64,000 nt of DNA from Ectobacillus sp. JY-23 (lineage in GTDB: Bacteria > Bacillota > Bacilli > Bacillales > Bacillaceae_G), in the NCBI RefSeq assembly GCF_023022965.1, contig NZ_CP095462.1, positions 1,612,001-1,676,000 on the forward strand. Direction: 5' to 3'. Made by a program: the position numbers and the translations under genes. Shown here in pieces: positions 1-64,000 of this stretch (position 1 is the stretch's first letter; each line of letters begins with the position of its first letter). A model generated the notes under the pieces. The model was not told the DNA's origin, searched no databases, and worked only from the letters and a program-made list of their open reading frames with translations.

Positions 1-447
1 CTCTTTCGGAACACCCATCTTTTCATTCCAAATTTGGAACGCTTCATCGTCTTCTGGGTGAATCGTAACAGAAAGCTTTTCTTTATCAAAACCAATCCAT
101 TTTTCGCTTGTTAAAAACTCCCAAGCCCATGTAATTGCCTCTTCTTTAAAATAATCGCCAATGGAGAAGTTCCCCATCATTTCAAAGAATGTATGGTGAC
201 GTGCTGTTTTTCCAACGTTTTCGATGTCGTTTGTACGAATGGATTTTTGTGCATTTGTGATACGTGGATTTGCTGGAATTACACGACCGTCAAAGTACTT
301 TTTCAATGTTGCTACACCGCTGTTGATCCATAGTAGCGACGGATCTTCATGCGGAACAAGAGACGCGCTCGGCTCTACAGCATGTCCTTTTTCTTGGAAA
401 AAATCTAAAAACATTTGGCGAATTTCTGCTGCTTTTAACTTCTTCAT
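1..447 (-). CDS. alaS: Alanyl-tRNA synthetase, N-terminal part (cut by window edge)
   Basis: Class II synthetase that charges tRNA-Ala in the cytoplasm. About 149 N-terminal residues are visible, beginning [17 protein letters not shown]. They include the family landmarks PSLLWINSG and [17 protein letters not shown], part of the aminoacylation core. The ATG at 447 is preceded by AAGGAGGAAG at a normal distance. The gene lies directly behind a T-box leader with an alanine specifier, so charging of tRNA-Ala probably controls it. The 3' portion is outside the window. Confidence 0.97.
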
Positions 448-478
448 GTATACTTCCTCCTTATTTTTTGGACAAATA

Positions 479-706
479 AAAAACTCCCGCCCCCATAGCA
501 GGGACGAGAGTATACTCGCGTTACCACCCTGATTATGGACCGGAGTCCATCACCTCAAGTTGCCGTAACGTGGCAAGACGGCAGGTGTTAGCTGCTCTCA
601 GGATTAGCGTTCCGTCACTCTTCATCTGAAAGTCCTTTCAGCCTACGGGACCTCTCTCTGGAAAATGGGCTGTGACGTACTCGATCCGTCATGGATTTAT
701 GTATTC
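479..706 (-). promoter_or_regulatory. T-box riboswitch of alaS (Ala specifier)
   Basis: The minus strand carries the T-box motif AGGGTGGTAACGCG (complement of 517-530), which would pair with uncharged tRNA. It is followed by an intrinsic terminator: a CTC..CCC/GGG..GAG stem and a T-run at about 479-511. Upstream is an AGAGAGAGG box and a stem I whose internal loop contains GCT (606-608), an alanine codon in the usual specifier position. Uncharged tRNA-Ala should favour readthrough into alaS. Motif and terminator are seen directly; the specifier assignment is by structural analogy with the hisS and valS leaders here. Confidence 0.93.
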
Positions 707-712
707 AAGCGA

Positions 713-742
713 ATTATAGCCTACAATTCATAGCCTTGTCAA
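713..742 (-). promoter_or_regulatory. Sigma-A type promoter of alaS
   Basis: TTGACA (737-742) and TATAAT (713-718) are separated by 18 bp on the minus strand. The predicted start lies near 706, at the 5' end of the T-box leader. The TGA stop of the upstream permease gene (739-741) is contained within the -35 hexamer. Confidence 0.85.
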
Positions 743-1800
743 CGTCTTGCGAGCAGTCTTTTGGAATGAATAATGATAGTACGTAATACTGCAAGTACTG
801 GCACCGCAAGCAGCAGCCCCGGCAATCCGGCAATCTCACCGCCTACTAATAAAGCGAACATAATTACAACCGGATGCATCCGAAGGGATTTGCCCACGAT
901 ATACGGTGATAATATATTACTTTCTAAGAACTGCAAGATAGCGAGCGCTACCCCAGCTTTGATTACCATGTTGACCGATACGGTTGCGGCAACGATCAGA
1001 GTTGGAATTGCTCCTAAAATAGGACCAAAGTACGGAATAATATCCGTAACACCTATGAGAATTCCAAGTAACAATGGATATTTTAAGCCAATAATCCAAA
1101 ATGCAAATGCAGCAACTCCAGCCAATACGGCACACACAAATAGTTGACCACGAATATAGTTTCCCAGTGATTTATCAATATCATCTACAAGCTTTCTCCC
1201 CTCTGCACACCACTTCCCCGGGACACATCGCCAAAAAAAGTGATACATGCGATCATAGTCTTTAAGCAAGTAGAATACGATGAATGGAATGAGTACAATG
1301 ATTAACAGAGAATCCAATATTCCCTGTGCCGTACTCATCATCCGATCCAAAAAAGATTGTAGCTTAGCTTCAACACCAAGAAACGCCTCTCTTAGCTTGT
1401 CCGTCACAAATTCCGGAAAATTGGCTGTTCTTGTTTCTACCTGCTTGGTCCAGCTTTCGTACATATTAATAAATTGCGGGAAATTACGGTTCATGTCCTT
1501 TAATTGAGAGATTGCTGCAGGAACACCTTTATATACCCCATAACCTACCCCTCCAAAAAATAAGATATATATGAGTAAAATAGCGAGAACACGCGGCATT
1601 CCTCTTTGATGTAGCTTCTCCACAAGTGGATGCAATAAGTAAGCAATAAAATAAGCTGTTAAAAACGGAATTATCACCAATTTCATTAATTGCAAAAGAG
1701 GAAACCACATTGGCCTTAGCTTCCAAAATACAAGCAAACATAAAAACAACAGTAAAAGCAGGGCCAAACGGTAAATCCAAATTAGCTTAATATTTTTCAC
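739..1800 (-). CDS. AI-2E family membrane permease (YrrI-like)
   Basis: A 353-residue multi-pass membrane protein of the AI-2E/UPF0118 transporter family, which also includes sodium/proton antiporter members. The exact substrate cannot be read from sequence. It has an N-terminal pair of hydrophobic segments, a long polar middle part (about residues 80-145), and then several close transmembrane helices with glycine/proline-rich motifs such as IGVTDIIPYFGPILGAIP, typical of the family. B. subtilis has yrrI at the same place next to alaS. The start is GTG at 1800 with GGAGGG seven bases upstream; the in-between ATG at 1807 is out of frame. The stop overlaps the alaS promoter. Confidence 0.9.
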   Translation of the reverse strand: MKNIKLIWIYRLALLLLLFLCLLVFWKLRPMWFPLLQLMKLVIIPFLTAYFIAYLLHPLVEKLHQRGMPRVLAILLIYILFFGGVGYGVYKGVPAAISQLKDMNRNFPQFINMYESWTKQVETRTANFPEFVTDKLREAFLGVEAKLQSFLDRMMSTAQGILDSLLIIVLIPFIVFYLLKDYDRMYHFFWRCVPGKWCAEGRKLVDDIDKSLGNYIRGQLFVCAVLAGVAAFAFWIIGLKYPLLLGILIGVTDIIPYFGPILGAIPTLIVAATVSVNMVIKAGVALAILQFLESNILSPYIVGKSLRMHPVVIMFALLVGGEIAGLPGLLLAVPVLAVLRTIIIHSKRLLARR

Positions 1801-1868
1801 CGCACATCCCTCCGTTTCTCTAGTGTGAGAAACATATGGACTCTTTATGCAAAGTCATCAAATACAAT

Positions 1869-2050
1869 AGCTGTGTTACAGTCAGAAGTTAATGATCGAC
1901 CCTTGTTGATTGGAGGTGATAATCCTGCTGGAAAAGCAAGTCAAAAGGCGACCTCGCAAACGCATAGCGCCGAGGAAACTCTCTGCCGAGGAAACTCTCT
2001 GAAGAAGCGAACACCCGTAACGGAAACTAACAACGAACTTTAACAAAACC
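1869..2050 (-). mobile_element. MITE-like element, copy 1 of family A
   Basis: A 182-bp non-coding element whose ends are imperfect inverted repeats: GGTTTTGTTAAAG on the minus strand from 2050, and AGCTGTGTTACAG from 1869. It is flanked by AATACAAT at 1861-1868 and 2051-2058, an 8-bp direct repeat. It resembles copies at 15285, 18299 and 61287, but in the opposite orientation. Inside it a 16-bp unit (CCGAGGAAACTCTCTG) is tandemly duplicated around 1970-2002. It sits directly beyond the U-tract of the terminator at 2059-2089. Confidence 0.8.
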
Positions 2051-2058
2051 AATACAAT

Positions 2059-2089
2059 AAAAAACAGTACGGTAAACCGTACTGTTTTT
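2059..2089 (-). terminator. Intrinsic terminator after the 42-residue gene
   Basis: Perfect 9-bp stem CAGTACGGT/ACCGTACTG (2065-2073 and 2076-2084) followed on the minus strand by a TTTTTT tract. It overlaps the stop codon of the small gene ending at 2088. Element copy 1 begins a few bases beyond the T-tract. Confidence 0.85.
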
Positions 2090-2216
2090 ACAAATAAGAT
2101 TTCATCATTTTTTTCGCTTTTTTCATGCTTTTATAAGAAAGCATGTTATTTTTGCGCGCGTAATGATAAGCAGCAGCACCCAAACCAAATGCCAACAGTG
2201 AAGATTTCATGTTCAT
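2088..2216 (-). CDS. Small basic membrane-associated protein (YrzQ-like), 42 residues
   Basis: A short ORF read directly from the minus strand: it starts MNMKSSLLAFGLGAAAYHYA and ends in a lysine-rich tail (KSMKKAKKMMKSYL). One hydrophobic Gly/Ala-rich segment (about residues 5-19) is followed by a strongly basic C-terminus, the pattern of the small YrzQ-type proteins encoded near alaS/recD2 in Bacillus. AAGGAG lies 8 bases before the ATG and overlaps the TAA of the preceding gene, so translation may be coupled. A strong terminator follows. Function is unknown; the family assignment is from memory of composition and location. Confidence 0.75.
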   Translation of the reverse strand: MNMKSSLLAFGLGAAAYHYARKNNMLSYKSMKKAKKMMKSYL

Positions 2217-2228
2217 GCGTGTCACTCC

Positions 2229-2492
2229 TTACATGCTGATTGTTCTTTCGTCATCATCAAACAAATCATCAAGCGAGCTTAATGAACCATCCTCTTCAAC
2301 TTGATGTGTAAAAATTTTCCCCTTTGCCACAGACAGCTCAATGTAACAAGTCCAGCAATAAAATTGGTTCACCCCAATTTTACCGATATCTTTTCCTTTA
2401 CAGTTCGGACATATCAACAAGGCGTAATCACTCCCGTACCTTTTTCTATTACGCCAGTATCGTCCAAACCGCAGGAATTTAAACAGAGACAA
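2229..2492 (-). CDS. Small zinc-ribbon protein, function unknown
   Basis: An 87-residue protein with a basic N-terminus (FLRFGRYWRNRKRYGSDY), then CPNC and CWTC pairs (about residues 28-31 and 46-49) that look like a four-cysteine zinc ribbon, and an acidic tail (DDLFDDDE). It lies 37 bp downstream of recD2 and directly ahead of the 42-residue gene, so all three may be cotranscribed. The zinc-binding reading rests on cysteine spacing alone. No function can be assigned; DNA or RNA contact through the basic arm is only a guess. Confidence 0.8.
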   Translation of the reverse strand: MSLFKFLRFGRYWRNRKRYGSDYALLICPNCKGKDIGKIGVNQFYCWTCYIELSVAKGKIFTHQVEEDGSLSSLDDLFDDDERTISM

Positions 2493-2529
2493 AAAACTTC
2501 CTTGCCTCTCTTTTATAACTTATGCTGTT

Positions 2530-4839
2530 TTATAAAAAATCATAAGGAGAAAGTTCTTCCACGTCATTTTCTTCCTTCAATACGGTCCGTTCCTTTAACC
2601 TCTCGCAAAGCGTCGTTTGCCGCGTCGCATCGTCCGTACGGCTAATACCTGACTGAAAAGCATCCGACTCACCGCACAAAATTAAAAACTTCTTACTGCG
2701 CGTAATTGCCGTATAAAGAAGATTACGCCGTAGCATACGATAATAGCTTTTTACAACAGGTAAAATGACAATAGGAAATTCACTACCCTGTGCTTTATGA
2801 ATAGAACAGCAATACGCATGCGTAATTTGATTAAAATCCGGCTTTGTATACGTAACTTCAATGCCGTCAAAAGAAACGACAAGCATATCCTGCTGCTCTA
2901 CATTTTCCTTTGCATAAAAAATAGATACAATTTCACCCATATCACCATTAAATACTTGGCTTTCCGGTTGATTAACAAGCTGCAACACTTTATCGCCCAC
3001 ACGATATATAACATCACCAAAGGTAAGCTCTCTTCGTTGTTCACGAGCTGGATTAAATACTTCCTGAAGCGCTTGATTTAGCATATTAATACCTGCCGGA
3101 CCTCGGTACATTGGCGCCAGTACTTGTATGTCTTTTGCTGTAAAGCCTTTTGTTTGTGCGTTTTCACACACTTTCTTAACCACATCAACAATTTGGCCGC
3201 TGCTACACATAATAAAAGAACGGTCGCTTTTTTGTACAGCAATATCTTCCGGTACTTTACCACCTTTAATTGTATGTGCAAGCTGAATCACGGATGACCC
3301 TTCCGCTTGTCTGTATATCTCCGTGAGACGTACTGTTGGAATAATTTCTGCTGCTAACAAATCCTTTAACACTTGACCAGGTCCTACAGAAGGCAATTGA
3401 TCTTCATCCCCTACAATAATGACCTGCATATCAGAAGGTAATGATTTAAACAGCTGATTCGCAAGCCATATATCGACCATGGAAAACTCATCAATAATAA
3501 GTAACTTTCCAGCTACTGGTTCATGCTCATTGCGCTGAAAGGATCCTTCCGGCGTCCATCCAAGCAAACGATGAATTGTACCTGCAGGCAAACCCGTAGC
3601 TTCACTCATGCGCTTTGCCGCGCGGCCTGTTGGAGCTGTAAGTAAAATAGGAAACGGATTTTTTTCGTTGTAGTCCTTTGCGTCTAAAGACAATCCGTTC
3701 ATAGCGGCATACATTTCAACAATACCATTGATTACCGTTGTTTTTCCTGTACCTGGTCCACCTGTTAAAATCATCACGGGATGCGTAAGTGCTGTTTGTA
3801 CCCCTTCCCTTTGCCGGGAGGCATATTGCACACCAAGCTTATCCTCAATAGAGCCAAGGGTCATAAGAAAATCGGCTTCTGAAAAAGATTCCAGTTCTCC
3901 CTTTCCCATAAGACGAAATAATGAAGTAACAAGTCCTTGCTCTGCATAGTATAACGATGACAGATATGAGCGATCTTGCTCAATAATGAGCTTGTCTTCT
4001 CCTTGTAAAAATTCCAGACATTGCGTAATATCAGCCTCTGAAACAGTACGTTCATGATGATTTAACAGTTCTATTGTTCGTCTGATTAGTTGCTCTGTTG
4101 TAATGTAGACATGTCCTTCCTGCAAGGATACGTTTTCTAAAGTAAACAAGCAACCCGCTCGAATCCGATCCGGATGGTTACCTGATATACCAAAGGCTTT
4201 TCCGATCTCATCCGCACGCCCAAAACCAATACCTTCAACATCCTCAATCAGCTGATATGGATTGCTACGGATGATTTCTAACGTTTGCTCTTTATACTTC
4301 TGATAAATTTTAATGGTTAGCTTGGTGCCAAAGCCATAGCCGCCCAAAAAGCTCATGACTTTCTCAAGCCCTTGATGCTCAAGAATTGTTTGATACAGCT
4401 CCTGTGCTTTATCCTTCTTCACAATACCATCTAACACCGATGCATCGTCCAATATTTTAGAAATTGCTTGTGAGCCGAGTTTTTCTACAATGCGTTCAGC
4501 CGTTTTTTTACCGATTCCTTTAAATAAATCACTAGATAAATATTGGACAATTCCATTCTTTGTTTGCGGCAGCTCTTTTTTAAACATCTCTACATGATAC
4601 TGCATGCCATAACGATGATGATCTTTAAACACCCCGTTTAGTGTAAATATTTCTTCCTCGTGCATGCGCGGAAAATAACCAGTAATCAGAACGTCTTTCT
4701 CTTCAAATGCTTCGTTCGTCTCTAGCACCTTCATGCGCACAACAGAATACAAATTGTCTTCGTTATGAAAAATCGTATGAAGGACTTGGCCTTTTATGTA
4801 TTTGTGTTCCTCTTTAAACAAATCCATTGTGTCCTGCAT
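2530..4839 (-). CDS. recD2: RecD2 family ATP-dependent DNA helicase
   Basis: A superfamily 1B 5'-3' helicase of the RecBC-independent RecD2 type (YrrC in B. subtilis), linked in that species to replication-fork and mismatch-repair functions. The 769 residues show an N-terminal OB-like region, a helix-hairpin-helix segment (LFKGIGKKTAERIVEKLG, about 105-122), Walker A GGPGTGKT near residue 360, Walker B-like LLIIDEFSMVD, motif III GDEDQLPSVGPG, and the C-terminal motifs CCSIHKAQGSEFP and LLYTAITRSKK. Length fits the family. The ATG at 4839 follows a weak AAGGGG. The gene is 19 bp downstream of the TPR gene, which suggests cotranscription. Confidence 0.96.
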   Translation of the reverse strand: MQDTMDLFKEEHKYIKGQVLHTIFHNEDNLYSVVRMKVLETNEAFEEKDVLITGYFPRMHEEEIFTLNGVFKDHHRYGMQYHVEMFKKELPQTKNGIVQYLSSDLFKGIGKKTAERIVEKLGSQAISKILDDASVLDGIVKKDKAQELYQTILEHQGLEKVMSFLGGYGFGTKLTIKIYQKYKEQTLEIIRSNPYQLIEDVEGIGFGRADEIGKAFGISGNHPDRIRAGCLFTLENVSLQEGHVYITTEQLIRRTIELLNHHERTVSEADITQCLEFLQGEDKLIIEQDRSYLSSLYYAEQGLVTSLFRLMGKGELESFSEADFLMTLGSIEDKLGVQYASRQREGVQTALTHPVMILTGGPGTGKTTVINGIVEMYAAMNGLSLDAKDYNEKNPFPILLTAPTGRAAKRMSEATGLPAGTIHRLLGWTPEGSFQRNEHEPVAGKLLIIDEFSMVDIWLANQLFKSLPSDMQVIIVGDEDQLPSVGPGQVLKDLLAAEIIPTVRLTEIYRQAEGSSVIQLAHTIKGGKVPEDIAVQKSDRSFIMCSSGQIVDVVKKVCENAQTKGFTAKDIQVLAPMYRGPAGINMLNQALQEVFNPAREQRRELTFGDVIYRVGDKVLQLVNQPESQVFNGDMGEIVSIFYAKENVEQQDMLVVSFDGIEVTYTKPDFNQITHAYCCSIHKAQGSEFPIVILPVVKSYYRMLRRNLLYTAITRSKKFLILCGESDAFQSGISRTDDATRQTTLCERLKERTVLKEENDVEELSPYDFL

Positions 4840-4858
4840 ACTTCACGCCCCTTTGCGG

Positions 4859-5509
4859 TTAGTTCTGCTCAAGCAAGCGAATGCCGTTGCCCGCAAGAAA
4901 ATGATCCGGTTGCAACTTAACAGCCTGTTTAAATAACTGCAGCGCTTTTTCATTGTTTTCTTCAAATGCGTATGCAACACCAAGATTATATAGTGCATCT
5001 GTATGTGTCGGATCTAATTCCAGTACCTTTTCAAACACCGCTTTTGCTTCTTTCACGTGCTCTAAACGCGCTAAACAAAGCCCATACTGAAATGCAGCCT
5101 CCGCATCGCTGTCATTCAACTCCATCGCTCTTTGCAAATGCGGCAGTGCCATTAAATCCTTACTGAGCTCCACATAAGTAAATCCGAGCATAAAATAAAC
5201 ATCTCCAGATTGTAAACCACACTGCATCGCCTTTTCAAACATCACCTTGGCATCTTCAAATTGCTCCCGTTCATAACAAATTGTGCCTAAGCCGTAATAC
5301 GCTGTTGCTAACGTATCATCTAGCTCCAGTGCTTTTTTATAAAAGGATACTGCCCGTTCTGCTTCTCCAAGAACATCCAGCAAATTTGCAAAATTCACAT
5401 AACCGAGCGGATTGTTCGGCTCTTCTTGAATTGCTTCTGTTAATAGCTGGGCCGCTTCCTCCCATTTTCCTTCCTGCATCCTCGCAATGCCTTGTTCTAG
5501 CTTTGTCAT
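4859..5509 (-). CDS. Tetratricopeptide repeat protein (YrrB-like)
   Basis: A soluble protein built almost wholly from about six TPR units, for example YYGLGTICYEREQFEDAKVMF and YNLGVAYAFEENNEKALQLF-type helices, a fold used for protein-protein contacts. B. subtilis has the TPR protein YrrB in this position. The frame opens at 5545, but that extension lies in the mnmA terminator. The ATG at 5509 (MTKLEQGIARMQ) has AGAGGTGAT at good spacing, so 216 residues is preferred. The binding partner is unknown; placement between mnmA and recD2 is conserved in Bacillus but does not define a role. Confidence 0.9.
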   Translation of the reverse strand: MTKLEQGIARMQEGKWEEAAQLLTEAIQEEPNNPLGYVNFANLLDVLGEAERAVSFYKKALELDDTLATAYYGLGTICYEREQFEDAKVMFEKAMQCGLQSGDVYFMLGFTYVELSKDLMALPHLQRAMELNDSDAEAAFQYGLCLARLEHVKEAKAVFEKVLELDPTHTDALYNLGVAYAFEENNEKALQLFKQAVKLQPDHFLAGNGIRLLEQN

Positions 5510-5542
5510 ACTTATCACCTCTTCATTAGACTCTATATTCAT

Positions 5543-5581
5543 CATAAAAGAAACCTCGGCTCATGAAAAGTCCGAGGTTTC
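5543..5581 (-). terminator. Terminator after mnmA
   Basis: Stem AAACCTCGG/CCGAGGTTT (5551-5559, 5572-5580) with a T-rich tail on the minus strand, right after the mnmA stop. It ends only some 30 bases before the TPR start codon, so the TPR-recD2 genes are either read through or use a promoter inside this stretch. Confidence 0.8.
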
Positions 5582-5585
5582 TAAA

Positions 5586-7860
<2,275 letters not shown>

Positions 7861-7876
7861 TCATACAGCTCCTTTC

Positions 7877-8293
7877 TTAAATGTAAAACATATATCCATG
7901 TCCGTGCTCTTCATCATACTTTACTAAATCTTCAAGCGTCGTGCTATCTAAGACTTCTTGTACCGCATCGCGAATACGCGTCCAAAGCTGTCTTTGTGCA
8001 GGGCGTTCTTCTTCAATCCCCTCAACTACACTAATTGGTCCTTCCAATACGCGAATTACATCTCCAGCCGTAATATTAGAAGGGGTATCAGCCAGTACAT
8101 ATCCGCCATAAGCCCCGCGTGTACTTTTTACAAGACGTGCGTTTCGCAATGGTGAAATCAATTGCTCTAAGTAATGCTCAGACAATTCATGTGCCTGTGC
8201 GATAGATTTTAACGAAATGGGACCTTCCCCATACTTCTTTGCCAAATCAATCATAATTGTTAAGCCGTAGCGACCTTTTGTTGAAATTTTCAT
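7877..8293 (-). CDS. cymR: Rrf2-family regulator CymR
   Basis: Winged-helix Rrf2 repressor, the master regulator of cysteine metabolism in Bacillus, where it works with CysK. It starts MKISTKGRYGLTIMIDLAKK, with the HTH in ISLKSIAQAHELSEHYLEQL. The wing has RGAYGGYVLA. No cysteine cluster is present, so it is not an IscR-type Fe-S protein. The frame opens at 8311, but the ATG at 8293 has AGAGGTG and gives 138 residues, the B. subtilis length. It leads the cymR-iscS-mnmA operon with 16-20 bp gaps. Confidence 0.95.
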   Translation of the reverse strand: MKISTKGRYGLTIMIDLAKKYGEGPISLKSIAQAHELSEHYLEQLISPLRNARLVKSTRGAYGGYVLADTPSNITAGDVIRVLEGPISVVEGIEEERPAQRQLWTRIRDAVQEVLDSTTLEDLVKYDEEHGHGYMFYI

Positions 8294-8312
8294 CCAAGCA
8301 CCTCTTTCCATT

Positions 8313-8340
8313 CTTACCTGAGTAAGCCTATAAGATTATA
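8313..8340 (-). promoter_or_regulatory. cymR promoter -10 and nearby palindrome
   Basis: TATAAT on the minus strand at 8335-8340 fits a -10 box; no convincing -35 is visible. Immediately downstream, at about +2 to +15, is the inverted repeat CTTACCTGAGTAAG (8313-8326: CTTAC, 4 bp, GTAAG). Such a position would suit autorepression, but I cannot show which protein binds it. Confidence 0.45.
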
Positions 8341-8424
8341 TCATAAATTCACATGTGAAGAAATTTCATCTTGAAGTGAGAACGTGATAGGATAAACATA
8401 CAACACACACACAGGAGAGATTGT

Positions 8425-9693
8425 ATGAAACAACCACTTGCACATCGCATGAGACCAACAACAATTGAAGAAATAATTGGTCAGTCTCACCTCGTTGGAG
8501 AAGGCAAGCTTCTCCGCCGTATGGTGGAGGCTAAGCACCTGCAATCCATGATTTTATACGGACCGCCGGGCACGGGGAAAACCTCTATTGCCCGTGCTAT
8601 TGCTGGTAGCACTGGCACACCGTTTCGACTATTAAATGCTGTTACACATAATAAAAAGGATATGGAAATTGTCGTTGAAGAGGCAAAAATGTCCCGTCAC
8701 CTTATTTTAATTTTGGACGAAGTACATCGCCTTGATAAGAGTAAACAAGATTTTTTACTTCCGCATTTAGAAAGCGGGTTAATTACAATGATTGGCGCTA
8801 CTACAAGTAATCCCTTTCACTCTATCAACTCCGCAATCCGGAGTCGTTGCCAAATTTTTGAACTGCACGCATTAACAGAAGCCGATATTTTAATTGGTCT
8901 AACCCGTGCTCTCTCGAATTCAGAAAAAGGACTGGGTTTTGTGGAAACAGAAGTAACCAAAGAAGCAATGCAGCATTTCGCAAGAGCGTCCGGCGGCGAT
9001 CTACGTTCTGCTTATAATGCGCTTGAGCTCGCGGTATTATCTACGTTACCTGTAGATGGCGTTAGAACGATTACACTTGAGGTTGCGGAAGAATGCTTGC
9101 AAAAAAAGAGCTTTGTCCACGACAAAGACGGTGACTCTCATTATGATGTATTGTCTGCTTTTCAAAAAAGTATTCGTGGCAGTGATGTAAATGCCGCCGT
9201 TCATTATTTGGCACGTCTCATTGAAGCCGGTGATTTAACTAGCATTGCAAGACGGCTTCTTGTGATTGCCTATGAAGATATTGGCCTGGCAAGCCCGCAA
9301 GCCGGTCCTCGTACCCTTGCCGCAATCGAAGCAGCAGAACGCGTTGGCTTTCCTGAAGCACGTATTCCACTCGCCAATGCGGTTATAGAGCTTTGTCTCT
9401 CGCCTAAATCTAACTCGGCTTATCAAGCCATTGATGCAGCACTTCATGATTTACGTACAATGCGTACAGGTGATGTGCCAAAACATTTAAAGGATGCACA
9501 TTATAAAGGTGCACAAGCATTAGGGCGCGGTATCGGCTACTTATATCCCCATGATTATGAAAATGGCTGGGTACCGCAGCAATATTTACCGGATCGAATT
9601 AAAAATAAAGAGTACTATACACCAAAACAAACCGGGAAATTCGAGCAGGCCCTCGCAGCTGTTTATCACAATCTGCAAAACTCAAAAAAATAG
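8425..9693 (+). CDS. rarA: Replication-associated recombination protein A (RarA/MgsA)
   Basis: AAA+ ATPase related to clamp-loader and RuvB proteins that acts at stalled replication forks. Walker A GPPGTGKT is at residues 46-53, the DExx motif is ILDEVHRLDK, and sensor 1 is GATTSNPFHS. The C-terminal tetramerisation domain contains DIGLASPQAG and YPHDYENGWVPQQYLP. At 422 residues it matches B. subtilis YrvN. AGGAGAGA precedes the ATG. It is divergent from cymR, with about 130 bp between them; a weak TTGAAG/TAAACA pair near 8372-8398 may be its promoter. Confidence 0.96.
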   Translation: MKQPLAHRMRPTTIEEIIGQSHLVGEGKLLRRMVEAKHLQSMILYGPPGTGKTSIARAIAGSTGTPFRLLNAVTHNKKDMEIVVEEAKMSRHLILILDEVHRLDKSKQDFLLPHLESGLITMIGATTSNPFHSINSAIRSRCQIFELHALTEADILIGLTRALSNSEKGLGFVETEVTKEAMQHFARASGGDLRSAYNALELAVLSTLPVDGVRTITLEVAEECLQKKSFVHDKDGDSHYDVLSAFQKSIRGSDVNAAVHYLARLIEAGDLTSIARRLLVIAYEDIGLASPQAGPRTLAAIEAAERVGFPEARIPLANAVIELCLSPKSNSAYQAIDAALHDLRTMRTGDVPKHLKDAHYKGAQALGRGIGYLYPHDYENGWVPQQYLPDRIKNKEYYTPKQTGKFEQALAAVYHNLQNSKK

Positions 9694-9747
9694 TATAAAA
9701 TGATGCACATGAGAGACAATAAGCAAAAACCCATTGGGAGGCTTGCT

Positions 9748-10380
9748 ATGAAAGTGCGTCAGGATGCTTGGACCCCAGAAAATGATTTACTTCTTGCAGA
9801 AACAGTATTGCGGCACATTCGAAGCGGCAGTACACAACTAAAAGCATTTGATGAAGTAGGAGATATACTAAATCGAACATCAGCGGCCTGTGGTTTTCGT
9901 TGGAATGCCGAAGTACGTAGCCGTTATGAAGAAGCGGTGCAGCTTGCCAAAAAACAGCGCAAAGAAGCAAAACGAGCACAGCTACAGCGGCCGCAAAAGA
10001 AGCTAATTACACCTCGTTTAAAAGAAGAAGCCATTGAAGCTGAATTTTCAGAAGAACCACATGTCTCTTCTCTTTGTATGCAGGATGTAATCCACTTTTT
10101 GCAGCAATTTCAGCCAGATACAAAAGAAATTATTAGCTTGCAAACAACAAACGATGTACTTCGCCGTGAAAATGAAGCTTTGCGAAACAAACAACAGGAT
10201 TTACAAAGAAAGCTAGATCAGCTGCAAAGTGAACAAGGAACAATCCAAGAAGACTATCAAAATCTCGTTCGGATTATGGATCGTGCTCGTAAAATGGTAT
10301 TATTTGATGAAAAGGAAGAACGAATTGCACCCATTTTTAAGATGGATAAAAACGGGAACTTGGAGATCATTTCACAGTGA
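9748..10380 (+). CDS. RsfA-family transcriptional regulator
   Basis: Resembles the prespore regulator RsfA and its paralogue YlbO (GerR). The N-terminus is a Myb/SANT-like DNA-binding segment with the diagnostic stretch DAWTPENDLLLAETVLRHI and the pattern RTSAACGFRWNAEVR (residues 1-60). A basic/glutamine-rich linker follows, then a long heptad coiled coil (about 125-175) likely to dimerise. The frame opens at 9700, but the ATG at 9748 has GGGAGG at ideal distance, giving 210 residues. It is 54 bp downstream of rarA on the same strand. Probably forespore-expressed, by family analogy only. Confidence 0.88.
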   Translation: MKVRQDAWTPENDLLLAETVLRHIRSGSTQLKAFDEVGDILNRTSAACGFRWNAEVRSRYEEAVQLAKKQRKEAKRAQLQRPQKKLITPRLKEEAIEAEFSEEPHVSSLCMQDVIHFLQQFQPDTKEIISLQTTNDVLRRENEALRNKQQDLQRKLDQLQSEQGTIQEDYQNLVRIMDRARKMVLFDEKEERIAPIFKMDKNGNLEIISQ

Positions 10381-10394
10381 GTTAAAGATATTTT

Positions 10395-10552
10395 TTAGGC
10401 GGGAGAGAAGAATGAGCAATGTGCAGTCTAATTAGGCCTAAGAGAGTCTCATGCCTGACCCTAGGTGCATAAAGTAAGTCGTTTCTACTTTTCCATTGCT
10501 AGTATGTTAGCTACTCGTATATATGATAAAAAACCTTCCGAATGGAAGGTTT
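10395..10552 (+). ncRNA. Possible structured small RNA between rsfA-like gene and tcdA
   Basis: This non-coding stretch can fold into a rod: GCGGGAG with CTACTCGT, AGCAATG (10414-10420) with CATTGCT, TGCA with TGCA and TAGG with CCTA. A side hairpin AAAGTA..TACTTT sits on the 3' strand, and an intrinsic terminator ends it. A weak promoter (TTGGAG, 17 bp, TAAAGA) lies at the end of the upstream gene. In B. subtilis the 6S-1 RNA gene is placed near aspS/yrvM, so a 6S-like RNA is possible, but I do not recognise 6S signature sequence. The alternative is a plain 3' UTR. Confidence 0.3.
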
Positions 10553-10556
10553 TTTA
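10527..10556. terminator. Bidirectional terminator between convergent rsfA-like gene and tcdA
   Basis: Stem AACCTTCC/GGAAGGTT (10532-10539 and 10544-10551) with A-runs on the left and T-runs on the right, so it works in both directions. The tcdA stop starts at 10557. Confidence 0.85.
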
Positions 10557-11324
10557 TCAATCCTGCCCTACTCGATTCACTTTTATATTCTTCAGTAGTT
10601 GACGGACAACATAGCTTGTCATAATGAGTCCAGCAACAGATGGAACGAAAGCATTAGAGGAAGGTGGTAGCTTTGCCTTGCGAATCTTTGCGTTTTCATC
10701 GGGTACGATTTCTTTACGAATTTCCTCACGAATTACAATTGGACTTTCATCAGAAAACACAACCTTAACACCCTTTTTAATTCCTTCTTTACGAAGTCGC
10801 GTACGTACAACTTTTGCAATTGGATCAGTATGCGTTTTAGAAATGTCTGCAATCTTAAAGCGTGTCGGATCCATCTTATTCGCAGCACCCATACTTGAAA
10901 TAATCGGGATTTTACGGCGCAGACATTCCTTAATTAAATGAATTTTGTAAGAGATAGTATCTGATGCATCAATAACAAAATCAAGACCATAAGAAAAGAA
11001 TTGCTCATATGTTTCTTCTGTATAAAACATTTGAAGCGCAATCACTTCACAGTCCGGATTAATATCTAGAATACGCTGTTTCATTAATTCAACTTTAGAC
11101 TGTCCTACTGTTGAAATAAGCGCATGCACCTGGCGATTTACATTTGTAATATCCACAACATCCTTGTCCACGAGTACCAAACGCCCTACACCAGAGCGAG
11201 CTAATGATTCTGCGGAGAAAGAACCAACACCGCCAATGCCAAGGACACCAACTGTGCTATTTTTCAATATTTCAAGACCTTCCTTACCGAAGGCCAATTC
11301 ATTACGTGAAAATTGATGTAGCAT
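10557..11324 (-). CDS. tcdA: tRNA threonylcarbamoyladenosine dehydratase TcdA
   Basis: E1-like enzyme that cyclises t6A37 of tRNA to ct6A using ATP (YrvM in B. subtilis, once annotated HesA/MoeB). It has a Rossmann nucleotide-binding motif VGVLGIGGVGSFSAESLARSG, the ATP-site arginine segment DITNVNRQVHA, and DASDTISYKIHLIKEC. A hydrophobic anchor-like segment near the C-terminus (NAFVPSVAGLIMTSYVVRQLL) is typical. GTG at 11333 falls almost on the Shine-Dalgarno GGAGAG; the ATG at 11324 (MLHQFSRNE) is better spaced and gives 255 residues. Confidence 0.95.
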   Translation of the reverse strand: MLHQFSRNELAFGKEGLEILKNSTVGVLGIGGVGSFSAESLARSGVGRLVLVDKDVVDITNVNRQVHALISTVGQSKVELMKQRILDINPDCEVIALQMFYTEETYEQFFSYGLDFVIDASDTISYKIHLIKECLRRKIPIISSMGAANKMDPTRFKIADISKTHTDPIAKVVRTRLRKEGIKKGVKVVFSDESPIVIREEIRKEIVPDENAKIRKAKLPPSSNAFVPSVAGLIMTSYVVRQLLKNIKVNRVGQD

Positions 11325-11408
11325 GTTTTTCACTCTCCTACTGCAAATTAGTCCAATTTGTATTCTACCTTCTTTTCCTACTATTTGTATAGAAAAAATT
11401 ATATTTTA

Positions 11409-11446
11409 ACAAAAAAACCATGTGAACATAGTATGTCCACATGGTT
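11409..11446 (-). terminator. Terminator after hisS-aspS
   Basis: Stem AACCATGTG/CACATGGTT with an inner ACAT/ATGT extension, followed by a T-run on the minus strand, just after the aspS stop at 11458. The remaining 80 bp to tcdA must contain the tcdA promoter, but no convincing pair of hexamers stands out. Confidence 0.85.
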
Positions 11447-11457
11447 GTTATTTGCAT

Positions 11458-13230
11458 TTATTCTTTTGTGATTTTTAACTGCAGATGCAATTCATCAAGC
11501 TGCGCTATTGCGACTTCACCTGGTGCATCCGTCAACAAGCAGCTTGCGCTTGCTGTTTTCGGGAATGCAATCGTATCACGAAGGTTTGTACGCCCTGCAA
11601 GCAACATCACTAAGCGGTCCAATCCCAATGCAATTCCGCCATGTGGTGGTGTACCGTAGTCAAATGCTTCAAGCAAGAAGCCGAATTGCTCCTGTGCTTC
11701 TTCTTGTGAGAAACCAAGAACACGGAACATCTTCTCTTGTACATCACGCTCATAAATCCGTAAAGAACCGCCGCCCAGCTCATACCCATTTAATACAAGG
11801 TCATATGCTTGTGCACGCACTTGACTTGGATCTGTATCAAGAAGCGGCAAATCTTCACGGAATGGCATCGTGAATGGGTGATGCGCTGCGAAATAACGAC
11901 CTTGTTCCTCGTCATACTCAAGAAGCGGCCAATCTGTTACCCATAAGAAATTGTACTTGCTTTCGTCAATAAGAGCCAGCTCTTTACCAAGTTTTAAACG
12001 AAGTGCCCCTAAGCTATCCGCTACTACACTTTTCTTATCAGCAACGAATAGAAGAAAGTCGCCAATTTCTGCTTCTAACAAACGAATGATTGTTGCACTG
12101 TCTTCTTCACCGAAAAACTTCGCAATTGGACCTTTTAGTCCATCAGCCTCTACTTTCAGCCAAGCAAGACCTTTGGCGCCGTAAATTTTCACAAACTCAG
12201 TTAACGCATCAATATCTTTACGGGAATACTTATCAGCAGCACCTTTAGCATTGATCGCTTTTACTTGACCACCGGCTTCTACCGCACTTGTGAATACCTT
12301 GAATCCACAGTCCACCGCAAATTCAGATAGATTTGTTAGCTCCATTCCAAAACGTGTATCAGGTTTGTCAGAACCATAACGGCTCATTGCCTCATCGTAT
12401 GTCATACGCGGGAATGGCAATGCTATTTCCAAGCCTTTCGCATCACGCATAACACCGCTCATCATTTTTTCCATCATTTCAATAATTTCTTCCTGGGTCA
12501 AGAAGGATGTTTCAATATCGATTTGTGTAAATTCCGGCTGACGGTCTGCACGCAAGTCTTCGTCACGGAAACAACGAGCTACCTGATAATAACGCTCGAA
12601 GCCGCCAACCATCAACAACTGTTTAAAAATTTGCGGCGATTGCGGCAATGCGTAAAATTCACCTGGATGTACGCGGCTTGGCACCAAGTAGTCACGCGCT
12701 CCTTCCGGTGTACTTTTTGTTAAAATTGGTGTTTCTACTTCAATAAACTGTTCTCTGTCCAAGAAGTCACGCATTGCTTTCGTTACTTTATGACGAAGCT
12801 TAAACGTCTCCAGCATAGCTGGGCGACGCAAATCTAAATAACGATATTTTAAGCGCACATCTTCAGACACATCTGTTTTATCTGCAATTGTAAAAGGCGG
12901 TGTTTTGGCTGTATTTAAAATACGAATATCTGTAGCTTGTACTTCAATGTACCCTGTTGCTAAGTTTTTGTTGATTTGCCCTTCTGCTCGCTCAACAACT
13001 GTACCTTCTACGTGCAACACATATTCATTACGAATTCCTTCCGCCAGCTTTAATGCTTCTGCTGATGTTTCCGGTGTAAATACAACCTGTACAATCCCTG
13101 TACGGTCGCGCAAGTCGATAAAAATAAGTCCGCCCAGGTCACGGCGCTTTTGCACCCAGCCCTTTAGCTGTACTGTACTTCCTGCTTCTTGCAATGTTAC
13201 TTCCCCGCAATAATGCGTTCTCTCAGCCAT
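11458..13230 (-). CDS. aspS: Aspartyl-tRNA synthetase
   Basis: Class IIb synthetase of 590 residues, bacterial type. It has an N-terminal OB-fold anticodon domain ([23 protein letters not shown]), motif 2 [20 protein letters not shown], the bacterial GAD insertion (about 290-410), and motif 3 [15 protein letters not shown] near the end. It starts [10 protein letters not shown] with GGGGAAGAG upstream. It is second in the hisS-aspS operon, 13 bp after hisS, so the histidine T-box leader upstream of hisS should control both genes, as known for this gene pair in Bacillus. Confidence 0.97.
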
Positions 13231-13243
13231 ATTCTCTTCCCCC

Positions 13244-14515
13244 TTATTGTACTTTCTCTGCTATATACGTAACGAATGTATCTAAGGCAATCTCTGTTTG
13301 ATCACCGGTGCTCATATCTTTTACATTGATAATACCTTGCTCTAGCTCATTTTCCCCTAATACCGCTACATATTTTGCTTCTGAACGGTCTGCTGCTTTA
13401 AACTGGGCTTTAATTTTTCGATCTAGGTAATCTTTCTCTGCCTTCAAGCCTGCCTTGCGCAAATCATGTACAAGCTTTGCTGCTGCATCTTTCGCTTTTT
13501 CACCTAAAGCTACCACAAAGCAATCCATTTCAAAGGAAACGGGTAAGGTAACTTTCTCTGCTTCAAGTGCCATCAGCAAACGCTCAATACTCATCGCAAA
13601 GCCAATACCCGGTGTTTCAGGCCCCCCAATCTCTTCGACAAGACCATTATAACGGCCACCGCCGCTTAGCGTTGTGATGGCACCAAATCCATCTGCCTCA
13701 CTCATGATTTCAAATACAGTGTGCTGATAGTAGTCCAAGCCACGTACAAGATTTGAATCCTTTTCAAACGGAATATCCATCATGGTCAGCAACTCTTGTA
13801 ACTTCTCGTAATAAGCCTGTGAGTTTTCATTGAGATACGCTGTAATAGATGGTGCTGTACCCATTAATTCATGATTGCGGTCTTTCTTACAATCCAAAAT
13901 ACGAAGCGGATTTTTATGTAAACGTGATTGACAATCGCCGCAAAACTCATCAATGCGTGGTGCAAAATGATTTACGAGCGCTTCTCGATGTGCTTGACGA
14001 CTCTCTTTATCTCCAAGACTGTTTAATACTAGCTTCACATGCTTCAATCCTAGGCCTTTATAAAAATCCATTGCCAGTGCCATTACTTCTGCATCAATAG
14101 CTGGGTCATTACTACCAAGCGCTTCAATACCGAATTGCACGAACTGACGAAAGCGACCAGATTGCGGTCTTTCATAACGGAACATCGGTCCAATGTAAAA
14201 TAGCTTTGTTGGTTGGGTTGCATCACCGTACATTTTATTTTCAACGTAAGAACGAACCACAGCCGCTGTTCCTTCCGGACGAAGTGTTAGACTGCGTTCA
14301 CCGCGATCTGTAAAAGTATACATTTCCTTTTGAACAATATCCGTTGTATCACCAACACCGCGTAAAAACAAATCCGTATGTTCGAAAATCGGCGTGCGAA
14401 TTTCTTTATAGTTATAACGGCGGCAAATATCACGTGCCTGCTCCTCAATATACTGCCACAGCTCAACCGTACCGGGACGTATATCCTGCGTTCCCCTTGG
14501 AATTTGAATAGACAT
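13244..14515 (-). CDS. hisS: Histidyl-tRNA synthetase
   Basis: Class II synthetase of 423 residues. Landmarks are [11 protein letters not shown] at the N-terminus, motif 2 [20 protein letters not shown], the histidine-A loop [23 protein letters not shown], motif 3 [15 protein letters not shown], and a C-terminal anticodon domain. ATG at 14515 with AAAAGGAGGAAG. The T-box leader ends about 205 bp upstream instead of close to the start codon because a repeat (14536-14673) lies between them. Confidence 0.97.
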
Positions 14516-14535
14516 AAAACTTCCTCCTTTTATTC

Positions 14536-14673
14536 AGAAAAGCGTAGACGGCTTGCTCAGCTCCATAGGGCTGAGGTTCTCGGCTCATAAAGGCGCTTTT
14601 GGCCTTTCTGGGACGAGGTTCTCCGACCGGCGGAGCTTGCCGGCGCAGCTAGACAAGAAAAGCGTAGACGGCT
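14536..14673. repeat. Dispersed repeat, family B copy 1
   Basis: About 138 bp bounded by identical direct 18-mers AGAAAAGCGTAGACGGCT at 14536-14553 and 14656-14673, with an internal hairpin AGGCGCTTTTGGCCTTT and the tail GGCGCAGCT. A second copy is at 50527-50664. It resembles GAAAAGCG-type intergenic repeats I recall from Bacillaceae. It separates the hisS Shine-Dalgarno from the T-box leader. Confidence 0.7.
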
Positions 14674-14719
14674 CTAGATGAAACTAGACACTAAAGTACA
14701 ACTACTTTTCTGTATACAC

Positions 14720-14988
14720 AAAAAACTCCCGTTCCTACTGTAACAGTAGGGACGAGAGTTTAATACCCGTGGTGCCACCCTAATTGAAGCATTACGCTTC
14801 CACTTTTTTCAGTAACGCCTGAACGCGTTCTTCTCCTACTTATGTTCAGAGAGAAACCTCCGGAGTGTTCATTCGACAAGTCATCATGCAGAAACGCTTT
14901 CAGCCCAAGGCGTTTCCTCTCTTTTCATGTGCTTCTTGTGTACTGTGCTCCATCATCAGTTCAATATTTTGTTAGAAATATGAATTTG
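14720..14988 (-). promoter_or_regulatory. T-box riboswitch of hisS-aspS (His specifier)
   Basis: The minus strand has the T-box AGGGTGGCACCACGGG (complement of 14766-14781) followed by a long terminator stem CTCTCGTCCCTAC..GTAGGAACGGGAG and TTTTTT (14720-14760). A likely specifier CAC is at 14865-14867 in the stem I loop, in the context GAACACTCC. GGAG..CTCC stem I pairing is also visible. It should sense uncharged tRNA-His. Readthrough RNA must cross the family B repeat before reaching hisS. Confidence 0.92.
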
Positions 14989-14994
14989 TTTACT

Positions 14995-15023
14995 AATATA
15001 CGTTTCTTCACGTTTCTTGTCAA
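14995..15023 (-). promoter_or_regulatory. Sigma-A type promoter of hisS-aspS
   Basis: TTGACA (15018-15023), 17 bp, TATATT (14995-15000) on the minus strand, just upstream of the T-box leader. The TGA stop of the small gene ending at 15020 lies within the -35 hexamer. Confidence 0.85.
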
Positions 15024-15196
15024 GACCGGTCCATATGTTTCTTTAGCTTTTTTACATCATGCAGAGAAATTCCAAACTCAGATGCCAGCTCCATGGATGT
15101 CATATCACTTTCTTTTGCTAAAAAATCATGAAAGCTCACATTAAAGAGCTGGTTTACACTGTTTGTTGCATGATTCATTTTGTTGTTCATTCTCAT
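15020..15196 (-). CDS. Small helix-turn-helix-like protein (YrzK-like position)
   Basis: About 58 residues with a probable HTH in SMELASEFGISLHDVKKLKKHM at the C-terminus and a polar N-terminal arm. B. subtilis has the small gene yrzK between dtd and hisS, so it may be the equivalent, but I cannot confirm homology. The frame opens at 15205; that first ATG touches the GAGGA ribosome site, so the ATG at 15196 (MRMNNKMNHATN) is preferred. The lone HTH with a basic tail suggests a DNA-binding or sigma-like fragment; the target is unknown. Confidence 0.7.
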   Translation of the reverse strand: MRMNNKMNHATNSVNQLFNVSFHDFLAKESDMTSMELASEFGISLHDVKKLKKHMDRS

Positions 15197-15284
15197 CAGG
15201 TTCATTCCTCACATTCTGTAGCAATCTGTTGATAGTGTTACCAGAATGGAGCGTTTGTATAACTAAACGAATAGCAAAAAACTA

Positions 15285-15403
15285 GGTTCTGTTAAAGTTC
15301 GCTGTGGATTTCCGTTACGGGGGCTCGCTTTTCCCGCAGAAGTCTCACCCCCTTCACTCCCATCAACAAATGCCAATTAGCAACATCAGACTTTAACACA
15401 GCC
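15285..15403 (+). mobile_element. MITE-like element, copy 2 of family A
   Basis: A 119-bp element with ends GGTTCTGTTAAAG and (complement) GGCTGTGTTAAAG, flanked by the 8-bp direct repeat AAAAACTA at 15277-15284 and 15404-15411. The right flank is the T-tract side of the dtd terminator. It has a sub-terminal inverted pair around GTTCGCTGTGGAT/CATCAACAA. No coding potential. Confidence 0.85.
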
Positions 15404-15438
15404 AAAAACTAAAGGACGAGCGTTTGCTCGTCCTTTAG
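15404..15438 (-). terminator. Terminator after dtd
   Basis: Stem AACTAAAGGACGAGC/GCTCGTCCTTTAGTT with a short TTTTT tail on the minus strand. The stem includes the dtd stop codon. Element copy 2 is inserted in the T-tract. Confidence 0.85.
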
Positions 15439-15875
15439 TTACTTTCCACAATAAGTGTCACAGGGCCATCATTGATGAGTTGTACATTCATCATGGCACC
15501 AAACTCCCCTGTTTCCACATGAAGCCCTTGCTTTTTAAGTTCCTCATTAAAGACATCATACAGACGCTTAGCATGCTCCGGCCTTGCGGCTTCCATAAAG
15601 TTCGGTCGTCTTCCCTTTCTACAATCTCCGTACAGGGTAAATTGAGAAATAGATAAAATAGCCCCGCCCTTGTCTTTCACAGATGTATTCATCTTGCCGC
15701 TTTCGTCCTCAAAGATGCGCAAGTTTGCAATTTTTTCTGCCACATAAGTCGCATCTTTTTCTTGGTCTTCATGTGTTATCCCGACCAGCAGTGTCAAACC
15801 AAACGGAATGCTCCCTACCACATTTCCATCTACTTTTACAGATGCTTCTTTGGAACGCTGTACAACAACTCTCAT
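15435..15875 (-). CDS. dtd: D-aminoacyl-tRNA deacylase
   Basis: Hydrolyses D-aminoacyl-tRNAs (and Gly-tRNA-Ala) as a proofreading step. 146 residues, starting [13 protein letters not shown]. Family active-site segments are [19 protein letters not shown] and the cross-subunit Gly-Pro motif in [17 protein letters not shown] before the ATG. It sits 12 bp downstream of rel, the usual Bacillus rel-dtd pair, and ends in a strong terminator. Confidence 0.96.
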
Positions 15876-15887
15876 CTTAATCTCCTT

Positions 15888-18080
15888 TTAATGCATTAAT
15901 CGGCGCACGGCATAAATATCATGCACACGCTTGATTCGTTCTACCACCTTCTGCAGATGATGGACATTTTGAATAGAAATAGACATATGGATAGTCGCCA
16001 TTTTATTGCGATCACTTCTTCCAGAAACGGCTGAAATATATGTTTTCGTCTCATTCACCGCCTGTAGTACTTCATTAAGTAAGCCGCGGCGATCATAACC
16101 AGATATCTCAATGTCTACATTATACTCCAATTCCTTCTGCGGATCATTCTCCCATTCTACATCCAATAAGCGCTCTTTCGCTTCTTCCGTATGAATGTTT
16201 ACACAATCAGAACGATGAATAGAAACGCCTCTTCCTTTGGTAATATATCCGACGATATCATCACCAGGTACAGGATTACAGCATTTAGAAACACGAATTA
16301 GCAAGTTGTCTACACCGCTCACTTTAATACCAGAATCACGCCTACGAATTTTCATCGGCTTGCGAACTTCCGTCATTGTTTCTTCTAGTAGCTGTTCTTC
16401 TTCACGCTTTTTACGAAACTTATCTGTTAATCTCGTCACAATTTGTGCAGCCGTAATACCGTTATATCCGACCGCAGCATACATTTCCTCATCATTCGGA
16501 AAATTAAATTTATCAGCTACGCGCTTTAAATTATCTGCGCTTAATATCTCTTTTAAATCGTAATCTAAGTTGCGCAATTCTTTTTCAATAAGCTCTTTCC
16601 CTTTTTCGATATTCTCTTCACGACGCTGTTTTTTAAAGAATTGGCGAATTTTATTTTTGGCATGAGAAGTCTGGGCAAGCTTCACCCAATCTTGACTCGG
16701 TCCATACGAATGCTTAGATGTTAAGATTTCAACAATATCGCCTGTCTTCAGCTTATAATCGAGCGGTACCATTTTCCCGTTAATTTTAGCCCCAATTGTT
16801 TTACTGCCGATTTCAGAGTGAATGCGATATGCAAAGTCAATTGGAACAGAGCCTAACGGCAGCTCAATCACATCACCTTTTGGTGTAAAGACAAACACCA
16901 TGTCTGAAAACAAGTCGATTTTTAACGATTCCATAAATTCTTCCGCATTGGAAGCATCCTTTTGCCATTCTACAATTTGCCGGAACCACGCCAGCTTTTT
17001 TTCTAAAGGTGCATTTTCTGGTGCTACCTCGGCCCCCTCTTTATAAGCCCAATGTGCGGCAATCCCATATTCGGCAATGCGGTGCATCTCTTTCGTACGA
17101 ATTTGCACCTCAAGAGGATCGCCCTTAGGACCAATAACCGTTGTGTGCAAAGACTGATACAAGTTTGCTTTTGGCATTGCAATATAATCTTTGAAGCGAC
17201 CAGGCATTGGCTTCCAGCATGTATGAATAATACCGAGAACAGCATAGCAATCTTTTATGCTATTCACTACCACGCGAACTGCAAGAAGATCATAAATTTC
17301 ATTAAATTGTTTATTTTGCATAACCATTTTTCGATAAATGCTATAAATATGCTTAGGTCGACCTGACATATCTGAATGAATAGACACATCATCTAATTTT
17401 TCACGAATATCTTTCATTACTGTTTCTAGGTACTCTTCACGTTCCGCTCGCTTTCGCTTCATTAAGTTAACAATACGATAATACTGCTGGGGATTAAGAT
17501 AGCGTAATGACGTATCTTCAAGCTCCCATTTGATCGTATTAATTCCAAGACGATGCGCAAGTGGCGCAAAAATCTCCAAAGTTTCCGTGGCAATTCGCTG
17601 TTGCTTTTCAAGGGGCAAATGTTTGAGCGTTCTCATATTATGCAAACGGTCGGCTAACTTAATTAGAATAACGCGGATGTCTTTTGCCATCGCAACAAAC
17701 ATTTTACGGTGATTTTCTGCCTGTTGTTCTTCATGAGATTTATATTTAATTTTTCCTAGCTTCGTCACACCATCTACCAGCATGGCAATCTCTTGATTAA
17801 ATGCTCGTTCCATATCTTCCAACGTTACGTCGGTGTCCTCAACAACGTCATGAAGGAAGCCAGCCGATACTGTGGCTGGATCCATTTTTAAATCGACAAG
17901 GATCCCTGCAACTTGAATGGGATGAATAATATATGGTTCACCTGATTTTCTATATTGTTCACGATGTGCCTCATACGCAAATTCATAGGCACGTTCCACA
18001 ATCTCCGCGTCTTTATCTGTTAAGTACGTTCTTGCTTTTTCCAGCACCTGTTCTGCTGTAAGCACTTGTTCATTCGCCAT
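15888..18080 (-). CDS. relA: Bifunctional (p)ppGpp synthetase/hydrolase Rel
   Basis: Long RelA/SpoT homologue of 730 residues that makes and degrades the alarmone. An N-terminal HD hydrolase shows FLHDVVEDTDVT and RLHNMRTLKHLP. The synthetase domain has SIYRKM and ANLYQSLHTTVIGP, with RVVV in the bifunctional-type region. A TGS domain (VFTPKGDVIELPLGSVPIDFAY, about 395-455), a conserved-cysteine region (VSKCCNPVPGDDIVGY) and a C-terminal ACT domain follow. Length and order match B. subtilis Rel. ATG at 18080 has AAAGGTGA upstream. Confidence 0.97.
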   Translation of the reverse strand: MANEQVLTAEQVLEKARTYLTDKDAEIVERAYEFAYEAHREQYRKSGEPYIIHPIQVAGILVDLKMDPATVSAGFLHDVVEDTDVTLEDMERAFNQEIAMLVDGVTKLGKIKYKSHEEQQAENHRKMFVAMAKDIRVILIKLADRLHNMRTLKHLPLEKQQRIATETLEIFAPLAHRLGINTIKWELEDTSLRYLNPQQYYRIVNLMKRKRAEREEYLETVMKDIREKLDDVSIHSDMSGRPKHIYSIYRKMVMQNKQFNEIYDLLAVRVVVNSIKDCYAVLGIIHTCWKPMPGRFKDYIAMPKANLYQSLHTTVIGPKGDPLEVQIRTKEMHRIAEYGIAAHWAYKEGAEVAPENAPLEKKLAWFRQIVEWQKDASNAEEFMESLKIDLFSDMVFVFTPKGDVIELPLGSVPIDFAYRIHSEIGSKTIGAKINGKMVPLDYKLKTGDIVEILTSKHSYGPSQDWVKLAQTSHAKNKIRQFFKKQRREENIEKGKELIEKELRNLDYDLKEILSADNLKRVADKFNFPNDEEMYAAVGYNGITAAQIVTRLTDKFRKKREEEQLLEETMTEVRKPMKIRRRDSGIKVSGVDNLLIRVSKCCNPVPGDDIVGYITKGRGVSIHRSDCVNIHTEEAKERLLDVEWENDPQKELEYNVDIEISGYDRRGLLNEVLQAVNETKTYISAVSGRSDRNKMATIHMSISIQNVHHLQKVVERIKRVHDIYAVRRLMH

Positions 18081-18132
18081 GGAATCACCTTTTTATCATA
18101 ATTAATCCTATTGCTTATAACTGTATTTCACC

Positions 18133-18161
18133 ATTATAACGCAATTATGCATAATTGTGAA
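18133..18161 (-). promoter_or_regulatory. Probable promoter of rel-dtd
   Basis: TTCACA (18156-18161), 17 bp, TATAAT (18133-18138) on the minus strand, about 50 bp before the rel start codon. The -10 is perfect and the -35 matches four of six. Confidence 0.65.
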
Positions 18162-18298
18162 AAGGAAAGAAATTGTATTGCCAAAACCTTTTGTGTATCC
18201 GGTTATATACATACAAATGATGCTTGGAGCGCAACAGCACCTATTCCAATTCTCTCTTCTCTCCCTACTTACAATTTTCTACTTGTGCTTATATAAAA

Positions 18299-18454
18299 GC
18301 TTTGTAAAGTTCGTTGTTGATTTCCGTTAAGAGGGTTCGCTTTTCACGGGGGCAGGGAGCCTCCTCAGCGCTATATACTTGCCAAATCTCCCATCTCATC
18401 CCCTTCACTCCCATCAACAAGTGCCAATTATCAACATTAGGCATTAACACAACC
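18299..18454 (+). mobile_element. MITE-like element, copy 3 of family A
   Basis: A 156-bp element with left end GCTTTGTAAAGTTCG and right end (complement) GGTTGTGTTAATG, flanked by TATATAAAA at 18290-18298 and 18455-18463 (9-bp direct repeat). The core shares GATTTCCGTTA and CCCATCAACAAGTGCC with the other copies. The right flank is the T-tract of the apt terminator. The remaining part of the rel-apt gap (about 18162-18289) shows nothing I can name. Confidence 0.85.
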
Positions 18455-18457
18455 TAT

Positions 18458-18485
18458 ATAAAAAGAGCACTCTTATCGAGTACTC
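18458..18485 (-). terminator. Terminator after apt
   Basis: Stem GAGTACTC/GAGTGCTC with loop GATAA, followed by TTTTTATATA on the minus strand. Element copy 3 begins inside or just past this T-tract. Confidence 0.85.
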
Positions 18486-18493
18486 AATAAATG

Positions 18494-19006
18494 TTAGTAT
18501 TTCATTAATGTTAATACGTCGTAAGCACCGATTGCTTTGCGACCATCCAAGTAAGACAATTCAACTAAGAATGCAATACCAGCAACAATGCCTCCAAGCT
18601 CTTCAACAAGTTTGATTGTTGCTTCAATTGTACCCCCAGTTGCAAGCAAATCATCCGTAATTAAGACGCGCTGTCCTGGACGAATTGCATCTTTGTGAAT
18701 GGTTAAAACGTCCTTACCATATTCTTTGCCGTAATCTACTTTAATCACTTCACGTGGCAATTTGCCTTCTTTACGTACAGGCGCAAAACCTACACCCAAC
18801 GCATAAGAAACCGGGCAGCCAATAATAAATCCACGTGCCTCCGGTCCAACCACAAGGTCGATTTTCTTTTCTTTGGCAAATTCTACAATGCGGTCTGTTG
18901 CCGCTTTGTAAGCTGCACCGTCATTCATTAAAGGGGTGATGTCTTTAAAGACAATCCCTTCCTTCGGATAATCCGGTACAATCGCAATATATTGTTTCAA
19001 GTCCAT
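18494..19006 (-). CDS. apt: Adenine phosphoribosyltransferase
   Basis: Purine salvage enzyme making AMP from adenine and PRPP. The 170-residue protein shows the PRPP-binding motif [13 protein letters not shown] (about 115-127), the type I PRTase flexible-loop region [17 protein letters not shown], and [10 protein letters not shown], characteristic of Apt. Its ATG overlaps the last base of the recJ TAA (TAATG), and GAGGAGG lies within the end of recJ, so the two are translationally coupled. Confidence 0.97.
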
Positions 19007-21345
19007 TACCTAAGTGCCTCCTCATGTGCAGAACCGTCTTTCATATGTTGAAACCACATTTTTAATTGTTGATACGTGGAATATACCAATTCTTTTTCAA
19101 GTTGTAATTGATTTACTTTTTCGCGATACGTTGCCGATTCTGTTAAATCTCGTTTTTGTGTTTGATGAGCAATAAAAATCACACCATCTTTTATTTTAAC
19201 AAATTCTAATTCAAAAAACACCATTGTCATAAAATTTACTGTATCTTTTGACCAACCTTTATGCGCACACAACTGTGCACCATGCTTTACAATTGAAAAA
19301 GGGGCTTGCTGACGAAGAAAAGAATAATACCATTTAAAATGTTCTCTTGTTGGAATTGTACTGAAAGTATGCTGCATTTCTTGATAAAAAACCGCATAAA
19401 TACGTGCAGGAAAAGCGTTTATAAACATTTGCTGTAAATGCTTAGTTGTAGGAGGCATATCCAATAAAATGATATAGTTTCCTTCCATATGTGACCGTGC
19501 TTTAGCAGCCGGAATCAGATGATCTCTATATTCGCCCACCGAAAACTTTTCAAGCGTTTCCGAACGAAAATAAACAATTTTTACTTGATTCTTAGGCAGC
19601 ATGGCTATATGCTTTTCTACATTTCTCATGCTGCGCCAGTCAAATAACTGCCAATCTGTTACTGCAATATCAGCAATCATAATTTGCGGCTTTTTTACGT
19701 TATTCCATTCATTTATAGACGCCTCTCCAACAATTGATACTTTTGAAATCGGCGATATTTCCTCTGCAGCCTGCCCAAATCCAAAACCAACACCGTCAAG
19801 CCTCACTTCTTCATCCCGCATTGTAAGCTTTAAATGCGAACCGTCTGCACCAATTTGTCTGATACTTTCTAATGACGCATCTTCTATATGCAATCTTGGT
19901 TTTGGGTTTCCAACTCCGAATGGTGCCAGCATAGACATTTCTGCAATCGAAGACAGCGTGATATCACGCGGCTGACACGTTACATCAATTTCAGTAACTG
20001 GCAGTAAATCTTCCGGCATCAGTTGTATGTCTGCCAACTTATTAAGGCGAACTCGCAATTCATCAACATCCTCTAACTGCAACGTCATGCCTGCAGCCAT
20101 CGGATGACCTCCAAAATGCGGAAGGATATCACGACAATCAGAAAGATTTGCAAATAAATCAAAGCCTTCTATACTTCGAGCCGATCCTTTGGCAATTCCT
20201 TTGTCATGATCAATACTCAGTATAATGGTTGGTCGATAAAAGCGCTCTACAAGCTTAGACGCTACAATGCCGACAACCCCGGCATTCCAGCCCTCACGAG
20301 CAATCACCAACACCTTATTTTGCTCAGGTGGATACAGCTCTTCTACCTCTTGTATTGCTTCCTGTGCAATTTGCTTGACAATCTCTTGTCTTTGCTTATT
20401 TAATGCGTCAATTTCTTCTGCTAAGCCTTTTGCTTCTTCTATATCTTCTGTCAAAAGCAAATGAACCGCAGGCGCAGCGTCTTCTAGGCGTCCAACGGCG
20501 TTAATACGCGGACCAATTGTAAAACCAATCGTTTCTTCATTTGCTTCTTTTGGGTTGCTATTTGCTACTTGTAAAAGCGCAAGAAGCCCCGGTCTTTTTG
20601 TTTGACGTAGCTTTTCAATCCCGCGCTTTGCAAGCAAACGATTTTCGCCGTGCAGGGGCACAAGGTCAGCAATTGTACCAATCACCGCAATTTCGAGTAA
20701 ATGCTCCGGCACACGTCCTAACAACGCATGCGCTACCTTAAACGCCACACCCACACCAGCTAGCTCTTTAAATGGATAATCATCGAGCTTTGGATGGATA
20801 ATGGCATATGCATCCGGAAGCTGTGGTGGCGGTTCATGGTGATCTGTAATGATAAGATCTATTCCAAGTTCTTTCGCCAAATTTGCCTCTTTGACTGCCG
20901 AAATTCCGGTATCTACCGTGATGATGAGAGAAAAACCTGCTTCTTTTGCCCAGCGAAAGGCACCTTCGTTCGGTCCATACCCTTCTGTAAAGCGATTGGG
21001 AATATAAAACTCGACCTGTGCGCCAAGCTCTTGCAAGGCTTCATATAAAACCGTGGTACTGCTTACACCATCTGCATCATAGTCACCAAATATCAAAACA
21101 GGTTCTTGCTCTTTAATAGCTCTGTATATTCTGTCTGTTACCTTTTTCATGTCCTGTAGTAAAAAAGGATCATGAAAATCCTGCTTTTCTGTATACAAAA
21201 AATTTGTAATTGCAGTTTCTGTTTGTAATCCTCTGTGGACCAACAATGCCGTAACAAAAGGTGTTAAACCGAGAGAATGCGAAAGACTCTCGATAAGTTC
21301 CTCGTTACCGGTCTTTTGTCGCCACCGCGTTTTCGCTTGTAACAA
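19006..21345 (-). CDS. recJ: Single-stranded-DNA-specific exonuclease RecJ
   Basis: 5'-3' ssDNA exonuclease of the DHH family used in recombination and repair. Motifs are [19 protein letters not shown], the DHH triad ([10 protein letters not shown]), and the DHHA1 part with [11 protein letters not shown]. An OB-fold and a Firmicute-specific C-terminal extension (about 560-779) follow, longer than E. coli RecJ. The frame opens with GTG at 21354, but that lies on the AAGGGGTG ribosome site. TTG at 21345 (reading TTG TTA CAA) is six bases from it and is preferred, giving 779 residues. Confidence 0.95.
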
Positions 21346-21397
21346 CGAAATCACCCCTTAACCAATTCATTATACTAAATTGGTCAAGACTTTTCTA

Positions 21398-22294
21398 TTA
21401 TTCTTCAGGCGAATACGGATTAATGTGCACAAACACATTTTGTACATTCCCCTGTTTCATTAATGCTTCTTTTACTCGTTTGCCGATACGATGTCCCTCT
21501 TCTACAGTAATATGAGGATCAACAGAAACTTTAATGTCTACAATAACATAATGTCCATGCTCCCTTGCGTATAAAGCCCCAACCTTTATTACCCCCTCCA
21601 CACCAGAAACAATCTCACGCATAGAAGCAGTATCTTCTTCGTGCAATACATGATCTAGTGTGCTATGAATAGCTTCCTTTCCAATTGACCAGGCCATTTT
21701 AATTACAAGCAACGATACAAACAATCCGGCAACGGGGTCGGCGTAAGCAAGCCATGGTATACCAAACCGGCCACCTAGCATCGCTGCACCAATACCGACT
21801 AGTGCTGCCATAGAAGAAAATACGTCCGAACGATGTTCATACGCATTTGCGATAATAGCAGCACTATTGATCCGCTTTCCTAAGTTATATTTATAGCGAA
21901 ACATCGCCTCTTTAATAAAGATAGAAAAAATAACCGTCAATAGTGCGATAAACTTAGGAATTTCCACCTCTCCTTTAAACGCTTCAATAGATGACATGGC
22001 AATCTCAAAGCCGACAATTGCAAGTAAAACGGCCACAATAATGGCGGAAATAGGCTCTGCTTTGCCATGCCCGTACGGATGGTCTTCATCCGGCGGTCGG
22101 TTTGCGGCGCGAATACCGAATAACACTGCCAAAGACCCAACAACATCAGAAGCAGAATGAACTGCATCAGCAATTAAAGCTGTACTATTTCCCAAAAATC
22201 CTACAATCGCTTTGACTGCCGCTAAAATCACATTCCCAACAATCCCTACAATGGCACCAATTTGCGCTTGCTTTAAACGGTCTTGGTCTTCCAT
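21398..22294 (-). CDS. Cation diffusion facilitator transporter
   Basis: A divalent metal/proton antiporter of the CDF family. Residues 1-200 hold six transmembrane helices. Helix 2 carries ALIADAVHSASDVVGSL with the metal-site Asp/His/Asp pattern, and the loop EDHPYGHGKAEP is histidine-rich. The C-terminal cytoplasmic domain (about 205-290) has HVLHEEDTASM and metal-binding histidines. The frame opens at 22390, but the ATG at 22294 (MEDQDRLKQAQIG) has AAAGGAAG upstream, giving 299 residues. Metal specificity (Zn, Mn, Fe, Cd) is not decidable here. Confidence 0.93.
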   Translation of the reverse strand: MEDQDRLKQAQIGAIVGIVGNVILAAVKAIVGFLGNSTALIADAVHSASDVVGSLAVLFGIRAANRPPDEDHPYGHGKAEPISAIIVAVLLAIVGFEIAMSSIEAFKGEVEIPKFIALLTVIFSIFIKEAMFRYKYNLGKRINSAAIIANAYEHRSDVFSSMAALVGIGAAMLGGRFGIPWLAYADPVAGLFVSLLVIKMAWSIGKEAIHSTLDHVLHEEDTASMREIVSGVEGVIKVGALYAREHGHYVIVDIKVSVDPHITVEEGHRIGKRVKEALMKQGNVQNVFVHINPYSPEE

Positions 22295-22374
22295 ATTCAA
22301 CTTCCTTTCTCTTCTGAACAGCTTTAGGCTACAATCCTCTTTATATATTATGAAAAAACGCTTGTTCTTAAGCA

Positions 22375-22409
22375 GAAAAGGACGCTCCATAGCGGAGCAT
22401 CCTTTTTAC
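22375..22409 (-). terminator. Terminator after secDF
   Basis: Stem AAAGGATGCTCC/GGAGCGTCCTTTT with loop GCTAT and trailing T-rich sequence on the minus strand, starting at the secDF stop. Confidence 0.8.
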
Positions 22410-24655
22410 ACTTGTAGTTCCGGTTTTGTTTCTTCTTCCTCTTTCTTACCTTTGCCCTTCTTCAAACGACTCTTTTCTAAAAGTAGCCAAATTTGTGAAG
22501 CGACAAACACAGAAGAATAGGTTCCTACGATTAATCCGATAAACAAGGCGATTGAGAAGCCTCGCAATGAATCACTCCCAAAAATTAGCAGGGCAATAAC
22601 CGGTAGTAATACAGTTAATACAGTGTTCACAGAGCGTGCCAATGTTTGACGCACACTTAGGTTTACAATATCCTCTAAATCCTGTGCTGTGCGAATCTTA
22701 CGCTTTTTATACAACTCACGGTTACGATCAAATGTAACAATGGAGTCATTAATAGAATAGCCGACAATCGTCAATACAGCTGCAATAAATGGTAAGTCCA
22801 CCTCTAAACGCAACACACTAAATGCGGTGATGATAAAGAACGCATCATGTAACAATGCGATAACAGCAGCTACCGCATATGTAAAGCGGAAGCGTAGGCT
22901 CACATACAGGACAATCCCTACAGATGCAATCAATACAGCAATAAGTGCATTTCGTGCTATTTCTTTCCCAATAGTAGGAGACACGGTACTTACACTTGGC
23001 TCATTACCATATTTAGTACCTAGCTCACTCTTCACTCTCGCAATCTCGTCTTTCGTTAACACATCTTTCAAACGAACTGCTGCGCTGTCATTGTTTGTAC
23101 CTGTTAACACGATGTCCTGCGCAACAATATCCAGAGCTTTCAAATCTGCTTTCAGCTCAGACACATTCATTACAGCATTGCCCTTCACATCAATACGCGA
23201 GCCGCTGGAGAAGTCGATACCTAGATTCAACTTAAAAATAGACAATACAATTATACCGATTACAGTAAATATAATAGAGAACGTTAAAAACGATTTGCCC
23301 ACTTTTACAAAGTCAACCTTATCAAACTTCGTCGGTGCATGCTCCACACCTTTTGAAATTGGAATAATATCTTTTGTCTTAACGCCGAAATAGCCAATTT
23401 TTTTATCAAAGTAACGGCTGTTTACAAGGAGTCCGAGTAACAATCTCGTCCCGCCTACGTTTGTGATAAACCCTACGATTAAGCTGACCATTAAGCTTGT
23501 AGCAAAGCCCTTTACGGCGCTTGTTCCAAAAATAAACAACACAATTGCCGCTAGCATCGTTGTGATATGTGCATCAAGTACCGTTAAGAAGGAATGGCGA
23601 TTTCCGGCACGATATGCAGCCATGACAGATTTACCAATTTTTAGTTCATCCTTAAAGCGCTCATCTGTGATGATATTCGCATCTACAGCGATACCAACCC
23701 CCAATACAAGTGCTGCAATGCCCGGCAATGTTAATACCGCATTCATCCAATCGAAGATAAGCAAGGTCACGTAAATATACATCAACAAATTAATAACTGC
23801 GACAATCCCCGGTAGTCGATAATACACAATCATAAACAAGAAGATAAGCGCAATACCAATGATACCTGCTAGGATTGTTTTTTGTAGCGCTGTTTCCCCA
23901 AACTTCGCCCCAACAGATGTAGAATACATTTCTTCTAGCTCAACCGGAAGTGCACCAGCATTTAACAGCTTCGCCAAGTCCTTCGCTTCTTCTGGCGTAA
24001 AGTTACCTACAATGGACACTTCCGTTTGATTAAAGACTTGGTCTACACTTGCTGCGGATAGATATTTTGGTTTGGGCTTTCCTATTTCCGCTTTATAAGA
24101 ATCTTTTCCTTCTTCAAAATCAAGCCAAATGACCATGAGGTTATCCGGCTTCATTGCCAATACTTTTTCTGTTACACTACGAAACTTCTCTGCACTTTTT
24201 AGTGTTAGTCCCACACTTGGACGATTTTGCTGATCGAATGTTTGCTTTGCGCCATTTTCTTTTAAATCCGAACCGTCCATAAGCAAATTATCATTTACAT
24301 CACGAAACGTTAATTTTGCTTGTGTAGATAATACTTCACGTGCCTTATTTTGATCTTTAACGCCTGCTAGTTGGACGCGAATACGGTCTGTTCCTTCAAT
24401 TTGAATGTTCGGTTCACTAACGCCTAGGACGTTGACACGATTTTCAAGGGCATGGACCGTGCTGACAAGCACATCACGTGTAATTTTGTCCCCTTCTTTA
24501 GCCGGCTTGACTTTATATAAAACTTCAAAGCCGCCGCGCAAATCGAGTCCGAGATTAATGTTTTGTGTAATATTCTTTGCTGTCGCACCAATCAATGCGC
24601 CCACCATTAGGACGATTAAAAAAAACGCGACAATTCTGCTGCTCCGCTTTGTCAT
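22406..24655 (-). CDS. secDF: SecDF fused preprotein translocase subunit
   Basis: Membrane protein that uses proton motive force to help pull secreted proteins out of SecYEG. One 749-residue polypeptide joins SecD (about 1-430) and SecF (about 450-749), as in Bacillus. Visible are SecD D1 (LGLDLRGGFEVLY), the periplasmic P1 domain, transmembrane motifs ALVLGVGIAVDANIITDERFKDEL and TSLMVSLIVGFITN, and in SecF LNLGIDFSSGSRIDVKG and VVGYSINDSIVTFDRNRE. The C-terminus is lysine/glutamate-rich. ATG with GGAGGAAG upstream. Confidence 0.97.
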   Translation of the reverse strand: MTKRSSRIVAFFLIVLMVGALIGATAKNITQNINLGLDLRGGFEVLYKVKPAKEGDKITRDVLVSTVHALENRVNVLGVSEPNIQIEGTDRIRVQLAGVKDQNKAREVLSTQAKLTFRDVNDNLLMDGSDLKENGAKQTFDQQNRPSVGLTLKSAEKFRSVTEKVLAMKPDNLMVIWLDFEEGKDSYKAEIGKPKPKYLSAASVDQVFNQTEVSIVGNFTPEEAKDLAKLLNAGALPVELEEMYSTSVGAKFGETALQKTILAGIIGIALIFLFMIVYYRLPGIVAVINLLMYIYVTLLIFDWMNAVLTLPGIAALVLGVGIAVDANIITDERFKDELKIGKSVMAAYRAGNRHSFLTVLDAHITTMLAAIVLFIFGTSAVKGFATSLMVSLIVGFITNVGGTRLLLGLLVNSRYFDKKIGYFGVKTKDIIPISKGVEHAPTKFDKVDFVKVGKSFLTFSIIFTVIGIIVLSIFKLNLGIDFSSGSRIDVKGNAVMNVSELKADLKALDIVAQDIVLTGTNNDSAAVRLKDVLTKDEIARVKSELGTKYGNEPSVSTVSPTIGKEIARNALIAVLIASVGIVLYVSLRFRFTYAVAAVIALLHDAFFIITAFSVLRLEVDLPFIAAVLTIVGYSINDSIVTFDRNRELYKKRKIRTAQDLEDIVNLSVRQTLARSVNTVLTVLLPVIALLIFGSDSLRGFSIALFIGLIVGTYSSVFVASQIWLLLEKSRLKKGKGKKEEEETKPELQV

Positions 24656-24703
24656 GAGTATTGACTTCCTCCTTTTGTTATTACGAGCTGTAATTGTACA
24701 TCA

Positions 24704-24985
24704 TCAGTTGTTCTCGTATTCTTCAAAAGACCTGAGTGGTGCTTTATAGGCCTCCATTGTCAAATATGTCATATAGTCGCTTGATGAGAGCGCCAACACA
24801 TCGTTGACGAGTTGATACAGCTTTACTTCTTCCGGTTGCTTCCACTTCTTGCTCATTAAGCAATCCCATATTTCTTGCGCTGTTACTTGATCATAGCCTA
24901 ATAACTTAAACTCATCCGCCTTGCTTTCAAGCACAACCTGAAGCTGTTCTCGATACGCATTCACAGGATGTTCCTTCACAACCAT
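24704..24985 (-). CDS. comN: Post-transcriptional regulator ComN
   Basis: A 93-residue protein of the ComN/YrzD family, which in B. subtilis affects comE mRNA and interacts with DivIVA near the division site. Recognisable family stretches are YREQLQVVLESKADEFKLLG, TAQEIWDCLMSKKWK and the C-terminal YMTYLTMEAYKAP. It lies just upstream of secDF, as in B. subtilis (yrzD-secDF). SD GGAGGA precedes the ATG. No DNA-binding motif is visible. Confidence 0.9.
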   Translation of the reverse strand: MVVKEHPVNAYREQLQVVLESKADEFKLLGYDQVTAQEIWDCLMSKKWKQPEEVKLYQLVNDVLALSSSDYMTYLTMEAYKAPLRSFEEYENN

Positions 24986-25085
24986 TCAGAATCCTCCTTC
25001 ATTTTTTGAGCGCTATACATATTTGCACGAGAATTTTTGAAAGGTTTTGAAAAAACCTTAGAAAAAAATGCTTGTACATATACTT

Positions 25086-25116
25086 GTCATGCTTGCCTTA
25101 TGTATGTGCATATAGA
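25086..25116 (+). promoter_or_regulatory. Candidate sigma-E promoter of spoVB
   Basis: GTCATGCT (25086-25093), 15 bp, CATATAGA (25109-25116) resembles the mother-cell sigma-E pattern, and spoVB is sigma-E controlled in B. subtilis. It is 44 bp before the start codon. Confidence 0.5.
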
Positions 25117-25159
25117 TTATTGTAAATCATTCTATGGCTTTTGAGAAGGTGGGAACGAA

Positions 25160-26713
25160 ATGACAAAGCAGAGCTTTTTACGCGGCACACTAATTTTAAT
25201 AGCCGCTGGTTTAATTACAAGGGTGCTCGGCTTTATTAATCGAATCGTAATGGCGAGAATTCTTGGTGAAGAAGGTGTTGGCTTATACATGATGGCTGTA
25301 CCGACTTTTATTTTGGCCATTACTGTTACACAAATCGGGCTTCCTGTTGCGATTGCAAAGTTGGTCGCAGAAGCTGAGGCCTTACACGACAAGGTACGTG
25401 TCAAAAAGATAATTGTGGTTTCTTTAAGCATTACTTTATCACTTAGTTTTATTTTTACCATCGGCTTACTGTTCACTGCACCTATGCTATCTCAAAAGCT
25501 ATTAACAGATGCTCGCACATTATATCCGCTCATTGCGATCTTGCCAGTCGTTCCAGTCATTGCTGTATCATCAGTGTTACGCGGCTATTTCCAAGGAAAA
25601 CAAAATATGAAACCGAGTGCTTACGCACAAGTAATCGAACAAGTCGTTCGTATTGCACTCATCGCCTTTTGCATTAAAATCTTCCTACCGTTCGGCATTG
25701 AGTACGCTGCTGCTGGCGCCATGGTATCGGCAGCAGCAGGAGAACTTGTTTCACTTTTATATATGCTGATTATCTTTCAGAAACAAAAAACATTTTCAAT
25801 ACGCCATCGCTTTTTTACGACCGTGAAAGCAGGAAAAGACACCTTGCATTCCCTAATGGGTATCGCCTTACCGACAACAGGTAGTCGAATTATCGGTTCT
25901 CTTTCTTATTTTTTAGAGCCCATCGCTGTCACACAAAGCTTAGCTATTGCTGGTGTGACAGCCGCAGTAGCTACTAGGCAGTATGGGGAATTGACCGGGT
26001 ATGCATTGCCACTATTGTTTCTACCATCTTTTATCACCTACGCTTTATCAACATCACTTGTTCCTTCTGTGAGTGAAGCTGTTGCAAAAAAACAGCCACA
26101 TCTCGTTGAATATCGTCTACAACAAGCTCTTCGCCTCTCGTTTATATCAGGAGGGTGGTCGGTTGTAATCTTATATATTTTTGCCTCTCCTATTTTGACG
26201 CTGATGTATGGAACAGATCATGCTGCACCATTCATAAAACTACTGGCACCTTGTTTTATTTTTTATTACTTTCAAGGTCCTCTCACCTCCATGTTGCAGG
26301 CGTTAGACTTAGCAAAAGCAGCCATGTTAAACAGCATAGTCGGATCGGCAGTAAAAATTGCAGGTATCTTCTTGCTCGCTTCAAGAAGTGAATTTCAAAT
26401 TATGGGCGTGGCACTTGCGATTGCTGCTGGTCTTGTGACTGTAACCTTGCTGCATTATGCGACTGTCTTGAAGAAAATCACATTTACGATCTATGCTCGT
26501 GACTATCTGTTGGGAGGCGCGGCAATCCTGATTGCCGGAGTAGCAGGACGCGTATTAGAGACACATCCGATGTTTTCTTCACTTGGGTGGCAAACGCTAT
26601 TTTCTATTACAGCTATCACGCTTTTGTATATGGTTTTACTGCTTGCACTTGGATTGATTCGTAAAGAAGAGCTTGCTCGTATTCCTTTGCTACATAAACT
26701 CATGCGAAAATAA
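25160..26713 (+). CDS. spoVB: Stage V sporulation protein B (MATE/MurJ-like flippase)
   Basis: Multi-pass membrane protein of the MVF/polysaccharide exporter fold, needed for spore cortex synthesis and thought to move lipid-linked peptidoglycan precursor. 517 residues with about 14 helices. The N-terminal signature is TLILIAAGLITRVLGFINRIVMARILGEEGVGLY, split by short loops; LRGYFQGKQNMKPSAYAQVIEQ is typical. ATG with AAGGTGGG. It is convergent with the DUF421 gene and shares its terminator. Confidence 0.95.
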   Translation: MTKQSFLRGTLILIAAGLITRVLGFINRIVMARILGEEGVGLYMMAVPTFILAITVTQIGLPVAIAKLVAEAEALHDKVRVKKIIVVSLSITLSLSFIFTIGLLFTAPMLSQKLLTDARTLYPLIAILPVVPVIAVSSVLRGYFQGKQNMKPSAYAQVIEQVVRIALIAFCIKIFLPFGIEYAAAGAMVSAAAGELVSLLYMLIIFQKQKTFSIRHRFFTTVKAGKDTLHSLMGIALPTTGSRIIGSLSYFLEPIAVTQSLAIAGVTAAVATRQYGELTGYALPLLFLPSFITYALSTSLVPSVSEAVAKKQPHLVEYRLQQALRLSFISGGWSVVILYIFASPILTLMYGTDHAAPFIKLLAPCFIFYYFQGPLTSMLQALDLAKAAMLNSIVGSAVKIAGIFLLASRSEFQIMGVALAIAAGLVTVTLLHYATVLKKITFTIYARDYLLGGAAILIAGVAGRVLETHPMFSSLGWQTLFSITAITLLYMVLLLALGLIRKEELARIPLLHKLMRK

Positions 26714-26735
26714 CACAGCCGTCACGGCTGTGTTA
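26711..26735. terminator. Bidirectional terminator between spoVB and DUF421 gene
   Basis: Stem AACACAGCCG/CGGCTGTGTT with loop TCA (26712-26734). It includes the stop codons of both converging genes. The flanking T-tracts are short (TTATT on one side, TTATTTTCG on the other), so efficiency is uncertain. Confidence 0.7.
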
Positions 26736-27386
26736 TTCGTCTTTTAGATCTACAAACAATTCATCGTTTTGTACCGTACAATACGAAATTTGTGAAATAT
26801 CCTTATACCCCTGCTCGCGAAGCTGTTGACGTAACCATAAGTTTGTTTTCCCTATTTCCTCTAGATGTTCATCTTGGATTGTACCATCAATAATCAGCGG
26901 CAGTGCGAATACAGCTTTTGCATTCGCTTCACCTTGTGGTTGTTTCTCAAACACCGACAATTTTCCAGAAGGTTCCAAAATGGCATACTCCACATCTCGG
27001 ATGTCGCCAATATCCTTTTCTCGTAGCTGCATAAGTAAATCATCAAAATTATAACGCTGTTTTCGCATTTGTACTTCATCCACTTTTCCGCCGCGAATTA
27101 AAATAGACGGTTCTCCATCCAACAGTTTGCGTGCTTTTTGACTTTTAAGAGATAGAAAAGCTAACGCAATTTGTAGCACCATAAGGAGAATCATTGGTGT
27201 AAGCTGATGCACGATTGGCTTATCTGGTGTTTCAATTGCAACGACGGCCAGTTCGCTCAACATTAAAAAAACAACCAAATCGAGGACATTGAGTTCGCCG
27301 ATTTCCCGTTTGCCCATTAAACGAAAAATAATAATAATTACACCATACAATACGACTGTACGTATAGCAATCTCTAATAAGTCCAC
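26733..27386 (-). CDS. DUF421 membrane protein (YrbG/YetF family)
   Basis: 217 residues: three N-terminal transmembrane helices (about 5-85), including IFRLMGKREIGELNVLDLVVFL, the family signature. A cytoplasmic domain follows with ILIRGGKVDEVQMRKQRYNFDDLL and LREKDIGDIRDVEYAILEP, matching YetF-like proteins. Several YetF-type proteins are linked to spores in Bacillus; the role here is unknown. The start is GTG at 27386 with GGAGGG. B. subtilis yrbG occupies the same place between spoVB and yrzE. Confidence 0.9.
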   Translation of the reverse strand: MDLLEIAIRTVVLYGVIIIIFRLMGKREIGELNVLDLVVFLMLSELAVVAIETPDKPIVHQLTPMILLMVLQIALAFLSLKSQKARKLLDGEPSILIRGGKVDEVQMRKQRYNFDDLLMQLREKDIGDIRDVEYAILEPSGKLSVFEKQPQGEANAKAVFALPLIIDGTIQDEHLEEIGKTNLWLRQQLREQGYKDISQISYCTVQNDELFVDLKDE

Positions 27387-27607
27387 CGAGATCCCTCCGT
27401 AAATACAAATATACCTGTACTATAATGCCCGTTTTCACATAAAACTATCACCTTACTTGGTAAGTAAAAATGGAGATAAGGAGCAGATGTCCTTCGCTTT
27501 ACGATCCAACTGCGTAGCAAATCATACGCAAACACGGAAGTTTATTTCTACTTCTCTAGTCTAACTTGTACATTACAGAAATATGCTTGTATTAAGGAGG
27601 GGATAAA

Positions 27608-27988
27608 ATGTCCGGAACGAAAAAACTGTCCACTGCTCTTCTGTTTGGTCTTAGTACAGTCCTTGTGCTTGCGGCTATCGCGAGCTTCGGGATTGCATTG
27701 CTTGCAAAGCTCACGAATATAAGTGATTCTTCTCTCGTTGTTATCATTTTTATACTCGCCATCATTTCTATGCTTGCTTCCGGCTTTGTGTCGGGCATGA
27801 AAGCAAAAATGAAGGGATGGCTCGCAGGCGGCGCAACAGGTATTTTCTTTTCTTTACTTGTATTTCTCATTAACTATTTAGGCTATTCCCAAGGCCTCTC
27901 AAAGGAAAGCATGGTATACCATCTAGGACTTATTGCAGCGAGTACAATTGGCGGTATCTTCGGTGTGAATACTGCCAATAAAAACTAA
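27608..27988 (+). CDS. TIGR04086-type four-helix membrane protein (YrzE-like)
   Basis: 126 residues with four predicted transmembrane helices (about 9-33, 41-62, 68-90, 102-120) and Gly/Ser-rich packing motifs such as GWLAGGATGIFFSLLVF. B. subtilis YrzE, also between yrbG and yajC, has the same layout. AAGGAGGGG precedes the ATG. The function is unknown. The 221-bp divergent gap before it contains a CTTAC/GTAAG palindrome near 27452-27466, but no convincing promoter. Confidence 0.85.
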   Translation: MSGTKKLSTALLFGLSTVLVLAAIASFGIALLAKLTNISDSSLVVIIFILAIISMLASGFVSGMKAKMKGWLAGGATGIFFSLLVFLINYLGYSQGLSKESMVYHLGLIAASTIGGIFGVNTANKN

Positions 27989-28016
27989 AAAGACTTGGCA
28001 TATGCCAAGTCTTTTT
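27987..28016. terminator. Bidirectional terminator between yrzE-like gene and yajC
   Basis: Near-perfect palindrome AAAAAGACTTGGCA/TGCCAAGTCTTTTT that contains both stop codons, with A and T runs built into the stem ends. Confidence 0.85.
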
Positions 28017-28296
28017 AGTTTGTTGCTGCTTCTTTCTTAGCCGTTACTTCACGAACAGCGTTGCGCTCAAATGTTAAATGAGAGCCATCACCTGTTTTAA
28101 TTACAACTGTTGTATCCGAAACAGAGTCAATTACACCGTGCAAGCCACCAATTGTAATAATACGATCACCTTTTTGCAGCCCGCTTTGCATAGTAGCAAC
28201 TGCTTTTTGGCGTTTTTGTTGCGGACGAATCAGCAAAAAGTAAAATACTGCAAACATAAGAACCAATGGTAACACTTGTGTCACTAAAGCATTCAT
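28015..28296 (-). CDS. yajC: Preprotein translocase accessory subunit YajC
   Basis: Small SecDF-associated membrane protein. 93 residues: one transmembrane helix (VLPLVLMFAVFYFLLI, about 7-22), then RPQQKRQKAV and the conserved cytoplasmic core LQKGDRIITIGGLHGVIDSV. AAGGAGG precedes the ATG. It follows tgt by 20 bp, giving the conserved queA-tgt-yajC order. Confidence 0.95.
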   Translation of the reverse strand: MNALVTQVLPLVLMFAVFYFLLIRPQQKRQKAVATMQSGLQKGDRIITIGGLHGVIDSVSDTTVVIKTGDGSHLTFERNAVREVTAKKEAATN

Positions 28297-28316
28297 GAGT
28301 ATACCTCCTTATCTAT

Positions 28317-30504
<2,188 letters not shown>

Positions 30505-30560
30505 AATTTCACCTGTTTCATTTCTCATGTAAATTTAACTGCTGTTTAGTCAACTTAATT

Positions 30561-30758
30561 CTATCGAAACTTGCTTAATATATACAAAATGAGAGATATC
30601 ACAACACTGAGAACAATTGAAGTTACAATTGGAAAGTAAAAGGTTACATTACCTTTTTTAATGAAAATATCACCTGGAATCTTACCAATAAAACGCCACA
30701 ATAAGCCTATGACAATAAAGACAATACCTACTGTTAGAAACAGCTTTGACATGTCCAT
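30561..30758 (-). CDS. DUF2905 small membrane protein
   Basis: 65 residues with two transmembrane helices (about 6-22 and 40-62) and the family motif GLLWRFIGKIPGDIFIKKGN between them. Its ATG overlaps the ruvB stop (TAATG), so it is translationally coupled to ruvB; queA follows 57 bp later. This link between ruvB and queA is common in Bacillus, but the function is unknown. Confidence 0.88.
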   Translation of the reverse strand: MDMSKLFLTVGIVFIVIGLLWRFIGKIPGDIFIKKGNVTFYFPIVTSIVLSVVISLILYILSKFR

Positions 30759-31756
30759 TATTGCGGCGCCACTATTCTGAAATGTTGATACGCAAGCGGC
30801 GTTGCAATACGGCCGCGTGGTGTACGTTGCAAAAAGCCTATTTGCAATAAATACGGTTCGTATACATCTTCAATTGTATGGGCTTCTTCCCCGATGGTCG
30901 CCGCGACGGTTTCTAGGCCAACGGGGCCGCCTCGGAATTTTTCAATGATCCCGAGCATGAGCTTATGATCAATATGATCGAGACCAAGACGGTCGACCTG
31001 AAGCAACTCAAGTGCTGTACGCGTAATATCAATTGTGATTGTTCCATTTCCGCGTACCTGCGCAAAGTCGCGAACGCGTCGCAACAAGCGGTTTGCAATA
31101 CGAGGTGTTCCGCGTGCACGTCTCGCGATTTCAACTGCTGCATTAGGATCGATTTCAACTGCAAATACGTCGGCCGTCCTCGTCACAATATCTGAAAGCT
31201 GATCAGTTTCGTAATATTCCAAACGCGACAGCACACCAAAGCGATCGCGCAGCGGTGCCGAAAGTGCACCAGCTCGCGTAGTGGCACCAACAAGCGTAAA
31301 AGGTGGCAAATCCAATCGAACCGACTTAGCAGTAGGTCCTTTCCCAATTACAATATCTAAACAAAAATCTTCCATTGCCGGATACAGCACTTCCTCTACT
31401 GACCGCGGCAAACGATGAATTTCATCAATAAACAGCACATCCCCAGGCTGCAAAGCTGTGAGCACGGCTGCCAAGTCCCCCGCACGCTCAATGGCAGGAC
31501 CGGAGGTAGTTCGAAGATTCACTCCCATTTCATTGGCAATAATCGCTGCTAATGTAGTTTTTCCAAGCCCTGGTGGTCCATATAAAAGCACATGATCTAG
31601 AGTTTCTTCTCTAAGCTTAGCTGCTTCTATAAAAATCTCGAGATTATGTTTTACTTTCTCCTGACCGATGTACTGCCGCAATGTTTGCGGACGGAGTGAA
31701 TACTCAAAATCCACGTCCTCGTATATCGTTTCTCCCGAAACAAGACGTTCATCCAT
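30758..31756 (-). CDS. ruvB: Holliday junction branch migration ATPase RuvB
   Basis: Hexameric AAA+ motor of the RuvAB complex. Walker [15 protein letters not shown] near residue 55, Walker [12 protein letters not shown], the beta-hairpin contacting RuvA, arginine finger region [11 protein letters not shown], and a C-terminal winged helix ([13 protein letters not shown]). The open frame begins with GTG at 31765, inside the ribosome site; the ATG at 31756 (MDERLVSG) follows GAGGTGAGT and gives 332 residues, matching B. subtilis. Confidence 0.97.
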
Positions 31757-31761
31757 GCTAC

Positions 31762-32379
31762 TCACCTCTTACCGTTTAATAGAAGCTGCAACGCCTTTTT
31801 AATGTATTGGTCGGTAGATAAGGCTTCTTTAATAAGCTCAGGTACAACACGAGCAACTTCTCTTTCTGCATAACCAAGAGCCTTTAAGGCCTCAAGTGCT
31901 TCATCCAATTCTACGGATACACTCCCAGACTTTTCAAATGCATCCGGCGCAGAAAATAAATCAGGCAAAGCATCCGGCACAAGGTCATTCAGCTTGCCTT
32001 TTAAATCTAAAATCATTTGTCGCGCTGTCTTTTTCCCCACCCCAGGAAATTTAACCAAAAACTTCTCATCTTCTTGCTCGACAGCCTGTACAACTTGTTT
32101 CGTTTGTCCCGCCGCTAAAATAGCAAGCGCTCCCTTCGGCCCAATCCCAGACACACTAATTAATTTCATAAATAGTGCACGCTCTTCCCTCGATTGAAAT
32201 CCATATAGCGCAAGAACATCTTCTCTTACATATTGATATGTATACACGCGAATTTGTTGTTCGCTTTTACGGAACATATAAGGGTTAGGTGTTAATAACT
32301 GATAACCAATTCCATTATGGTCCAAAACAATATATTCTGGTCCTACAAACTCAACACTACCTGTGATATATTCAAACAA
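31762..32379 (-). CDS. ruvA: Holliday junction DNA helicase subunit RuvA
   Basis: Tetramer that binds Holliday junctions and loads RuvB. 205 residues: N-terminal OB fold ([20 protein letters not shown]), tandem helix-hairpin-helix motifs in [13 protein letters not shown] and [16 protein letters not shown], and a C-terminal RuvB-binding domain ending LLLNGKR. The start codon is TTG (TTG TTT GAA) with GGGAGAG upstream. The TGA stop lies five bases before the ruvB ATG, within its ribosome site. Confidence 0.96.
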
Positions 32380-32436
32380 CCTAAGCTCTCTCCCTTTTTA
32401 ATCATGTATTCCATTCTACCACAATGAAGCCGTACA

Positions 32437-32466
32437 AAAAAGAATGAGACTAGCCTCGGCTAGTCC
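32437..32466 (-). terminator. Terminator after bofC
   Basis: Stem GACTAGCC/GGCTAGTC (32448-32465) with a following TCATTCTTTTTTG on the minus strand, overlapping the bofC stop at 32460. Confidence 0.75.
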
Positions 32467-32984
32467 TTTTTCACAGAATAGGGTTTCATCATGTCGATTA
32501 CTTCTTCATACTGCTGTTTAGATTTGACACGAATACCACGTTCTAATTTCTCTCTTTGATAGCTTTTCAGCTTCTCCATATCAATCTGAAAAAACGAGTG
32601 AATAGCATTTTTTTCATCAGGGATGCCTTTAAAAATCTGTAAAATACCTTCCTTGGAAACGCCAAAATAACCGCTTGTTTTAAGTAAAGGAGATATATCA
32701 TTTACACGCTTTTGCAGTACAATTTGTACGTCATCTCGATCTACTAATTGCCAATTTTTATAGCGGCGCAATGAATCTTCGAGACTCACCGTATCTACGC
32801 GAAACATCTCTTCGCTTACTTCCCCATCCAAATACGTGCGCTGTAAGATAATAGTTACAGTAGGTTTCTTAGTCGGTCCAACCATGTCGTTCGGAATTTT
32901 TGCTTCATACGAAGTAGGAATTGATAAGCCTATAAAAGAGCAACACACAAACGCGGTTAAGATTACCTTCACTAGGAAGCTCAT
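32460..32984 (-). CDS. bofC: Bypass-of-forespore protein BofC
   Basis: Secreted forespore protein that in B. subtilis restrains SpoIVB signalling and so the sigma-K checkpoint. A signal peptide (MSFLVKVILTAFVCCSFIGL) leads a BofC N-domain (about 45-95, VTIILQRTYLDGEVSEEM), and a C-terminal domain with GYFGVSKEGILQIFKG and FFQIDMEKLKSYQREKLERGI follows. The frame opens at 33005; the ATG at 32984 has AGAGGTGAAG and yields 174 residues. It sits next to ruvA, as in B. subtilis (bofC-csbX-ruvA region). Confidence 0.92.
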   Translation of the reverse strand: MSFLVKVILTAFVCCSFIGLSIPTSYEAKIPNDMVGPTKKPTVTIILQRTYLDGEVSEEMFRVDTVSLEDSLRRYKNWQLVDRDDVQIVLQKRVNDISPLLKTSGYFGVSKEGILQIFKGIPDEKNAIHSFFQIDMEKLKSYQREKLERGIRVKSKQQYEEVIDMMKPYSVKKD

Positions 32985-33095
32985 CGCCTTCACCTCTTTG
33001 CACATGGTAACTTCTGTTAGATAGGCTTCCCTAAAAACTAGAAATTATCCTTACATCTAGCAGAATTTGCAAAGTAGGAATTATATGTTAGGAAC

Positions 33096-33914
33096 TTATT
33101 TGCCCTCTATCTCCCATAGTACGCCTAGGATTTCTTGTTTGAAGACATGCATTTTCTCCTTTTCCGCTCGAAAATACAATGTTCGTACAAATGTTTTCAT
33201 ATTTTGAAGAACCACTCCATTTTGTGGTCTATACGCCTTAAAGTCAACTAGTGTATATAACCAATTTCTCCATTCTTCCGCCGATAATACCTGTTGTTCA
33301 TATACTGCAAATATAGCGCTTGCTAATCGTTCATCTTCAAGGTCTGTATATACATAATCCTGCTTTGCTATCATATGATGAGCTGCCTTCAGTAATTCTA
33401 ATGCAAACCACTGCTCAGGCAATGAACGTGCTAATGCATGAAGTGCATCCGCAGCATGGGCCGTTGCATGGGCCCATCCTTTGCCTTCTACATATCCCCG
33501 GACATCTTTTTCAAGGTATATATATTCCAACACCTGTTCAGCTACACTATATAATTGTTCCTGTGAAAGAAACGGCTTTTTTTCGTGAATAGACAATATC
33601 AGCGGGGGTATGAGTACAGAAAATGCTCGTTTAAATACAGAATCTGTTTCTTTTTCTCCGATTCCATAAAATAGATAATCTTCACTTAATGTTTGAAGTA
33701 GTAAACCGCGCAGCTCTTTGTCACGAAATACGCCATTTTTAATCCATTTAGCCAACGTACTATAAATAAGCTCGTCGCGCAATTCAGCATCAGTCGAGCC
33801 TATGAAATCAAGCATCCATTGCGCATATGGGTATGCATCTACATCTTCCGGTACATCATAATGATTTTTCTGAATAGCCTGTAGCTCTCTTTTTAACTCC
33901 TGTTCGTTTGTCAT
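33096..33914 (-). CDS. DUF2785 protein
   Basis: A 272-residue, all-helical-looking cytoplasmic protein. Recognisable family pieces are RDELIYSTLAKWIKNGVF, VRGYVEGKGWAHATAHAADALH (split here by eye) and LYTLVDFKAYRPQN; the GWAHATAHAAD motif is the hallmark of DUF2785. No signal peptide or transmembrane segment. The function is not known. It sits alone between bofC and a spore lipoprotein gene, with no terminator visible behind it. B. subtilis has no such gene at this place as far as I recall, so it may be lineage-specific. Confidence 0.85.
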   Translation of the reverse strand: MTNEQELKRELQAIQKNHYDVPEDVDAYPYAQWMLDFIGSTDAELRDELIYSTLAKWIKNGVFRDKELRGLLLQTLSEDYLFYGIGEKETDSVFKRAFSVLIPPLILSIHEKKPFLSQEQLYSVAEQVLEYIYLEKDVRGYVEGKGWAHATAHAADALHALARSLPEQWFALELLKAAHHMIAKQDYVYTDLEDERLASAIFAVYEQQVLSAEEWRNWLYTLVDFKAYRPQNGVVLQNMKTFVRTLYFRAEKEKMHVFKQEILGVLWEIEGK

Positions 33915-33968
33915 ATGTATTCATCCCCTCTACACTTCTTATTTATTATTGTATCATGTCTTTACACG

Positions 33969-34001
33969 AAAAAGGGAGAAGCACCCTGCTTCTCCCTTTT
34001 T
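33969..34001 (-). terminator. Terminator after YhcN/YlaJ-like gene
   Basis: Stem AAAAAGGGAGAAGC/GCTTCTCCCTTTTT with loop AGGGT, right after the lipoprotein gene stop at 34019. Confidence 0.85.
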
Positions 34002-34018
34002 ACCTTCTTTCGCTTTTC

Positions 34019-34771
34019 TTAGCGCGTCATACGATTGTAATCGGAACGTACAGAACGGAACATATCTTCTAAATCTTTGTTCATGTCGTTTGTCATCGTT
34101 CCATCACGCAAATTGGTGTTCATTTTATTTACGCGGTTATACATACTTTCGTTCACCGCAACTTGTAAATTCCTTCCTTTTGTATATGGCATCGCTACTT
34201 GACGGATTTTATCTTTGAGCTTACCTTCACTCATTGTTCCATCAGATTTAACAGCAACTAATACATCATTTCCATATACAACAGTTGAGACACGATCTAC
34301 TTCATTTAATCGTTTGACACGATTGGTAATTTTTTCAGAAGTTGCGCCGTCTCCATTTGTATAGTATCCATTCATAGTAACGTTGCGTGTAGGATAAGAA
34401 TTATCAAGGTGACTGTGGAAATTGCGGTCACCATAGTAATTATATCCCACTTTCTCTTTGTTTTTATGAATGTCTTGGTTAATCTTTGTATACTTTACGT
34501 TGCCGTAATGATCTGTTTTTGGCTCACGATACGCTACACGATTCATATTTAAATCGCTATAACGATCCGTGATACTAGCTGGCCTTGGACCATATCCATA
34601 AGAGTTTGGATAATCACCAAAGCCATAGTAAGACGTACGCTCATATGCAAAATCATCTGCTGTTTGTTCTTTATATCGTTCCATAGCGGTGTCTTTTTTA
34701 TCTGTATTACAAGCTGCCAAGACGCCCACCGCCAACAATGAAGTTGCCACAATCTTAAGTTTCTTGTTCAA
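34019..34771 (-). CDS. YhcN/YlaJ-family sporulation lipoprotein
   Basis: 250 residues with a lipoprotein signal: KKLKIVATSLLAVGVLAAC, lipobox LAAC, cysteine about residue 21. A Tyr/Gly/Asn-rich variable region (about 40-130) comes before a YhcN/YlaJ-type domain: ITNRVKRLNEVDRVSTVVYGN, VLVAVKSDG, LKDKIRQVAMPYTKGRNLQVAVNESMY. Such proteins sit in the inner spore membrane of Bacillus. The start is TTG at 34771 with AGGGGG eight bases upstream. Function beyond localisation is uncertain. Confidence 0.9.
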   Translation of the reverse strand: MNKKLKIVATSLLAVGVLAACNTDKKDTAMERYKEQTADDFAYERTSYYGFGDYPNSYGYGPRPASITDRYSDLNMNRVAYREPKTDHYGNVKYTKINQDIHKNKEKVGYNYYGDRNFHSHLDNSYPTRNVTMNGYYTNGDGATSEKITNRVKRLNEVDRVSTVVYGNDVLVAVKSDGTMSEGKLKDKIRQVAMPYTKGRNLQVAVNESMYNRVNKMNTNLRDGTMTNDMNKDLEDMFRSVRSDYNRMTR

Positions 34772-34795
34772 TACAAAGACCCCCTCTGCAAAATC

Positions 34796-34813
34796 GAGCC
34801 ATGAAAATGGCTC
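34796..34813 (-). terminator. Weak hairpin after the kinase-like gene
   Basis: Stem GAGCCAT/ATGGCTC with a short loop, followed only by GATTTTG on the minus strand, so termination would be partial and the lipoprotein gene may be read from safA transcripts. Confidence 0.4.
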
Positions 34814-34849
34814 TGTATTAGCTTGCGCTTTAGAAGGGGTTTTAAACTG

Positions 34850-35821
34850 TCAGTATTTAACTTGATTTGCACGTTGTAACAACTGTCTTAAACATGATGT
34901 ACGCTTTTCATAATGCTCTATGGTGAATGTAATGATTTTTTCTTCAAATAATGTTTTCGTTTCTTCAGGCAATAATATGAAGTACTGCCACTCTCGTAAC
35001 AGGTCTCCTGGAAATATCAAGCCCAGTAAAAATACTTTTATATTCATAAAAGGATACTCTGTGTATTCTTCACAAATCGCTTCATAATCCCAGCTCAAAT
35101 CAGGCATTATCGCATGAAAATACTTGATATAATCATACATACAGGGGCCATAGCTTACACAATCAAAATCAATTAGGTAAACCTGCTCTGCTTTAATAAA
35201 ATTATGCGCTACTACGTCACCGTGGAGAACGCATGATGGTAAACGACGTATATCTTCCATATATAATGCTCGTAGCGCAGTATATGCCCAACCTAGGATA
35301 TCACTTACAATTTCCGACCCTACATATCGTGAAATTTCATCTCGAGAATGAAAAAACGTTCGCAAACGCTTCTCCCATTTCACAAGCCAATCCAGCTTAG
35401 GTACCATGGAACGTATATGCTGCGGCAACAACTTTGCATATTGATGATATTTCGTTAACACTTGAAGTCCCGCAAACCGATTTTCTTTTTGTGCAAGCGT
35501 AAATAATTCTGTATGACTAATATAATCCATCACTAACCAATATACGTCTGAGAAAGGCATATATAATACATTGGACGCAAAGGGTCGTATGCATGTTGTT
35601 TGAGAAAAGCCAACCTGTTGTAGCTCGCTTAACAACAAGGACTGTTGGTGGACTTTATATATTTCTTTGTACCCCTTTACAATATATATATGTTCCTCTG
35701 TATACACCATATACACAAACGTCTTAAGCTGCACAATACGGTAAACTGGCATATATGTGCGTAAGAACGAAAAAAGGCGCGCGGTAAACGCATCGCCTTT
35801 TCCTTGTTTATTCTGTATCAT
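34850..35821 (-). CDS. CotS/YsxE-like kinase-fold spore protein
   Basis: An aminoglycoside-phosphotransferase-fold protein of about 323 residues. The catalytic-loop equivalent is CVLHGDVVAHNF and the DFG-equivalent VYLIDFDCVSYGPCMYDY, so the Asp residues are kept and catalysis is possible. The frame runs to 36097, but that part is safA shadow. The ATG at 35821 (MIQNKQGKGDAF) overlaps the safA 3' end by 14 bp and has no clear ribosome site, so coupling to safA is likely. Family members in Bacillus are spore coat proteins; the substrate is unknown. Confidence 0.8.
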   Translation of the reverse strand: MIQNKQGKGDAFTARLFSFLRTYMPVYRIVQLKTFVYMVYTEEHIYIVKGYKEIYKVHQQSLLLSELQQVGFSQTTCIRPFASNVLYMPFSDVYWLVMDYISHTELFTLAQKENRFAGLQVLTKYHQYAKLLPQHIRSMVPKLDWLVKWEKRLRTFFHSRDEISRYVGSEIVSDILGWAYTALRALYMEDIRRLPSCVLHGDVVAHNFIKAEQVYLIDFDCVSYGPCMYDYIKYFHAIMPDLSWDYEAICEEYTEYPFMNIKVFLLGLIFPGDLLREWQYFILLPEETKTLFEEKIITFTIEHYEKRTSCLRQLLQRANQVKY

Positions 35822-37445
35822 CGTCCGCACTCGGCACGCCAAACATTGCAGCTTGATCCGGGCGATAATACGGCGCCATCGGTTGCGGTGCGTAAGGTAC
35901 ATATGGCATGGACTGGTAATACGGTGCCTGTTGCGGGTTGAATGGATAATATGGTCCACCTGACATTGGTGGTGGTGCATACGGATAACTCGATTGCTGA
36001 TCGTCGCATCCACAATCTCCTTGTGCCTGTGGTGAATAGTTATCCATTCCTGGTGCCGCATTTGGCATATACAGGGATGATGACTCATAAGGTGCATGAT
36101 GATTTGGTTGCATCAAGGAAGATGACTCCTGCATCATACCTTGCACATATTCCGGATATGGCATCGGATATTGTGGCGCAGGTGGCATGTATGGCATCAT
36201 ACCTTGGGGCGGATACTGCGGCGCGTAAGGCATTGGTGGCATATATGGCATCATCCCCTGTGGTGCATATGGCGGTGGGTACGGTGTAGGCGGCATATAC
36301 GGCATCATACCTTGCGGCGGATATGCCGGTGCATACGGCATTGGCGACATATCATACGGCATTGGGTATGGATTCATATCGTATGGCATCATTGGTGAAC
36401 CGTATTGTGGATAACCTGGGTTCATATACATACTAGGATCAACAGGCGGCATATTATTATAAGCCGGATAAGGTTGTTGCACATCCATTTGCCCCATTAC
36501 AGCCTCTGGAGCCTGCGGTGCTACAGGTTCGTTCATAACTGGCATCGCTTTATCTGTAACGGGCGCAGTAAAGTTTGGCGCATTCATAATTGGCATTGCC
36601 GTATTAGCTGCTGGCGCTGTAAAGCTTGGTGCTTCCATCAGTGGCATTGCTTTATTTGCTGCCGGTGCTGTAAAGCTTGGTGCTTCCATCAGTGGCATTG
36701 CTTTATTTGCTGCCGGTGCTGTATTTTGGTTATCTTTTGCAGCTTGCGCAACATCTTTTTTTGCTTCAAAAGCTGATTCCACAACGTTATCCTTTTGTGC
36801 AGCAGGTGCTATCATATTGTCTTTGTTTGCCGGCTTTGTTGCGATAGGCTCTGTTTTAGTTGTCGGTACTTTAAACTCGTTTGCCATATTAAAAGTCTTA
36901 GATGGCGGCTGCGGTGGCTGCGGTAAAATGTTTACGGAAAACTTCGTTACATCTTTAAGAGGAGCTTCCGGCTTTTGTGCTGGTTTAGCAGCAATCGGTG
37001 CCTCTGGCTTTTGTGCTGGCTTCTCAGCAATCGGCGCTTCCGGTTTTTGTACAGGCGGTGTCACCGGCTTTTCTTTTTGCGGAGCTGTCACCGGCGTTTC
37101 CTTTTGCACTGGCTTTAACTGTGTTTCCTTTTGCTTGCCCATTGGCATTTGCATGGCTGGTTGCTCAGAAGCTGGGCCAGTTTGGGCTTGCTGTTCATCT
37201 TCGTCCAAAATTGTTAAATTTTGTGGCTGAGCTGGTGTTGTCTGTTTCATATACTCTTTTGGAGGTGCTGATCCTCCTCCGGCATATTTGGCACCAGTTG
37301 ATGGCACTTTAATCTTCATGCCAGGCATAATCAAGTCAGGATTACTCAGCTGTGCATTAGCTTGCTTTAACGTTTCTAAGTCTACCCCATATTTTTTCCC
37401 AATCTTCCACAGGGTATCTCCTTTTTGCACGATGTGAATTTTCAC
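35808..37445 (-). CDS. safA: Spore coat assembly protein SafA
   Basis: Coat/cortex-interface morphogenetic protein that binds SpoVID. Residues 1-48 form a LysM domain (IVQKGDTLWKIGKKYGVDLE). Then come a Gln/Pro/Lys region with QKPEAPIAxKPA repeats (about 125-165), 17-residue repeats TAPAANKAMPLMEAPSF (about 240-300), and a long Met/Pro/Tyr-rich part with three GMMPYMPP units and a CGCDD segment near 490. At 545 residues it is much longer than B. subtilis SafA (387). The start is GTG at 37445 with GGAGGGGG. Confidence 0.93.
   Translation of the reverse strand: MKIHIVQKGDTLWKIGKKYGVDLETLKQANAQLSNPDLIMPGMKIKVPSTGAKYAGGGSAPPKEYMKQTTPAQPQNLTILDEDEQQAQTGPASEQPAMQMPMGKQKETQLKPVQKETPVTAPQKEKPVTPPVQKPEAPIAEKPAQKPEAPIAAKPAQKPEAPLKDVTKFSVNILPQPPQPPSKTFNMANEFKVPTTKTEPIATKPANKDNMIAPAAQKDNVVESAFEAKKDVAQAAKDNQNTAPAANKAMPLMEAPSFTAPAANKAMPLMEAPSFTAPAANTAMPIMNAPNFTAPVTDKAMPVMNEPVAPQAPEAVMGQMDVQQPYPAYNNMPPVDPSMYMNPGYPQYGSPMMPYDMNPYPMPYDMSPMPYAPAYPPQGMMPYMPPTPYPPPYAPQGMMPYMPPMPYAPQYPPQGMMPYMPPAPQYPMPYPEYVQGMMQESSSLMQPNHHAPYESSSLYMPNAAPGMDNYSPQAQGDCGCDDQQSSYPYAPPPMSGGPYYPFNPQQAPYYQSMPYVPYAPQPMAPYYRPDQAAMFGVPSADDDTE
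36607..36720 (-). repeat. 51-bp tandem repeat inside safA
   Basis: Two essentially identical 51-bp units (about 36619-36669 and 36670-36720) encode TAPAANKAMPLMEAPSF twice; two further diverged units lie downstream in the protein. The identity at DNA level implies recent duplication, so the number may vary between strains. Confidence 0.8.
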
Positions 37446-37514
37446 GTTTTCCCCCTCCTGTACGACTTCTCTATAATAGAAACGGTATGTTCAGGCAAGT
37501 TGCTACTTCATCAC

Positions 37515-37544
37515 AATGTATGCGCGGAGAAATACATTTATGTA
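37515..37544 (-). promoter_or_regulatory. Candidate sigma-E promoter of safA
   Basis: CATACATT on the minus strand (37515-37522) is a near-consensus sigma-E -10; about 15 bp upstream is GTACATAA, a weaker -35. A sigma-A-like pair (TTGCCT, 17 bp, TATAGA) lies closer to the gene. Which is used cannot be told. The rest of the 270-bp gap shows nothing further. Confidence 0.4.
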
Positions 37545-37678
37545 CATGTGAGATGAGAAAGGACAAAAAACCATAAAAAGTACTATTAGAATGCTACAGA
37601 GATGGAAACAAGTAGATGAAATTCTTGAAAAGAATAAACTTTGCTGCGAGAATCAGCAAATACCTCTAATGAACAAAT

Positions 37679-37709
37679 AAAAAAGGCAGCGAACATTTCG
37701 CTACCTTTA
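37679..37709 (-). terminator. Terminator after nadBCA
   Basis: Stem AAAGGTAGCG/CGCTGCCTTT (one G-T pair) followed by TTTTTATTTG on the minus strand, directly after the nadA stop. Confidence 0.85.
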
Positions 37710-37717
37710 AGAAATGA

Positions 37718-38824
37718 TTATGCGCGGGCCAACATGCGATTAAGCGCCAATGTTGCTTCTGCTGCAATTGTCTGATCTACCTTAATGATATTGACTTCCT
37801 CGCCCTTTTCTAAAGACTCCAATGCCCATAACAAATGGGGTAAATCAATTCGGTTCATCGTTAAGCACGGGCACATATACGGGTTCAATGATACAATATG
37901 CTTATCAGGATGCTGTGCGATAATGCGTTTGACTAAGTTCATTTCGGTGCCAATTGCCCATTTGCTACCAGACGGCGCTTTCTCAATGGTGTCAATAATA
38001 TATTTTGTTGAACCAGCATCATCTGAGGCTGCTACAACTTCTCGGCAGCATTCGGGATGGACAATGATGCGCATATCAGGATGCTGTTTGCGTATATTTT
38101 CAATGTTTTTCACTGTGAAATTTTGATGAACAGAGCAATGCCCCTTCCACAAAATCACCTTAATATCAGCAAGGTTTCCTTCATACTCTAGCGTATCTGT
38201 TTGTGGATCCCAAACCGCCATATGCGCAAGTGGTATTCCCAAATCGTACGCGGTATTGCGTCCTAAATGTTGATCTGGTAAAAAGAAAATGCGTTCCTTT
38301 TGTGTAAACGCCCATTCTACCATTGCTTTGGCATTAGATGATGTAACTGTTGCGCCCCCGTTGCGACCACAAAACGCTTTAATAGCAGCTGTTGAGTTTA
38401 CGTATGTTAATGGAAGCATTGTATCGCCAAACAGTTCCTGCAATTTGGGCCAAGCTCTTTCTGTTTGTTCAATATCAGCCATATCAGCCATAGAACAACC
38501 TGCACGCATATCAGGTAAGATGACAACCTGTTCATCTGTTGTTAAAATATCCGCTGTTTCTGCCATAAAATGAACACCGCAAAATACGATATATTTTGCC
38601 TTTTTGTTTTGCGCAGCAACTTGTGCTAATTGCAAGGAATCACCAGTCGCATCTGAAAAGATAACAACTTCGTCTTTTTGATAATGATGTCCTGGTATAA
38701 ACAATTTCTCACCAAAATGTTCTTTGATTTCACGAACGCGCACTTCCATTTCTTCTCGCGTCATTTCGCTGTATCTTTGCGGCAACGTGACTTGCACACC
38801 TTGTGCCAATTCTAAAATATCCAT
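37718..38824 (-). CDS. nadA: Quinolinate synthase
   Basis: [4Fe-4S] enzyme that condenses iminoaspartate with DHAP to quinolinate. This is the longer Bacillus-type Nad[53 protein letters not shown] (cluster Cys), [19 protein letters not shown] and [20 protein letters not shown]. Two ATGs lie close together; the one at 38824 is 8 bases from AAGGGG, the one at 38830 only about 4, so 38824 is chosen. Last gene of nadBCA, 9-15 bp behind nadC. Confidence 0.97.
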
Positions 38825-38838
38825 GATCATATCCCCTT

Positions 38839-39672
38839 TTATACCTCAATATTAAAACTGATATCTAACGCTTTTACAGAATGTGTAAGCATACCTAGCG
38901 AAATATAATCTACTCCCGTATCTCCGTAATCCTTCAGGTTTTGCAGTGTAATACCGCCTGACGCTTCAGTTGTGATACTTGATGGAACAAGCTCACACAG
39001 CGTGCGTACTTCTTCGGGTGTACGATTGTCAAACATAATAATATCTGCACCAGCTTGAACTGCTTCAAGCACCTGCTCCTGCGTTTCCGTTTCCACTTCT
39101 ACCTTTACCATATGACCAAGCTCTTTCTTTACAACTTCCACTGCTTTTGTAATGGAACCGGCAAATGCAATATGATTATCTTTAATCATCACACCATCAT
39201 ATAGACCAAAGCGATGATTAAAGCCCCCTCCGCATGTGACTGCATACTTGTCAAACATTCGTAATCCCGGCAACGTTTTACGTGTATCACAAATACGAGT
39301 GTGACTGCTATCTAATGCTTGGACTGCCTTGTGTGTAATCGTAGCAACACCGCTCATTCGTTGCAGCAGATTTAAAATCACACGTTCTCCTGTCAATAAG
39401 GTCCGAATTGGCCCATATACAGTCGCAATAACATCACCATATCTCACTGTTTCACGGTCTTGTTTATGCAACTCCACAACAACATCATCACTTAACAATT
39501 TCAACCCCGTAGCGATAATATCCGTGCCGGCTAGTATGCCTTCATCTTTTACCAAAAAAGTTCCCTTTGCCTGCAAGCCTGTAGGAAAGATAAGATCTGT
39601 TGTGACATCCCTTTCCCCTATATCCTCTACAAAAAACTGCTCTAGTGCCTGTTTTAGCTTAATTGTATTCAT
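38839..39672 (-). CDS. nadC: Nicotinate-nucleotide pyrophosphorylase
   Basis: Quinolinate phosphoribosyltransferase making nicotinate mononucleotide. 277 residues with the expected [14 protein letters not shown] start region, [55 protein letters not shown], and the C-terminal [24 protein letters not shown]-type motif (shortened). AAAGGGG precedes the ATG. Lies between nadB and nadA with short gaps. Confidence 0.97.
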
Positions 39673-39687
39673 ATTTATATGCCCCTT

Positions 39688-41175
39688 TTAGATTATGACG
39701 TGAAGTTCAGATGCCTCTTGATGAGGAAAATCCTTTCTGAAATGACCGCCAATACTGTTTCTCCTGTTTAAAGCTGCCGTAACAACGAGCCATGCTACTA
39801 GTAACATATTTTTCATTTTCATTTGCTCATTTGTGGGCTCAATAGCGTTTCCTGCATGCACAGTATATTGTTTCAACCATCGCTGCGCATGCTGTAGCCC
39901 TTCTTCGGTTCGGACGATTCCTGCATAAGTCATCATCATGTGTTGAAGTTCTTCTTGCTTTGGAAGGAGGGTGTCACAATACAAGACCTCTTTATGAAGA
40001 GGTCTAGAAAACGTCTCTTCACGTTTTTGAAGAAGATATTCGCCAAGCCGTCCGCCGAATACAATACCCTCAAGTAAGGAATTGCTGGCTAGCCGATTTG
40101 CTCCATGAACCCCATTACAAGCAACCTCACCTACAGCATATAAGCCCGGAACACTCGTTTCTCCATCTAAATTTGTGGCAATGCCGCCCATATGAAAATG
40201 AGCACCTGGTACAACAGGAATTTTTCCATCAGCAATACACACTCCATGCTCGGCACAAAGTGCAGAAATACTAGGAAACCGCTCTTCAAATCTAGCGACC
40301 GGTTTGATATCCAGATATACTTTTTCACCTTGTAACATCTGTTCATGTATGGCTCTCGATACAATATCTCTCGGTGATAAGTCTCCTTGCGCATAGCGCT
40401 TCATAAATTGCTCTCCTTTACCGTTACGTAGCACAGCTCCCTCGCCTCGAACGGCTTCGGAAATCAATCCTTTACAAGCACCATCTATATATAGCATGGT
40501 TGGATGGAACTGGACAAACTCTAAATCTGCCAACTTTGCACCAGCTCGATAGGCCATGGCAATACCATCTCCTGTAATGGTGCTCTGATTAGAACTAAAT
40601 GCATACAATGCACCTATTCCTCCAGTCGCCAAAACAGTGTAAGGTGCATAGTAATGAGTGATATGCTGATCGTCCCTTGCCATGATTCCTTTACATATAC
40701 CCTCTTCTATGATCAAATCCAATACCATTTCGTGCTCAATAATAGTGACATGCTTTTTGACTTTCTCAAGCATATGTTCTAGTAGATATTTACCCGTCGC
40801 ATCACCGCCTGCATGCAAAATGCGCCTTTTTCCATGCGCACCTTCACGGCCTAAGCTTAAACCGCTTTCATCCTCATCAAATAACATACCTTCTCGAAGC
40901 AACCTTCGAACCTCGTTGGAACCTTGCTGTACAAGATAAGAAACAGCTTCGGGATTATTATGATAACAACCGGCTTCCATTGTATCTTGATAATGATAAC
41001 GCCAATGATCATCCAGTGCGACCGCGGCCGCAACCCCGCCCTGCGCCATATATGAATTATTATCCTTCAAGTTTCTTTTTGTGATAATTATCACATTCTT
41101 TTGCTGACAAAGCTTTTCTGCGGTACAAAGAGCCGCAAGTCCGCTTCCTACAATGATAACATCTGCGTTAGGCAT
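39688..41175 (-). CDS. nadB: L-aspartate oxidase
   Basis: FAD enzyme that oxidises aspartate to iminoaspartate, the first NAD step. 495 residues, N-terminal dinucleotide fold DVIIVGSGLAALCTAEKL, then NSYMAQGGVAAAV, HARILHAGGD-type segment (HGKRRILHAGGDATGK), VLATGGIGALY, and VPGLYAVGEVACNGVHGANR LASNSLLEG (flavin site). AGGGGGCAC upstream of the ATG. First gene of the operon, divergent from nifS-niaR across a regulatory gap. Confidence 0.97.
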   Translation of the reverse strand: MPNADVIIVGSGLAALCTAEKLCQQKNVIIITKRNLKDNNSYMAQGGVAAAVALDDHWRYHYQDTMEAGCYHNNPEAVSYLVQQGSNEVRRLLREGMLFDEDESGLSLGREGAHGKRRILHAGGDATGKYLLEHMLEKVKKHVTIIEHEMVLDLIIEEGICKGIMARDDQHITHYYAPYTVLATGGIGALYAFSSNQSTITGDGIAMAYRAGAKLADLEFVQFHPTMLYIDGACKGLISEAVRGEGAVLRNGKGEQFMKRYAQGDLSPRDIVSRAIHEQMLQGEKVYLDIKPVARFEERFPSISALCAEHGVCIADGKIPVVPGAHFHMGGIATNLDGETSVPGLYAVGEVACNGVHGANRLASNSLLEGIVFGGRLGEYLLQKREETFSRPLHKEVLYCDTLLPKQEELQHMMMTYAGIVRTEEGLQHAQRWLKQYTVHAGNAIEPTNEQMKMKNMLLVAWLVVTAALNRRNSIGGHFRKDFPHQEASELHVII

Positions 41176-41222
41176 ATAAGTGCCCCCTATTAATCATAAT
41201 TTAACATCGCCTTCACATTTAT

Positions 41223-41272
41223 AATGTCTTGACACCTATATTTACATATATTTAAACTGATGACAAGACCTT
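41223..41272. promoter_or_regulatory. Probable NiaR operator pair upstream of nadB
   Basis: Two inversely oriented copies of a GTCTTGWCA core: ATGTCTTGACACCT at 41223-41236 and TGATGACAAGACCTT at 41258-41272. The core resembles what I recall of NiaR (YrxA) sites, and the niaR gene itself is next door. The second site contains TTGTCA, a possible nadB -35 (41261-41266), with a poor AAATAT/TAAATA 16-17 bp downstream. Nicotinic acid would be the expected co-repressor. Confidence 0.6.
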
Positions 41273-41491
41273 TTTTATGAATCCACACTTAGGAAAAAAA
41301 TGTAAGTTTATATACAAAGAAATAAACAAGGTATGGTACACTATATAGATATAATGATGTTCTGCAGATAAAAAAGAGCAACCAGCATACATGTAACAAT
41401 CTGTCATATCCTGCTACATTCTTGCTTCAGACACGAACCTTTATTTGTACCGTTCTTTTGTTAAACTTTAATCCAGCAAGGGGAATATGCT
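41273..41491 (+). promoter_or_regulatory. Leader region of nifS-niaR
   Basis: Contains a TATAAT at about 41349-41354 with no good -35 at the right distance, then some 130 bp of AT-rich leader before the AAGGGG ribosome site of nifS. No clear attenuator or ORF is visible. Confidence 0.35.
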
Positions 41492-42637
41492 ATGATTTAT
41501 TTAGACTATGCAGCCACAACACCGATGAGCGATGCATCTTTGCAAACCTTCTTACAGGCATCAAAGCAGTATTTTGGAAATGAGCAGAGCCTGCATGATA
41601 TCGGTTCCAATGCTTCTGCTTTACTTCATATTTGCAGACAAACATTAGCAAGCTTATTGGGCGGTAAAGAACAAGGTGTCTACTTTACAAGTGGAGGATC
41701 AGAAGCAAATTATTTTGCGTTACATTCGTTAATTACCGCACATCAGCATAAGGGTAAGCACATCATCACCACTCCTATTGAGCACGCATCCATTCGCAAT
41801 TACTTTCATGAGCTTGAGAAAAAAGGATTCGAAGTCACATATGTGGCTGTTGACGAATATGGGGTCGTACAACTAGAAGCGTTGCAAGAGGCAATCCGCC
41901 CTGACACAATCTTAGCGAGTATTCAACATGGCAATTCCGAAATTGGGACGATACAAGATATTCGCGCAATTGGTCATTTTTTACATGAGCATGATATTCT
42001 GTTTCATACGGACTGTGTGCAAACCTTTGGCAAAATTCCAATTCATATACAAGATATGTGCATTGACAGCTTATCTATTTCAGCTCATAAATTATACGGC
42101 CCAAAAGGTGTAGGGGCTTGTTATATGAATCCACGTGTTCGCTGGCAGCCCATTTTTACAGGCACTTCTCATGAAGGAGGATTTCGTCCCGGTACGGTGA
42201 ATGTTCCCGGTATTGCAGCTTTTTTGACTGCTGCTCAAGATGCCATAGCGGCTCAACCAAAGGAGACCACCAGATTATACGAATTACGTGACTTCTTCCT
42301 ACAAGGCTTGAAAAACATTACACATCCAGTGTATATAGAAGGCCATCCGTCTACCAACTTGCCTCACATCGCAGCAGCAAGAATACAAGGTATTGAAGGG
42401 CAATATACGATGCTTGCGTGCAACCGGCACGGCATCGCGATTTCGGTAGGCAGCGCCTGTCAAGTTGGCAAGCAAGAACCTTCTAACACCCTGCTTGCTA
42501 TTGGAAGAACAGCAGAAGAAGCAAAACAATATATTCGGTTTTCATTCGGAAGACATACAACTAAGCAAGAGTTAGAGACCACACTGCATATTTTACAAAC
42601 CATGATTGATGAGTATAAAGGAGTCGTTTCGCAATGA
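41492..42637 (+). CDS. nifS: Cysteine desulfurase NifS (NAD operon type)
   Basis: Second PLP desulfurase in the window, 381 residues, starting MIYLDYAATTPMSD. It keeps the PLP lysine in SLSISAHKLYGPKGVGA and a cysteine in AISVGSACQVGKQEPS, the persulfide loop. In B. subtilis the equivalent gene, divergent from nadBCA, serves assembly of the NadA Fe-S cluster, and the context is the same here. AAGGGG eight bases before the ATG. It overlaps niaR by 4 bp (ATGA). Confidence 0.95.
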   Translation: MIYLDYAATTPMSDASLQTFLQASKQYFGNEQSLHDIGSNASALLHICRQTLASLLGGKEQGVYFTSGGSEANYFALHSLITAHQHKGKHIITTPIEHASIRNYFHELEKKGFEVTYVAVDEYGVVQLEALQEAIRPDTILASIQHGNSEIGTIQDIRAIGHFLHEHDILFHTDCVQTFGKIPIHIQDMCIDSLSISAHKLYGPKGVGACYMNPRVRWQPIFTGTSHEGGFRPGTVNVPGIAAFLTAAQDAIAAQPKETTRLYELRDFFLQGLKNITHPVYIEGHPSTNLPHIAAARIQGIEGQYTMLACNRHGIAISVGSACQVGKQEPSNTLLAIGRTAEEAKQYIRFSFGRHTTKQELETTLHILQTMIDEYKGVVSQ

Positions 42638-43179
42638 CAGATCAAGATAAAAAGAAAATTTTAGGAGAGGAACGCAGATCACTTATTTTACAGTGGTTGG
42701 TGGAAGCAACGCGTCCTTTATCGGGAAGTGAGCTGTCAAAAAAGACCAATGTAAGTCGTCAAGTAATTGTGCAAGATATTTCCCTGTTAAAAGCGCGAAA
42801 TGAACCAATTATGGCTACGGCACAAGGATACGTGTACTTGAAACCTATTTCTAAGCTACCAAAATATGAGCGTGTGATTGCTTGTAATCATACGCCGGAC
42901 CAAGTAAGTGACGAGCTGACACTTTTAGTAGATCACGGTGTTACTATTAAAGATGTAAAAGTGGAGCATCCGGTATATGGAGATATAACCGCACCAATTA
43001 TGGTGAGCAATCGTTATGAAATTGGACAGTATTTAAAAAAAATCGCGGAAACAAATGCCTCCTACTTATCCCAGCTTACAGGCGGCATTCATCTGCATAC
43101 AATTGAAGCAGATGCGGAGGATAAGCTGGATGCTGCTTGTGAGGCACTCGCTTTCGCCGGTTTCCTGATTCAATCTTAA
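42634..43179 (+). CDS. niaR: Transcriptional repressor of NAD biosynthesis NiaR (YrxA)
   Basis: 181 residues: N-terminal HTH_11 winged helix (SLILQWLVEATRPLSGSELSKKTNVSRQVIVQDISLLK, shown in part) and a C-terminal 3H domain with the metal/ligand histidines in ACNHTPDQ, VDHGVTIKDVKVEHPVYGD and GGIHLHTIEAD. It represses nad and niacin uptake genes in response to nicotinic acid. Its ATG lies within the nifS end, so the two are coupled. The shared terminator with pheA follows. Confidence 0.95.
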   Translation: MTDQDKKKILGEERRSLILQWLVEATRPLSGSELSKKTNVSRQVIVQDISLLKARNEPIMATAQGYVYLKPISKLPKYERVIACNHTPDQVSDELTLLVDHGVTIKDVKVEHPVYGDITAPIMVSNRYEIGQYLKKIAETNASYLSQLTGGIHLHTIEADAEDKLDAACEALAFAGFLIQS

Positions 43180-43207
43180 AAAGGTGCAGCAATTGCTGCA
43201 CCTTTTT
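43178..43207. terminator. Bidirectional terminator between niaR and pheA
   Basis: Palindrome AAAAGGTGCAGCAA/TTGCTGCACCTTTT with A and T runs at the ends; it contains both stop codons. Confidence 0.88.
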
Positions 43208-44057
43208 AAGATCGAAAGCACGAATACGTTCCCAATAAGGTAACAGAGCATCCCAATGCTTCTAGCTCCATCTTTGCGCCGTTCTGTAATACTTCTGCAT
43301 AGCTTCCTTCCACATCAATTAAGAAAAAATAATTCCCAAGTCCTGTCTTCATAGGACGCGATTCAATTTTAGAAAGATTTAGCTTGCGCCACGCAAAAGC
43401 CGCTAGAACCTGGTAAAGAGCACCAGCATAATCGGATGGCATCGTGATCATCCAGGTTGTTTTTTCACCGTGGGGCTCGTATTTTGCTGGTAAACATGAC
43501 TGCTGCTTATGCAACACAATAAATTTTGTATGATTGTTCTTATGCGTGTGGATATCTTGTCTCACAACAGATAATCCGTATTTTTCTGCTGCAGCCTCGT
43601 TGGCGATTGCCGCAATATGCTGCTCTGGGTTTTCATGCACAAATTTTGCGGCCGCACTTGTTGAAGTCATGTCCTCTGTACGCACACCCTTTAGTTCACT
43701 GTTGAGAAACTTATGACATTGCGCAATTGCATGCGGATGTGAATATACAGCCTGTACTTGCTTCCATGTTTCTGCTCGGTCAGGATGCACGAGTAAGTGT
43801 TGCCGAACAGGCACGGTAATTTCACCCACAATCGTCAATGGCTGCTCATGAATTAAGTAATCAATCGTAATGTTAACCGAGCCCTCAATCGCATTCTCTA
43901 GCGGGACAACTGCATAATCAATCTCCCCGTTTGCTACCGCGTCTATACAGTCGGGAATGGTTGCATAGGGCATACGCATTTCATTTGGAAAGAAATGATT
44001 TACCACCATATGCGTAAACGTTGCCTCCGGTCCTAAGTACCCAATTTTATTGCCCAT
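43206..44057 (-). CDS. pheA: Prephenate dehydratase
   Basis: Converts prephenate to phenylpyruvate for phenylalanine synthesis. The catalytic domain (about 1-180) has IGYLGPEATFTHMV, VVPLENAIEGSVNITIDYL and TSTSAAAKFVHE; an ACT regulatory domain (about 195-275) has the Phe-binding ESRPMKTGLGNYFFLID. GAGGTGAGG before the ATG. In B. subtilis the ACT protein gene pheB separates obg and pheA; here it is absent and a 298-bp gap remains. Confidence 0.96.
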   Translation of the reverse strand: MGNKIGYLGPEATFTHMVVNHFFPNEMRMPYATIPDCIDAVANGEIDYAVVPLENAIEGSVNITIDYLIHEQPLTIVGEITVPVRQHLLVHPDRAETWKQVQAVYSHPHAIAQCHKFLNSELKGVRTEDMTSTSAAAKFVHENPEQHIAAIANEAAAEKYGLSVVRQDIHTHKNNHTKFIVLHKQQSCLPAKYEPHGEKTTWMITMPSDYAGALYQVLAAFAWRKLNLSKIESRPMKTGLGNYFFLIDVEGSYAEVLQNGAKMELEALGCSVTLLGTYSCFRS

Positions 44058-44085
44058 ATCCTCACCTCTTTTATATATCCTTTAT

Positions 44086-44334
44086 TTATAACATGTCACA
44101 TACGTTTCCGCTATATCTTTTAGAATATTCAAACAAAAAGATTGTGCCCATTTCCCAAACCGCGATTCTCTCTATTCCTTTCCGTGTCATACCTATACGC
44201 ATGAGGGACTGACATTGCAAACAATCTCTTTCAATATCAGAAAGCCACTTAAAATATCGTACATATCCTCCTCTCCCTATTCCATTATAATGGAAATTTG
44301 GGCAACAGGAGGTTTTATTGTGAGTAACATACAA
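44086..44334 (-). CDS. Doubtful small ORF between obg and pheA
   Basis: An open frame of up to 82 codons, whose later part (RYFKWLSDIERDCLQCQSL onward) has a plausible residue mix and a CLQC pair. No initiation codon has a good ribosome site except possibly internal ones, and no family is recognised. It could be a small gene, a remnant, or chance. It begins in the obg terminator and ends just before the pheA leader; the 298-bp gap holds nothing else I can name. Confidence 0.25.
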   Translation of the reverse strand: MYVTHNKTSCCPNFHYNGIGRGGYVRYFKWLSDIERDCLQCQSLMRIGMTRKGIERIAVWEMGTIFLFEYSKRYSGNVCDML

Positions 44335-44356
44335 AAAGCTGCCAAATTTGGCAGCT
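44332..44356 (-). terminator. Terminator after spo0B-obg
   Basis: Perfect stem AGCTGCCAAA/TTTGGCAGCT followed by TTTTTG on the minus strand; its stem reaches the obg stop. Confidence 0.88.
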
Positions 44357-45639
44357 TAATCAATAAACTCAAATTCATATTCCATAATTTTAACGATATC
44401 GCCATCTTTCGCACCGCGTTCGCGAAGTGCTTCATCGATACCCATACCGCGCATTTGACGCGCAAAACGGCGTACTGATTCCTCACGGCTGAAGTCTGTC
44501 ATCTTAAATAGCTTTTCAATCTCGCCGCCGGATACAACGAAGGAACCATCACTTTCACGAGAAATAAAGAAGTTACGCTCATCTTTTTCAAATTTGTACA
44601 TAACGCGCGCCGAACCTTCTTCCACTTCATGGAGCGGGAATTCAGGTGTGGTCTCCAACAAGTCAGCTACTGTAAACAACAGGTCGCGTAGGCCTTGTCT
44701 TGTAACCGCAGAAATTGGAAAGACTTTTACATCTGGTCCTACTTTGGACTTAAAAATTTCCAAATTCTCCTCTGCCTCTGGAATATCCATTTTGTTCGCT
44801 ACCACAATTTGTGGGCGCTCTGTTAAACGGAGATTATATTCTTTTAACTCATTATTGATAGTAATGTAATCCTCGTACGGATCACGTCCCTCCATACCGG
44901 ACATATCAATCACATGAACAATTACGCGTGTACGCTCAATATGACGAAGGAATTGATGTCCAAGACCCACACCTTCATGCGCACCTTCAATTAATCCTGG
45001 TAAGTCGGCCATAACAAATCCTCTACCGTCTTCCGTTTCTACCATACCAAGATTAGGAACAATTGTTGTAAAGTGATATGCTGCGATTTTTGGACGGGCG
45101 GCTGAAACAACTGATAGCAAAGTAGATTTACCTACACTCGGGAAACCTACCAAGCCAACATCCGCAAGCACCTTTAACTCTAGGATAACATCGCGCTCTT
45201 GGCCTGGCTCTCCATTTTCGGCAAGTTCTGGTGCTGGATTTGACGGTGACGCAAAACGGCTGTTGCCGCGACCACCACGACCACCGCGTGCAATAATTGC
45301 TTCTTGTCCATGTGTTACCAAATCAGCAATTACCTGACCAGTAGCCGCATCGGTTACCACCGTACCTGGTGGAACCTTAACAATCATATCTTCCGCATTT
45401 TTACCATGCTGTCCCTTACTCATACCGTGCTCTCCGCGCGGCGCTTTAAAATGACGTTGATAACGGAAATCCATCAATGTGCGCAAGCCTTCTTCTACTA
45501 CAAAAATAACATTAGCACCTTTTCCGCCATCTCCGCCTGCTGGACCACCGTTTGGCACATATTTTTCACGACGAAAGGCAACCATTCCGTTTCCGCCGTC
45601 TCCGCCTTTAACGTATACCTTGACCTGATCTACGAACAT
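44356..45639 (-). CDS. obg: GTPase Obg
   Basis: Essential ribosome-associated GTPase, also tied to the general stress response and sporulation. 427 residues: glycine-rich Obg fold (about 1-158, with [30 protein letters not shown] in part), G domain with [31 protein letters not shown] and the SAVT motif, and a C-terminal OCT domain. The start lies five bases after the spo0B stop, with AAGAGGGGTGA overlapping it, so translation is coupled to spo0B. Confidence 0.97.
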
Positions 45640-45643
45640 TATT

Positions 45644-46177
45644 TCACCCCTCTTTGGTTAGTTGTATTTCAATTGATATCTCTTCTGAAGCAATATGAGA
45701 AGAAACGATATTATTACTTCTGTGTATAACCCAGTTTTTTATTTCATCTATATTTTCTAGTTTGCCACGAAAATCAAAAAAGAAACGAGCAAACCGATCA
45801 TCCTGCTCAATTGTAATACATAAGTGATTCTCCGCATACACATCAACTACTCGATGAAGCATGCTAAAAAAATGTAGTGTCCATGTATACATTACTTCAT
45901 CATACTTTGTTAGTGTATGTACATCACCCAGCACTTCATATTCTAAATTGCAAGGTGGATGACTCCATGTATATGTTAATAATAATTCTGTAAATAGAGG
46001 CATTTTTACATTCATAAGACGTGACTCTTGTTGTGCTTCCCCTACAAATTCATGAATGAGCTCTTGTACTCGTGCTTCGTTTCCAAGAGAAAGGTGAGCT
46101 TTAATCAATTGCAGACGATTCAGCCAATCATGACGTGAATGCCGCAAAGCGTCAACAACCGTCCATTGTGTTTTCAT
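45644..46177 (-). CDS. spo0B: Sporulation phosphotransferase Spo0B
   Basis: Relays phosphate from Spo0F to Spo0A in the sporulation phosphorelay. 177 residues: a short helical hairpin carrying the phosphorylatable histidine in [15 protein letters not shown] (likely His16 here, His30 in B. subtilis) and a degenerate GHKL-like C-terminal domain (about 80-177). The N-terminus is shorter than in B. subtilis. AAAGGGG before the ATG. Operon spo0B-obg is conserved in Bacillus. Confidence 0.93.
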
Positions 46178-46198
46178 CTGAATACCCCTTTAATATAG

Positions 46199-46231
46199 AA
46201 AAGCTCTAACCTGCACTCAGGTTAGAGCTTT
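46199..46231 (-). terminator. Terminator after rplU-prp-rpmA
   Basis: Stem AAAGCTCTAACCTG/CAGGTTAGAGCTTT with a loop of four and a T-run on the minus strand, 12 bases after the rpmA stop. Confidence 0.88.
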
Positions 46232-46243
46232 CCGTGAGTTTCA

Positions 46244-46537
<294 letters not shown>

Positions 46538-46876
46538 TTACACCTCCTGCATGATTTCTTTTATGCGAATGTACCTGCCATAGTCCATTTCGATTGTTCG
46601 TAGCGAAACTAGCATACCTTCAAGAAGCAACTGCGTTTTTTGAAACGTTTCATCATCCAATTCAGGCAATCTATACGTTAAAAAACCACCGTTTTTTCCA
46701 AGGTTGATGTTCGCCTGCACATGACAAAGTGCTTCAATCGAATTGATGGAACCAAACACAACTGCTGATGCGCCGGCACAGACCAAGTCTTTACCATGCT
46801 CTGCAAAGTTGGCATGTCCCGTCATTTCAAACGATTGAATGCCTAATGATGTGCGATGTATCGTAACTTTAATCAT
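46538..46876 (-). CDS. prp: Ribosomal-processing cysteine protease Prp (YsxB)
   Basis: Cleaves the N-terminal extension of L27. 112 residues with catalytic dyad His21 and Cys33 in GHANFAEHGKDLVCAGAS, numbering from the chosen start. The open frame begins at 46903, but the ATG at 46876 (MIKVTIHRTSLG) has TAAGG upstream, matches the B. subtilis length and leaves 7 bp to rplU. It lies between rplU and rpmA, the conserved arrangement. Confidence 0.95.
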   Translation of the reverse strand: MIKVTIHRTSLGIQSFEMTGHANFAEHGKDLVCAGASAVVFGSINSIEALCHVQANINLGKNGGFLTYRLPELDDETFQKTQLLLEGMLVSLRTIEMDYGRYIRIKEIMQEV

Positions 46877-46883
46877 TTCAACC

Positions 46884-47192
46884 TTACGCGTTGATTGCTT
46901 CAACTACAAGCTTTGTGTATGGCTGACGATGACCTTGCTTACGACGGTTGTTCTTTTTCGCTTTGTATTTGAAAACAATGATCTTTTTAGCGCGACCTTG
47001 TTTTTCAACTTTCGCAGTAACAGTTGCACCTGCTACAAGCGGGCTACCAACTTTAACATCTTCGCCGCCTACGAAAAGAACTTTGTCGAAAGTAACTGTG
47101 TCACCAGCTTGTGCATCAAGCTTTTCTACGTAGATCGCTTGACCTGCTTCAACCTTGATTTGTTTACCACCAGTTTCGATAATTGCGTACAT
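46884..47192 (-). CDS. rplU: Ribosomal protein L21
   Basis: 50S protein of 102 residues, [23 protein letters not shown] at the start, [23 protein letters not shown]-type tail ([15 protein letters not shown]). GAGGAGGTG before the ATG. First gene of the rplU-prp-rpmA operon and preceded by a structured leader. Confidence 0.98.
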
Positions 47193-47306
47193 AATTGCAC
47201 CTCCTCATAATTTATAAGACACGCCATAGACAGGCAGAGCCATGTCATTTAAAACCTGTTATGTGCGGTTGCAGCGTATAGCCAATTAGGTGCTATAAAC
47301 CATAAC
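47193..47306 (-). promoter_or_regulatory. L21 leader region of rplU
   Basis: About 114 nt of untranslated RNA between the promoter and rplU with several pairable segments (for example GGTTTATAGCACC and a CATGGC/GCCATG-type pairing). Bacillus rplU mRNAs carry an autoregulatory L21 leader; position and length fit, but I cannot confirm the full consensus by eye. Confidence 0.55.
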
Positions 47307-47312
47307 AAAAAG

Positions 47313-47341
47313 ATGTTATCACGAACCAACTGCAATGTCAA
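47313..47341 (-). promoter_or_regulatory. Sigma-A type promoter of rplU
   Basis: TTGACA (47336-47341), 17 bp, TAACAT (47313-47318) on the minus strand, 7 bases beyond the rng stop. Confidence 0.8.
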
Positions 47342-47347
47342 TAACGG

Positions 47348-48736
47348 TTATTGGTTTTTCAGTCGTAAAACCTCCTCTTTTGTCCCAAGATGACGAATGG
47401 TAAAACCGTGCGTCATACGAGTCGAAAAATGTACCTCCAGTACGCTTTGAAGCGTTTGAAACACTTCTTGTGTGCGCATATCCGCTTCTACTAACGCTGC
47501 CTCATAATCGCTGCCACGATATTGCAGCAGCTCTCTTTCGAGCTTATATGCCGCTGTTTCTGGAGACATGACAAGCCCTTCTTTACAACAATCACAAGCT
47601 GCAAGTAAGTAATCACGTAACGATTTTCGTTTTCTTCTTCTTGTCATCTCTAGTACGCCAAGCGCTGTGAAGGAAAATACTTTCGTAATTGCACCATCTT
47701 TCAAAAGCTCCTCCCAAAGTACTTGTTTTACCTGCTCTTGATGATGCTTCTCTTTCATATTAATAAAATCCATAGCAATCATACCGCCAATATCACGAAG
47801 GCGAAGTTGCCTTGCAATCTCTTTTGCTGCGTATATATTTGTCTGTAAATTCGTATCTTCTTGTCTACCCTTTCCGGTGAATTTTCCTGTGTTTACATCA
47901 ATGACTGTCATTGTTTCTGTTTGCTCAATGAGTATGTATGCGCCATTGTCCAGCCAAACAATTTTTTTTAATGCTTTTTCAATTTCGCTCTCAATATGAT
48001 AAGCAGAAAACAATGACTCCTTGCCGCGATAAAGAGTTGTAATATTTCTTTTTGTTTGCGTCTGAATGATTTGCTGCATTTCGGTACTGTCCGTTACGAT
48101 ATGAGAAATGGTATGAAGCGGAATCTCATGAAGGATTCTGTCTAAAAAAGACTTGGCTTGATGCAATAACATAGGTGGAAATCCGTTTGTTGCACATATG
48201 ATCTTATATAACGCTTGCAGTTGCTCCATTTCTTCCTTAATTATCAATAAATCCGCATGCTCGCAGGCAGAACGAAAAATAAATCCGCCACTCATCCGGT
48301 TGCCTAATTCCCGCAGCGCTAGCTTGCGCTCTTGTTCTTGAATATTACGGGACACCGCGGTGATATTTTCATGCGGCAAATACACAGCATATACACCCGG
48401 TATTTCTATTTTAGCAGTTAGTTTTGGACCTTTTGTGTCGATAGCTTCCTTTACAACTTGAATGACTACAGCCTGCCCTTGATAAACGAGCTCTTGAATT
48501 GGTTTTTCTTCGCCTCCGGGAATGGCACTTTTGTGCAAATACCCCTGCTTGTCTAATCCTACATCAACAAAAGCAGCATCCATTCCAGGCAGTACTTTCG
48601 TCACCCTTCCTATGTATATATTACCGACAAGATCTTCTTCCCCTGGTCGATCCATAAATACTTCTACAACGCGGTCATTTTCTACAACCGCAACACGCTT
48701 TTCTGTTCCTAATGCATTTACGTATAATGTTCTCAA
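47348..48736 (-). CDS. rng: Ribonuclease G/E family endoribonuclease
   Basis: Single-strand endoribonuclease of the RNase E/G catalytic core, 462 residues. An S1 domain near the N-terminus has GNIYIGRVTKVLPGMDAAFVDVG; DNGAYILIEQTETMTVIDVNTGKF carries the catalytic aspartate region, and a second catalytic Asp is in MIAMDFINMKEK. A Zn-link-like ACDCCKEG follows. B. subtilis lacks this enzyme. The frame opens with GTG at 48751; TTG at 48736 (reading MRTLYVNALG) has GTGAGG nine bases upstream and fits family starts better, so the start is uncertain. Confidence 0.9.
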   Translation of the reverse strand: MRTLYVNALGTEKRVAVVENDRVVEVFMDRPGEEDLVGNIYIGRVTKVLPGMDAAFVDVGLDKQGYLHKSAIPGGEEKPIQELVYQGQAVVIQVVKEAIDTKGPKLTAKIEIPGVYAVYLPHENITAVSRNIQEQERKLALRELGNRMSGGFIFRSACEHADLLIIKEEMEQLQALYKIICATNGFPPMLLHQAKSFLDRILHEIPLHTISHIVTDSTEMQQIIQTQTKRNITTLYRGKESLFSAYHIESEIEKALKKIVWLDNGAYILIEQTETMTVIDVNTGKFTGKGRQEDTNLQTNIYAAKEIARQLRLRDIGGMIAMDFINMKEKHHQEQVKQVLWEELLKDGAITKVFSFTALGVLEMTRRRKRKSLRDYLLAACDCCKEGLVMSPETAAYKLERELLQYRGSDYEAALVEADMRTQEVFQTLQSVLEVHFSTRMTHGFTIRHLGTKEEVLRLKNQ

Positions 48737-48776
48737 ATCTAATAGCCTCACTTTTGTCTCGGTGTACTTTAAGATA

Positions 48777-48809
48777 CAAAAAGGCTAGTGCCGATGTCAA
48801 CACTAGCCG
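48777..48809 (-). terminator. Terminator after spoIVFAB
   Basis: Stem GGCTAGTG/CACTAGCC (48783-48790, 48801-48808) with TTTTTG behind it on the minus strand; it spans the spoIVFB stop. Confidence 0.8.
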
Positions 48810-49660
48810 ATTAGCTCTCCAATGGAGGAGCTAATCCTTTTTTCAGTAAAATACGCATATAATAATTCATTTTCATCAAGCGTATACTGCTCCCGGCGTC
48901 CTTTTATCACTACTGAATGCTTATAGCCACGACGAAATTGTTCAAAAATTGTATATAAGGGCATCGTTTCATTGACTGTAATCACATCGATCTTCTCAAT
49001 AGTACGCTTGCCGCCATAATAGCGATCGAGTAAAAAACGCATAAATGCATATTTCTGTTGCTTCCACTCGAGATAAATTGAGGTAGCAAGAAAACATAGC
49101 ATCACCCACATGGTAAGATTTAGCGTATTAAGAAATAAACCACCAAGCGCAATCAAACAAAAGAAAATACTGGATATCAGCAACATGCGGCGGTGGGCTG
49201 CGAGGAACGGCCATCTGGTGGACAACACATTGAACATAATCTTGCCTCCATCAAGCGGCCAAATTGGCAATAAATTAAATAACAACAAACTGATATTGCT
49301 CCAAAAAAAGGTTGTATATAGATAAGAAGATAGCATCCCCGTCTCATATAATGCATAAGCGGCTCCCATCATCCACACATGTTGTATAGGACCAGCAGCT
49401 ATGACTACCAGTTCTTCTTTTAAGGGCTTATTCCCATGCTCTTCAAGTTCTGCAACACCGCCAAACGGCAACAATTGAATTTGTTTAATACGCCACCGAT
49501 AATGAGCAGCTGCAAGTGCATGACCTAGCTCATGAATAAATACGATGCTGAATAGAATCAAGATTTCTCTAAAGTGTGCGGTCATTACTCCAACAGCAAT
49601 AAGTACCCAGAACAGAGGGTGAATGGATAGTTTCGTAAACACATCCATATATCTATTCAA
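48803..49660 (-). CDS. spoIVFB: Intramembrane metalloprotease SpoIVFB
   Basis: Site-2-protease-type enzyme of the outer forespore membrane that removes the pro-sequence of sigma-K. 285 residues with several transmembrane helices. Zn ligands are in HELGH at residues 43-47 (Glu44 catalytic) and Asp137 in NLLPIWPLDGGK, the same numbers as in B. subtilis. A C-terminal CBS-like domain (about 215-275) would bind ATP. It overlaps spoIVFA by 8 bp, with the GAGGTG ribosome site inside spoIVFA. Confidence 0.96.
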   Translation of the reverse strand: MNRYMDVFTKLSIHPLFWVLIAVGVMTAHFREILILFSIVFIHELGHALAAAHYRWRIKQIQLLPFGGVAELEEHGNKPLKEELVVIAAGPIQHVWMMGAAYALYETGMLSSYLYTTFFWSNISLLLFNLLPIWPLDGGKIMFNVLSTRWPFLAAHRRMLLISSIFFCLIALGGLFLNTLNLTMWVMLCFLATSIYLEWKQQKYAFMRFLLDRYYGGKRTIEKIDVITVNETMPLYTIFEQFRRGYKHSVVIKGRREQYTLDENELLYAYFTEKRISSSIGELIG

Positions 49661-50405
49661 ATGAAATCACCTCAATTGGATCTACGAACGCATTACCTTT
49701 TTTAAACGCAAAATAAAATTGTCCATTTTTACCGTCAGGACTATTTTGTACTCTACCTATCTTTTGTTCTTTCTTGACATACCCGTATAAGGTTACAGAA
49801 ACCTCCGCTAAATTACCGTACCAGGATTCTGTACCGTCTGTATGCTGAATGATAACGGTATTCCCCAAGTCCTGCTTCGTTCCTACAAAAATAGCAACTC
49901 CCTCATTTACTGCATCTACATTTGCATTCACATTTGTTTGAAACAACACACCTTGCCCATTTGTTTTAAAATTTTGTAATACTTTTCCTGATGCTGGAAC
50001 CGCATACGTATTTTTGACTTTATCTACTTTTTGAGAAGATGGAAGCAGTGTTAATGGTTTTCCAAATTGCTTTTCATACCAATTCGTAACGGTCGCAAAC
50101 TGAAACTCCTGTTGCATCACAGCTTGCGCTGTAGAACGCACAGGCTCAAGTGCAGCGGAAGGCTTTTTAAAGGCAATCGCCAGAAGAAGAACCAAACAGG
50201 CGGCACAAAGGGTTTTCAATAAGAATACTTCTTTTCGAAACAACGGGTGTATTGTTCGTTCTTCCTCTTCAAAGATAACGGGTGCTGTATACTCTTCATC
50301 TGGCAGTAAGAACACATCTGCATCTTTTTCATACGCCTGCTTTTGCTGTGCTGCCTTACGTTTGGCAATACGCTTGCGAATTTCATCCACACGCCGTTTT
50401 TTCAT
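49653..50405 (-). CDS. spoIVFA: Sporulation inhibitor/stabiliser SpoIVFA
   Basis: Partner that holds SpoIVFB inactive together with BofA until SpoIVB cleaves it. 250 residues: lysine/arginine-rich cytoplasmic N-terminus (MKKRRVDEIRKRIAKRKA), one transmembrane helix (about residues 62-80), then a degenerate M23/LytM-like domain (GVAIFVGTKQDLGNTVIIQH, GTESWYGNLAEVSV) that lacks the full zinc site. The frame opens at 50450; the ATG at 50405 has GGAGAAGGTG upstream. Confidence 0.93.
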   Translation of the reverse strand: MKKRRVDEIRKRIAKRKAAQQKQAYEKDADVFLLPDEEYTAPVIFEEEERTIHPLFRKEVFLLKTLCAACLVLLLAIAFKKPSAALEPVRSTAQAVMQQEFQFATVTNWYEKQFGKPLTLLPSSQKVDKVKNTYAVPASGKVLQNFKTNGQGVLFQTNVNANVDAVNEGVAIFVGTKQDLGNTVIIQHTDGTESWYGNLAEVSVTLYGYVKKEQKIGRVQNSPDGKNGQFYFAFKKGNAFVDPIEVISFE

Positions 50406-50496
50406 AGACACCTTCTCCTCTCTTTCGTCTATATCCATACTTGTCTGCACTCTCGCAAACTCTTATCCCGATGTCACTATACAACTTGTACTCTAA

Positions 50497-50525
50497 TATG
50501 TATGAGTTGTCCTATCGAGATAGAC
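50497..50525 (-). promoter_or_regulatory. Candidate sigma-E promoter of spoIVFAB
   Basis: GTCTATCT (50518-50525), 13 bp, CATACATA (50497-50504) on the minus strand, resembling sigma-E elements. The -35 touches the edge of repeat family B copy 2. Confidence 0.4.
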
Positions 50526-50526
50526 C

Positions 50527-50664
50527 AGAAAAGCGGAGCCGACTGTTTAGGCACAGAAGCGAAGGTTCACATCCCTAAAAGGCGCTTTTTGCCTTTTTGA
50601 GGCTGAGGTTCTTAGATGGCAGTCCCTAGGAGGCGCAGCTGGATTAAAAAAAGCGCAAGCGGCT
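50527..50664. repeat. Dispersed repeat, family B copy 2
   Basis: Matches the repeat at 14536: AGAAAAGCGGAGCCGACT at the left, hairpin AGGCGCTTTTTGCCTTTTT, GAGGTTCT, GGCGCAGCTGGA, and AAAAGCGCAAGCGGCTC at the right. It lies between the minD terminator and spoIVFA; the rest of this 320-bp gap is the spoIVF promoter region and AT-rich filler. Confidence 0.65.
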
Positions 50665-50696
50665 CGTTCTCCATAAGCTTTGGAATTCCATCATAC

Positions 50697-50728
50697 AAAA
50701 AAGCACTTCATCAAATGATGAAGTGCTT
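50697..50728 (-). terminator. Terminator after minCD
   Basis: Stem AAGCACTTCATCA/TGATGAAGTGCTT with loop TT followed by TTTTTTG on the minus strand, reaching the minD stop. Confidence 0.88.
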
Positions 50729-51524
50729 AACGGAAACCAAAGAATTTTTTTACTTTTGAAAGTACATTTCCTTTTTCTGTTCCTAAGTTTTGTAAAGGAA
50801 TCTCTTCGCCAAGAAGCCTTCTTGCAATATTACGGTACGCTAAAGAAGCTTTACCATTTGGATGCAAGGCCACAGGTTCTCCCGTATTCGTAGCTCTAAT
50901 AACAGCGTCGTCATCTTCTACAACACCAATTAGTTCGATAGAAAGTGTTCTTGCGATATCATCTACACTTAATGTTTCTTCTTGTTTTAACATGTGGCTG
51001 CGCACACGGTTAATAATGAGTTTTGGTGGCTCGATATCTTCTTGCTCCAATAAACCAATAATGCGGTCTGCATCACGCATAGAGGACACTTCCGGCGTTG
51101 TCACTACAATTGCTTTATCGGCTCCGGCAACAGCATTTTTAAATCCTTGCTCAATCCCCGCCGGACAATCAATTAATATGTAATCAAAGTCTTGTCGCAG
51201 TTCTTGAATAATTGCTTTCATTTGTTCAGGTGTGACCGCTGATTTATCTCTAGTTTGCGCAGCAGGTAATAAATATAGTTCTTCAAAGCGCTTGTCTTTA
51301 ATCAGTGCCTGCGGCAAACGACAGCGTCCCTCCACTACATCAACCAAATCGAATACGATGCGGTTCTCTAGTCCCATGACAACATCCAGATTGCGCAGAC
51401 CGATGTCTGTGTCGATTAAGCAGACCTTTTTCTCAGATAAAGCCAGAGCTGTCCCAAGATTTGCGGAGGTAGTTGTTTTGCCGACTCCGCCTTTTCCAGA
51501 TGTAATAACAATTGCCTCTCCCAC
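50727..51524 (-). CDS. minD: Septum site-determining ATPase MinD
   Basis: Deviant Walker ATPase that recruits MinC to the membrane and poles. 265 residues: ITSGKGGVGKTTTSANLG at 7-24 (deviant Walker A), CLIDTDIGLRNLDVVMGLENR, IDCPAGIEQGF, and an amphipathic C-terminal membrane-targeting helix (VLSKVKKFFGFR). The start is GTG at 51524; AAAGGGG is rather far upstream. 2 bp after minC. Confidence 0.97.
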   Translation of the reverse strand: MGEAIVITSGKGGVGKTTTSANLGTALALSEKKVCLIDTDIGLRNLDVVMGLENRIVFDLVDVVEGRCRLPQALIKDKRFEELYLLPAAQTRDKSAVTPEQMKAIIQELRQDFDYILIDCPAGIEQGFKNAVAGADKAIVVTTPEVSSMRDADRIIGLLEQEDIEPPKLIINRVRSHMLKQEETLSVDDIARTLSIELIGVVEDDDAVIRATNTGEPVALHPNGKASLAYRNIARRLLGEEIPLQNLGTEKGNVLSKVKKFFGFR

Positions 51525-51526
51525 AG

Positions 51527-52201
51527 CTATACAATTCCCCTTTCTAGCCTTGTTAAATTAGGTCTGAGATGAGTGAGAAGTTGAATGCGGTCCACAACAA
51601 TTTGCTTGTCTTGATTTATATAAGCACATTCCATGGTATGCCCATCCCCTTTTGCATCAGGCGCCCTGTTCACAATATCACCAATTTTAAGTTGCATCGG
51701 ATTCATAAGCGAAGCTGCAATGATCGCTTCGTCATTGCCACGAGATCCGGCATGAGCAATACCACGTAGCGCTCCAATAATGAAAATGTTCCCACCTGCA
51801 ATAACAGTACCACCGGGATTCACATCTCCAATCAATAATAAGTCTCCCTTTACCTCCAAGCATTGACCAGAGCGGATGATTTTTGTTACAGACACAATCT
51901 CTGTCTCACTTCTCCATTCCATTGCCTGCTCTTTTGTCATCACATTGCTTTCAATGGTATTTACAACTAAATTCTTTTTATTGCGGATGAGAGTTCGAAG
52001 CATTTCCTCCTGCTTGGTCGTCACATAACGATTTCCTACCCTAACTTGCACTTCAATAAGCGAACGGTCATCGCTATCGTAGTAGCTTGTCGAAAGTTTT
52101 TCATCGATTTCCTGTAACAATTCCTCAAATGAACAAGCATCATCCAAATGCAACGTCAATCCATCTTTTGTTCCTTTAATAGTTACGTATTGTTGCTTCA
52201 C
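51527..52201 (-). CDS. minC: Septum site-determining protein MinC
   Basis: FtsZ-assembly inhibitor. 224 residues: N-terminal MinC-N domain (about 1-100) and a C-terminal beta-helix domain with [34 protein letters not shown], shortened here, that binds MinD and dimerises. The start is GTG at 52201, with GGGGTGA overlapping the preceding sequence. Cotranscribed with minD and probably with mreBCD upstream, as in Bacillus. Confidence 0.96.
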
Positions 52202-52250
52202 TAAAACTCACCCCATCGATTCAATTCGACATAAAGACAAAAAATCCTCT

Positions 52251-52769
52251 TTATTTTTCTTCCGTAACCGCAAGAAGTTTTAATAAATATTTTCGAAGCG
52301 GGATGCAGAAAAGGATGAGGAAAATCAAATTCAATAACAATGTTGGTAACATGCGCTGTAAAGTGAACATCCCTAGTGATAAATGAGTTCTTCCTAAAAG
52401 GGATAAAAACCCGTACACATAGTACTCAAGCGCTGTTGTACCTAGCAATACTAGAATAGACACGATAAATACGTTTATCTGCAAAATGCGCATTGCATTG
52501 AAAACGATATAAACTAAAATGGGGTATGCAAATAAATATATACCGATTAGCTCTGTATACACCATATCGAATAGAAATCCGAAGATAAGCGCAAAATACA
52601 TACCTTTTCCGGAGTTATAGTAAATTGTGATAAACACCAGTACTGCAAATAAAAAATGCGGTGCGGCGATTGTATCTTTTTTAAATAAATCGGTCGGTAC
52701 AACTGAAGAAAACAAACTTTCCAGAATAAAAATCAACAACAAAAAGAGAGGAAGAATAAGCTTTTGCAT
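52251..52769 (-). CDS. mreD: Rod shape-determining protein MreD
   Basis: 172-residue membrane protein of the elongasome with five or six transmembrane helices and the typical FGFLFDMVYTELIGIYLFAYPILVY. The open frame extends to 52835 over the end of mreC, but the ATG at 52769 has GGGAGGGG and matches the B. subtilis length exactly. It follows mreC by about 13 bp. Confidence 0.94.
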   Translation of the reverse strand: MQKLILPLFLLLIFILESLFSSVVPTDLFKKDTIAAPHFLFAVLVFITIYYNSGKGMYFALIFGFLFDMVYTELIGIYLFAYPILVYIVFNAMRILQINVFIVSILVLLGTTALEYYVYGFLSLLGRTHLSLGMFTLQRMLPTLLLNLIFLILFCIPLRKYLLKLLAVTEEK

Positions 52770-52782
52770 TGTACCCCTCCCT

Positions 52783-53640
52783 TTATTGCAATTCTTCCTG
52801 CGCTGCAAGCATTGTACGTCTCGCCACAATGACATTGTTTACATCATTGAGATTTGCCGCAGGCTTTACATACGCAGTTTGCGTTAATCCATATTCATCG
52901 GGTTTTGCATCTATTACCGTCCCAATTACAAGTCCATTTGGAAAAATGCCGCCAAGTCCTGATGTTACCACAATTTGATCTTTTTTAATAACCGCATCTG
53001 ATGGAATTTTGGTGAAGATAAGTGCTTGTTTATCTTTGTCATATCCTTCAATCAAACCAAAAATTGTTGTATCATCTTGCACAAACGCTGAAATACGATT
53101 GGTTCGATTCAATGAACTGAGCAGCTCTACGGTAGCTGTAAATTGTGAAACACTTTTTATCTTCCCAATCAAACCTTTATCAGTGATAACGGCCATATCT
53201 TTTTTTACGCCTTGTTGGGCACCTTTATCAATAGAAACCAAATCGTACCACTTATCCGGATTTCGTCCAATGACTGTCGTATGAAGCGGATCGAATTGAC
53301 GAAGAGATTGCTCTTTGCCTAAAATCGCACGAAATTCTTCATTCTCCTTCGTTAACTCTCCTACTCTTGAAGAAAGCTCGGCATATTTATCCAGCTTTGC
53401 CTTTAGTACCTTATTTTCTTCATATGTACGCTTTAAGTCTTCAATATCTTGAAATAAGCCCGCCACAGCTTGTGCGGGCTTATTCAATACTCGTTCTACG
53501 ACACCGACGGCATCTTTAATAAACTGCTCCGGCCAAGTGAGTTTTTGACGTTCCTTTAAAGAAATCCCAATTAACGTTACAAGTAGAATAATACTAACCA
53601 GTAATACAATTAAACGTTTATTGAAGAAAAACTGCGGCAC
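52783..53640 (-). CDS. mreC: Rod shape-determining protein MreC
   Basis: 285 residues: short cytoplasmic start, one transmembrane helix (RLIVLLVSIILLVTLIGISL), a coiled coil (about 65-110, with ENKVLKAKLDKYAELSSRV), and two beta domains containing VIGRNPDKWYDLVSIDKGAQQGV and VVTSGLGGIFPNGLVIGTV. It scaffolds cell-wall synthesis outside the membrane. Starts with GTG at 53640, GAGGGTG upstream. Confidence 0.95.
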   Translation of the reverse strand: MPQFFFNKRLIVLLVSIILLVTLIGISLKERQKLTWPEQFIKDAVGVVERVLNKPAQAVAGLFQDIEDLKRTYEENKVLKAKLDKYAELSSRVGELTKENEEFRAILGKEQSLRQFDPLHTTVIGRNPDKWYDLVSIDKGAQQGVKKDMAVITDKGLIGKIKSVSQFTATVELLSSLNRTNRISAFVQDDTTIFGLIEGYDKDKQALIFTKIPSDAVIKKDQIVVTSGLGGIFPNGLVIGTVIDAKPDEYGLTQTAYVKPAANLNDVNNVIVARRTMLAAQEELQ

Positions 53641-53657
53641 GCCTACACCCTCTTAAA

Positions 53658-54677
53658 TCAGCTTAATTTTGTTTTAAATAGGTCAATGTTATCAAGCGCT
53701 TTTCCTGTTCCGATTGCTACGCAATCCAAAGGATTTTCCGCAACTAATACAGGCATATTTGTTTCTTCACTGATTACCTTATCTAAGTTGCGAAGCAATG
53801 CACCGCCGCCTGTTAAGACAATACCGCGATCCATAATATCCGCTGCTAGCTCAGGCGGTGTTTTTTCCAATGTATTTTTTACAGATTCCACAATCGCAAC
53901 TACCGTGTCGCGCAGCGCCTCTGCCACTTCTTCCGGTTGAATTAAAACTGTTTTTGGAAGACCTGTAATTAAATCACGTCCACGAATTTCCATTGGCTCA
54001 ATGCCTTCTGGGCTTCCAGCAGAGCCAATTTCTAATTTTAATGCTTCGGCTGTACGTTCACCAATCATTAAATTATAGTTTTTCTTAATATACTGGATAA
54101 TGGACTCGTCCATTTCATCCCCAGCCACACGGATAGATTGACTTGTTACAATACCACCAAGAGAGATAATGGCAACTTCTGTTGTACCACCGCCAATATC
54201 TACAACCATGCTGCCTGTTGGCTCCCATACAGGAAGGTTCGCACCAATTGCAGCTGCAAACGGCTCTTCAATCGGATATGCATCACGTGCACCCGCTTGA
54301 CGTGTCGCATCGATAACAGCACGTTTTTCTACTGCTGTAATCCCCGATGGCACACATACCATAACGTATGGCTTACGTGAGAAAAATCCGTTCGATTTTT
54401 GTGCTTGCTTAATATAATATTTCATCATAGTAGCTGTTGTTTCATAGTCAGCGATAACACCATCGCGCATTGGGCGCAATGCCACTACGTTTCCTGGTGT
54501 ACGACCAATCATTTTTTTCGCATCGTTACCAACCGCTACAATCTGCTTTGTATCTGTTTGCATAGCCACAACTGATGGCTCACGCACCACAACACCTTTT
54601 CCTTTCACATATACAAGCGTATTTGCAGTACCTAAATCTATTCCAAGGTCACGAGTAAAACCGCCAAATCCCAACAT
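53658..54677 (-). CDS. mreB: Rod shape-determining actin MreB
   Basis: Bacterial actin that guides peptidoglycan synthesis. 339 residues, starting [21 protein letters not shown] with phosphate-1 [10 protein letters not shown], phosphate-2 [15 protein letters not shown], and the adenosine motif [15 protein letters not shown]. First gene of mreBCD-minCD; the 148-bp gap before it, after radC, has no clear terminator, so the operon may continue from maf-radC. Confidence 0.97.
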
Positions 54678-54825
54678 ATTCTGTATCTTCCTTTCTAAAA
54701 CGAAAATACTTTGCTTTTATTTTAAAAACAAAACGTTTCAACATTTCACTTATCTTATTGTTAACTAAAGCCTATAAAAAACTCATAAAACACATTATAA
54801 AACAAAATGAAAAAAATGAATAGTA

Positions 54826-55503
54826 TTAAATATAACCTTTTTCCTTTAAGCTGACAAATTTATGTTCGCCGATAATGATATGGTCGAGCAACTCCACACC
54901 CATAATCTTACCACATTCGGTTAAACGTTTGGTAACCTCAATATCTTCTCGGCTTGGCGAGGGGTCGCCGGATGGATGATTATGAAGGCATATTAAAGAA
55001 GCCGCCGAACGGCGCAATGCTTCGCGGAACACTTCGCGCGGATGTACGATGGAGGCGTTCAAACTACCGATAAATACCGTTTGTCGATGGATAATTTGAT
55101 TTTTGGTGTTTAAATATAAACAAACAAAGTGCTCCTGCTGTAAAAAACGCATTTCTTCCATCATATACTTGGCACAATCTTCTGGATTTCGGATACTATA
55201 ACGCTGCTTATATTCCAGTCGTACCATTCTGCGTCCAAGTTCAAAGGCAGCCATGAGTTGAACTGCTTTTGCTATACCAATGCCATGAATTTCAGTAATC
55301 TCTTCTACTGTTGCATCTTTTAGCAATCTTAATCCGTCAAAATGATGTAAAATTCGATTGGCTAATGTCAAAACACTTTCCTCTTTTGAACCTGTTCTTA
55401 GTAAAATAGCAAGCAGTTCTGTATTAGATAAACTGCTTGCTCCTTCTGTTAGCATTCGTTCACGCGGCTGATCTTCTCGCACCATGTCACGAATACCGCT
55501 CAT
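54826..55503 (-). CDS. radC: RadC (JAB domain) protein
   Basis: 225 residues of the RadC/MPN+ family. N-terminal HhH region ([17 protein letters not shown]) and a JAB1/MPN metal-binding motif [14 protein letters not shown] near residue 175 with an upstream catalytic Glu. Despite the name, a DNA-repair role is not established in Bacillus. It overlaps maf by 4 bp (ATGA). Confidence 0.95.
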
Positions 55504-56060
55504 ATAAAAAACCTCTGTAGCTCTCTTGCTACGCGAGCAATTGGTAAACCAACAACTGAATAGTAATCCCCGGCAATTTTTCGTACTAATACAGCGCCTC
55601 TTCCTTGGATTCCATAGCTTCCTGCTTTATCAAACGGCTCTCCGGTTTGCAGATAAGCCGTGATATCTTCTTCTGTTAGCTCATAAAACGTCACTTCTGT
55701 ACGTTCGTAGAATGTTGTCGCTTTTTCCCGGGAAACAATTGCAACACCTGTGAACACCTCATGTGTCCTGCCGGATAACCGCCGCAGGGTTGCAGCCGCA
55801 TCTTGTCTATTCTCAGGCTTCCCAAGCACCTGTCCGTCAATTACCACAACTGTGTCCGCACCTAACACAATTGCTTCCTTCATATTACGAGCTACATCAT
55901 GAGCCTTTTGGAGTGCAAGTGACATAACAATGTCCTCAGGCAAGCTTGTTTCATCCACAATTTCTTCCACTTGGCTGGCGTGAACCGCAAATGGGATGTC
56001 TAAAAGGGCAAGCAACTCGTTGCGACGTGGAGACCCTGATGCCAATATTACTTGTTTCAC
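55500..56060 (-). CDS. maf: Maf nucleotide pyrophosphatase
   Basis: House-cleaning dTTP/UTP pyrophosphatase of the Maf family, linked to septum inhibition in B. subtilis. 186 residues with the signature [45 protein letters not shown] and [17 protein letters not shown]. The frame opens at 56069; GTG at 56060 (reading [10 protein letters not shown]) has AAAGGTGAT upstream and fits the family better. Confidence 0.95.
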
Positions 56061-56171
56061 GATTATCACCTTTCTTTCTTTTCGTTTTAGAAGGAAGATA
56101 TCGTCATCGTATCAGAATTTCTATCTTGTCACAATGTTGGAAAAATGTCTTTTTTCTCTTCTATAACACAT

Positions 56172-56202
56172 AAAAAAGAGAAGAATACTCTCTTCTTCTC
56201 CT
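56172..56202 (-). terminator. Terminator after spoIIB
   Basis: Stem GAGAAGAA/TTCTTCTC with loop GAGAGTA and TTTTTT on the minus strand, 25 bases after the spoIIB stop. Confidence 0.8.
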
Positions 56203-56224
56203 ACAAGTTTTCATCAATATACAC

Positions 56225-57118
56225 TTACGTGGCCGTAACGATGGTCTCATATGCAAGCAGACCGTCCAATAAAAGTTGCTGCAGCTTAATCAAATTGGCT
56301 TCTTCTTGCTTTTCACGGTAGCTTTTTAGTGTATCAAACGCCAATGAAGTATACGTTGTAAGCTTTTTCAGCTCATCCTGTTCAATATTTTTTTCTTGCT
56401 TTTTCATAGCACTAATCTCTTTTTCAAGTTTCTGCCACGTTGCATCGTCTACCTTTCCGGTTGTAAAGCAAAGAGACGATTGCTGTAATAGACCATTTAG
56501 TGCTTGATTTGCTTTAACAATGACCGCAGTTTGTTTTTCATATGTTTTTGGTACAGCTTTTGCTTCAATTGACCATGGCTTGTATAAACCTTTTATATTT
56601 TTCTTTTGTCCAATTGCTTTGGCTATTACGTCACTGTCTGCAACGGATATGAATACAAAAAATTTAGCACCGGATTCTCGTAACACTGCCGGAACACCTT
56701 GCTTTTTCCAATCTGAGACTGCTGTATTTCCCTGCTCTTTTGTAGAAAAGGCCGCAACTTGCATCACATGCGCTTGCACAGGTGTTAACTCTTGTACAGA
56801 AGTTTGCAAAGCGCCAGAAGATGGTACAGACGTTGCAACCGAGGCTGAAGTGGCTTTTTTAGATGCTACCTGGCCACTTCCCATCACTTGCAGTACGGTT
56901 ACTCCAAAGCCTGTCCCAATTAAAACTGCAGACCCTACAGTTAACAGTAATTTTTTATGAGGTACAATTCTTTTTTTTGAAATTGGCGCCTCATATTCTC
57001 CTCGAAACGGCAGCACATTATCGACCGCAGACGGCAAGGTTGCGGCACTCCCTTTTTCCATGTAATTCGCTTCTGTTCCATTGACTTTAATCGATATTTT
57101 CGGAGACTGCTTGTCCAC
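56225..57118 (-). CDS. spoIIB: Stage II sporulation protein B (SPOR domain)
   Basis: Helps start engulfment and septal peptidoglycan thinning. 297 residues: cytoplasmic N-terminus containing ISIKVNG and YEAPISKKRIVPHKK, one transmembrane helix (about 75-93, LLTVGSAVLIGTGFGVTVL), and a SPOR domain (about 125-190, HVMQVAAFSTKEQGNTAVSD). Sequence between maf and folC matches B. subtilis, except that comC is not found between it and folC (142 bp only). ATG with AAGGGGATGGG. Confidence 0.9.
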   Translation of the reverse strand: MDKQSPKISIKVNGTEANYMEKGSAATLPSAVDNVLPFRGEYEAPISKKRIVPHKKLLLTVGSAVLIGTGFGVTVLQVMGSGQVASKKATSASVATSVPSSGALQTSVQELTPVQAHVMQVAAFSTKEQGNTAVSDWKKQGVPAVLRESGAKFFVFISVADSDVIAKAIGQKKNIKGLYKPWSIEAKAVPKTYEKQTAVIVKANQALNGLLQQSSLCFTTGKVDDATWQKLEKEISAMKKQEKNIEQDELKKLTTYTSLAFDTLKSYREKQEEANLIKLQQLLLDGLLAYETIVTAT

Positions 57119-57260
57119 AACCCCATCCCCTTTCTATCCAAAGCGTAACATGTCTACCTTAAGAAGTAACATGAGATTTGTCGATATGCGTTCGTCATTT
57201 TCCCTTATATCTCATGTATATTCGGCTAGAAGGAGTTGTAGAACTGTCGAATTGTCTTCT

Positions 57261-58550
57261 TTACCGTGACCGCCAATATTTTCGAACCTCTGCGATAAAA
57301 TAGAGAGAACCTGTTATTACAAATACATCTTCTTGCGTCAAGCGACCATATACTGCCTCAATGGCCTCTTTCCAGTTATGGTAGATAATCGGCTGTTTAC
57401 TGTATACAGCCAGCAGTTCAGGGCTTGCAGCACGCGGAAAGTCAAAGGTCGTAAAAATCATTTGATTTGCGATGCCTTCAAGCGCTGCAATCATACCATC
57501 GACCTGCTTATCTCCTAAAGCGCTGAATAAGACTGTTATATGTCGACCACCATAATGTGTTTCCAGTGTCTTTACCAGACCATTTACACCTTCTGGATTA
57601 TGAGCACCGTCAAGAATTACATCCGGTTTAGAAGCAATAGTTTCAAAACGCCCCAGCCAAAACGCTTGACGCAGTCCTTTTTCTATATGCTGATTTGTAA
57701 TATCAAACCGGTGGTGATCGCGTAAGTATAATACACCTCGCAATGCTAAGGAAGCGTTATGTACTTGATGTTCTCCCTTCATAGAAATAACCAGTCTTTC
57801 CCATGAGTCTTTTTCAGTTGTAAACGAAAATACTTCTCCTCCTTCAGAAGAAGCAATGTATCGGCTTGTAAAATCGGTATGCAACTGATATACCGGTGCT
57901 TTCTGCCTAGATGCTTCCACCAGAATAACTTCTACAGCCTCTGGCTGTGAAACACCTGTAATAACAGGGACGTTGTGTTTAATAATGCCGGCCTTTTCTC
58001 CTGCAATTGCGGTGAGTGTTTCACCGAGAATATGCATATGATCGTGACCAATCGTTGTGATGATACTAAGCAACGGATGAACCACGTTAGTTGAATCATA
58101 CCGACCTCCAAGTCCTGTTTCTAACAGCACTACATCACAAGCTTGAACAAGTCCAAAGTAGTAAAAAGCCATTACTGTAATAATTTCAAACTCGGTTGCT
58201 ACACCTAGATTTGTTTGCTCCAACCTGTCCACAACTGGCTTCACCGTTTGTACCAGATGAGTGATATCATTATCAGAAATTGGTGTACCATTCACACTAA
58301 TCCGCTCATTAAATGTTTCAATGTAAGGTGAAGTAAATGTCCCGATTGTATAACCAGCTTCCTGCAGAATTGTACGCATATAAGTAACAGTAGAGCCTTT
58401 GCCGTTTGTACCGGCAATATGAACACATGCTATTTTTTGGTGCGGGTTTCCGAGCTCGGCCAGCATCCATTCCATTCGTTCTAGCCCAGGTTTAATACCG
58501 AACTGCAGACGGCTGTGAATCCAGTCGAGTGCTTCTTTATATGTATACAT
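57261..58550 (-). CDS. folC: Folylpolyglutamate/dihydrofolate synthase
   Basis: Mur-ligase-fold enzyme that adds glutamates to folates. 429 residues: P-loop HIAGTNGKGSTVTYM, FTSPYIETFNERI, LLETGLGGRYDSTNVV, IGHDHMHILGETLTAIAGEKAGI, and DGAHNPEGV in the C-terminal domain. GGGGGG before the ATG. It follows valS by about 80 bp, beyond a strong terminator; this arrangement is standard in Bacillus. Confidence 0.96.
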   Translation of the reverse strand: MYTYKEALDWIHSRLQFGIKPGLERMEWMLAELGNPHQKIACVHIAGTNGKGSTVTYMRTILQEAGYTIGTFTSPYIETFNERISVNGTPISDNDITHLVQTVKPVVDRLEQTNLGVATEFEIITVMAFYYFGLVQACDVVLLETGLGGRYDSTNVVHPLLSIITTIGHDHMHILGETLTAIAGEKAGIIKHNVPVITGVSQPEAVEVILVEASRQKAPVYQLHTDFTSRYIASSEGGEVFSFTTEKDSWERLVISMKGEHQVHNASLALRGVLYLRDHHRFDITNQHIEKGLRQAFWLGRFETIASKPDVILDGAHNPEGVNGLVKTLETHYGGRHITVLFSALGDKQVDGMIAALEGIANQMIFTTFDFPRAASPELLAVYSKQPIIYHNWKEAIEAVYGRLTQEDVFVITGSLYFIAEVRKYWRSR

Positions 58551-58567
58551 GAAAAGTCCCCCCTATA

Positions 58568-58623
58568 AAAAAGCCCAACAAGGGCTGTTCAGCTTCTGAA
58601 CCTATTATATCCTTGTTGGGCTA
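58568..58623 (-). terminator. Terminator after valS
   Basis: Long stem AGCCCAACAAGG/CCTTGTTGGGCT (58572-58583, 58611-58622) with a 27-base structured loop and TTTTTTAT on the minus strand. Confidence 0.85.
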
Positions 58624-58628
58624 TGCTA

Positions 58629-61265
58629 TTATTTCTTGATTTCCACTAAGCGTGCACGAACCGCTTCGCGTTTTTCCATGTAGTCTTGTTGCTTCTTACG
58701 TTCTTCTTCAATCACATGAGCTGGCGCTTTTTTTACAAAACCTTCGTTGCCAAGCTTTTTCTCGACACGTTCCACTTCGCTATCTAGCTTTTTCAGCTCT
58801 TTCTCCAAACGGCTGATTTCTTCGTCTAAATTCAGTAAGCCTTCTAGCGGTAAGAACAACTCTGCTCCTGTCACAACAGCTGTCATTGCTTTGTCCGGCG
58901 CCTGTATATCCGTTGCAATTGTTAAATCGCTTGGGTTACAGAAGCGCTCAATGTATGCGCTGTTAGCTTGCAAGCTCGCAAGAATTGCTCCATCTTTTGC
59001 TTTAATTTGCATCTGAATCTTTTTGCTAAGCGGTGTGTTTACTTCCGCACGAATGTTACGAACAGAGCGGATAATCTCCACAAGAAGATGCATTTCTTCC
59101 GCAGCTTTGCTATCAGCTAAATCTTCACGTACTGTCGGCCACTTTGCAATCGTAATGGATTCGCCTTCATGTGGAAGGTGCTGCCAAATTTCTTCTGTTA
59201 CGAAAGGCATAAACGGGTGTAATAGCTTCATTGTGCTTTCCAACACATATGCGAGTACTGAGCGTGTGGTATGCTTAGCAGCTTCATCTTCCCCATAAAG
59301 AGGTAGCTTTGCCATTTCAATGTACCAATCACAGAAATCGTCCCAAATGAAGTTATATAGTGCACGACCAACTTCACCAAGTTCGTATTTGTCAAGATTC
59401 TTTGTCACGCTTTCGATTGTCTCGTTCAAGCGAGTTAAAATCCATTTATCCGCAACAGACTTTTCGCCTGTCAAATCGATATCTTCATGCTTCATTTCAC
59501 CTAAGTTCATCAATACAAAGCGAGAAGCATTCCAAATTTTATTAATAAAGTTCCAGGTAGACTCTACCTTTTCAATACTAAAGCGCAAATCTTGTCCTGG
59601 CGCACTGCCTGTAGATAAGAAATAACGAAGTGAATCCGCACCGTACTGTGCAATAACATCCATTGGATCTACACCATTGCCCAGAGATTTACTCATTTTA
59701 CGCCCTTGTGCATCGCGAACAAGACCATGAATCAATACGTCCTTAAATGGACGTTGCCCCGTGAACTCCAAACCTTGGAAAATCATACGAGATACCCAGA
59801 AGAAGATAATGTCATAACCTGTTACTAGTACATCAGTTGAATAGTAGCGTTTGAAATCAGCAGCATCAGCGTCTGGCCAGCCAAGAGTTGAGAACGGCCA
59901 CAGCGCTGAGCTGAACCACGTATCTAATACATCATTATCCTGTTCCCAATTTTCAATATCAGCCGGCGGCTTTTCATCTACATACACTTCTCCGGTTTCT
60001 TTATGATACCAAGCCGGAATGCGGTGTCCCCACCAAAGTTGACGAGAAATACACCAGTCGCGAATGTTCTCCATCCAGCGCAGATATGTTTTCTCAAAAC
60101 GCTCTGGAACAAAGGAAACCTTTTCTTCTTGTTCTTGAAGTGCAATGGCTGCATCCGCAAGAGGCTGCATTTTCACAAACCATTGTGTGGACAAATATGG
60201 CTCGACAACTGCATCACTTCGCTCGCTGTGGCCTACAGAGTGCATATGCTCCTCAATTTTGATTAGTACACCTTGTTCTTGTAAATCCTTTACGATTTGC
60301 TTGCGGCAGGCAAAGCGATCCATTCCCTCGTATTTACCTGCTTTCTCATTCATTGTTCCATCTTCATTCATCACAAGAATACGCGGTAAGTTATGACGGT
60401 TTCCAATTTCAAAGTCGTTCGGATCATGTGCTGGGGTAATTTTAACAGCGCCAGAACCAAATTCTTTATCTACATACTCATCGCCAACAATTGGAATTTC
60501 ACGGCCAACGATTGGTAGGATTGCTGTTTTCCCAATTAAATGTTGATAGCGCTCATCTTCTGGATGTACTGCAATTGCTGTATCTCCTAGCATAGTTTCA
60601 GGACGCGTTGTAGCAACTTCAATGTAGCCGGAACCGTCCGCAAGAGGATAACGCATATGATAGAACGCGCCTTGTACGTCTTTGTAAATAACTTCAATAT
60701 CTGATAATGCTGTTTTGGTAGCGGGATCCCAGTTGATAATATACTCACCACGATAAATGAGACCTTTTTTGTACAGCTCAACGAATACACGTTTTACAGC
60801 ATCAGATAGACCTTCATCAAGCGTAAAACGCTCACGAGAATAGTCTAATCCAAGACCCAGCTTTTCCCACTGCGCACGAATATGAGAAGCATACTCATCT
60901 TTCCATTCCCAAGCTTTTTCTAGAAACTTCTCGCGACCTAGGTCATAACGGCTCACGCCTTCTTCACGAAGCTTTGCTTCTACCTTGGCCTGTGTTGCAA
61001 TGCCTGCATGATCCATACCAGGTAGCCATAATACGTCATAACCTTGCATACGCTTTGCACGCGTAAGAATATCTTGCAATGTTGTATCCCACGCATGGCC
61101 TAAATGGAGCTTACCTGTTACGTTTGGCGGTGGAATCACAATTGTGTAAGGCTGTTTTTCCGCCTCGCCCTTTGCTTCAAAGTATTTGCCCTCCAGCCAC
61201 CATTTATAGCGACCTTCCTCGACGGACAAATGGTCGTATTTTGTTGGTAAATTTTTTTCCGTCAT
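58629..61265 (-). CDS. valS: Valyl-tRNA synthetase
   Basis: Class I synthetase of 878 residues with editing domain. HIGH-type motif [13 protein letters not shown], editing-domain motifs [19 protein letters not shown] and [18 protein letters not shown] (parts), KMSKS loop [14 protein letters not shown], and a C-terminal coiled-coil arm ([20 protein letters not shown]). ATG at 61265 with AAAGGAGGAAAT. The family A element at 61287-61424 lies directly upstream of this ribosome site, separating it from its T-box. Confidence 0.97.
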
Positions 61266-61286
61266 ATTATTTCCTCCTTTAAAAAT

Positions 61287-61424
61287 GGCTCTGTGAAAGT
61301 TTTTTGTTGATCTCTGCTACAAGGGGAAGCCTCCTAGACGCATAACGTGCCTTTAATTCGCTTTTGTAGCCCTTCCACGCCAATCAACAAGTGCTGATTA
61401 TCAATATCACGCTTTAACACAGCC
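61287..61424 (+). mobile_element. MITE-like element, copy 4 of family A
   Basis: 138 bp with ends GGCTCTGTGAAAG and (complement) GGCTGTGTTAAAG, flanked by the 8-bp direct repeat TTAAAAAT at 61279-61286 and 61425-61432. If it is removed with one flank, the valS T-box T-tract joins the AAAGGAGG ribosome site directly, as in the alaS leader. It is more diverged inside than copies 2 and 3 but keeps ATCAACAAGTGC. Confidence 0.85.
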
Positions 61425-61432
61425 TTAAAAAT

Positions 61433-61690
61433 AAAAAAACTCCACTCATCCCTTATAAAAGGACGAATGGAGTTATATTCGCGGTACCACCTTTTTTTGC
61501 AGACTACGCCTGCACACTCAAATACGTAACGGGTTACACCGGCTTCTCCTACTTCAAGTTCAAAGAAGCTGCTCAAGGGCGACCTTCAAGTGCTGTCATT
61601 TGAAAAACCTCCCACCAATGGTTTCTCTCTCTGGAAAACGCAAACACACTCTACTCTTCCCTGTCTAAGCATTTCATATGATATACACTA
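61433..61690 (-). promoter_or_regulatory. T-box riboswitch of valS (Val specifier)
   Basis: Minus-strand T-box AAGGTGGTACCGCG (complement of 61490-61503), then terminator stem ACTCCATTCGTCC/GGGATGAGTGGAGT with TTTTTTT (61434-61472). AGAGAGAGAAACC box upstream. The specifier is probably GTC (61581-61583), aligned with GCT of the alaS leader. Should sense uncharged tRNA-Val. The 160 bp beyond, to ysxE, show only the promoter below. Confidence 0.92.
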
Positions 61691-61691
61691 T

Positions 61692-61720
61692 AGTCTAAAA
61701 AATAAAAGCTTAATCGTCAA
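61692..61720 (-). promoter_or_regulatory. Probable promoter of valS
   Basis: TTGACG (61715-61720), 17 bp, TAGACT (61692-61697) on the minus strand, just upstream of the T-box leader. Confidence 0.65.
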
Positions 61721-61851
61721 TAAGGTTAGCCAAGTTTTTTATAATATATGCATAGGAAAGAAAAATGATTATGTTTATTCCCTAGAAACACCCTCTTTTA
61801 GAATGTAAGTGTCTCGTAATATGTGTAGTAGCATCTCAGCAACGTATTGTT

Positions 61852-62883
61852 TTATTGCTGTGATTGTTGGGCTTGTTGCTCTGCTGCTTGAATTTGTGAG
61901 ACAAAAAATTCAGTATTGTTGATAAGCCAATGCACTTGTTGCAGTTGGGTGACAGATTCACGTTCGTTGCGATCATTTCGACTCGGCTGTGCCGCGTAGG
62001 TAGCTACTTGCTTGGTAAATAAACGAGGATATGCTAAGTAGGCCAACATCAACTTTTTTTCTTCAGGTGTGAAGGGAAAGTTTTTTTGATAGACTTGGAA
62101 CCATTCGTATCTGTCATTACGCGCAATCGGATATGTTTGAAACGAGCGAGAGTAAAATTGGACAAGGTCTTGAACGGGCGTGGAAAATTGAGAGCGTTCT
62201 AAACTAATAAAATACCCGTTTTGTTCATGATCAAATAAAAAATGATTCATTGACAAATTACCGTGAATAAGCGCAATCCGTGTGGTCTCCTGCTCCTTCA
62301 TAGCTTCATGCCATTCCTCAAGCTTTTTGGAGGCAAATTCATGGGCGCGTATTGCCTGATGAAAATACGTGCAGTATTGCAACTCAAACGGAGACATATA
62401 CCATCTGCTTTCACAATTTACTACAAACTCCTCCATGGCATTTCGTTCTCTCTCCCAAATTCCTGATAAAGTATCATAATGATTATTAAGCACGTCCTCC
62501 GTCAGCTTTTCTTCACGCAATGTTTTTTGATGCATACTTGCCAAGGTTTGAAACATTTTATGATACTCGTCGTTTTCTTCACCCTGTGCATGCGCTTCAA
62601 GCCATGGCATCAAATAGTATCGATATTCAGAATCCGATAAAATATACTCGCCAATTCCGTTATGATAAATGGGGGCAAAATTTGTGAAGCCTTTCTCCGC
62701 CAAGAGCTGCAAATGCTGCATAAAATTACTTCGCTCCAGCCTCGAAGGTTCCAGCTTTTTCAAAGCATATGCCCCCTGGTTCGTATGCACCTTAACCACA
62801 CTGCCATACTCTTCTATATGCTCTGCATGCAACCGATAAGATTGCAGCAACGGTTCATACCGTTCTCGTACCGTTCGTTCCAT
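61852..62883 (-). CDS. ysxE: YsxE, CotS-family spore coat kinase-like protein
   Basis: 343 residues with an aminoglycoside-phosphotransferase fold. N-lobe with VVKVHTNQGAYALKKLEPS; catalytic loop IALIHGNLSMNHFLFD, where Asn replaces the usual catalytic Asp in HGD; and the DFD equivalent FISLERSQFSTPVQDL, where Asp is also lost. It is therefore probably a pseudokinase, unlike the protein at 34850. In B. subtilis YsxE is a coat protein dependent on SafA. The ATG at 62883 has AAAGGG. Confidence 0.92.
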   Translation of the reverse strand: MERTVRERYEPLLQSYRLHAEHIEEYGSVVKVHTNQGAYALKKLEPSRLERSNFMQHLQLLAEKGFTNFAPIYHNGIGEYILSDSEYRYYLMPWLEAHAQGEENDEYHKMFQTLASMHQKTLREEKLTEDVLNNHYDTLSGIWERERNAMEEFVVNCESRWYMSPFELQYCTYFHQAIRAHEFASKKLEEWHEAMKEQETTRIALIHGNLSMNHFLFDHEQNGYFISLERSQFSTPVQDLVQFYSRSFQTYPIARNDRYEWFQVYQKNFPFTPEEKKLMLAYLAYPRLFTKQVATYAAQPSRNDRNERESVTQLQQVHWLINNTEFFVSQIQAAEQQAQQSQQ

Positions 62884-62902
62884 AGAGACAACCCTTTCTC
62901 GC

Positions 62903-62942
62903 AAAAATAAAAAGAGGTGAGGAAGAAATTTTCTTCACTCAC
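62903..62942 (-). terminator. Terminator after spoVID
   Basis: Stem GTGAG-T-GAAG/CTTC-CTCAC (about 62917-62942) followed by CTCTTTTTATTTTT on the minus strand. It ends near the ysxE ribosome site, so ysxE expression may depend on readthrough. Confidence 0.65.
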
Positions 62943-62951
62943 ACTGCTCTT

Positions 62952-63845
62952 TTACGACTTCGCTTTTGGCTTGACTATTGGGATATATAAAATCTTTCCT
63001 TCTTGCAAATACCCTTCATCAATTTGATTGACACGTGTTAATTGTTGAGAAGTGATATTATATTTTTCAGCTATGGATTCGGTTGTGTCACCTTGCTGAA
63101 CAAAGTACATCCGCATCTTTGTAAACTCTTCATCACGCTCTTTTGTAAATAATTTTGTTAAATACAGTGCATTTTCATCACGCTGAGAATATTCATATGT
63201 TTCTTCTTCCTCTTCATCCCTGAATTTCTGAAACGAAAAGGCAGGAGGCACTTCTTCAGCTGGAGGTTTTTTTGCTTCTAATTGAAATGGCTCTAATGTT
63301 AGCTCTTCAAAATGAGGTGCCTCATATACTGTGTCTTCCTCACGTGCATCCTCATCATAATAGGAATCCCATTCATTCTCTTGTGATTCCTCATAATGAT
63401 GCACCTCTACCTCATCTCGATTACAAAGACCACCAATTGCAATATCTGCAATAAGCTGTAAACAGCCACGTTCAGGCAACTCATAGTCAAATGATTCAAT
63501 CGTTACGTATAAATCCGCCGCATCTCTTACACGAGCACGAGGAATCGAGACTTCAAGCGGAAAAGCATGCGAAATTTCATTCACACCATCTTCTCTTGTA
63601 AACACTGCATCCACTGTACGAACTGGTGATAAATCTCGTAAAGAAAAGCCTTCTTCTTCCGGTTCGGGTACATATTCACCTGTTAATTGCAGCTCTCCTC
63701 TTACAACTACCTCATAATCCTTTTCCTGCACGGAAATGTCTGGATCTAACGAAATGGAAATTAACTCCGCTACTTCCTGTCCTTTTTTAAACCATATGGA
63801 CTCCTTTAACGAAAAGCGCAATGATGTTTGCTCATCCAACGTCAT
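62952..63845 (-). CDS. spoVID: Stage VI sporulation protein D
   Basis: Coat encasement protein that recruits SafA. 297 residues: N-terminal SPOCS-like domain (about 10-140, LRFSLKESIWFKKGQEVAEL, PLEVSIPRARVRD), a very acidic middle (about 150-235), and a C-terminal LysM (MYFVQQGDTTESIAEKYNIT). Much shorter than B. subtilis SpoVID (575), mainly through a shorter acidic linker. Next to ysxE and hemL, as in B. subtilis. Confidence 0.93.
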   Translation of the reverse strand: MTLDEQTSLRFSLKESIWFKKGQEVAELISISLDPDISVQEKDYEVVVRGELQLTGEYVPEPEEEGFSLRDLSPVRTVDAVFTREDGVNEISHAFPLEVSIPRARVRDAADLYVTIESFDYELPERGCLQLIADIAIGGLCNRDEVEVHHYEESQENEWDSYYDEDAREEDTVYEAPHFEELTLEPFQLEAKKPPAEEVPPAFSFQKFRDEEEEETYEYSQRDENALYLTKLFTKERDEEFTKMRMYFVQQGDTTESIAEKYNITSQQLTRVNQIDEGYLQEGKILYIPIVKPKAKS

Positions 63846-63882
63846 TTGCGTTTCCCCCTCTCACCACAGTATATGACATTAC

Positions 63883-63912
63883 AGATTATGTACGGGGGCG
63901 ATCATTTATGAA
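63883..63912 (-). promoter_or_regulatory. Candidate sigma-E promoter of spoVID
   Basis: TTCATAAA (63905-63912), 14 bp, CATAATCT (63883-63890) on the minus strand. spoVID is sigma-E controlled in B. subtilis. Confidence 0.45.
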
Positions 63913-63917
63913 TGAAA

Positions 63918-63949
63918 ATAAAAAACGAGGGTACTACACCCTCGTTTTT
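63918..63949 (-). terminator. Terminator after hemL
   Basis: Stem AACGAGGGTG/TACCCTCGTT with TTTTTATTTTC on the minus strand; the stem begins within the hemL stop codon. Confidence 0.85.
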
Positions 63950-64000
63950 ATTTAAGTTTAGAAAATGCGATTTCCGCAGCAGCAATTGTTTTTTCAATAT
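63948..64000 (-). CDS. hemL: Glutamate-1-semialdehyde aminotransferase, C-terminal end (cut by window edge)
   Basis: Only the last 17 residues are visible (IEKTIAAAEIAFSKLK and stop), which resemble the HemL C-terminus. The assignment rests mainly on the conserved Bacillus order hemL-spoVID-ysxE-valS. A strong terminator follows. Confidence 0.7.
   Translation of the reverse strand, partial: IEKTIAAAEIAFSKLK

Follow-up and report, generated by a model that had tools for sequence, protein, structure and literature searches.

What is the role of a kinase-fold gene placed directly behind safA, and is it a counterpart of the ysxE gene behind spoVID? The question arises from a 64-kb stretch of DNA (hereafter, the window) from an Ectobacillus genome of 3.89 Mb, for which the initial annotation had described both LysM coat morphogen genes as being followed by a gene of the kinase fold. 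This arrangement was confirmed at both loci. In the first pair, safA (545 aa; 35808..37445, minus strand; TIGR02899 at 90.9 bits against a cut-off of 67.85, and Pfam LysM at 57.5 bits) was followed by a gene of 323 aa (34850..35821, minus strand), delimited as an open reading frame and by homology, which matched Pfam APH (PF01636) at 36 bits, above the gathering cut-off of 23.2; we refer to it as the safA-linked kinase-fold gene, SLK. The second pair, spoVID (62952..63845, minus strand; TIGR02907, 297 bits) and ysxE (61852..62883, minus strand; TIGR02904, 389 bits), is located 26 kb away within the window in the same orientation, and the start of ysxE was assigned at the ATG at 62883, after AAAGGG.

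The overlap of 14 nt between safA and SLK (35808..35821, minus strand) was also borne out, as the start ATG of SLK occupies 35821-35819 and the TAA of safA occupies 35810-35808; the mechanically predicted reading frame of SLK extends to 36097, and the homology starts near 35821. A possible sigma-E-type promoter of safA (ACATAAA ... CATACATT; 37515..37543, minus strand) was picked out by eye from its likeness to the consensus. The sigma-70 promoter scan of the safA-SLK region gave fewer matches than were found in shuffled sequences, and thus no promoter is claimed for SLK; in addition, none of 4227 Rfam models matched at E<=1 within 34700-37700. The safA gene itself contains imperfect repeats (APAANKAMPLMEAPSFT; PYMPPMPYAPQ) at 36300-36750 (minus strand), of a kind that varies in copy number between relatives. 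Directly 3' of SLK is a YhcN-like lipoprotein gene (34019-34771, minus strand); a frequent gene order in relatives is safA-SLK-nadE-YhcN-like lipoprotein, and nadE is missing from this position in the window.

To describe the distribution of SLK, a profile built from the first six relatives was searched against 397 genomes from 135 genera of the order. SLK was detected in 201 genomes and 65 genera, and safA-type LysM matches in 393 genomes (349 over the curated cut-off). About half of the genomes of the order are without SLK, and a coat can therefore be made in its absence. Scanning named genomes revealed 80 SLK loci, including those of Lysinibacillus, Ureibacillus, Psychrobacillus, Viridibacillus, Sutcliffiella and Gottfriedia endophytica; the nearest named relative is E. 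antri, with 92% identity for the kinase. SafA was directly upstream of SLK in all but one of these 80 loci, the exception being a locus at which the SafA LysM went undetected. Likewise, a long open reading frame ended at the SLK start in 194 of 196 loci, of which 166 had a detectable SafA LysM domain, and in the remainder the DNA or contig ended before the LysM or the LysM was undetected; the pairing of safA with a kinase-fold gene is therefore above chance. In two genomes (G024 and G025) SLK was present and neither YsxE nor YutH was detectable. Four loci of a single genus (L296-L299; f21 g24) carried divergent SLK copies behind safA, one of which (L299) has an in-frame TAA, and decay of the kinase is possibly ongoing in them.

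Within the 5' codons of SLK we observed a terminator-like hairpin (AAAAGGCG-ATGCGTTTACCGCG-CGCCTTTT; 35771..35802, minus strand; MFE -17.3, z -2.82) with a T tract on its 3' side (TTTTTT; 35770..35775, minus strand), which codes for part of Leu-Phe-Ser and was matched by the terminator scan, although that scan as a whole gave results near shuffle expectation. The initial annotation had overlooked this element of the overlap region. The hairpin codes for SLK residues about 7-17 (KGDAFTARLFS), at the start of the N-terminal helix (residues 9-21). The same organization was found at most of the 125 non-Planococcaceae loci (L021-L059 and L210-L299), where the first ~12 codons of SLK comprise the hairpin and a T-rich tail, a few nucleotides past the safA stop.

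We compared the stability of the hairpin with that of synonymous recodings of the same peptide. Over the 125 loci the mean z was -2.9, with p<=0.01 in 82, versus a z of -0.36 and 7/125 at p<=0.01 for an internal control segment, and a z of -0.25 and 4/71 at p<=0.01 for Planococcaceae-type loci; the hairpin of the window, which was equalled in stability by 4 of 200 recodings, was among the weaker ones. In an alignment of 33 rows, all of one loop length (A6), 97.6% of the cells were paired and changes on both sides were observed in five of the nine pairs, whereas neither the paired fraction nor the covariation score was reached by any of 500 shuffles or by slid versions of the alignment. The third base of the Arg codon tracked its pairing partner in all 33 rows of A6. 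The conserved Arg of the 3' arm was encoded by CGT or CGC in 110/110 cases (background 30%), the Leu following it by CTC in 73% (background 8%), and in 86/92 the stem kept a fixed phase relative to the reading frame. With a terminator criterion based on thresholds of our own, 96 of the 125 SLK junctions scored as terminators versus 2 of 784 internal windows, about a quarter of the junctions falling below the criterion, and, because the loci are related, neither these nor the preceding counts represent independent events. A T-rich tail (at least 6 T in 9) accompanied 98 of 121 stems, and an interrupted T tract (CTCTTCTCTTATTT) was found in one Bacillus-like lineage (L026-L035 and L044-L046). 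These results indicate that the hairpin is under selection beyond the needs of the protein in the non-Planococcaceae loci. A transcription-factor palindrome was considered and rejected, as the stem changes with compensation and exact genomic copies are few and scattered. Separately, five similar GAGACGAT...ATCGTCTC palindromes were observed within 3.6 kb of one genome (G054:C1:363793-367383), away from the safA locus.

The hairpin appears to be translated. An in-frame start codon was present within 15 codons upstream of the hairpin in 124 of the 125 loci (ATG in 116), and 38 of the 125 had no start codon between the hairpin and beta-1; these two counts led us to reject a start of SLK on the 3' side of the hairpin. 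Moreover, the residues encoded by the stem, loop and T tract (9-21) form a confident helix in the AlphaFold model. Because the hairpin codes for G-D-x-x-x-x-R-L, the RNA element accounts at least in part for the apparent conservation of these N-terminal residues of SLK.

The hairpin and the N-terminal extension were both absent from the Planococcaceae-type SLK (L060-L130). A terminator was found at none of 70 safA-SLK junctions of this type, and one followed the SLK stop in 55 of 71 loci, versus 2 of the 125 others. In many genomes without SLK, safA ends in a terminator at the same place, and a near-identical stem was observed in two such loci (GGAGACGAT-ATCGTCTC in L315 and GGAGACGATTG-TGATCGTC in L319). 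Either the terminator may have been kept after loss of the kinase, or the start of the kinase may have grown over an old terminator.

Taken together, we consider it fairly probable that SLK is controlled by attenuation, with the terminator of safA inside the SLK codons and read-through yielding a scarce, competent kinase at the SafA layer. SLK would be operonic with safA, its start ATG overlapping the safA stop, and in most non-Planococcaceae the terminator ending safA would sit in the first ~12 codons of SLK. Mother-cell RNA polymerase transcribing safA would mostly stop at the hairpin, and a minority of read-through events would give a message that includes SLK, on which a ribosome finishing safA could reinitiate, so that the hairpin would be read as the N-terminal helix of SLK. 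As an outcome, SLK would be substoichiometric to the abundant SafA scaffold and would act at the SafA layer or inner coat on its own substrate, which may be a small molecule or else a protein that SafA recruits. In Escherichia coli, terminators located within the first 100 nt of an ORF have an efficiency near 100% (PMC7858274), and terminators in Bacillus subtilis are located a few nucleotides past stop codons because the polymerase outruns the ribosomes (PMC7858274, PMC13323073). A further step, which we regard as speculative and rather doubtful, is that the amount of SLK made depends on how often polymerase reads through a self-encoded terminator that is also the helix, possibly sensed by the ribosome finishing safA, such that the enzyme would be kept in proportion to scaffold translation.

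The residues expected of a working kinase are present in SLK (K49, H200-G-D202, N207 and D218-F-D220), including the LHGDVVAHNF and LIDFDCVSYG motifs that the initial annotation had pointed out, and the beta-3 Lys, HxD, Asn and DxD were invariant in 197/197 SLK sequences. In the AlphaFold model of SLK (AF2 pLDDT 95.5), the catalytic residues were aligned in the expected strands and loops. Thus, SLK is catalytically competent and apparently active, as far as its residues and predicted fold indicate. In the YsxE of the window, HGN and ISLE replace HGD and IDxD, and three residues (the catalytic Asp D239, N244 and the leading Asp of DxD) were each lost in 28/28 sequences, so that YsxE is a predicted pseudokinase of the bacterial spore kinase (BSK) family (AF2 pLDDT 92.9). 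The proposal of one active and one pseudokinase member therefore stood on the residues of both proteins; its second half, together with the operonic position of ysxE with spoVID, had been published in 2009 (PMC2860764). A ysxE transposon mutant of Bacillus anthracis shows a strong sporulation defect (PMC12700454).

The nearest solved structure to the SLK model was 2q83 (CotI/YtaA; TM 0.70), and other fold neighbours were N-acetylhexosamine kinase, homoserine kinase, choline kinase and APH. At the BSK linker columns F83, Y90, S151 and Y154, the 197 SLK sequences mostly carry K/R, Q/E, S/T and I/L; the basic pocket of CotI (R268, R271 and K272) is also missing, and SLK has a near-invariant motif of its own, FPxDxxREW, in the C-terminal lobe. 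Judging from these features, the substrate of SLK probably differs from that of the active BSKs. Most kinases in this fold group have small-molecule substrates. There is an appreciable possibility that SLK is a small-molecule kinase (for a sugar, amino sugar or amino-alcohol) that feeds coat or cortex chemistry, its link to safA being a matter of timing only. The fold neighbours beyond CotI and the family-specific FPxDxxREW motif are consistent with such an activity, whereas the very tight linkage to safA, which extends over several families, points to a role together with SafA, and no metabolic neighbour gene is constant. This possibility concerns the substrate of SLK and is compatible with attenuation at the safA-SLK junction.

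An effect of the hairpin on translation or mRNA stability, with the whole operon being transcribed and the hairpin either slowing initiation or protecting the safA 3' end, would fit a conserved pairing located 10-30 nt past the SLK start codon and the interruption of the T tract in some lineages. However, the T-rich tail that most stems carry (98 of 121), the same-place terminators of many kinase-less genomes, and the terminator after the kinase in the group without one at the junction all argue for termination, and we thus consider this alternative unlikely and retain attenuation.

The initial annotation had gone further and proposed two parallel LysM/kinase pairs, with an active and a pseudokinase member at the coat that perhaps phosphorylate coat proteins, and had suggested a phylogeny with CotS, CotI and YutH as a check. 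Spelled out, such a model would derive both pairs from one module, its members being in mutual regulation or acting as kinases on SafA and SpoVID. Both pairs exist, with active and inactive residues as it described, and SLK and YsxE are distant homologs by profile-profile comparison (probability 99.1, 13% identity), as are SLK and CotS/CotI (98.8, 17% identity) and YsxE and CotS/CotI (99.2). In addition, a terminator-like hairpin in the spoVID-ysxE gap, outside the ysxE ORF (62909..62952, minus strand; MFE -17.6, z -4.57), means that both LysM/kinase-fold junctions of this genome carry a hairpin; it was strong in only some relatives, and a universal spoVID-ysxE terminator was rejected on finding it in only some genomes. 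However, a BLASTP comparison of SLK with YsxE among the window proteins gave no meaningful alignment, and SLK, YsxE, YutH and CotS/CotI each formed one clade (SH-aLRT 96, 97, 100 and 97) in a quick tree that resolves neither their deep order nor their placement against other APH-fold proteins. The close kinship of the two kinase-fold proteins was thus not upheld. Furthermore, the similarity of SafA and SpoVID was confined to the LysM repeat, and some genomes had SLK and no detectable YsxE, others YsxE and no SLK. Because SLK and YsxE join only at the profile level, the two loci do not represent a duplicated LysM/kinase module, and the two-pair proposal is quite improbable. The description of SLK as CotS-like holds for the fold, given that 2q83 is its top PDB match, and fails for the family, since the match to TIGR02906 reached 32.2 bits against a curated cut-off of 172.7 and the published linker motif is missing; among the proteins of the window's genome, YsxE and YutH were present and no CotS or CotI scored over the cut-off. 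From these comparisons, SLK is a distinct family and a remote relative of CotI, CotS and YsxE among the bacterial spore kinases. Finally, it is hardly credible that the hairpin arises merely from amino acid conservation (GDDxxxxRLL), for although the residues that it encodes are conserved and make up the N-terminal helix, the structure is lost on synonymous recoding and the extreme Arg and Leu codon choice tracks the partner base.

Of the kinase-fold proteins known from the coat, most are inactive or have yet to be assayed, and SLK adds to them a widespread, apparently active family linked to SafA, the scaffold of the inner coat. No paper describing SLK was found in the literature searched, in which coverage of most subscription journals was lacking; two Bacillus cereus papers that came up deal solely with plasmid promoters, and the BSK paper mentions neither safA nor exsA (PMC2860764). 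The BSK family (CotI/YtaA, CotS, YsxE and YutH; PMC2860764) resembles SLK in its kinase-like fold, its distribution in spore formers, its operons with coat genes, its IDxDxVS-type motif and the N-terminal helix before beta-1, with 2q83 (CotI) as the closest PDB fold, whereas SLK is missing three of the four residues of the active-BSK linker motif (F83, Y90 and Y154). YsxE (TIGR02904) is similarly located 3' of a LysM coat morphogen gene and shares the fold at the profile level; in contrast to SLK, it is a predicted pseudokinase (28/28), forms a separate clade and is near-universal, SLK being found in about half of the genomes. Among solved structures, the best sequence-profile match of SLK was 4pdy, an APH-like protein of Alicyclobacillus acidocaldarius (66 bits, E 2.5e-17). 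CotH, a kinase of the spore coat as SLK would be, phosphorylates the coat protein CotB (PMC7821199), and differs in gene context and family. YsxE had been recognized as a pseudokinase previously (PMC2860764), and the new element here is the terminator-like hairpin in the SLK codons. Its conservation as coding sequence across many genera makes it directly testable in laboratory sporulators whether operon stoichiometry is set by in-ORF terminators in bacteria whose transcription is uncoupled. In bacteria with runaway transcription, the terminators that lie just past stop codons likewise consist of a hairpin and a T tract (PMC7858274, PMC12207403); the SLK hairpin differs from them in that it is also the in-frame coding sequence of the next gene, conserved over many genera.
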